The notes beneath the pieces are model-generated. The model made no database searches and was not told the DNA's origin. It saw only the letters and a program-made list of their open reading frames with translations. A program made the position numbers and the translations under genes. A stretch of DNA of 32,180 nt from Chitinispirillia bacterium (GTDB lineage: Bacteria > Fibrobacterota > Chitinivibrionia > Chitinivibrionales > Chitinispirillaceae): assembly GCA_009786575.1 (NCBI GenBank), contig WQRV01000011.1, positions 1-32,180 of the forward strand. The letters are read 5' to 3'. Positions within the stretch are counted from its first letter, which is position 1. Each line of letters opens with the position of its first letter. Shown in pieces: positions 1-32,180 of this stretch.

Positions 1-30
1 GTTGAAATCAAACGCAATATCGCAATTCCG

Positions 31-58
31 GCGGGCGATCGAGGGCGATCGCCCCTAC
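31..58. repeat. dispersed GC-rich palindrome, copy 1
   Basis: Contains GGGCGATCG followed by AGGGCGATCGCCCCTAC, so a GGGCGATCGCCC palindrome is preceded by a half-site. Similar units lie in the gaps at 3725-3742 and 21472-21498, with a related hairpin at 7096-7121. All four are intergenic, which suggests a dispersed REP-like family. Function unknown. Confidence 0.6.
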
Positions 59-252
59 AAAATCGTTTTGTTCCCGTCGAAACCGTATATCCATCACACC
101 GATAACCCCCAATTTAATCTTTTGACTTACCCGCGTACCGTAGAAGCGAACTCTACTGATGCCGGGCGGCGAGTACTCCTCTTGGTGCGAATGCTTCTGC
201 GGCCGAGATGTGAATGCAAAGGCTTGCATGCTCCCGCCGGTGCAGCAAGCCG

Positions 253-335
253 CCTCTTTTCCCCCGTATACGGTATCACGCCCGTTCAATGCGCAGGCAA
301 AACATTTTCCCATATTGTTTTTAAACATTTCACCG
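253..335 (-). repeat. outward-facing dispersed repeat, left copy
   Basis: Read on the minus strand, this block matches 32101-32180 on the plus strand. The last 28 bases (253-280 against 32153-32180) are a perfect inverted match, and the rest aligns with scattered substitutions and one small gap. The right copy is cut by the window end, so the full element may be longer. In both copies a frame starting MG.CFA.AL and ending in RDTVYGGKE stays open. That could mean a small repeated reading frame or simply recent common descent. Confidence 0.8.
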
Positions 336-360
336 ACGCCCCGAGTTTAACGTTGGGCTC

Positions 361-2850
361 TTACGGTTTGTTCAAATTATTGATGGTAAGAACAAGCGTA
401 ATCACAGCCGTAATGAAGCTGCCTATCTTGAGGGTGGCATCGGCGGAGTCTATGAATATTTTGAAGTTATTTGAGTAGCGGATCTTCGCCGGGACGATCA
501 CCACGTCTCCCGGTTCCAGCTTTACCGAGCTGTTCCGCGCCGCCTTGTTCGATATCACGCTGCCGTTGGCCTTGATTACGTATATCGCTTTTTTATTTGC
601 CGTTTCCTTGGGGCCTCCCGCTATGTCAAGGTAGTGCACAACCGTCTGGTTTCCGGCGTCCAGCCTGAATGTTCCCGGGCTGTAAACTTCGCCCAATACC
701 GATACCGTCTCCAAGTTCCTCGGCACGTACAGTTCGTCGCTGTCCTCAAGGACAAACGACTTATAGTGCTCCTCCTTCGTCATGTCGATCATCACGCGCC
801 CCAGCACCACCACCGAGTCCAGTACCCCCTTTAGCATCATTTGCTGTTCCAAAAGCGACGATACGTTTACGCCCTTCGACGCCATCTCTATTGACAGGCG
901 CAGCATGTCGGTCCCCAGCTCGTTGTTGTACAGTTTCATCCGGCTCTCTTCCATTTCCTTGACCGACTGGCGGGTGAAGACCGCTGCGGGGAGGTAGGCG
1001 TCGGGCTTGAATCCTCCGGCTCTCGTGATCAGGTCGCCGAGCGTTTCGTTTTCGAAGACGACGTATGTCCCCGGGTACTGTATTTGGCCGCCGAGGCGCA
1101 CGTTGCGTTCTGATTCCCATCCCATCATGCTGCGGATGAATATTTTGTCGTTGCGCTGCAGAACTACGTTCTGCTCGGGGTTGCCGTTCATAGCCCTGTC
1201 TATGCTGAACTCTATTTTCCTTGTGACAACCGACTCGCCCTCGGCGCTGCGCCTGTAGAGCTCGCCCCGTTCCTTGCTCGCCTCGTCGCTCAGCCCGCCG
1301 GCCTGGAGTATGAGGTCGCGGACCGTCATGTTGTCGAGCATTTTGTAGATGCCTGGGGCGGTTACCGCGCCCTCTATGCTAACGCTGCGGTCGGGGTTGA
1401 AGTAGTCGCTGTTGTAGATGATGAGGCGGTCCTGGTCTTCGAGCGGCACGTTGTCATCCGAAGCGGCGTCTTCGAGCGCCTTGCCGAGGTTGAACGAGAC
1501 TATTCTGTCGAGGTACGACGGGTACGTTTTGCGCAGGATGACCGCGTAGTCGAAGTAGGTCTCGGGCATTATGTCGCGGTGGCTGCCGATGACGTCGCGC
1601 ACGCGCATTCCCGCCCTGAACTCGTACTTGCCCGGGCGCATGACGTTGCCGCTCAGATAAATGGCGCTTTGGTCTTTGGAGATGACGGGGAATATTTTGA
1701 TCAGGTCGCCGTCCTTGACCATAAAGTCGGGCGCGGTGGCGGGCGAGTCCGCGTCGAGCACTATGTGGTGGCTGTTCTCCTGAAACCGCTCGACCTGAAT
1801 GCGCCCCGTCCACCCTGCCGGGCTGACCCCGCCTGCGAGGTCGAGGATGTCGGCTAATTTCGTAGGCTGCTTGAGTTCGTAGAGCGCGCTCCTGCGCACG
1901 TTGCCGGCGACCGCCGCTACCTGGCGCGCCACGGGAACCGTTATCACGTCGCCGGTATGGAGCCGCAGGCCCGACCGGTCGTTACCGGAGATGAGGAATT
2001 CGTAGAAATCGACGTCGGCCACGAGGCGGCCGTTGCGGCGCAGCTGTACGTTGCGCAGCGACCCGCGCTTGGTGATCCCGTTCGCCGCGAAGAGCGCGTT
2101 CGTAACGCTCGTGAGCGGGGAGACGGTGTGGAACCCCGGCGAGTTGACCTCGCCCACCACGTAGATCCCGATGGGGCGTATCTCCCCCACCGACACCGAG
2201 ACATTCACGCCCTCTATGTTTTTGAGGCGGGCGGCGATCGCCTTCTGCGCCGCGCTGAACGAGAGGCCGGCGACCGTGACCGGGCCCACATTGTGCGGGA
2301 TGCTGACCGTCCCCTCGCGGCTGACGTGCAGGTTGTACTCGTCGTTTATGCGCCCCCAGAGCGTGATTTTTAGCTCGTCGCCGGGGCGTATGGGATAGTC
2401 GGCCGGGACGCCGCCCATTTCGCCGGGGCCGAAAACGTGCTCCCGCCTCTGCGAGAACACCTCATAGCCGAACGGCTGCAGGTAGGGGATGATGCTGTCG
2501 GGGTAGATGACCTTGCCGCTGAACATGTCTTCGTAGACTGAGCCGGAAAACGGCCGCCGGGCGGTATCGGCCGCCAACAGGAGCGAGTCTGAAAGCGCCG
2601 CGCTGTCGAGCGAGGCCAGGAGGCTGTCTGCCTGTGCCGCCATGCTGCGCTGGAGTACGGAGTCGCGAAGCCCTGGGTTCTTCTGCAGATAGCGCTGAAT
2701 TTGTTCCGACGCCGCCCGGTCGTTCCTGAGCTGGCGCATAAGTTCCGGCGAGACGACATTCTGGGCGCGCGGCGAGACGGACACGGCGAGGAGCGCCGTG
2801 AGCGAAATAAGTATCAGCGTTAAATGTCTATGCTTCGGCAATGTCGGCAT
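361..2850 (-). CDS. multi-SLBB polysaccharide export protein
   Basis: Predicted envelope protein of 829 residues for export of capsule, exopolysaccharide or O-antigen. An N-terminal signal sequence (residues ~10-29, ending near SPRAQ) is followed by a helical, Gln/Ser/Asp-rich segment. A Poly_export/Wza-type domain begins at YPIRPGDEL (~152). About six SLBB units follow, recognisable by G.V..PG.Y patterns such as VVGEVNSPG (~231) and by SIEGAVTAPG, RLGGQIQYPG and SVLGEVYSPG further on. The last ~25 residues form one hydrophobic helix (SFITAVITLVLTI) near the C-terminus. The family assignment is firm. The exported polymer is unknown and no glycosyltransferase or Wzc partner is adjacent. The ATG start is supported by an AGGAT motif just upstream. 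It is the last gene of a minus-strand group beginning near 6936. Confidence 0.88.
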   Translation of the reverse strand: MPTLPKHRHLTLILISLTALLAVSVSPRAQNVVSPELMRQLRNDRAASEQIQRYLQKNPGLRDSVLQRSMAAQADSLLASLDSAALSDSLLLAADTARRPFSGSVYEDMFSGKVIYPDSIIPYLQPFGYEVFSQRREHVFGPGEMGGVPADYPIRPGDELKITLWGRINDEYNLHVSREGTVSIPHNVGPVTVAGLSFSAAQKAIAARLKNIEGVNVSVSVGEIRPIGIYVVGEVNSPGFHTVSPLTSVTNALFAANGITKRGSLRNVQLRRNGRLVADVDFYEFLISGNDRSGLRLHTGDVITVPVARQVAAVAGNVRRSALYELKQPTKLADILDLAGGVSPAGWTGRIQVERFQENSHHIVLDADSPATAPDFMVKDGDLIKIFPVISKDQSAIYLSGNVMRPGKYEFRAGMRVRDVIGSHRDIMPETYFDYAVILRKTYPSYLDRIVSFNLGKALEDAASDDNVPLEDQDRLIIYNSDYFNPDRSVSIEGAVTAPGIYKMLDNMTVRDLILQAGGLSDEASKERGELYRRSAEGESVVTRKIEFSIDRAMNGNPEQNVVLQRNDKIFIRSMMGWESERNVRLGGQIQYPGTYVVFENETLGDLITRAGGFKPDAYLPAAVFTRQSVKEMEESRMKLYNNELGTDMLRLSIEMASKGVNVSSLLEQQMMLKGVLDSVVVLGRVMIDMTKEEHYKSFVLEDSDELYVPRNLETVSVLGEVYSPGTFRLDAGNQTVVHYLDIAGGPKETANKKAIYVIKANGSVISNKAARNSSVKLEPGDVVIVPAKIRYSNNFKIFIDSADATLKIGSFITAVITLVLTINNLNKP

Positions 2851-2974
2851 ACCATCCTATATATCGGTTATTTGCACAATAGCCTGAACGGCTATCTCAA
2901 TTATCCGCCGCCGCCGGGCGGGTTTTAAGCCGGCCTGCATCTGTACCAACAAAAGAACCGGGCAGTGGCCCACA

Positions 2975-3673
2975 TTACCAATTAGCCCTCACAAACTTGG
3001 GCTTCTGCGTAGTATCCGCACCTCTTATGAGCGTCCCGCGGCTCAGCTCTATCACCCGGTAGTGGTACGGCGCGATCAGGTTCATGTCGTGGGTAGCCAT
3101 TATTACCGTCGTACCCCAGGAGTTTATGGTCTGCAGAAGCCCAAATATCTCTTGCGACACCGCCTGGTCGAGGTTGCCCGTAGGCTCGTCGGCCAAAAGC
3201 ACCCACGGCTCGTTGACGATCGCCCGCGCTATGGATACCCGCTGCTGCTCGCCGCCGGAGAGCTGGTTTGGGTAGTTCGAGCACTTGTGGGAAAGCCCAG
3301 TCTGCGCGAGCACCTTGAAGACCTTGCGCTTCACCTCGCGCTCGCGTATCCCAGTCACCCGCAGGGCGAAGGCGACGTTTTCGAAGACGTTGCGGTCGTG
3401 CAGGAGCCGAAAGTCCTGGAAGACGATACCCAGTTTGCGGCGCAGCTTGGGCAGGTCGCCCCTTACGGCTACGCGGGAGTCGAAGCCGCACACCTGCACC
3501 TGCCCGGTAGTAGGCCACTCTTCCATATATATATGCTTGAGCAGGGTAGTCTTCCCAGCGCCGCTGGCGCCTATAAGGAAGACGAACTCGCCCTTGTCTA
3601 TGAAGAACGAGAGCGCGTCGAGCGCACGGAAGCCGCCCTCGTACTCCTTGCTGACGTGCAAAAATTGTATCAT
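2975..3673 (-). CDS. ftsE: FtsE-type ABC transporter ATP-binding protein
   Basis: ABC ATPase of 232 residues, the usual FtsE length. Visible motifs are Walker A (GASGAGKTT, ~35-43), Q-loop (VFQDFRLL), signature ([15 protein letters not shown]), Walker B with D-loop ([12 protein letters not shown]) and H-loop (MATHD). The opening [11 protein letters not shown] and the phrase [20 protein letters not shown] are typical of FtsE. In FtsEX the ATPase drives a membrane partner that activates septal murein hydrolases. No ftsX is next to it: the neighbours are a methyltransferase upstream and the SLBB gene downstream. It could also be a LolD-like or MacB-like ATPase, but FtsE fits best. A GGGGATGGG stretch precedes the ATG. 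Confidence 0.82.
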
Positions 3674-3724
3674 AGGCTACCCATCCCCATTAACCACAAA
3701 TACCGCAGCTACGGCAAATCATGC

Positions 3725-3742
3725 ACGGGCGGCCGCCCCTAC
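3725..3742. repeat. dispersed GC-rich palindrome, copy 2
   Basis: ACGGGCGGCCGCCCCTAC sits in the 121-bp gap between ftsE and the methyltransferase gene. It shares the GGGCGNNCGCCCCTAC core with the copy at 31-58, with GC in place of AT at the centre. Confidence 0.6.
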
Positions 3743-3794
3743 ACTGTGTTTTTGCATAAAATCCGCACCGCATACCCAGCCGCAGATTTTCCGG

Positions 3795-4532
3795 CTAAAT
3801 CTTCTCCAGCAAAAAATGGACGCGGATCGATTTGGACGTGTACTTCTTGAACGTGTACCCGTCCCATATCCCCAGCACGTTAAAGCGCTTTTTGGGTATC
3901 GACCGCTCTATCTCCGAGACTGAATATACTTTTTGACGGTGGTTCTCCACGTACTTTTCGTACAACCCAGGGTTTTGGGGCGACTGCCGGAAGATCGTGA
4001 AATCGTTGTGCTGCACCGACTTCCCGAACTCGAACCAGCTGTTCCGCACGAAGCTTATGTCATCGTAGTCCTCGTAGTCCATGTAGGCAGAAAAATATTT
4101 CACCGAGTTTTCGCGGGTCGTTATGTCGAACAGAAACAGCCCGCCCTCCTCAAGGGCGTCGTAGACGGAGGCGAAGAGTTTTCGGTAATCTTCGAGCGTC
4201 ATCATGTAGTTGATGCCGTCGTATAGAAACAGCGCCATATCGAACCGTTTTTTGAAGGGGAGCTGCCTCGCGTCGGCGGCGCAGACGGGCAGGCCGCGGA
4301 CGGAGCGCGCTACCTTGCACATGGACGGGGACAGATCGGTGGCGATGTAGCGGTACCCGTACTCCCGCAGGGCCGCCCCCACGATGCCGGTCCCCGCGCC
4401 GAGCTCCAGTATGCCGGGCTTGCGCGAGGCGCCGTACTTCAACACGACGCGGCGGATGAGCTTCACCCACTCGTCGTACTCGACGTGGAACATCAGGCGG
4501 TCGTACATGGGGGCTAACGCGTCGTATTGCAT
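3795..4532 (-). CDS. class I SAM-dependent methyltransferase
   Basis: Protein of 245 residues with the Rossmann-fold methyltransferase pattern. Motif I is ILELGAGTGIVGAAL (~40-54), the acidic end of strand 2 is ATDLSPSMC, motif II is around PFKKRFDMALFLYDGINYM, and a post-II strand reads LEEGGLFLFDIT. The C-terminal half (FEFGKSVQHNDFTIF onward) resembles a small-molecule methyltransferase cap more than an rRNA enzyme. The substrate cannot be told. It lies 8 bp downstream of the surA-like gene in the same orientation, so the two are probably co-transcribed. A GAGG or AGGCGG sequence precedes the ATG. Confidence 0.8.
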   Translation of the reverse strand: MQYDALAPMYDRLMFHVEYDEWVKLIRRVVLKYGASRKPGILELGAGTGIVGAALREYGYRYIATDLSPSMCKVARSVRGLPVCAADARQLPFKKRFDMALFLYDGINYMMTLEDYRKLFASVYDALEEGGLFLFDITTRENSVKYFSAYMDYEDYDDISFVRNSWFEFGKSVQHNDFTIFRQSPQNPGLYEKYVENHRQKVYSVSEIERSIPKKRFNVLGIWDGYTFKKYTSKSIRVHFLLEKI

Positions 4533-4540
4533 GGTACCGC

Positions 4541-6037
4541 CTATATCCTCACGTCAATAAATATGCTCTCTCTCCACTTTTTGACATTGTCCAAAAGCTG
4601 CTTCTGCGCGGCGATGTCGCGTGCCTTTTCGGCTATGGCCGGGTAGTCGTTCTCGAGCGACAGCCTGCGGCTATCGACCCGGTCCGCTACCATGTATATC
4701 GACAGCATGTTGTCTTCGGCAACCGTCTGGCTTACCTGCCCGGCATTCAGGCTCATCACGGCGTTGCGAACTTCCGGGGCGATCTCGAACAGCGATAGCC
4801 AGCCCAGCGCGCCGCCCCTGGTCCTGGTGGCGTTGTCGGCGCTCATGGCCCGCGCCGCAGCCTCAAACTCCTGGCGCGTCGAAAGCGCCCGGCTCAGCGA
4901 ATCCAGCCGCTCCAAAAGCTCGTCCCTCTGCTGCCCGGCCGGCGCGTGCTTTACAAGTATCTGGCTCAGCTTCACCCGCCTGTCGCGCTTCTCCTCAACG
5001 AGCAATATATGATACCCAAGCCGCGTCTCGAACGGCTCGCTCACCCTGCCCACCGGCAGCGAAAACGCCCGCTCCTCGAAGACGAGCTCAGAGGTCGAGC
5101 CCTTCTCCAGATACCCCAAATCCCCGCCCTCGGCCCCCTCCGGGCTCTCCGAGTGCAGCTTGGCCATCTCCGCGAAGGCGGCACCGGCGTCTAACTGCTG
5201 CTTTACGGCGCGGATCTTGTCGAACGCCGCCTGGCGCACCGAGTCGGACGCCGAAAGCCGCAAACTCAGCTTGTACAGCTCAAAACTCTCGCCGATGTCC
5301 GGCAGACTGTCGCGGTACTGCGCGAAAAACCGCTCAACGTCGCGGCGGTTGACATTCGTGGAAAAGTAGAATCTCTGCTGCAGTTTCTGCTTGTGTAGCT
5401 GCTCCCGTATAGCGCGGCGCATCTCAGTCTTGAAGCGCGCAAGCGTTGTGCCCTGCTGGGCCATAAGCGCCCGCTCAAACTGCCCGGCGTTCAAGTTGTT
5501 CTGGCGCATTATGTTGTTGATGTGGTTGTTCAGCATGCTCTCGACCTCGTCGTTGCGCACGACTATAGCGCTGTCTTCCATGGCGCGGACGAGCAGCACT
5601 TTGTTGTCGATAAGCTCCTCGAGGGATTCGCGAAGCAGCGCCTTAATATCAACGCTGCCCGCACCAGCCCCCATTGCCTGGAGGCGCATGTATACGTAGG
5701 TTTCGAGCTCGGAGTGCAGGATGATCTCGCTGCCGACGACCGCCGCGATGCCGTCGAGGCGGCCCGGCTTGCCCAAAAGCTGCATCGGCGGAATCTGCGG
5801 TGAAGGAGCGGCAACCCGCTCCCCGGACTCCGCGGATTCGTCCAACTCATCAGACTGCGCGGCATCCGCCGAATCAACCCCGGCGGAATCTGCATGCGCC
5901 GCATGTACCGGCCCGGATGAACCAACCTTTGCCGAATCGGCCTTAACCGCCCCATCCTGGGCAAACCCAGCCGGCGCAAACGCGGCAATTACCAGCGCCG
6001 ACAGACCGGCAAAAAACCTCATATCCCCAAAAACCAT
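4541..6037 (-). CDS. SurA-like periplasmic peptidyl-prolyl isomerase with two PpiC domains
   Basis: Exported folding factor of 498 residues. A signal peptide (residues ~6-26, ending GFAQ) is followed by a low-complexity Ala/Asp/Ser-rich linker (~30-75). A SurA N-terminal chaperone domain comes next (RLDGIAAVVGSEIILHSELE onward to ~230). Two parvulin domains follow: the first has the usual GGDLGYLEKG, F.LPVG.VSEPFETRLGYHIL signature, and the second has RGGALGWLSLFEIAPEV and LNAGQVSQTV. SurA escorts unfolded outer-membrane proteins to BamA, and bamA is in this window, which fits that role. The gene overlaps the upstream PpiC gene by one base (TGATG), implying translational coupling. An alternative start at the sixth codon also keeps the signal peptide. 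Confidence 0.88.
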   Translation of the reverse strand: MVFGDMRFFAGLSALVIAAFAPAGFAQDGAVKADSAKVGSSGPVHAAHADSAGVDSADAAQSDELDESAESGERVAAPSPQIPPMQLLGKPGRLDGIAAVVGSEIILHSELETYVYMRLQAMGAGAGSVDIKALLRESLEELIDNKVLLVRAMEDSAIVVRNDEVESMLNNHINNIMRQNNLNAGQFERALMAQQGTTLARFKTEMRRAIREQLHKQKLQQRFYFSTNVNRRDVERFFAQYRDSLPDIGESFELYKLSLRLSASDSVRQAAFDKIRAVKQQLDAGAAFAEMAKLHSESPEGAEGGDLGYLEKGSTSELVFEERAFSLPVGRVSEPFETRLGYHILLVEEKRDRRVKLSQILVKHAPAGQQRDELLERLDSLSRALSTRQEFEAAARAMSADNATRTRGGALGWLSLFEIAPEVRNAVMSLNAGQVSQTVAEDNMLSIYMVADRVDSRRLSLENDYPAIAEKARDIAAQKQLLDNVKKWRESIFIDVRI

Positions 6038-6936
6038 CAGCTCTGCCCATCCGTCGCCGGCGACGGCGAAACACTGTCTACACCCGGCACCAGCTCAATG
6101 TTAAACTCTACGTCGGCCCGCGACCTGACATCCGATATCATCCGCTCGGTCTCGCCCTTCTGCGTAATGTTCGACAGCTTAGACACAATATCGTCGCGCA
6201 CCTCCTCCAGCGAAGCGACCGTCCCCTTGTCGAACCGGCCCACGGTACGCAGTATGTGGAACCCGTCCTCAGCCCGGTACGGCCCGGTGATGGAGGGCAC
6301 CGCCGCGTTTAGCACCGCCGTGCGTATCACCGGCGGAATAGCCTCCAGCGGCACGTAAGGCGGGTTGTCGTCCGGACCGCCTGGAATCGGGAACTTAGAG
6401 TGCTCGATCGCCAGTTTCCTGAACCCTTCGTGGGTCGCGTTGCGGCGGATCTCCCAAGCCAGGTTTAGGTCGTCAACCACGATCTCCTCGTAGCGCACCG
6501 TAAACACGTCGCGGACGAACTGCTCGCGGTTGGACTCGTAGTACTCCCGTACTGCGGCGGGGCTAATCTCGCCCCCGCTGTGCGCCCCGCGGCTCAGGAC
6601 CTCGGCGCTCAGCAGGTCCTTGCGCGTCTTCTCAAGGCGCGCCTTGATGTGCGGTTCCTTGTCCACGCCTAAACGCATGGCCTCCTGGTAGAGCAGCTCC
6701 GTATTGATCCACTGCCGTACGTACTGGACGTTCTGCTCGCGCGTGATGACGCCGGCGTACTCGCCGGGAATGCTCTCCTTGAGCTCCTCAAGCGTCAGCC
6801 AGGCATTCCCAACCCGGGCGATAATCTGGCCCTCAGGCTTCTTGGGAAGAACCTCCTCTTTGTTACAAACCGCTAATAACAATAGCGCCGTCAGGGCCGT
6901 CAGGGCCGTAATCAGGATCGTAGGGCGTTTAGTCAC
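6037..6936 (-). CDS. PpiC/SurA-type peptidyl-prolyl isomerase, possible lipoprotein
   Basis: I chose the GTG at 6936-6934 because AGGAG lies 8 bases upstream. The ATG 36 bases further out has only AT-rich sequence before it. The protein is then 299 residues. A basic N-terminus and a hydrophobic run (TALTALTALLLLAVC) end in a Cys at ~24. The -1 residue is Val, so the lipobox is atypical and lipidation is uncertain. A SurA N-terminal-like helical region follows (EGQIIARVGNAWLTLEEL, ~35-135), then one divergent parvulin domain (FTVRYEEIVV to GPYRAEDGFHILRTVGRF). The missing GGDLG motif suggests weak isomerase activity, so it may act mainly as a chaperone. It is first in the minus-strand group and overlaps the next SurA-like gene. 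Confidence 0.8.
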   Translation of the reverse strand: MTKRPTILITALTALTALLLLAVCNKEEVLPKKPEGQIIARVGNAWLTLEELKESIPGEYAGVITREQNVQYVRQWINTELLYQEAMRLGVDKEPHIKARLEKTRKDLLSAEVLSRGAHSGGEISPAAVREYYESNREQFVRDVFTVRYEEIVVDDLNLAWEIRRNATHEGFRKLAIEHSKFPIPGGPDDNPPYVPLEAIPPVIRTAVLNAAVPSITGPYRAEDGFHILRTVGRFDKGTVASLEEVRDDIVSKLSNITQKGETERMISDVRSRADVEFNIELVPGVDSVSPSPATDGQS

Positions 6937-6977
6937 AGTTTCTTCTCCTATATGTTGGGTGTAAGTATCCACATATT

Positions 6978-7007
6978 AATATAATATATTGAATACGGAA
7001 AATACAA
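6978..7007 (-). promoter_or_regulatory. possible promoter for the ppiC-surA group
   Basis: On the minus strand, TTGTAT and TATATT are separated by 18 bases, about 40 bases before the GTG start. The sequence is very AT-rich, so other registers are possible. Confidence 0.3.
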
Positions 7008-7095
7008 AATTGGGAAATTTTTTTAAAGATTTCCGGGATTACACTACGGCGGGGATATGAGCCGATGGCAGGATAGGGGACGGGTGGATCCCGGT

Positions 7096-7121
7096 ACGGG
7101 CGGCAGTCCCAGGCCGCCCGT
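7096..7121. repeat. GC-rich hairpin related to the dispersed palindrome
   Basis: ACGGGCGGC and GCCGCCCGT form a perfect 9-bp stem around an 8-base loop. No T-run follows on either strand, so a terminator is unlikely. The stem shares GGGCGG/CCGCCC with the palindromic family at 31, 3725 and 21472, but the arrangement differs. Confidence 0.5.
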
Positions 7122-7251
7122 GGGATATTGAGGCTGCCAACCCTTAACGCAGCGGATGTAACTCACTACAGCTGGATATGCCGCTAATCAGATGGGAGAG
7201 CGGGGGGTGTCAAAAAATGGGGGGCTTATTTTTTGCGCGAAAATATTTTTT

Positions 7252-7279
7252 TTGGAAAGCGGCGGATTAAGAATATATT
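7252..7279 (+). promoter_or_regulatory. probable sigma70-type promoter of the AnmK-like gene
   Basis: TTGGAA (7252-7257) and TATATT (7274-7279) are separated by 16 bases. They lie 33 bases before the start codon, whose ribosome site (AAGGAGGGG, ending 6 bases before the ATG) is among the strongest in the window. Confidence 0.45.
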
Positions 7280-7312
7280 TTAAAGACAGACACATCTAAG
7301 GAGGGGAAACCT

Positions 7313-8485
7313 ATGGCGACGGGCGCACATGATGCGACGATGGTGAGGCTCCGGGGGCTGAAGAAGCGCCGGGCGCTTGTTATTTCGGCAGGCGGCATAC
7401 GCAGCGGTATTCAGGTGCTGTACGTGGGGTACGAGGGCGACGAGTGGGAGATCTTCTCGACCGCGTATCTGCCGTGGCCGCAGAGGGTTGGCGACCTGAT
7501 CGCCCGTCTCAACGAGACGGAGGATCCCGTAGCGCTTTCCGACTTTGCCTGGCTCGACTACAAGGTGACGATGCTCTTCCTCGACGCCGCGAAGGCCGCG
7601 CTCACGGCGGCGCACAAGTCCATAGGCGGGCCGCACTACGCGGCGCTCAACAAGCCGAACCTTTGGAAAGGGCCCACCGGCGAGAATCTGCAGCAGGGCT
7701 ACTGGAACGTGATGGCAGGCGACGCGCCGTACCTGGCCACCTCGCTGGGGATACCGGTAATAACTGAGTTTCTGCGCCACAACATCGTAGCCGGGGGGCC
7801 GGGCCTGCTGCCCACATATCCCGGGAGCCTGATCATCGCGAGGAAGACGGAAGGGGTGGGCCTGTTCCTTAATATAGGGATGGTCTCGCGGATGAGCATC
7901 ATCGGCAAGGGGGGCTCCAAGCTGATATTTGAGTCGGACGTTGGCCCGGGGACCGTGCTCATCGACAAATGCGCGGCGGTGGCCGAGTGCCCGGGGGGGA
8001 TCGACCGCGACGGGCAGCTCACCGCCAAAGGGTACCCCAACGCCGAGTGCCTCGAAATACTCTCCGCCGACCCGTGGCTCTCTAAAGCCGCGCCCAAGTA
8101 CGCCTCGCCGGAGATATTCGCGAACCTGCTCTCGCACCCGTGCTTAAACCCGCTGAGCAACGTAGACAAGATGGCCACCATAACCGCGCTCACGGCGGTA
8201 AGCGCGTACCACTTCTACAGGCGGGAGTACAGGGGGGCAGCGCAGCCCGAGGCGCTCTGGGTATCGGGCGGCGGCGGGAACAATCTGGCGCTGCTCGATT
8301 ATTTAAAGGCATCGTTCGACCCAATACCGGTGCGCAGCGTTGAGGAACTGGGCGTGCCGGCGGATATGAAGATACCGCTTACGCTGGGGCTTACGGCAGA
8401 CGCCTTCATTTGCGGGAAGAAGGTACCCTGGGAGTCGGGGGTTACGCCGAAAATTAAGCCGTTAGGCAGGTGGGTACTGCCGTAA
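7313..8485 (+). CDS. AnmK-family protein with a degenerate active site
   Basis: Protein of 390 residues that aligns along its length with anhydro-N-acetylmuramic acid kinase, the murein-recycling enzyme that opens and phosphorylates anhMurNAc. Family landmarks are GIPVITEFLRHNIVAGGPG (~147-164, the DFR..D.A.GGQG region), FLNIG (~185), ESDVGPGTVLID (~207-218), DPWLSKAAPK (~253) and SGGGGNN (~318-324). The expected catalytic acidic residues are altered. The N-terminal SGTSxDGxD loop reads AGGIRSGIQ, so both Asp are gone. The Asp taken as general base in characterised AnmK aligns with Asn157. ADMK stands where other members have D.EA. It is therefore probably not an ordinary AnmK. A strong ribosome site and intact frame argue against a pseudogene. 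Its 3' end overlaps larC by 24 bp on the opposite strand. Confidence 0.78.
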   Translation: MATGAHDATMVRLRGLKKRRALVISAGGIRSGIQVLYVGYEGDEWEIFSTAYLPWPQRVGDLIARLNETEDPVALSDFAWLDYKVTMLFLDAAKAALTAAHKSIGGPHYAALNKPNLWKGPTGENLQQGYWNVMAGDAPYLATSLGIPVITEFLRHNIVAGGPGLLPTYPGSLIIARKTEGVGLFLNIGMVSRMSIIGKGGSKLIFESDVGPGTVLIDKCAAVAECPGGIDRDGQLTAKGYPNAECLEILSADPWLSKAAPKYASPEIFANLLSHPCLNPLSNVDKMATITALTAVSAYHFYRREYRGAAQPEALWVSGGGGNNLALLDYLKASFDPIPVRSVEELGVPADMKIPLTLGLTADAFICGKKVPWESGVTPKIKPLGRWVLP

Positions 8486-9679
8486 TACCGCGTCTATCGG
8501 CAGATTGTTTTCTTGCGCGATTTTCGCGATATCGCCGTATTCCGGTTTTGATTTTTTTGCGCCGTAACCTTCTGCGGATTTTACTCTGACGGGGCCGTAT
8601 TTTGTTTGAATCTCCGTTGATTCGCGCTGTAACGTGTAGCGGCGGCAGATGGTTTCGCGGATTCCTAATGTTGTTGTGTGCTTGAAAATCAATGAGACCA
8701 TCCTGTCTTTAACGGCATTACCGCACAGGCAGGAAAGCATTGCGCCCATACGCCCCTTCTTCATGCCGATTGACGTTACCCACACGTCAAGCGCACCCTC
8801 GCGCAGTAACGTCTCCTGAGCAAAGGCGAGGGATTCGGGGGTCATGTCGTCCAAATTGCAGGTGAGTTCTGCCATTTCATCCATACAATTATCGCCGGAT
8901 ATATCCCCAAGATACGCCCTGACACAGTTTATCTGCGGAAAGTCTTTCTTGCCCATGCCATAGCCTGTTTTGCAAACCGCCATCACCGGCATATTTGTGA
9001 ATTTGCCGACGAAGTGTTTGAGGAGCGCTGCGCCGGTCGGGGTGCAGAGTTCGGTTTTTATCGCGCCGTCATTATAGATGGGGACATCCCTCAAAATATG
9101 CGCGGTTGCGGGAGCGGGGACCGGCAAAATACCGTGGGCGCAGCTGACTTGGCCGGATCCGGTGTTGACCGGGGAGGCGAGGATGGCATCTGGCGCGAGT
9201 TCTTCAATCAGCATACAGACGCCGACAATATCGGCAATGGCATCCTTTTCCCCTACTTCATGGAAATGAATCTGGCGGACGGGGACGCCGTGGGAGCGGC
9301 TTTCGGCTTCGGCTATCAGTTTATAGACATCCAGCGCGTTTTTCTTTACGTTGCCGGATACCTTCAGATGACCGATTATGTGTTCTATATCGTGATAACC
9401 GCTATGGTGATGCTCGCGATCCGGTTCATGGTGATGGCCGTGGTGATTATCATGGTGATGGCCATCCGCGCATTCTTCCCTCCCGTCAACTTTTACTGTG
9501 ATACCGGTCCCCGTTATCCCGCATTTTTTTGATGGTTCGGAAGATACTGTAACGCCGTCAATACCTGCATTATTTAATCGTTCCAAAAATCCCGCCCGGT
9601 CATCAACCAATTCCAGGAGCGCCGCCATCAGCATATCGCCGGCAGCCCCCATATTGCATTCTATATAGAGTGACCCCAT
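8462..9679 (-). CDS. larC: LarC, nickel insertion in nickel-pincer nucleotide synthesis
   Basis: LarC (DUF111 family), 405 residues. LarC inserts Ni into the thiocarboxylated pyridinium nucleotide to finish the NPN cofactor, whose known client is lactate racemase LarA and its relatives. Evidence: the start MGSLYIECNMGAAGDMLMAAL, the RQIHFHEVGEKDAIADIVG motif, the ELCTPTGAALLKHF motif, and a His-rich stretch (residues ~74-100) placed as in other LarC proteins. The C-terminal half (TCNLDDMTPE onward, FKHTTTLGIRE) is full length. In some lactobacilli LarC needs a programmed frameshift to join two parts; here it is one uninterrupted frame. A GAGGGG site precedes the ATG, three bases after larB ends. 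Confidence 0.93.
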   Translation of the reverse strand: MGSLYIECNMGAAGDMLMAALLELVDDRAGFLERLNNAGIDGVTVSSEPSKKCGITGTGITVKVDGREECADGHHHDNHHGHHHEPDREHHHSGYHDIEHIIGHLKVSGNVKKNALDVYKLIAEAESRSHGVPVRQIHFHEVGEKDAIADIVGVCMLIEELAPDAILASPVNTGSGQVSCAHGILPVPAPATAHILRDVPIYNDGAIKTELCTPTGAALLKHFVGKFTNMPVMAVCKTGYGMGKKDFPQINCVRAYLGDISGDNCMDEMAELTCNLDDMTPESLAFAQETLLREGALDVWVTSIGMKKGRMGAMLSCLCGNAVKDRMVSLIFKHTTTLGIRETICRRYTLQRESTEIQTKYGPVRVKSAEGYGAKKSKPEYGDIAKIAQENNLPIDAVLRQYPPA

Positions 9680-9682
9680 AGT

Positions 9683-10435
9683 TCATCCCCTCAAATGGTT
9701 TATCATGCTCGCCATATACCCGGCCCCGAAACCGTTATCGATATTGACGACGCTCACCCCCGACGCGCACGAGTTAAGCATCGCCAGAAGCGCCGATATC
9801 CCGCCAAACGACGCGCCGTAACCTACGCTCGCCGGTACGCCTATCACCGGGCAGTCAACCAGCCCGCCTATGACGCTCGTCAGCGCGCCCTCCATGCCCG
9901 CTACCGACACTACGACACGCGCGTTCATCAGCACATCCAGCTTAGACGACAATCTGTGCAGCCCCGCAACACCCACATCATACATCCTCACTACCTCGTT
10001 GCCCAGCGCCTCGGCCGTAACCGCGGCCTCCTCGGCCACCGGCATATCGCTCGTACCCGCCGCGGCTACCACTATCCTGCCCACGCCGTTTGGCTTGGGG
10101 ATATCGCCTATGATACCGATCCGCGCGGCGTCAAAATATTGTATTGGGATATCCTTGTTGATGACATCAGCAACATCCCGCGCCAGCCTCGTTATCAGCA
10201 CTAATTTTTGCCCTCTGTCAACCATAGCCTTTGCTATTCCGGTTATCTGGCCCGGCGTTTTGCCGGCGCCGTATATCACCTCCGGCACACCCTGGCGCAG
10301 CCCGCGGTGGTGGTCTAATTTCGCGTATCCCAAGTCCTGAAACGGTTCGGTGCACATTTGGGAGAGCGCATCATCCGGCGAGACCTCCCCAGCCTGTATC
10401 TTTTTGAGGATATCCAAAGTTTCCTGTTTATTCAT
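9683..10435 (-). CDS. larB: LarB, pyridinium carboxylase/hydrolase of NPN synthesis
   Basis: LarB carboxylates the pyridinium ring of nicotinic acid adenine dinucleotide and releases AMP, giving the mononucleotide that LarE thiolates. The family signature LDHHRGLRQGVPEVIYGAGKT lies at ~40-60. The C-terminal half (VVAAGTSDMPVAEEAAVTAE onward, GLVDCPVIGVPASVGYG) is the PurE-like AIR-carboxylase domain. At 250 residues it is full length. I chose the ATG at 10435 because GGAGGG lies 6 bases upstream; a GTG one codon earlier is only 3 bases from that site. The start overlaps the larE stop (TGATG), indicating tight coupling. Confidence 0.93.
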   Translation of the reverse strand: MNKQETLDILKKIQAGEVSPDDALSQMCTEPFQDLGYAKLDHHRGLRQGVPEVIYGAGKTPGQITGIAKAMVDRGQKLVLITRLARDVADVINKDIPIQYFDAARIGIIGDIPKPNGVGRIVVAAAGTSDMPVAEEAAVTAEALGNEVVRMYDVGVAGLHRLSSKLDVLMNARVVVSVAGMEGALTSVIGGLVDCPVIGVPASVGYGASFGGISALLAMLNSCASGVSVVNIDNGFGAGYMASMINHLRG

Positions 10436-11193
10436 CACCGGCCCTCCATATCCATCAAAATTGTCTCAAAATACGGTTTAACCGCCTTCAAAATTTCTTC
10501 CCGCCTGTAAACAGCGCTGAACATCTGTTCCTGCTTAAACTGTAATTTTGCCTGTGCGCCGCCGCTGTTATCCGCGATTATCCTTACGCGGAGGTCGCGA
10601 AAACCCATCTCGAAAAGCGCGTCCTCGGCCATCTCTATCCGCTGCAACAGTCCGGCCGTAATGGGCATATTGGACGGGATGCGCGTAGCCAGACAGGCGT
10701 AGGCAGGCTTGTCCCACGTAAAGAGCCCCGCCGCCTTCGAGATGCGCCGCACATCGTCTTTCGTGATGCCGCATTCGCGCAGCGGCGAGCGGACGCCCAT
10801 CTCGGTAAGCGCACGCATGCCCGGGCGGGCGGCCTCGTCGTCCGAAGCGTTCGTTCCGTCTATGATGAGCGGCACACCCACAGCCTTCGCGTATGTGCGC
10901 AAAGCGCCGAATATCGACTTTTTGCAGTAGTAACACCGGCCGGCCGGATTAGTGGAAACCCGCACGTCAGCCAATACATCCTTCTCTATAACCACAATCT
11001 CTGCCCCGACGTACTCCGCCAGCCGCAGCGCGTCCATAAGCTCAAACTCCGGCTGAAACGCGGTCTTAACAAAACACGCCCTTATCTTCGCGCCGCAGAT
11101 GCTGCCGGCATACAACAAAAAGGAAGAATCGACGCCGCCCGAAAAGCCAAGCACGGCAGACCGGTTCTCCCTGAAAAAATCTTCGAGCGTCAT
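10435..11193 (-). CDS. larE: LarE, ATP-dependent sulfur transferase of NPN synthesis
   Basis: LarE adenylates and thiolates the carboxylated pyridinium mononucleotide. The PP-loop is GFSGGVDSS (~16-24 from the ATG at 11193). Three Cys stand where the iron-sulfur type of LarE has them: C87 and C90 in GRCYYCKK, and C167 in AYACLATRI. The Lactobacillus-type enzyme has only the last of these, used as a sacrificial sulfur donor. This protein is therefore probably a [4Fe-4S]-dependent, catalytic LarE (inference). At 252 residues it is near family length. A TTG at 11229 would add 12 residues, but neither start has a clear ribosome site. It begins about 10 bp after the cbiM-like gene ends. Confidence 0.9.
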   Translation of the reverse strand: MTLEDFFRENRSAVLGFSGGVDSSFLLYAGSICGAKIRACFVKTAFQPEFELMDALRLAEYVGAEIVVIEKDVLADVRVSTNPAGRCYYCKKSIFGALRTYAKAVGVPLIIDGTNASDDEAARPGMRALTEMGVRSPLRECGITKDDVRRISKAAGLFTWDKPAYACLATRIPSNMPITAGLLQRIEMAEDALFEMGFRDLRVRIIADNSGGAQAKLQFKQEQMFSAVYRREEILKAVKPYFETILMDMEGR

Positions 11194-11203
11194 GGCTGCA
11201 GAA

Positions 11204-12034
11204 TCATCCGCCGGTAACCGGGCCGTCAATAGCAGCCGGCGCAGACCCGGCGGCTTTTTCTATCGACCACTCAAGGCCGTCGGGCGCGCTCGACGCAAAA
11301 GGCGGCAGCGCAAGGCCGGCGATCAGTGCGGAAACGGCAAAAGCGGCTATGACTTTTTTTACGGGTACAAAAACTGCCGCCGGATTGTCAAGAGCGCCGG
11401 ACATGAGCGCCGGGCTCGTTTTGCGGATGAGGCAGAGAACGGCAGCCGTCGCGGCCCCTTCGATAAGGCCGATCGCCAGATGGATGGGGAGCATCGCCAT
11501 AGTGAAATCAACAAACGGCAGTGCGGTAATGCCGGACGCCTGAGTCATCAGCACCACGCCAAACGCTCCAAGCTGCAGCGCTATAATACCCGACGCGACC
11601 GAGGCGAGGGCGGTTCTGACCATTGATGCGTTGTTTTTGATTAATGGTTTGAATATCAGCGGATAGACAATAAGGCACGGGATGACGCCCACGTTAAAAA
11701 TGTTCGCGCCAAGCGCCAGCACCCCGCCGTCTCCCAACAAAAAACATTGGACCGTCAGGACAGACGCCATGACGAGCATAGCAGGCGCTGCGCCCACAAG
11801 GGCGGCGAGCATTACGGCTCCGAGGATGTGCCCGCTCGAACCGGTGCCCACGATAGCGTAGTTCACCGCCTGCGCGGCGAGGATGGCGGCGCCGGCGGCG
11901 AGGGATACGGCGGCCTTTTTGAAATTGATGCCGTCTTTTTTGATCTTGACGGCGGCGCAGGTAACCGCGGCGGCCGAGGCGGCAAACATTGTAACCCCAA
12001 CTGCCGGGGACAGCAAACAATCGGTCATGTGCAT
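11204..12034 (-). CDS. CbiM/NikM-type nickel or cobalt ECF transporter component with a PDGLE tail
   Basis: Substrate-binding membrane subunit, 276 residues, of an energy-coupling-factor metal transporter. The N-terminus MHMTDCLLSP keeps the family His2 that helps bind the metal, and GSSGHILGA supplies a second His (~69). About seven hydrophobic segments follow. The C-terminus contains PDGLE (~251-255), the mark of a fused CbiN/NikN-like small subunit. No CbiQ/NikQ or CbiO/NikO is in view, so those subunits must be elsewhere if the transporter is complete. Placement just before larE, larB and larC favours nickel over cobalt (inference). AAGGAGATATT precedes the ATG, 43 bp after lpxA. Confidence 0.85.
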   Translation of the reverse strand: MHMTDCLLSPAVGVTMFAASAAAVTCAAVKIKKDGINFKKAAVSLAAGAAILAAQAVNYAIVGTGSSGHILGAVMLAALVGAAPAMLVMASVLTVQCFLLGDGGVLALGANIFNVGVIPCLIVYPLIFKPLIKNNASMVRTALASVASGIIALQLGAFGVVLMTQASGITALPFVDFTMAMLPIHLAIGLIEGAATAAVLCLIRKTSPALMSGALDNPAAVFVPVKKVIAAFAVSALIAGLALPPFASSAPDGLEWSIEKAAGSAPAAIDGPVTGG

Positions 12035-12077
12035 GGCAATATCTCCTTATAAAAAAGTCAAAATCAAAATCAATACA

Positions 12078-12917
12078 TCAATCATCACGCATTCTCAAGA
12101 ATCCTTTTTCACTGCCCTTGACAAAGCCGGTCAGGTTTTTTACATTTTCATCATCCGGGAAATCAGTATTGATCTTTGTTAAGGCATCATTCAGAGACAG
12201 GCCGTCCCTGAATAATATTTTGTAGGCGGATTTGATATTGTTTATTTGCCCGGGGGTAAACCCTCTTCGTTCGAGGCCTACCTTGTTTATGCTTACTATT
12301 CTCATCGGCTCGGTCCCTACAAGCGCGTACGGCACGATGTCGGATGCTACTCTGGCTCTTGCCCCCACCATCGCGTAGTCGCCTATCCTTACGAACTGGT
12401 TGATTGTAACCACGCCGCTTATCGTTACGCCGTTACCTACCGTTACGTGGCCCGCCATCGCCAGTGCGTTTGAGATTGTCGCGTCGTCGCCTACGCTGCA
12501 ATCGTGGGCTATGTGGCAGTAGGCCATGATCCATCCGCGCTTGCCTACGCGCGTTTCGCCTGTCGCGGCGGTGCCGCGGTTGATTGTGGCGTATTCGCGG
12601 ATGAGCGTCTCTTCGCCTATTACGGCGAGCGTTTTTTCGCCGGCGTACTTTTTGTCCTGCGGCTCCTGGCCTATAGACGCGCCCTGAAATATGCGGCAGC
12701 GCGGGCCTATGCGCGCACCGTTGCAGATCATCGCGTGCGGGCCTATCTCGGTGCCGTCGCCGATCTCCACATCGCGTTCAATTACCGTGTAGGGACCAAT
12801 TGTTACGTTTACGCCAAGCTGTGCGCCGGGCTCGATGATAGCGGCCGGGTGGATCGCGGTCATCCCCGCGGCAACCGACGCGGCCGGACAGCATGAACAG
12901 CTGTTATTGTCTGACAT
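12078..12917 (-). CDS. lpxA: LpxA, UDP-N-acetylglucosamine acyltransferase
   Basis: First enzyme of lipid A synthesis, transferring a 3-hydroxyacyl chain from ACP to UDP-GlcNAc. At 279 residues it has left-handed beta-helix hexapeptides from ~20 to ~200 and the usual helical C-terminus (GLERRGFTPGQI). The catalytic His of E. coli LpxA (H125) aligns with H138 in CHIAHDC, and H144 with H157. The E. coli acyl-length ruler Gly173 aligns with Ala186, and His160 with Asn173. An extra N-terminal segment of ~18 residues carries a CSCC cluster. It is supported by an AAGGGAAAG site before the first ATG, though starting at Met19 would give a more usual N-terminus. It lies 12 bp after lpxC/fabZ. Confidence 0.94.
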   Translation of the reverse strand: MSDNNSCSCCPAASVAAGMTAIHPAAIIEPGAQLGVNVTIGPYTVIERDVEIGDGTEIGPHAMICNGARIGPRCRIFQGASIGQEPQDKKYAGEKTLAVIGEETLIREYATINRGTAATGETRVGKRGWIMAYCHIAHDCSVGDDATISNALAMAGHVTVGNGVTISGVVTINQFVRIGDYAMVGARARVASDIVPYALVGTEPMRIVSINKVGLERRGFTPGQINNIKSAYKILFRDGLSLNDALTKINTDFPDDENVKNLTGFVKGSEKGFLRMRDD

Positions 12918-12929
12918 TTTATCTTTCCC

Positions 12930-14312
12930 TTACCTTTTAAATACCGCTCTGCCCTCTGCCTCGCAGACAAGTTTGTCCTCAACATAACACTTGCCGGCGA
13001 ATTTCCCTATGCCAAGCTTGAACTGCAGCATCTTCACCTCAATCCTCAGCACGTCGCCCGGCCTCACTATGCCGCGGAAGCTCGCGTTGAAAACGTCGGT
13101 GAAGAGTACGTTGGCGTTTACCGGGGTGCCCTCTTCCTTATTATAGTACTTGTAAAGCCCCATGATGCCGGCCGCCTGCGCTATCGCCTCTATCTGCAAG
13201 ACGCCGGGCATTACTGGATTTCCGGGGAAGTGGCCGTTGAAGTACGGTTCGTTGAACGATACGTTCTTCAGCGCCACGATCTCCTTGTCGGGGATAATAC
13301 CCGTCACCTTGTCTATGAGCAGGAACGGGAAGCGGTGCGGGAGGATCTTCGTTATGTCTTCGTAATTCAGCTTGACCGCCTCCTGCGCCTTCTTCTTTTC
13401 CTGTTTTTTCACCTGTTCGCGGATCATCTTCGCGGTCTCTATGTTGGCCGCGTGGCCCGTGCGGGCGGCGAGAATATGCGCGTTTATCGGTTTACCGAGG
13501 AGATAGAGGTCGCCGATTAAATCCAGCGCCTTGTGGCGGCACGGCTCGTTCCAGCTGCGCAGCTCCGTGTTGTTGAGATAGCCGTTTTCGCCGGGGCCTA
13601 TGGGGCCCTTATAGGTGTCGAAGAGGCGGCGTATGGTCTCTATTCTCTCGTCCGTCAACTCAACGTCCTGAACAACCAGCGCGCTGTCGAGCGATCCGCC
13701 CTTAATAAGCCCCTTCTCACGCAGGCTCTGCACCTCAGACAGAAAACAGAACGTGCGCGACGCCGCGAAATCCTTAATGTAGTCCTTGAGCGAAAACATC
13801 GTAGTGTACTGTGCGCCGAGCGCCGGGTACTTGTAGTCGATCTCCAGCGTAACGCGGAGGTAGTCGAGCGGGAAAACGCCCAGAGCGATGTCGCCCTTGA
13901 CGAACATAAGCGGCTCGTCTATGTTAATGTACTCGCGCTCGGCGTCCTGCTCCACTATGCCGGCTTCTTGCACGAGTTCTACATACGGCATCGCGCTGCC
14001 GTCCATAAGCGGTATCTCCTGCGCCGTCACCTCCACGCGGCAGTTATCGATGCCAAGGCCGTGGAAGCACGACATCACGTGCTCGACCGTGTAAACGCGC
14101 ACATCGCCAATGCCTATAGCCGTACCGCGCGAAAGGTCAACCACATTGTCGATGTCGGCAGGAATCTCCGGCTTGCCCTCGAGGTCGGCGCGGACAAAGC
14201 GGATGCCGTGATTCTCGGGCGCGGGATGGAATGTTACCTGCGACGCAACGCCGGTGTGGAGGCCAACGCCTGTAAGCGATACGCTTTTGCCAATAGTATG
14301 CTGCATTGCCAT
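12930..14312 (-). CDS. lpxC/fabZ: LpxC-FabZ fusion: UDP-acyl-GlcNAc deacetylase and hydroxyacyl-ACP dehydratase
   Basis: Bifunctional protein of 460 residues. The first ~300 residues are LpxC, the zinc deacetylase that commits the cell to lipid A. Visible are YTVEHVMS (E77, H78), DGSAMPYV, CRHKALDLIGDL (H260, D264, D268) and RTGHAAN (H287). A Lys-rich linker (~302-312) joins it to FabZ, with LPHRFPFLLIDKV (~325) and the catalytic GHFPGNPVMPGVLQIE (H361, E375). The fusion is known from Bacteroidetes, Chlorobi and relatives. It ties acyl-chain supply to lipid A flux. I chose the ATG at 14312, which has AAGGA 10 bases upstream; a TTG three codons earlier lies too close to that site. Confidence 0.95.
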   Translation of the reverse strand: MAMQHTIGKSVSLTGVGLHTGVASQVTFHPAPENHGIRFVRADLEGKPEIPADIDNVVDLSRGTAIGIGDVRVYTVEHVMSCFHGLGIDNCRVEVTAQEIPLMDGSAMPYVELVQEAGIVEQDAEREYINIDEPLMFVKGDIALGVFPLDYLRVTLEIDYKYPALGAQYTTMFSLKDYIKDFAASRTFCFLSEVQSLREKGLIKGGSLDSALVVQDVELTDERIETIRRLFDTYKGPIGPGENGYLNNTELRSWNEPCRHKALDLIGDLYLLGKPINAHILAARTGHAANIETAKMIREQVKKQEKKKAQEAVKLNYEDITKILPHRFPFLLIDKVTGIIPDKEIVALKNVSFNEPYFNGHFPGNPVMPGVLQIEAIAQAAGIMGLYKYYNKEEGTPVNANVLFTDVFNASFRGIVRPGDVLRIEVKMLQFKLGIGKFAGKCYVEDKLVCEAEGRAVFKR

Positions 14313-14366
14313 AAAACACAAATCCTTTTTTATTTATAGATTCCACTATTAAATGGTATTGATTGA

Positions 14367-15395
14367 TCAACGGTTATTCTTTAACGACTCTACCTCTTCC
14401 GTCAGCCTCTTGACCTCTTTCAGAAGGTCCGGCAGGTGGTTGCACGCCGCGTCTATCCGCCTCATTGTCATAAACTCCCTCGCCGGTATGCCAGTAACCC
14501 TCGTGCCCGGCTCTACACCCTTAGACACGCCGGACTTCGCGCCGATAAACGCGTCATCGCCTATCTCTATATGCCCCACAAACCCGGCCTGGCCGGCGAT
14601 GATCACACGCTTGCCCACGTGCGTAGACCCGGAGAGCCCAGCTTGCGCGGCGATGGCGGTATCATCACCCAGAGTAACGTTGTGCGCGATCTGTACAAGA
14701 TTATCGATCTTCACACCGTTGCCGATAACGGTTGGCTCAATGTTCCCCCTGTCAATCGTAGTACACGCGCCTATGTCAACATCGTCCCCTATTACCACGT
14801 TGCTGAAGCACGGTATGCGGATGAACCTGCCGGCCTTGTCGCGCGCGTTGCCGAAGCCGTCGCTGCCTATCACCGCACCGGACTGTATCACCGTACGCGA
14901 GCCTATCACAGTATCGTACCTGACAATCACGCCGGAGTCTATGCGGGTTGATTGACCAACGGTAACGCCGCGCTCTATCACGCAGTTCGCTCCTATGCGG
15001 CAATTTGCGCCTATCTTTACGTTCGGGCCAACTACCGTGCCCGGGCCTACAGACGCTGACGCGTTGACAGACGCCGACGTATCGACGAACGCGGACGGGT
15101 GGACGCCATGTCCAAAGAGCGGCGACACATCTTCAAAGAGCTGTGCCGTAAGCGCGTAGCCTACGTACGGGTCGTCTACCTCGAGGCAATGTTTTTCGGG
15201 AATCGCGCATCCCTTCTTAACAATGACGGCGCACGCGGCGCATTCCTTCGCCTTGTCCCGGTACTTCGCGTCGGAAACAAATGTTACCGTACCGGAAGAC
15301 GCCGATTCAGGGGACGATATCCCCGTAACCTCAATGTCCCCGCACCCGTCCGGCAGCGCCGTGCCAATGTGTCCTGCAATTACCGATAATTTCAA
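14367..15395 (-). CDS. lpxD: LpxD, UDP-3-O-acylglucosamine N-acyltransferase
   Basis: Third enzyme of lipid A synthesis, adding the N-linked hydroxyacyl chain. An N-terminal uridine-binding domain ([10 protein letters not shown] to ~95) is followed by hexapeptide repeats (~98-310). The catalytic region is [11 protein letters not shown], with His at ~238. [19 protein letters not shown] and [12 protein letters not shown] are family hallmarks. A short coiled tail ([15 protein letters not shown]) ends the protein. I chose the TTG at 15395 because AAGGA lies 8 bases upstream and the resulting 342 residues match the family. Extending 23 codons further reaches another TTG with non-homologous sequence. 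It sits between the skp pair and lpxC/fabZ, an order seen in many diderms. Confidence 0.92.
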
Positions 15396-15486
15396 TTGCC
15401 GTGTCCTTGTATCATTATAGATCCAACGGTTAAGCGCTGCGCCTGTGCCGCGGTACGGGCGCAATATTTAATCGCATCTTCAATAG

Positions 15487-16008
15487 TTATCTTTCTTTCG
15501 CCAGTTCGGCAAGCACCTTATCCGTCAGATCGTACGCCGGCCTCGCGAACACGACCGACCCCGATCCCTGCTCAAATATATAGTCGTACTGCTCTTCACG
15601 GGCGATCCTGTTGATAATTCGCTGCATTTTTTCAATTATGGGCAGCGTCAGTTCGTGGTTTCTCGTAAGCGCGGCCCCGCCACGGCCAAACTTCTCCTGC
15701 ACGAACTTCTCTGACTCGATGGTCATAAGCTGCAGCGAGTCGAGGAGCGCCTTCCTGCGTTCGGCGTTCAGAATAAGGCTCTGCTTCTCAAGCCGGGTGC
15801 GGAGATCATCGATCTCCTTCCTCCGCTTGACCGCTTCCTGCTCCCACACCGCAACCTCCTTGTCGAACCTTGCCTGCGCGGTCTTCGTCCCCTCAAACTG
15901 GGCAAATACCTTGTTGATATTGACGTAGCCGACCTTCATCTGCGCCGATGCCGCGCTAAACGCCGCGGCGGCAATAAAGATCAATACTGCGGTTTTAAAT
16001 ACTTTCAT
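15487..16008 (-). CDS. Skp/OmpH-like periplasmic chaperone, second copy
   Basis: Protein of 173 residues from the ATG at 16008. A signal peptide (MKVFKTAVLIF to FSAASAQ) is followed by MKVGYVNINKVFAQFEGTK, the conserved Skp start, and a long charged coiled coil (~45-110, many Lys/Glu/Arg). The C-terminal strand pair is EQYDYIFEQGSGSVVFARP. Skp trimers hold unfolded outer-membrane proteins in a tentacle cavity before handover to BamA. A frame opening at 16077 would add 23 residues without a signal peptide and is rejected. An AAAGG element lies 9 bases before the chosen ATG. Confidence 0.9.
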   Translation of the reverse strand: MKVFKTAVLIFIAAAAFSAASAQMKVGYVNINKVFAQFEGTKTAQARFDKEVAVWEQEAVKRRKEIDDLRTRLEKQSLILNAERRKALLDSLQLMTIESEKFVQEKFGRGGAALTRNHELTLPIIEKMQRIINRIAREEQYDYIFEQGSGSVVFARPAYDLTDKVLAELAKER

Positions 16009-16077
16009 TATCCTGCGCCTTTCTTTATCTGTAATACAAACCCAGCGGCGATTTGAACCATCACGCCCGAATATCAA

Positions 16078-16602
16078 CTATTTCTCTTTGGCCAACTGGG
16101 CCAGCACCCTGTCCGTCAAATCGTGCGCCGGCTTCACATACAGCACCCCGCCGGCCCTCTCGTCGAGAATAAAATCAAACTGTTCGTCCTTGGCGATCTT
16201 GTCGATAATCTTGTTGACCTTCTCGACTATGGGCTTCATCAGCTCAGCAAGCTTAGTCTGCACCTCTCCGCGCGGGCCGAGCTTATCCTGCTGGAACTTG
16301 TTGTGCGTAATCAGCATCTGCTGCAGCGAGTCCTCTAATTTCTTCTTGCGCTCGGCGCTCAGAAGCATCGCCTGCTTCTCAAGCGTGGCGCCGAGCTCGT
16401 TGATAGCCCGCCTCTGCTTAGACATCTCCTGCTCCCACGCGGCAACGTCCTTGTTGAACCTGTCCTGTGCGACCTTGGCCCCCTCGAACTGCGTCAATAT
16501 CTTCTCGGAATTGACGGAGCCGATCTTCAACTGCGCCGATGCGGCATTAATCGCGCCGGCGGCGAAAAACATCAACACCGCAGCCTTAAATCCCCTCATC
16601 AT
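16078..16602 (-). CDS. Skp/OmpH-like periplasmic chaperone, first copy
   Basis: Protein of 174 residues and a paralogue of the gene that follows it. A signal peptide (GFKAAVLMFFAAGAINAASAQ) is followed by LKIGSVNSEKILTQFEGAK, a coiled coil (WEQEMSKQRRAINELGATLEKQ onward) and a C-terminal strand pair (EQFDFILDERAGGVLYVKP). Both copies end with DLTD(K/R)VLA.LAKE. The repeat of near-equal length and layout shows tandem duplication, with enough divergence that it is not recent. AAGGGAGGG precedes the ATG. It lies 72 bp downstream of bamA, the usual place for skp. Confidence 0.9.
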   Translation of the reverse strand: MMRGFKAAVLMFFAAGAINAASAQLKIGSVNSEKILTQFEGAKVAQDRFNKDVAAWEQEMSKQRRAINELGATLEKQAMLLSAERKKKLEDSLQQMLITHNKFQQDKLGPRGEVQTKLAELMKPIVEKVNKIIDKIAKDEQFDFILDERAGGVLYVKPAHDLTDRVLAQLAKEK

Positions 16603-16674
16603 GACAAAACCCTCCCTTACTATTTAAGTATATTAGTGATTACCATCCCAACAAAACTCCTCGCTTCAAACTTA

Positions 16675-18978
16675 CTAAAATCCTTTATTCATTATAATAT
16701 GCCAGGTAACCCCGTTCGGCTTGGCGTCCAGATCTCTCTTGTTGCGCGGGTCCAAACCATAGCCAATGTCTACGCCCATAACCCCGATCATCGGCAGATT
16801 GATACGCATCCCGCCGCCCACGCCCCTGTAGAGGTCGTTTAAGTCCATACCGGAAATCCTGGGCCATGTGTTGCCCATATCCATAAACACGCCGAGGTAC
16901 ACCTGCTGGTCTATGACCGGATAGCGCAGCGACAGGTTGGCGGCAAACATCGATATGCCGTCGCCCTCGCGCCTGTTGTAGTACCCGCCGAATGCCCAGT
17001 CCTGATAGCCCCTTATCACCGCGTCGCCGTACGCGCCTCCGCCGGTGAAAAGGTCGTTGCCCGATATTATGAGATCCTTGCCGAGCTTCGTTATCGCACC
17101 GAACTTCACCTCGCTGCCGAAAACTAATTTGCCGGGGAGCCGGAAGTAGTTCTCGTACGACACCGTCCCCTTGAGATAGCGGTAGTCTCCGCCGAGCCCC
17201 GCGAACTCCGGGGTAATGGTAAGCCTCGAGCCGTCATTGGGGAAGAGCGGCATGTCGAGGTCGTAACGCTCTATGTTGAGGCGCAGGCGGGAGAGCACGC
17301 CCGTCTCCACAATCTGCATATTGGAAAGGGAAACTGTCTCGCGGTTCGTCTGCTCGTGGCTGAGCTGATAAATAGCCTGAAAGCGAAATTTGTTGTCCGG
17401 CCACTTGAGGCGCGAGCGGCCGGCGCCTATCCTGAAACCGTAGCTCATAGTAGTGTCGTACGGATTCTCGCTCTGATAGTAGCTGTATATCTGCTGGTCG
17501 GCGAACACCGTGCCCGTAAGCCACAGCGGCGTGTCGAAAGCCCACGGTTCGGTAAAGCTCACCATCCCCAGTTTGCGGTACGCGCCGTACTGTACATCTA
17601 TTTTGAACTCCTGCCCCGCCCCGCGGAAGTTGGGTATCGCCATGCCAAACGTGCCCGTCAGCTTGTCCTGATCGCTGTACGCCGCGCCTACCGTCAGCTG
17701 GCCTATGTTGTCGCGCTCGGTGATGTCGAAAATAATGTCTATCGTGCCGTCGTCGTTTTGCATAATATCCGGCACTATGTTCGTAAAGTAGTTGAGGCGG
17801 AAGATATTTTGCTGACTGAGCGCCATGAGTGACTGGCGGTAGCGCTGGCCCGGCATGAGCCTGATCTCGCGGCGTATCACCTTCTCCCAGGTTTTGCTGT
17901 TGCCGCGGATGTCTACCTTGCGCACAATGGCCGGACGGCCCTCGGCGATCTCAAAGACAAGATCTACCGTATCGGAATTTTCACCTCTGTAAACGCGCTT
18001 GTCGTCTACGCGCACCCAAAGGTAGCCCTCTTCCCGATAAGCCGTCTCTAACATATACCGCGTCATCTCAAACTGGCTCTTGCGGAAATACTTGCCCTTC
18101 GCAAGCGCTACTTTGGGCAAAAGTGAATCAGACTCTATGATTCTGTTGCCGGTAAACGCAATATCGCCGGCGTAGTACCTGCGCCCCTCGGCCACCGTAA
18201 TCTCAATGTGAATGTCGCGTTTGTCTCCCGAGTGCCATACGCTGTCGCGCTCTATCGCGGCATCAAGAAAACCGAGTTCGTTGTAGTACATCACCAGCGT
18301 GTCCAAATGCGCACGGTAACGCTCTTCGTTGAAGTCGCCTGCGTGCCACCAGCGGTTCGTTTTGGTCTTGAATTTGCCCGTGAGCTTGCTCGTCTTTACG
18401 CTGTCATTGCCATCAAATTTAATCGTCCGCACACGTACCCGCGGGCCCTCGTCTATAGTGTACTTGACAATGGCGTTGCCCGGGACAACCGAGTTTATAA
18501 CCTGCGCACCGATCTCTGCAAGCAGATAGCCCTTCTCTGCGTACATATTGGCGATGGCCTGCCTGCTCTTGTGCAGCTGCGCATCGGAAAGCGGGTGGTA
18601 AAGGCCTATAACACGCGCCTCCTCAAGTTCCTTCGTCTTGATCTTCCTGTTGCCCTCGAACTCGATCCTGTCAACAAGCGGGAACTCCTCAAGCTCAATG
18701 GCCAGAATAACGCTCTCACCGGTCTCCTCGTCTATCACAAAATCTATCGTGCGGAACAGTCCCAGCGCGTACAGCCGGCGTACAGATTCCTGCACATCGG
18801 ACGGAGTAAACTCCTTGCCGGGCTCAAGAAGAATGGCGTCCCTTACTATTTCCGTCTTGGTCACCAAAAGACCTTTTATCCTGATATCCTCAAGTACCTT
18901 GGCGTCTGTGCGCACAAACAGCGCGGATACAAGTATCAGACAGATAATAAGGGCGGCTGCAGTAAAAATTTTTCTCAT
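16675..18978 (-). CDS. bamA: BamA, outer-membrane protein assembly factor
   Basis: Central Omp85 subunit of the beta-barrel assembly machine, 767 residues. A signal peptide (~5-27) is followed by five POTRA domains (roughly 28-98, 98-177, 178-262, 263-345, 346-420), each opening with an I.G...(T/K) type strand such as IEFEGNRKIKT, IKFDGNDSVKT and VDIRGNSKTWE. The C-terminal half is a 16-strand Omp85 barrel. The lid-lock motif VIRGYQDW matches the (V/I)RG(F/Y) of loop 6, and the chain ends in Phe as a barrel signal. The ATG follows the clpC stop codon with no gap, so translation is probably coupled. A GGAGAG site lies inside the clpC end. Confidence 0.95.
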   Translation of the reverse strand: MRKIFTAAALIICLILVSALFVRTDAKVLEDIRIKGLLVTKTEIVRDAILLEPGKEFTPSDVQESVRRLYALGLFRTIDFVIDEETGESVILAIELEEFPLVDRIEFEGNRKIKTKELEEARVIGLYHPLSDAQLHKSRQAIANMYAEKGYLLAEIGAQVINSVVPGNAIVKYTIDEGPRVRVRTIKFDGNDSVKTSKLTGKFKTKTNRWWHAGDFNEERYRAHLDTLVMYYNELGFLDAAIERDSVWHSGDKRDIHIEITVAEGRRYYAGDIAFTGNRIIESDSLLPKVALAKGKYFRKSQFEMTRYMLETAYREEGYLWVRVDDKRVYRGENSDTVDLVFEIAEGRPAIVRKVDIRGNSKTWEKVIRREIRLMPGQRYRQSLMALSQQNIFRLNYFTNIVPDIMQNDDGTIDIIFDITERDNIGQLTVGAAYSDQDKLTGTFGMAIPNFRGAGQEFKIDVQYGAYRKLGMVSFTEPWAFDTPLWLTGTVFADQQIYSYYQSENPYDTTMSYGFRIGAGRSRLKWPDNKFRFQAIYQLSHEQTNRETVSLSNMQIVETGVLSRLRLNIERYDLDMPLFPNDGSRLTITPEFAGLGGDYRYLKGTVSYENYFRLPGKLVFGSEVKFGAITKLGKDLIISGNDLFTGGGAYGDAVIRGYQDWAFGGYYNRREGDGISMFAANLSLRYPVIDQQVYLGVFMDMGNTWPRISGMDLNDLYRGVGGGMRINLPMIGVMGVDIGYGLDPRNKRDLDAKPNGVTWHIIMNKGF

Positions 18979-21438
18979 CTATACGCCGCTCTCCACCGCT
19001 TCCGCTTTCTTAAAGATCACGCCTTCATCATCGGTTTCGAGGGATATTATATCACCGTCGCCGAAGTTATTGAGCAGAAACTCCTCGGCCAGCGGATCCT
19101 CAACGGAGCGCTGGATCGAGCGGCGCAGCGGGCGTGCGCCGAGAACCGGATCGTACCCCTTGTCAACCAGAAACTTTTTCATAGCCTCGGTGAAGATTAG
19201 CTTGATACCGCGGTCAACGAGGCGCTCCTGCACCTCATTCAGCTGGATGTCCACAATCCTCGCGATCTCGTCCTTGCCGAGCGGCGCGAAGACGATAGTC
19301 TCGTCTATGCGGTTTATGAACTCCGGGTTGAAGATGCGCTTCATCTCGTCCATCACCTTGCTTTTCATCGCCTCGTAATCGGACGCGGCGTTATTCCTGC
19401 CAAACCCTACGGTGCCGGTCTTCTTGACATCGCGGGAACCGGCGTTGGAGGTCATTATGATGACGGTGTTTTTAAAGTTGACGTGGCGGCCGTAGGAATC
19501 GGTAAGGATGCCGTCGTCAAGCACCTGTAAGAGGATGTTGAAGACATCAGGGTGCGCTTTCTCTATTTCATCGAGGAGGATGACGGAGTACGGCTTCTTG
19601 CGGATCTTCTCCGTAAGCTGGCCGCCCTCCTCGTACCCCACGTACCCCGGAGGCGCACCGACGAGGCGCGACACGGCGTGTTTTTCCATGTATTCCGACA
19701 TGTCAATACGGACAAGCGCGTCGTCTGTGTCAAACAGAGATTGCGCAAGCGCCTTGGCCAATTCCGTTTTGCCAACGCCCGTCGGCCCCAAAAATATGAA
19801 CGACGCTATGGGGCGGCGGGTATTGTGCAGCCCCGCACGCGAACGCCTGATGCTCCTGGCGACAGCTCCGAGCGCCTCGTCCTGCCCGATAACCCTGCGG
19901 CGCAGCTCGTCTTCCAGATGCAGTATCTTCTTCGTCTCCTCCTCCGCAAGGCGCGTGAGGGGGATCCCGGTCATCGTGGCTATAACCTCATTAATAGTCG
20001 ATTCGTCAACAAGCAGCCTCTCCTCCGCCTTGGCCTTGCGCCACAGCGCTTTTTGTTCCAATAACGTACCGTTCAATTTCTCCTGCTTGTCCCGAAGCTG
20101 CGCGGCACGCTCGAACTCCTGCTGCTCAACCGCAAGCTCCTTGTCGCGCAAGACCTCCGCAATCTCTTTTTCGATGTCGCGGATATCGGTAGGTATCTCC
20201 ATGCTCGAAAGGCGCTTCCTCGCGCCCGCTTCGTCAATCACGTCAATCGCCTTGTCGGGCAAGAACCTGTCGGAGATGTAACGGTCGGAAAATTTGACCG
20301 CAGCCTCAATAGCCTTCTCGGTATAAGTAACTTTGTGGTGCTCCTCGTAATTGTGGCGGAGGCCGGAAATTATCTGTATCGTTTCGGCTACGCTCGGCGG
20401 GTCAACCATGATCGTCTGGAATCTGCGGGCCAGCGCGCCGTCCTTCTCGATATATTTACGGTATTCGTCGAGTGTTGTAGCGCCTACGCACTGTATCTCC
20501 CCGCGCGACAGCGCGGGTTTGAAGATGTTCGACGCATCGAGGCTCCCTTCGGATCCGCCCGCCCCTACTATCGTGTGCAATTCGTCAATAAAGATGATGA
20601 TGTTGTCGTTCTTCTGCAGTTCAACCATTAGCGCCTTGAGCCGCTCCTCGAACTGGCCGCGGTACTTGGTGCCAGCCACCATCGAGGCCATGTCCAAATT
20701 GATGACGCGCTTGTTTTCGAGGACCTGCGGTATGTTCTTTTCGATAATTTTCTGCGCGAGCCCCTCAACGATAGCCGTCTTGCCTATCCCCGGCTCGCCG
20801 ATCAGCACCGGGTTATTCTTCTTGCGGCGGCTGAGGATCTGCACTACGCGCTCGATCTCCTTCTCCCTGCCTATGACCGGGTCGAGCTTATTGTCCTTGG
20901 CCATTGCCGTGAGGTCGCGGCCGAAGTGGTCCATAAACGGGGTCTTGCTCTTCTCCTTTGGGCCGCCCGGGCCGCCGTTCACCCCGCCGGAGACCTCGCC
21001 GCCCTTGAGCACGCGGCTGATCTCCTCCTTAACGCGGTCGTACTCAAGCCCCGCCGCGGCGAGCGCATTGGCCGCCGCCGATTCGGTGTCTTTCATAAGC
21101 GCGAGGAGCAGGTGCTCGGTACCGATGTACTTGTGCGACATCGACCGCGCCTCGTTGGCCGCAAGCTCCAGCACTTTCTTGGCGCGCGGCGTGAATGGGA
21201 GCATCTGCCCCACCGTCATCATCCCGCCCGCCGAGGTAACCGCCTTTTCTATGCTCATCGCCAGATCATCGAGGTCAACCCCCATCCCGTTCATAACCGC
21301 GACCGCGACGCCGTCGCCCTCTTTTATCAAACCTAAAAGCAGGTGCTCGGTACCGACATAATCGTTACCGAGGCGTACCGACTCTTCCCTTGCGATCTGC
21401 ATCACCTTTTTGACGCGGTCCGTAAACATGCCATTCAT
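18979..21438 (-). CDS. clpC: ClpC, Hsp100 unfoldase with UVR motif
   Basis: AAA+ unfoldase of 819 residues. Two Clp_N repeats (~3-140; [14 protein letters not shown] and [14 protein letters not shown]) lead to AAA-1 with Walker A GEPGIGKT (~214). The middle domain includes a UVR motif ([18 protein letters not shown], ~438-455), the feature that separates ClpC from ClpA and ClpB. AAA-2 has Walker A GPTGVGKT (~551) and a VGFG loop that should dock ClpP. In Bacillus, ClpC binds phosphoarginine on substrates marked by McsB, and McsA/McsB also serve as its adaptors; both are encoded just upstream. No clpP is in the window. The gene runs straight into bamA, which is unusual. Confidence 0.95.
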
Positions 21439-21471
21439 ATATATTGCAGCCCTTTCGTTATTCTAAAATTA

Positions 21472-21498
21472 GCGGGCAGCCGAGGGCGGCCGCCCATG
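21472..21498. repeat. dispersed GC-rich palindrome, copy 3
   Basis: GCGGGCAGCCGAGGGCGGCC followed by GCCCATGC lies in the 172-bp gap between mcsB and clpC. It has the same layout as 31-58: a GCGGGC half-site, CGAGGGC, then a GGGCGGCCGCCC palindrome. As the largest break in the mcsA-mcsB-clpC-bamA run, the gap may also hold a separate promoter, but I see no clear one. Confidence 0.55.
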
Positions 21499-21610
21499 CA
21501 TTATTACAATTAACGGACAACCGGATTGCCCCCATACCGCCTTATCATATCACACCGGATTAACAGTAATCCCCGCAAATCACGTAAAAATAATTCCCGC
21601 CAATTCCCCC

Positions 21611-22720
21611 CTACTGCGTTTTCCGCCTAACGCGCCTCTTTTTCCCGAAGGCCTCCCGCACAACCTCCGCCCTCGCGGCGTCCATCTCGGAGGGGGCGTT
21701 GTCCCTGTCGCTGATATATATCTGCAGGTGCGCCGGCATGCAGATCACAACCAGCTCGTTTATGTCCTCGACCGTCCGCTCCTCGTATAGCCCGCAGTCA
21801 ATCCCGAGCCTTAAAGCCGACGTAAGGTTCAAAAGCTCTCCCAGCCCCAGCACCCGCGCGTTAGCAAGCATCCCGTGCGCGCGCCACACCTTGTCGGCGA
21901 CCTCAAGGCGGGCGTCTTTTAAAAGCCGCTCCCGCGCCGTGCGCTCATGGGCGATTATCTCCCTTATCACCTTGCTTGTAGACTCAATGAACTCCGCCTC
22001 GCTCGACCCCATCGTGGCGCGGTTCGATAACTGAAAAAAGTTGCCCACCACGTCGGAGTGTTCCCCAAAAAAACCGCGCGTCGATATCCCCATCTGGCTC
22101 GCGCCCTGCAAAACCGGATCTATCGCCTTAGTGAGCACCAGCCCCGGCAGGTGCATCAGATACGAGACCCGCAAGCCCGTCCCCGAGTTCGTCGGGCAGG
22201 CCGTAAGGAAGCCGAACCGCTCGCTGTAGGCGTACTTGAGCCCCTTGCCTATGCTGTCGTCAACCCTGCTCGTCATCTCCCACAGGTCGAACGTGTGGAA
22301 CCCGGAGGCCATCCCCTGAATGCGCAGGTGATCCTCCTCATTTATCATGACGCAGTACTTGCGCGAGTTGTCGCAGGCCACGCCGCGCTCGCCCTCGCCC
22401 TTGAGCATGTCCATGCTCACCATGCGCTCCTCGACCAGAAAGTGCTGCTCGAGCTTGCGCAGCCGCCCGAAGTTGATCACCTCAAGCTTGCCGCACGGCA
22501 TGGACGCGCCGCCCAGCACCGCCGATATCTCCTTAAAGACCTTCTGCTTGTCCCGCGCCGAGGCCCGCGCCGGAAACCTGTGCGCCGCGAGGTTGCGGGC
22601 GAGGCGGATCCGCGTCGCTACCACAACATCCTCATCGGGCCCCATGTTGCCGAGCCATACCGGCATCCCTCCGTAGAGGCGGAACCGCTTCGCCGCGCTC
22701 ATTTTGGCAGCGCCGTTCAT
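21611..22720 (-). CDS. mcsB: McsB, protein-arginine kinase
   Basis: Bacterial guanido-phosphotransferase family kinase that phosphorylates arginine in proteins, marking them for ClpCP. At 369 residues it matches the McsB length. Motifs are VVATRIRLARN (~32-43), VINEEDHLR-like MINEEDHLR (~125-133) in the active site, CPTNSGTGLR with Cys175 at the nucleotide site, and SSEAEFIE (~239). Near the C-terminus, where well-studied McsB has the phosphoarginine-sensing RDxxRA motif, this protein reads MDAARA (~346-351), keeping D, R and A but not the first Arg. It overlaps the mcsA end by four bases (ATGA), so the two are coupled as in Bacillus. Confidence 0.94.
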   Translation of the reverse strand: MNGAAKMSAAKRFRLYGGMPVWLGNMGPDEDVVVATRIRLARNLAAHRFPARASARDKQKVFKEISAVLGGASMPCGKLEVINFGRLRKLEQHFLVEERMVSMDMLKGEGERGVACDNSRKYCVMINEEDHLRIQGMASGFHTFDLWEMTSRVDDSIGKGLKYAYSERFGFLTACPTNSGTGLRVSYLMHLPGLVLTKAIDPVLQGASQMGISTRGFFGEHSDVVGNFFQLSNRATMGSSEAEFIESTSKVIREIIAHERTARERLLKDARLEVADKVWRAHGMLANARVLGLGELLNLTSALRLGIDCGLYEERTVEDINELVVICMPAHLQIYISDRDNAPSEMDAARAEVVREAFGKKRRVRRKTQ

Positions 22721-23274
22721 TTCGCGTCTAACTTCAGGCTGCTTATGGTGTCGCGGATTAGCGCGGCATCCTCAAACCGCTCGCTCTTCACGGCGGCGTC
22801 GAGCTCGCGGCGCAGCTTCGCGATGTCCCGCTTGCCCCCCCGGCGCGGGGCCTTGCCGTAAATCTTCCCCTTGTGCCCGTCCGCCCCGTGGATCTGCATC
22901 AATATCCGGTCGATCCGCTCCTCAAAACTTGCGTAGCACTCCGCACACCCAAGCCACCCGCCCGACCGGAACTCCGAAAACTTCATCCCGCAGTTCGAAC
23001 ACGTTATGTCCGGCTCCGGCACCTCCTCATCCTCGTCCGCCGCCCCCCCCGGCTCCTTAACCGTCACTTTGACGTGCGTCTCCGCCGCCATAGCCGACCC
23101 CGCCGTACCCGTCAAACCCGCCAAACCCTTTATGAGCGAGTCCCCATCCGGCAGCGGCAACCCCCGCTTTCGGGCGCAATCCTCGCAAAGATGAAACGTC
23201 TGCGTCTCGTTCTGCTCTACATGCGTAAGGTGCACATTTGCGGGATTAACCCCGCAATCGTCGCAAATATCCAT
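22717..23274 (-). CDS. mcsA: McsA, zinc-binding activator of McsB
   Basis: Protein of 185 residues with the McsA architecture. There are two zinc-finger sets, C4/C7 with C30/C33 (CDDCG, CEDC) and C92/C95 with C110/C113 (CSNC, CAEC). An acidic linker (AADEDEEVPEPD) sits between them, and a C-terminal UVR motif (KLRRELDAAVKSERFEDAALIRD, ~153-175) matches the one in ClpC. McsA stimulates McsB and bridges it to ClpC. AAGGA lies 7 bases before the ATG. As first gene of the long minus-strand run it has its own upstream promoter candidate. The repressor gene ctsR, normally before mcsA in Firmicutes, is absent here. Confidence 0.93.
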   Translation of the reverse strand: MDICDDCGVNPANVHLTHVEQNETQTFHLCEDCARKRGLPLPDGDSLIKGLAGLTGTAGSAMAAETHVKVTVKEPGGAADEDEEVPEPDITCSNCGMKFSEFRSGGWLGCAECYASFEERIDRILMQIHGADGHKGKIYGKAPRRGGKRDIAKLRRELDAAVKSERFEDAALIRDTISSLKLDAK

Positions 23275-23365
23275 GTTTTAGTCCTTTTTCGGTTACCCTC
23301 AAGCCCTGATTATCGGGTTGTCATACTATAGGCGCCGGCCATGATATGACTATATTACAATATAG

Positions 23366-23394
23366 AATATAGAATATGCCGGGGGGATGTGCAA
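23366..23394 (-). promoter_or_regulatory. candidate promoter of the mcsA run
   Basis: On the minus strand, TTGCAC and TATATT are separated by 17 bases, about 90 bases upstream of mcsA. It overlaps the first codons of the divergent ORF6N gene. No CtsR-type or CIRCE-type operator is apparent around it. Confidence 0.4.
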
Positions 23395-23939
23395 AATTTT
23401 TACAATTAAAAAATTTAACCGCCCAAACCGCTGACGGACAGGCGAGAACCGGGACAAAGGTCCTGCTGGACCGCGATGTCGCCTACCTGTACGGAGTAGA
23501 GACCAAAGAGGTCAATCAGGCAGTTAAAAATAACCCGGATAAGTTCCCGGACGGATACATAATTCTAGTTGACAACGATGAGAAACTCGAACTGGTCAAA
23601 AATTTTGACCAGTTCAACTCGCTCAAACATTCCTACGCCCCAATTAAGGCTTTTACCGAAAAAGGGCTGTACATGCTCGCCACCATCCTCAAAAGCCCGC
23701 AGGCCACGCAGACCACCCTGGCGATCATCGAAACCTTCGCCAAAATCCGCGAATTGACCCGGACTGTCGGCGAACTGGCCAAAAAGGCCACAAAGGAGGA
23801 AAAGGAACCGCTCATGCAGAAAAGCGGGGAGATTATCTCGGACATTTTGGGCGATTCCCTTAATATCTCCGAGACAGAGACCACTTTTGAGATCAATCTG
23901 GCCGTTATGAGCCTGAAACATACGGTCAAAAAGAGGTAA
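23376..23939 (+). CDS. ORF6N-domain protein, copy 1, altered N-terminus
   Basis: Protein of 187 residues with an ORF6N domain (GTKVLLDRDVAYLYGVETKEVNQAVKNN to IKAFTEKGLYMLATILKS, ~27-110), a phage- and plasmid-associated DNA-binding fold related to KilA-N. A helical C-terminus follows. The first ~25 residues do not match the KVVEIRG lead of the neighbouring copy, and no ribosome site precedes the ATG, so the native start may have been lost. The frame is otherwise intact. The region from residue ~90 to the stop is nearly identical in DNA to the next gene. Family members are often annotated as phage antirepressors or regulators. Its target is unknown. Confidence 0.65.
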   Translation: MPGGCAKFLQLKNLTAQTADGQARTGTKVLLDRDVAYLYGVETKEVNQAVKNNPDKFPDGYIILVDNDEKLELVKNFDQFNSLKHSYAPIKAFTEKGLYMLATILKSPQATQTTLAIIETFAKIRELTRTVGELAKKATKEEKEPLMQKSGEIISDILGDSLNISETETTFEINLAVMSLKHTVKKR

Positions 23940-23947
23940 TATCAGGC
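23642..23947 (+). repeat. near-identical 306-bp direct repeat, first copy
   Basis: Aligns without gaps to 24276-24581 (offset 634). It covers the C-terminal half of the ORF6N gene, the stop codon and a few bases beyond (TAATATCAGGC). Only a handful of mostly silent changes are visible, while the upstream halves of the two genes differ at many positions. Confidence 0.92.
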
Positions 23948-24039
23948 GGAACCGGAGGATTTAGCGGGCCGGGGAGTGAGGCCGGCGCGGTTGATTCATA
24001 ATAATTCAGTATCAATATCCAACAGAAAGGGGTATTATT

Positions 24040-24573
24040 ATGGGCTTAATTATTGATGTAGATTCGAAAGTGGTCGAAATCCGCGGGACAAAGGTCCTGC
24101 TTGACTGTGATGTTGCTTCTTTGTATGGGGTCGAGACCAGAGAAGTCAATCAGGCTGTCAAAAATAATCAGGATAAGTTCCCGGACGGGTATATAATTTT
24201 TCTTGACAAAACCGAGAAAGATGAACTTATCAAAAATTTTGATAACCTCGGTTCACTGAGGTATTCGCCCGCCCAAATTAAGGCTTTTACCGAAAAAGGG
24301 CTGTACATGCTCGCCACCATCCTCAAAAGCCCGCAGGCCACGCAGACCACTCTGGCGATCATCGAAACCTTCGCCAAAATCCGCGAATTGACCCGGACTG
24401 TCGGCGAACTGGCCAAAAAGGCCACAAAAGAGGAAAAGGAGCCGCTCATGCAGAAAAGCGGGGAGATTATCTCGGATATTCTGGGCGATTCCCTTAATAT
24501 CTCCGAGACAGAGACCACTTTTGAGATCAATCTGGCCGTTATGAGCCTGAAACATACGGTCAAAAAGAGGTAA
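24040..24573 (+). CDS. ORF6N-domain protein, copy 2
   Basis: Protein of 177 residues with a complete ORF6N domain: VVEIRGTKVLLDCDVASLYGV, VNQAVKNNQDKFPDGYIIFL and IKAFTEKGLYMLATILKS. The C-terminus is rich in Glu and Lys (KKATKEEKEPLMQKSGE). AAAGGGG lies before the ATG, giving this copy a proper ribosome site that copy 1 lacks. It is probably DNA-binding and sequence-specific, but the target is unknown. The neighbouring genes are housekeeping, with no phage structural or integrase genes in view, so these are likely domesticated or stranded mobile-element genes. Confidence 0.8.
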   Translation: MGLIIDVDSKVVEIRGTKVLLDCDVASLYGVETREVNQAVKNNQDKFPDGYIIFLDKTEKDELIKNFDNLGSLRYSPAQIKAFTEKGLYMLATILKSPQATQTTLAIIETFAKIRELTRTVGELAKKATKEEKEPLMQKSGEIISDILGDSLNISETETTFEINLAVMSLKHTVKKR

Positions 24574-24581
24574 TATCAGGC
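24276..24581 (+). repeat. near-identical 306-bp direct repeat, second copy
   Basis: Partner of 23642-23947. The sharp border near AATTAAGGC, inside the coding region, points to gene conversion or a recent partial duplication rather than selection on the whole protein. Confidence 0.92.
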
Positions 24582-24683
24582 CGGGCGGTGAATTTTGGGA
24601 GGCGGGAGCGGGCAACGCCAGTGCCTTGTCATAGTTGACAAAAATGGGCAGTTTTAACTGTAAAAAAATTTCATTGATTCAAT

Positions 24684-24713
24684 TTGACTTTAATATGTTG
24701 AATTATATATATT
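24684..24713 (+). promoter_or_regulatory. possible promoter before mraY
   Basis: TTGACT (24684-24689) is followed by TATATT after 18 bases, or TATATA after 16. Either would start the transcript within about ten bases of the mraY ATG, giving an almost leaderless message. A TTGACA further upstream has no convincing partner, so this call is weak. Confidence 0.3.
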
Positions 24714-24721
24714 AAGGTATT

Positions 24722-25915
24722 ATGCTTATTGAATACCTCTCCCAGACTACCGGAATATACCTGCTGAGCAGCCGGCTGTTCAGCACAGGCATGGCCACCG
24801 TTGTCTCGTTCGTCCTGGCCATGCTTCTCTTCCCGTCCTACATAAGGTTCCTGCGGAAGATGCAGGTCTCTTCGGAGTTCGGCAACGCCACGGGGGTGGC
24901 GGCGGGCGGCGGGGACGGCAATGCTGCGGCCGTAAAGGGGCCGGAGGGGCCGGTTATGCCGGCTGGGCTGCTCTTTTTCGGGATAATCATCATCGCCACG
25001 CTGGCCACGGTGCGGATAAATGCCTATGTGGTAAGCGCGCTCGTCATATACTGTTTCTTCAGCATAATCGGCGCGGCGGACGACATTGCCAAGGTTGTGA
25101 ACCAGCGGAAAGTGGCGCGGGGTGAGATGTCGCAGAAGGACTACCAGTACAAGGCCGACGGGATATCGTCTACCCTGCGGCTGGCGCTCTATCTCCTTAT
25201 ATCGCTTATTGTTGCAGTTCTGGCCTACAAGTACATCCCGAACATCAACAAGAGCATGAACATTCCGTTTTTCAGCGTAGACAAGTGGTACCCCGACGCG
25301 TCGGTGTGGCTGTTCATCCCGCTTATGACGCTGACTATCGCGGTGATGGCCAACGGGGTCAACTTCACGGACGGGTTCGACACTCTGGCCACCGTGCCGT
25401 CGATCACCTGCCTCACGTTTTTGGGGATAATATCTTTCGTGGCGAGCAACAGCATTTGGAGCACTTTCCTTCTTATTCCGTATATCCCGGGTTTGCAGGA
25501 GATACTGCCGCTTATAGGGGCTATAATCGGGACGCTTCTGGCTTATTTGTGGTTCAATTCGCCGCCATCGACGATCATCATGGGCGACAGCGGGTCGGTT
25601 GGGCTGGGCGGTTTCATCGGGATCATGTTCATCTTCTCTAAGTCGGAATTTTTCCTGCCGATCGTAGGGTTCATTTTTCTGCTTGAGTTTTGCTCGGTAT
25701 TCATGCAGATGGGGTGGTTTAAGCTTACTAAGAAGCGGATTTTCAAGTGCGCGCCGATACACCACCATTTCCAGTTCGGCATGCGGGCTGGCAAGCGCTA
25801 CGGCGAGGGGCCGCTCGCCGAGTTCAAGATCAAGTCGAAAATTATGTGGCGTTTTCACATATTGTCGATTATATTGATGATAGTGGGCCTGATACTGTTC
25901 CTGAAGGTCCGTTAG
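24722..25915 (+). CDS. mraY: MraY-type phospho-MurNAc-pentapeptide transferase, divergent loop
   Basis: Integral membrane enzyme that transfers phospho-MurNAc-pentapeptide to undecaprenyl phosphate, giving lipid I. It has 397 residues and about ten membrane segments. Catalytic landmarks are present: ADDIAK (D120, D121), NGVNFTDGFD (211-220), IMGDSGSVGLGG (D289) and the MraY-specific PIHHHFQ (~345-351). The chain ends in KVR as in E. coli. It is odd in the first cytoplasmic loop: the usual SH..K.GTPTMGG is replaced by a Gly/Ala-rich stretch (~54-72) and EGPVMPAG. Another polyprenyl-phosphate sugar transferase (WecA type) is less likely because of the HHH motif. It stands alone, outside any visible mur/fts cluster. 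AAGG lies only four bases before the ATG. Confidence 0.85.
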   Translation: MLIEYLSQTTGIYLLSSRLFSTGMATVVSFVLAMLLFPSYIRFLRKMQVSSEFGNATGVAAGGGDGNAAAVKGPEGPVMPAGLLFFGIIIIATLATVRINAYVVSALVIYCFFSIIGAADDIAKVVNQRKVARGEMSQKDYQYKADGISSTLRLALYLLISLIVAVLAYKYIPNINKSMNIPFFSVDKWYPDASVWLFIPLMTLTIAVMANGVNFTDGFDTLATVPSITCLTFLGIISFVASNSIWSTFLLIPYIPGLQEILPLIGAIIGTLLAYLWFNSPPSTIIMGDSGSVGLGGFIGIMFIFSKSEFFLPIVGFIFLLEFCSVFMQMGWFKLTKKRIFKCAPIHHHFQFGMRAGKRYGEGPLAEFKIKSKIMWRFHILSIILMIVGLILFLKVR

Positions 25916-25978
25916 GGCGGAGCCGGTTTTACGGCCGTATCGGCGGTTGCGCGGCGGCCTGCCTTTTGAGAGAGAGCG

Positions 25979-26698
25979 ATGATAACAGATTCTGACTATA
26001 ACTTCATATCCCCGGCAGGCAGGGAGTACGCCATAGCAGCAGCGCGGTTCGCGGCGGTGAACCCGTCGAGCCGCATACTCAACCTCGGCTGCGGCAGCGG
26101 TGCGGGCGCTGCAACGCTGGCCAAAGAGTTCCGCTGCAGGATCCTCGCCGTAGACACCCGCCCTATGCTGGCCCTCGAAGCCAGGACACTATGCGAAAAC
26201 GAAGGCGTCAGCCATTTAGTCTCGGTTGATACGCAAGACCCCTTCGACACCAACCACGCCGAGGACCCGTTCGACCTCATCATCACCGAGGGGGGGTTCC
26301 TCAAACCCACGCTCAGAAAGACTTTTTTTGAGAAGCTGCCCCAGTGGCTCAAACCGAGGAGCTGGGTCGCATTCGCGGATAAAATCTACACGACCGAGCA
26401 AATCCCGTCGTCGGTGCAGCTCACCTTCGGGGAGATAAAGAAGCAGACGCTGACCGAGGAAGCATACCGCGATCTGATAAAAAGCGCAAACCTGGACCTC
26501 CAATACATCGGCCTTGCGCCGCCGAGCAACTGGGACAACTACTACGGCCAAATGGCAAAGAGGTTGGCCGACACGGAGGGGTATTTTGGGACGGGGGCGG
26601 TGAGGACCGCGATGAACAATGAGATAAACCTGTTCTACAGGATGGACTGCCTGAAGTACCTGGGGTATCTGTTCTGTATCTGCCGGAGGAGAATGTAA
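25979..26698 (+). CDS. class I SAM-dependent methyltransferase
   Basis: Protein of 239 residues. Motif I is ILNLGCGSGAGAATLA (~37-52), the acidic loop is ILAVDTRPM, and the region DPFDLIITEGGFL (~97-109) takes the place of motif II. The next strand is LKPRSWVAFADKIY. The C-terminal part (PPSNWDNYYGQMAKRL to FYRMDCLKYLGYLF) resembles a small-molecule methyltransferase. The substrate is unknown. It opens a same-strand group with the GIN-repeat protein and the heptose genes, and lies 2 bp before the former. GAGAGAG precedes the ATG. A sugar or glycan role is possible but not shown. Confidence 0.75.
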   Translation: MITDSDYNFISPAGREYAIAAARFAAVNPSSRILNLGCGSGAGAATLAKEFRCRILAVDTRPMLALEARTLCENEGVSHLVSVDTQDPFDTNHAEDPFDLIITEGGFLKPTLRKTFFEKLPQWLKPRSWVAFADKIYTTEQIPSSVQLTFGEIKKQTLTEEAYRDLIKSANLDLQYIGLAPPSNWDNYYGQMAKRLADTEGYFGTGAVRTAMNNEINLFYRMDCLKYLGYLFCICRRRM

Positions 26699-26700
26699 CT

Positions 26701-27246
26701 ATGCCAAACAGACCAATGCAATCAGTCGGCAACAAGAGGCGGGGCGGGGCGGGCGACCGGCGTACCGGGGCCGCGCTAAATAGCGCGATGCCCGTTAAAG
26801 GGTGCGGCTGGGAGGATATCAGCGAGCGCAGGGACGGTATAAACGACAGACGGGACGGTATAAATGATGCTAAGGCCGGGACAAAGAAAGGCCGGACCGG
26901 ATTAAATGACCGGAGGGCCGGAACAACCGGCGGGGACAAGGCCAATACTGCCGGAGAGTGGACGGATATCAGCGAGAGGCGGGGCGGTATAAATAACCGC
27001 AGGGTCGGGATAAACAGCGAGCGAGCCGGTATAAATATAACTAAGAACCAGTGGCTGATACTTGAGGCCATCGCCGAAAACTCTAATATCACGGCGGTTG
27101 AGCTCTCTGACCTGGTGGGCATCTCTGTCAGGAAGATCGAGACGAACATACAGAAGCTCAAGGCCAAGGGGGTGCTTGAGCGCGTAGGCGCGCGCAAAAA
27201 CGGGTACTGGATGCTGACGCAGCCGGACGGGGAGAGTATGGAATGA
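26701..27246 (+). CDS. winged-helix protein with N-terminal GIN heptad repeats
   Basis: Protein of 181 residues in two parts. Residues ~37-112 are built from 7-residue units of the form RRxGIN(D/N/S), some decayed, including two matching blocks W.DISERR.GIN 50 residues apart. Residues ~114-173 form a winged-helix DNA-binding domain (ILEAIAENSNITAVELSDLVGIS, RKIETNIQKLKAKGVLERVG, NGYWML). From memory of the family, this pairing of GIN-rich linker and winged helix is the C-terminal end of AlbA_2/Schlafen-type ATP-binding regulators. The large N-terminal part of those proteins is missing here, and the upstream gene is unrelated. It is strongly basic. Its stop overlaps the hddA start by four bases (ATGA), so it may regulate, or simply ride with, the heptose genes. 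Confidence 0.65.
   Translation: MPNRPMQSVGNKRRGGAGDRRTGAALNSAMPVKGCGWEDISERRDGINDRRDGINDAKAGTKKGRTGLNDRRAGTTGGDKANTAGEWTDISERRGGINNRRVGINSERAGINITKNQWLILEAIAENSNITAVELSDLVGISVRKIETNIQKLKAKGVLERVGARKNGYWMLTQPDGESME
26812..27036 (+). repeat. 21-bp in-frame repeat region (heptad GIN repeats)
   Basis: About ten 21-bp units, each encoding a heptad like RRDGIND. The best preserved are GACGGTATAAACGACAGACG and its neighbours near 26836-26868 and the set near 26980-27036. Units in the centre are diverged. Confidence 0.75.
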
Positions 27247-28235
27247 TAATCACCAAAACGCCTTTTAGGATGTCCTTTTTCGGCGGCGGGACGGATTTTC
27301 CCGAATTTTACCGCGAACACGGCGGCGCGGTCCTCGTTACCACGTTCGACAAGTACTGCTACGTGAACGTGCGGCGCCTGCCCCCGTTTTTTGATTACTC
27401 AACGGAACTCTCCTACTCAGTAATCGAGCGGGTTGGGGATATTGGCGACATAAGGCACCCCGCGATACGCGAGGCGATGAAGTACCTTGACATGCGGGAT
27501 ATACGCCTCACCTACGAGGCGGACTTGCCGGCTCGCAGCGGCCTGGGGACAAGCAGCTCTTTCGCCGTGGGGATGCTTAGCGCGTTCTACGCCCTCACGG
27601 GAAAGCACAAAAGCAACCGCCAGCTCGCCGACGACGCGATCTATCTCGAAAGGACCCTGTGCAGCGAAACGGGCGGCGTTCAGGACCAGATAGCGGCGGC
27701 TTTCGGTGGATTCAACAGAATCGAGTTCAACGAAAACGGTTACACCGTGAACCCGCTGATAATATCCAACGCCAGAAAAAAAGAGCTGGACGATAACCTG
27801 ATTATGTTTTTCACCGGATTTTCGAGGTTCTCCGCCGATATTCAGGCCGATACGCAAAAAGCGCTGAAGGATAAAACAAAACAGCTCCTTGAGATGAAGC
27901 AGCTCGTGTATGACGCTGAGAAAATCCTCACATCCTCATCCGGCCTTAATGATTTCGGGAAACTGCTTGATTATACGTGGAAGATTAAGAGGGGAATCTC
28001 TACGGGGATATCCACCGGCTCCATCGATAGTATATACGATACGGCGATGAAAAACGGCGCGGCGGGCGGCAAACTGCTCGGGGCAGGCGGCGGCGGATTT
28101 TTTGTCTTTTACTGCGAGAAGGACAAACAGCCCTCGCTCATAAAGGCTCTGGAAAAATTCTTATATGTCCCCTTCGCCTTCGAAAACGAGGGGACGCGCG
28201 TTATCCACTACACACCGGAAGACAGCGGGGCATAG
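27243..28235 (+). CDS. hddA: HddA-like D-glycero-alpha-D-manno-heptose-7-phosphate 1-kinase
   Basis: GHMP kinase of 330 residues. The N-terminus ITKTPFRMSFFGGGTDFPEFY is typical of sugar-1-kinases of the HddA/Fkp type. The ATP loop is PARSGLGTSSSFAVG (~97-110), and the third motif is GAAGGKLLGAGGGGFFVFY (~272-290). HddA phosphorylates the anomeric alpha position and so leads to the GDP-heptose branch, unlike HldE, which makes the beta-phosphate. Neighbours gmhA and the hddC-gmhB fusion supply all other steps, which supports the assignment. GGGGAGAG precedes the ATG. It overlaps the preceding gene by four bases. Confidence 0.9.
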   Translation: MIITKTPFRMSFFGGGTDFPEFYREHGGAVLVTTFDKYCYVNVRRLPPFFDYSTELSYSVIERVGDIGDIRHPAIREAMKYLDMRDIRLTYEADLPARSGLGTSSSFAVGMLSAFYALTGKHKSNRQLADDAIYLERTLCSETGGVQDQIAAAFGGFNRIEFNENGYTVNPLIISNARKKELDDNLIMFFTGFSRFSADIQADTQKALKDKTKQLLEMKQLVYDAEKILTSSSGLNDFGKLLDYTWKIKRGISTGISTGSIDSIYDTAMKNGAAGGKLLGAGGGGFFVFYCEKDKQPSLIKALEKFLYVPFAFENEGTRVIHYTPEDSGA

Positions 28236-28883
28236 ATGAAAACGTCGGCCGAAAAAATATTGAACAGCCTATTCCTGAAATACCCGCAGCTTGGCGGCAT
28301 CAGGCAAAATATCACAGACAGTATCGAACTCGCGGCTAAATCCTTTGCAAGCGGAAATAAACTGCTCGTATGCGGGAACGGGGGAAGCGCCGCCGACAGC
28401 GAGCACATCGCCGGCGAACTCATGAAAGGATTTGTGTTGAGGCGCGAATTGTCAGACAAGCAGCAGGCGCGGATAAAAAGCAGGTTCCCCCATCACGCCG
28501 ATTATCTGATTGCCAACCTGCAACAGGCGCTCCCCGCGATCTCATTAGTAAGCCAGACTTCGTTATGCACCGCCATCGCAAACGACAACTCTTCGGATTT
28601 TATCTTCGCGCAACAAGTGCTGGGGTACGGAAAAGAGGGCGATATCCTGCTGGCGATAAGCACATCCGGCACATCAAAAAACATCGTCTACGCTGCGGAG
28701 ACCGCTAAAGCGTCCGGGATGAGCGTCATCGCGCTGACGGGAGAGTCCGGCGGGACTCTTAAAGACATCTGCGACATTTTGGTGAACGTGCCGGAAACCG
28801 AACCGTACAAGGTTCAGGAACTGCACCTGCCGTATTACCACACATTCTGCCTGACGCTGGAACAGGAATTTTTCGGGGAGTGA
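28236..28883 (+). CDS. gmhA: GmhA, sedoheptulose-7-phosphate isomerase
   Basis: SIS-domain isomerase of 215 residues that converts sedoheptulose 7-phosphate to D-glycero-D-manno-heptose 7-phosphate, the first step of heptose synthesis. Landmarks are LLVCGNGGSAADSEHIAGELMKGF (~43-66), SLVSQTSLCTAIANDNS, the SIS loop LAISTSGTSKNIVYAAETAK, and the C-terminal VQELHLPYYHTFCLTLE with the conserved His/Glu pair. It is slightly longer than the E. coli protein because of a segment (LSDKQQARIKSRFPHHADYL) also common in HddA-linked GmhA proteins. The ATG directly follows the hddA stop codon. Confidence 0.93.
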   Translation: MKTSAEKILNSLFLKYPQLGGIRQNITDSIELAAKSFASGNKLLVCGNGGSAADSEHIAGELMKGFVLRRELSDKQQARIKSRFPHHADYLIANLQQALPAISLVSQTSLCTAIANDNSSDFIFAQQVLGYGKEGDILLAISTSGTSKNIVYAAETAKASGMSVIALTGESGGTLKDICDILVNVPETEPYKVQELHLPYYHTFCLTLEQEFFGE

Positions 28884-28889
28884 ACGAAA

Positions 28890-30143
28890 TTGAAAACCGT
28901 AATCATGGCAGGCGGCAAAGGGACGAGGATCGCCGAGGTCAACCCGGAGGTTCCAAAGCCGATGATAGAAATTTGCGGGAAACCGATACTTTTGCACCAG
29001 ATAAACGTACTCAAGGAACAGGGCTTTAAAGATATAACCCTGATTATCGGGCATCTCGGGAAGATAATCGAGGATTACTTCGGCGACGGTTCGAATTTCG
29101 GGGTGGACATCAAATATATCCGCGAAGATGTGCCGCTCGGAACCGCCGGGGCGCTGTTTTATCTTAAAGATGAGATCCGCGATGATTTTTTGCTGATAAA
29201 CGGGGACATTATCTTTGACATCGACATAAAGAGATTTCTCGATTTCCATAAAAAGTTTGGCGGGATGGCGACGATATTCACACATCCGAACAATCACCCT
29301 TACGACAGCGGGATAATCATCGCCGGCGATAATCACAAAGTAACCGGCTGGCTTCACAAGGAGGACGAGCGAAAGTGGTACAAAAACAGGGTAAACGCCG
29401 GGCTGCACATCCTCTCGCCGGAAGTATTGGCGCAGTTCACCGAACCGCGCAAAACGGATCTCGACAGGGACATTCTGAAAAAACTTATCAATACCGGCGG
29501 GCTTACATGTTACGATTCCCCCGAATACGTACGCGACATGGGGACTCCGGACCGCTACAAACAGGTTACACGGGATATGGATACCGGCCTTGTTAAAAAG
29601 AAGAACCTGTCGAATAAACAGGAAGCGGTATTTATTGACCGTGACGGTACTATAAATAAATATGCCGGTTTTCTCAGGGATATTGATGACTTTCAATTAA
29701 TTGACGGCGTTGCCGAATTTATCATCAACGCCAACGCCGCCGGCAAATTGGTCGTCGTAATAACGAATCAGCCCGTAATAGCGAGGGGCGATATATCGTG
29801 GGGCGAACTTTCGGAAATCCACAATAAAATGGAAACATTGCTGGGGGAGAAAGGCGCGTATGTGGATGATATATTCATCTGCCCGCACCACCCCGACAAA
29901 GGGTTTGAAGGGGAAAGGCCCGAATATAAGATAGACTGCGCGTGCCGGAAACCAAAGCCGGGATTGCTCATGCTGGCCGCCGAAAAGTACAACATCGATC
30001 TCGCGGAATCCATTATGATCGGCGACAGCGATGCGGATATCGCGGCGGGAGAGGCCGCCGGGTGCGCGGCTTTTAAAATCCGGCGCGATGAACGGTGGGC
30101 CGAGACAATCCCGGCAAAATACACCTCCACCCTGCGGCAGTAA
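28890..30143 (+). CDS. hddC-gmhB: HddC-GmhB fusion: heptose-1-P nucleotidyltransferase and heptose bisphosphatase
   Basis: Bifunctional protein of 417 residues. Residues 1-~235 form a sugar nucleotidyltransferase (MAGGKGTRIAEVNPEVPKPM, NGDIIFDID, VNAGLHILSPEVL). Residues ~245-417 form a HAD phosphatase of the GmhB type (FIDRDGTIN with D250 and D252, ITNQPVIARG, zinc site CPHHP and CACRKPKPG, GDSDADIAAG). Together they remove the 7-phosphate and add the nucleotide, in reverse of gene order. With gmhA and hddA the route to NDP-D-glycero-alpha-D-manno-heptose is complete. The nucleotide is probably GDP by analogy. The start is TTG, with GGGGAG 9 bases upstream across the gmhA stop; a further Met at residue 6 would cut the nucleotide loop. 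Confidence 0.9.
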   Translation: MKTVIMAGGKGTRIAEVNPEVPKPMIEICGKPILLHQINVLKEQGFKDITLIIGHLGKIIEDYFGDGSNFGVDIKYIREDVPLGTAGALFYLKDEIRDDFLLINGDIIFDIDIKRFLDFHKKFGGMATIFTHPNNHPYDSGIIIAGDNHKVTGWLHKEDERKWYKNRVNAGLHILSPEVLAQFTEPRKTDLDRDILKKLINTGGLTCYDSPEYVRDMGTPDRYKQVTRDMDTGLVKKKNLSNKQEAVFIDRDGTINKYAGFLRDIDDFQLIDGVAEFIINANAAGKLVVVITNQPVIARGDISWGELSEIHNKMETLLGEKGAYVDDIFICPHHPDKGFEGERPEYKIDCACRKPKPGLLMLAAEKYNIDLAESIMIGDSDADIAAGEAAGCAAFKIRRDERWAETIPAKYTSTLRQ

Positions 30144-30153
30144 GAGCGTAGCC

Positions 30154-31995
30154 ATGGACATCGAATCCCTGCTCGGCCAAATCTCCCGCTTCCCCGAAAC
30201 GCCGGGCGTCTATCAGATGAAAGACGCAGACAACAACCTGCTCTACATAGGCAAGGCGGTCAACCTGAGAAGCCGCGTCCGCTCATACTTCTTTGACAAA
30301 CACGCCGACAGGATGCAAATCCCCGGCATGATGCGCCTGCTCGACCACATCGACCTCATCGTCACCCACACCGAGGCCGAGGCGCTGATACTCGAAGCAA
30401 ACCTCATCCGCAAGCACAAGCCAAAGTACAATATCGACCTCAGGGACGACAAGCACTATCCATACCTGAAAATAACGGTACAGGAACCGTTCCCACGGCT
30501 GCTTGTCGTAAGGCGGGTGGAGAAGGACGGCGCGGTCTACTTCGGGCCTTATACGGACGTCAAGGTGATGCGGAGGATGGCGGCTTTCGCGAAGAAAATT
30601 TTTCGCCTGAGGGACTGTGCCAAAAATCTGCCGCTGCAAAAACCGATCCGCCCGTGCATCAACCACTCGATGAAGCGCTGCGGCGGGCCGTGCGCGGGGA
30701 TCATCAGCTCCGATGATTACAGGCGCGGCATCGACGACCTGATCCGATTCTTAAAAGGCAAGCGCAATGACCTCATCGCTGAATTGGAAGAGCGCATGAG
30801 CCGCGCGTCGGCACAGCTGAAATTTGAGGACGCGGCGCTTCTGAGGGACCAGATCAAACTCATCAAAGACGCCTCACGTTTACAAAGAGTCGATTTAAAG
30901 CTGGCAGATACGGACTGCGATGTTTTCGGCATCGTAAGCAGCGGGCGCGAAATATCTCTGGCGATACTGCACTTCAGGGACAGCTTGCTGATGGCGGCCC
31001 GCAACTTCCTCTTCAAGCGCGACCGCTGGGACCTCTCCTCAGAAAGCCACGACCACATCATCCCGCAATTTTATATGGATGAAGATACCGAAATCCCGCG
31101 TGAAATCATCGTCCCCGACAACGCCGGATTCTCCCAAGCAACACTACAGGAGTGGTTCGATCATCACCATCAGCAAAATCAACAAAAATCCGCCCAATAC
31201 CACCCCCAAGTAATCATCCCCCAAAAAGGTACCAAACGCCTGCTGGTGCTGATGGCCGAGAAAAACGCGCACTCGTACCTGTTACAAAAGGCCCCGCCCA
31301 ACGCGAACCACGACACCGAAGACCTCCAAAAAGCGCTTAACCTGCCGAGGATACCCGAGGTCATAGAGGCCTTCGACATCTCAAACCTCGGCGAGTCGTT
31401 CACCGTCGCCGGGATGGTGCAGTTCAAAAACGGGCTGCCGAACAAATCGGGCTACCGCCGGTACAAAATTAAAACTGTCGAGGGCCAAAACGACTTCGCG
31501 ATGATGATGGAGGCGGTAACGCGGCGGCTGAGGCGGCTGTCCGACGAGGGCGGAGCGTTCCCTGACCTGCTGCTGATTGACGGGGGGAAAGGGCAGCTGC
31601 ACGCGGCAATGGAAGCGCTGGCCAATTTCGCGGACCCGCCGATGATCGCGTCCCTCGCCAAAAAGGAAGAAATCCTCTTCTCCCCCCACCTCCCAGAACC
31701 CCTCGCCCTGCCGCCTGCCCACCCGGCGCGCAAATTGGTGGAGCGGATAAGGGACGAGGTGCACCGCTACGCCATCACCTACCACCGCAAGCTCCGCGGC
31801 AAGCAGTTCACCAAATCGTCCCTCGAAAACCTGCCGGGTATCGGGAAAGTCAGGGCCCAGCTCCTCCTCAAGCGGTTCGGGTCTGTCAAGCGGCTTCGGG
31901 AGGCGTCCGTGGGGGAGATCGCGGGGGTGCAGGGGTTCTCGGAGGAGTCGGCGGAGAGGCTGAAAGAGGCGCTCGGCGGGAATTCTGCGGATTAA
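30154..31995 (+). CDS. uvrC: UvrC, excision nuclease subunit
   Basis: Nucleotide-excision repair nuclease that makes both cuts around a lesion. It has 613 residues from the ATG at 30154, the usual size. It opens with a GIY-YIG domain (PGVYQMKDADNNLLYIGKA, ~17-35). Four Cys follow in the pattern of the reported UvrC iron-sulfur site (RDCAKN, RPCINH, KRCGGPCAG). Next are a UVR motif (RASAQLKFEDAALLRDQI), the RNase H-like nuclease domain (EAFDISNLGES, LLLIDGGKGQL, HRYAITYHRKLRGK) and a C-terminal helix-hairpin-helix pair (LPGIGKVRAQLLLKRFGSV, VQGFSEESAERL). A frame open 41 codons further upstream overlaps hddC-gmhB with no homology and is rejected. It begins 10 bp after hddC-gmhB. Confidence 0.95.
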   Translation: MDIESLLGQISRFPETPGVYQMKDADNNLLYIGKAVNLRSRVRSYFFDKHADRMQIPGMMRLLDHIDLIVTHTEAEALILEANLIRKHKPKYNIDLRDDKHYPYLKITVQEPFPRLLVVRRVEKDGAVYFGPYTDVKVMRRMAAFAKKIFRLRDCAKNLPLQKPIRPCINHSMKRCGGPCAGIISSDDYRRGIDDLIRFLKGKRNDLIAELEERMSRASAQLKFEDAALLRDQIKLIKDASRLQRVDLKLADTDCDVFGIVSSGREISLAILHFRDSLLMAARNFLFKRDRWDLSSESHDHIIPQFYMDEDTEIPREIIVPDNAGFSQATLQEWFDHHHQQNQQKSAQYHPQVIIPQKGTKRLLVLMAEKNAHSYLLQKAPPNANHDTEDLQKALNLPRIPEVIEAFDISNLGESFTVAGMVQFKNGLPNKSGYRRYKIKTVEGQNDFAMMMEAVTRRLRRLSDEGGAFPDLLLIDGGKGQLHAAMEALANFADPPMIASLAKKEEILFSPHLPEPLALPPAHPARKLVERIRDEVHRYAITYHRKLRGKQFTKSSLENLPGIGKVRAQLLLKRFGSVKRLREASVGEIAGVQGFSEESAERLKEALGGNSAD

Positions 31996-32058
31996 ACAGC
32001 AACGTCAACGGCAAAGATAAACCCCTATTTAGCGTAGCTAAAGTCAAAATAAAAATCA

Positions 32059-32150
32059 AGGTCAAAATATTGTGGGATAATGTTTTGTCGCCTCATTATA
32101 AGGTCAAAATCAAAATACTATGGGATTATGTTTTGCCGGTGCATTGTGCT
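32059..32150 (+). repeat. diverged tandem pair in the right-edge repeat
   Basis: Two units begin AGGTCAAAAT (32059 and 32101), each followed by TGGGATNATGTTTTG and a CAT/GCAT tail. The second unit is the start of the outward-facing repeat. A small TTTAGC/GCTAAA palindrome (32028-32042) lies just before. It is too short and AT-rich to call a terminator for uvrC. Confidence 0.6.
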
Positions 32151-32180
32151 GTCGTGATACCGTATACGGGGGAAAAGAGG
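32101..32180 (+). repeat. outward-facing dispersed repeat, right copy (cut by window end)
   Basis: Inverted partner of 253-335. Its last 28 bases are identical to the complement of 253-280. It runs off the window, so its true length is unknown. An open frame (MGLCFAGALCCRDTVYGGKE) parallels the one in the left copy. Confidence 0.8.

Follow-up and report, generated by a model that had tools for sequence, protein, structure and literature searches.

The closest described relatives of the protein considered here are AnmK, a sugar kinase of peptidoglycan recycling, and levoglucosan kinase (LGK), both with the actin/hexokinase (ASKHA) fold. In the Pseudomonas aeruginosa enzyme (PaAnmK), Asp182 is reportedly the catalytic base, as is Asp212 in LGK. 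Not all proteins with this fold are kinases. FtsA, PilM, and TsaB are ASKHA-fold proteins with non-kinase roles, and none of them is known to derive from AnmK. In Pseudomonas, the AnmK-MupP-AmgK-MurU recycling route operates without MurQ (PMC5371407). None of the papers in the literature collection searched mentions AnmK together with the word pseudoenzyme. The fold and the family are already known, and the order-wide replacement of the AnmK catalytic apparatus presented below appears to be undescribed in that collection.

The AnmK-Like Gene of a Chitinispirillales Bacterium

The window, that is, the whole stretch of 32,180 nucleotides that was analysed, comes from a Chitinispirillales bacterium (class Chitinispirillia, phylum Fibrobacterota). 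At 7313..8485 on the plus strand it carries an AnmK-superfamily protein of a Chitinispirillales type, assigned from its ORF, PF03702, an AlphaFold2 (AF2) model, and purifying selection. The initial annotation had described an intact frame of 390 codons with a good ribosome site, and both are present: a strong Shine-Dalgarno sequence, AAGGAGG, lies just 5' of the start ATG (7292..7315, plus strand). Similar purine-rich sites precede the ATG in several orthologues of the same genus. An antisense ORF at 7280-8137 on the minus strand was judged spurious, because substitutions cluster at the third codon positions of the plus-strand frame.

The proposed membership of the AnmK family is borne out by Pfam, in which PF03702 is the sole match of the 390-aa protein (E 2.2e-28). 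The match is full-length, scores 99.8 bits against a gathering cut-off of 24, and is shared by all 28 aligned members of the family. The NCBIfam AnmK equivalog models (PRK09585) give at best 134 bits, against a curated cut-off of 387. The AF2 model, computed from the alignment of the 28 members, has a mean pLDDT of 89.6, and its 24 best PDB fold matches are LGK and AnmK structures with TM values of about 0.7-0.85; more remote fold matches include FtsA and PilM. Given these best matches and this pLDDT, the LGK/AnmK (actin/hexokinase) fold predicted by the model can be considered safe.

Rewriting of the Kinase Motifs

The 28 family members were compared with 13 diverse canonical AnmKs in a MAFFT alignment. 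Among the 57 columns that are near-invariant in the canonical enzymes, 26 are changed in the family, 24 are kept, and 7 are mixed. The phosphate-1 loop, canonically SGTSxDGxD, reads AGGIRSGIQ in the window (residues 26-34; 7388..7414, plus strand) and (S)AGGxxSGIQ across the family, with Q34 in 26/28 members; the Thr/Ser of SGTS are likewise changed. Both Asp of the loop are present in 13/13 canonical sequences and absent from 28/28 members, D14 and D17 of PaAnmK being replaced by S31 and Q34 as had been read before. The change noticed earlier in the late D.EA motif is equally real. At the conserved late Glu (PaAnmK E326, LGK E362) the alignments place Ile354 (8372..8374, plus strand), EA having become IP (I354, P355); this position is Glu in 13/13 canonical enzymes and acidic in none of the 28 members.

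The initial annotation was right on these two sites and understated the extent of the change, since SHGQT, NIGG..N, and DFR are altered too. SHGQT...H has given way to LNKPxxWK, represented in the window by LNKPNLWKG (residues 112-120; 7646..7672, plus strand), with LNKPN in the place of SHGQT itself; the His and Gly are gone in all 28 members, and N113, K114, and K/R119 are found in 27, 24, and 27 of them. FLRHN (residues 153-157; 7769..7783, plus strand), which contains Asn157, aligns in place of canonical DFRxxD. Its R155 is almost invariant in the family, and the Arg of canonical DFR is listed among the changed columns. The phosphate-2 motif NIGG..N has become NIGL..R/H (R/H193), GAPL has become GxLP, and GPGN has become GPGT. 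Asp209-x-GPG, Asp231, Pro261-Lys262, Asp285, Thr289, GGGxxN, DRDG, and DxxAT are kept.

The 28 aligned members have thus all lost the three phosphate/metal elements jointly: Asp/Thr/Ser of phosphate-1, GG..N of phosphate-2, and the late Glu. Q34, N113, K114, K/R119, R/H193, and P355 have been fixed anew. The homologue search suggested by the initial annotation found the same substitutions in the 28 aligned members, which come from five families of the order, so the pattern goes beyond chance. The altered columns vary less among family members than ordinary columns do (permutation p 0.0013) and are therefore re-constrained or re-specialised, not decaying.

The protein could still be a kinase acting on a different sugar through a metal-light or Lys-assisted phosphate site, as might be suggested by the retention of GGGxxN, DxxAT, Asp209, and GPG and by the profile search, in which LGK is the nearest protein of known structure (E 4e-43). 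This is an unlikely reading, since phosphate-1, phosphate-2, and the late Glu were lost together in every aligned member; the phosphate-1 Asp and Glu362 expected of a levoglucosan kinase are S31, Q34, and I354 here.

The Position of the General Base

It had also been claimed that the general-base Asp is now Asn157. Three alignments (phmmer, profile hmmsearch, and MAFFT) instead place Asp209 (ESDVGPG; 7937..7939, plus strand) opposite PaAnmK Asp182 and LGK Asp212, which rules out Asn157 as a lost general base. Asn157 lines up with PaAnmK Asp132, where canonical enzymes themselves differ, those of Hymenobacter and Pseudoalteromonas having His. The claimed loss of catalytic acids accordingly stands for both phosphate-1 Asp and the late Glu and fails for the base.

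Asp209 is present in 25/28 members, which leaves room for some chemistry that activates water. It was lost in L023, L028, and L030, members of f6/g20, f2/g12, and f1/g5, and a distant f4 member (G026) lacks the Asp209 region, surrounding GPG included. The base thus occurs widely yet can be dispensed with, and its absence from some deep members argues against an obligatory AnmK-type reaction. Together with the joint loss of the phosphate/metal elements and the newly fixed residues, several of them basic, this dispensability makes an AnmK-type kinase reaction unlikely in the family. Judged from the sequences, the protein probably binds something or performs a chemistry other than the AnmK kinase reaction. 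Conservation alone cannot discriminate between a binder and an enzyme with new chemistry.

Distribution, Descent, and Selection

Orthologues occur in 31/40 genomes of the order, as a single copy in each, and the genome of the window has exactly one AnmK-family gene. The gene is missing from G027 and from all five genomes of family f7, of which four are 96-97% complete; the other absences fall in incomplete genomes. Throughout 168 Fibrobacterota genomes, full-length AnmK matches are confined to Chitinispirillales and are all of the altered type. The search for a canonical AnmK that the initial annotation had called for found none in the same genome or in any of the 168, and a second, canonical enzyme doing the real work was discarded on this ground. 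In a maximum-likelihood tree the family is monophyletic against the 13 canonical AnmKs (from proteobacteria, Bacillota, Actinomycetota, Bacteroidota, Deinococcota, Thermomicrobiota, and a haloarchaeon), with support of 100/100 and a long branch between them. A pattern scan of contig records gave matches only in MAGs labelled Chitinispirillales, Chitinispirillia, Fibrobacteria, or Fibrobacter. A tblastn search of a plasmid collection yielded only matches under 60% identity; 12 of them were examined, and each was canonical.

The proposed dN/dS check points to purifying selection. NG86 estimates are dN 0.142 and dS 0.994 for the comparison with L003, the nearest relative, and dN 0.082 and dS 0.662 for the pair L005-L006, giving a dN/dS of about 0.1 (NG86 0.12-0.14 in the least saturated pairs, dS being saturated in more distant ones). 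The gene could be viewed as a decaying, functionless remnant of AnmK on account of its lost catalytic residues and its absence from f7 and G027. Such a reading is extremely improbable and already contradicted by the data: the listed orthologues have intact frames without inner stops, the low dN/dS holds, and new invariant residues run across five families. The earlier idea of selection for something other than the kinase reaction is well supported by the order-wide conservation, the re-fixed residues, the dN/dS, and the lack of a canonical AnmK in the genome and the phylum. The specific roles offered with that idea, sensing of a muropeptide or action on another anhydro-sugar, are candidate functions.

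It thus seems rather probable, on sequence grounds, that the gene encodes an order-specific, vertically inherited, AnmK-derived ligand-binding protein of the pseudokinase type without Mg-ATP phosphotransfer, where order-specific covers the Fibrobacterota genomes, the one pattern scan, and the tblastn search of the plasmid collection. An AnmK ancestor would have given up Mg-ATP phosphotransfer chemistry while retaining the actin/hexokinase fold. It would also have preserved the DRDG segment and the second lobe, which carries the GGGxxN nucleotide motif. Both phosphate loops, the strand with SHGQT, and the late Glu would have been rewritten, with Lys, Arg, Trp, and Gln fixed instead, as if the cleft now held an anionic ligand without a metal. 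We infer from this the loss of kinase activity, the binding of a ligand, and a role related to the status of the cell envelope.

Relation to Peptidoglycan Recycling

MurQ was found in none of 40 genomes of the order above the TIGR00274 cut-off, with no match in the genome of the window; the weak matches are mostly frames of about 600 aa and are probably SIS domains of GlmS. Since Pseudomonas AnmK feeds AmgK-MurU without MurQ, this absence alone does not disprove AnmK activity. The same genome has adjacent AmgK-like and MurU-like genes (L135 1297-3479, G000:C38). Their top-scoring NCBIfam models are AmgK (E 1e-19) and MurU (E 7e-26), both far under the equivalog cut-offs. An AmgK-like gene is present in 163/168 Fibrobacterota genomes, whether or not they carry the AnmK-like gene. 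It therefore shows no association with the latter, and co-occurrence was set aside as evidence for a functional link to AmgK-MurU. In several other families the AmgK-like matches lie in frames of 500-650 aa, which are perhaps AmgK-MurU fusions. AmpG-like proteins were detected in part of the order, with no match in the genus of the window, and the single GH3 frame of the genome, at 907 aa, is not of NagZ size.

These observations bear on the possibility that the protein is a hydrolase or lyase with an Asp base, opening an anhydro-sugar without ATP, for example converting anhMurNAc to MurNAc for the AmgK-MurU-like pair. The retention of Asp209 in most members, the adjacent pair, the absence of MurQ, and the MurQ-independent Pseudomonas route would be in line with it. 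This possibility must nevertheless be held rather doubtful, since the AmgK-like gene also occurs in genomes without the AnmK-like protein, the AmgK and MurU matches are so weak, SHGQT and DFR, which should hold the sugar, have changed as well, Asp209 is lost in some deep members, and the genus has no AmpG match. More speculative still, and quite improbable, is the idea that the only AnmK of the order became an ATP-independent anhydro-sugar hydrolase or a sensor of envelope status, providing a non-phosphorylating entry of anhMurNAc into AmgK-MurU-type recycling.

Genomic Surroundings

The ancestral neighbour of the gene in the order, by Pfam and synteny, is lpxA (12078..12917, minus strand in the window). 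At seven loci, in families f1, f2, f3, f5, and f6, the AnmK-like gene stands directly tail-to-tail with the lpxA of a BamA-Skp-LpxD-LpxC/FabZ-LpxA cluster. In the window a LarC-LarB-LarE-CbiM nickel-pincer cofactor cassette (8462-12034, minus strand) separates the two. Among the loci examined, this arrangement is found only here and at L091 of the same genus, and a functional link to larCBE-cbiM was dropped for that reason. An RpoD-type sigma gene recurs upstream on the same strand in eight loci, about 85-1600 bp away, and at such distances operon partnership was rejected. No conserved operon partner was seen in the loci examined; the context therefore reflects an ancestral placement and offers at most a weak hint of an envelope function.

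Other genes of the window merit mention in their own right. A GHMP kinase, a SIS-domain isomerase, and a fused nucleotidyltransferase-HAD gene lie in a row at 27243-30143 on the plus strand, just before uvrC, and look like a GDP-D-glycero-D-manno-heptose cassette (HddA-GmhA-HddC/GmhB). Two adjacent ORF6N-domain genes at 23376-24573, also on the plus strand, are possibly phage-derived duplicates. On the minus strand, at 18979-23274, lie genes for ClpC, a guanido kinase of McsB type, and a McsA-like protein with a UVR motif. Together they form a set for protein-arginine phosphorylation, in a genome that also has LPS genes.

Comparison with Known Systems

The order comprises gut and sediment bacteria. 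Pfam would label the clade as AnmK and credit these organisms with peptidoglycan recycling by phosphorylation, which, as far as sequence can tell, is probably wrong for the whole order. The family shows cleanly how an ASKHA sugar kinase is re-fixed for a different use, and its aligned orthologues make the loss and re-fixation of every motif testable.

With AnmK (PF03702; P. aeruginosa structures 3QBW and 3QBX) the family shares the fold, the length, the Asp182 equivalent, GPG, GGGxxN, DRDG, and DxxAT; it differs in the replacement of SGTSxDGxD, SHGQT, DFR, NIGG..N, and the late Glu, and forms a separate, long-branched clade. LGK (Lipomyces starkeyi, 4ZLU and 4ZXZ) is the best PDB match both by sequence profile and by fold, and its base Asp is kept; LGK is longer (about 447 aa) and has the phosphate loops and Glu362 that the family lacks. 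FtsA, PilM, and TsaB resemble the family in having an actin/hexokinase fold without small-molecule phosphotransfer, although no sequence relation between them and the family was detected.
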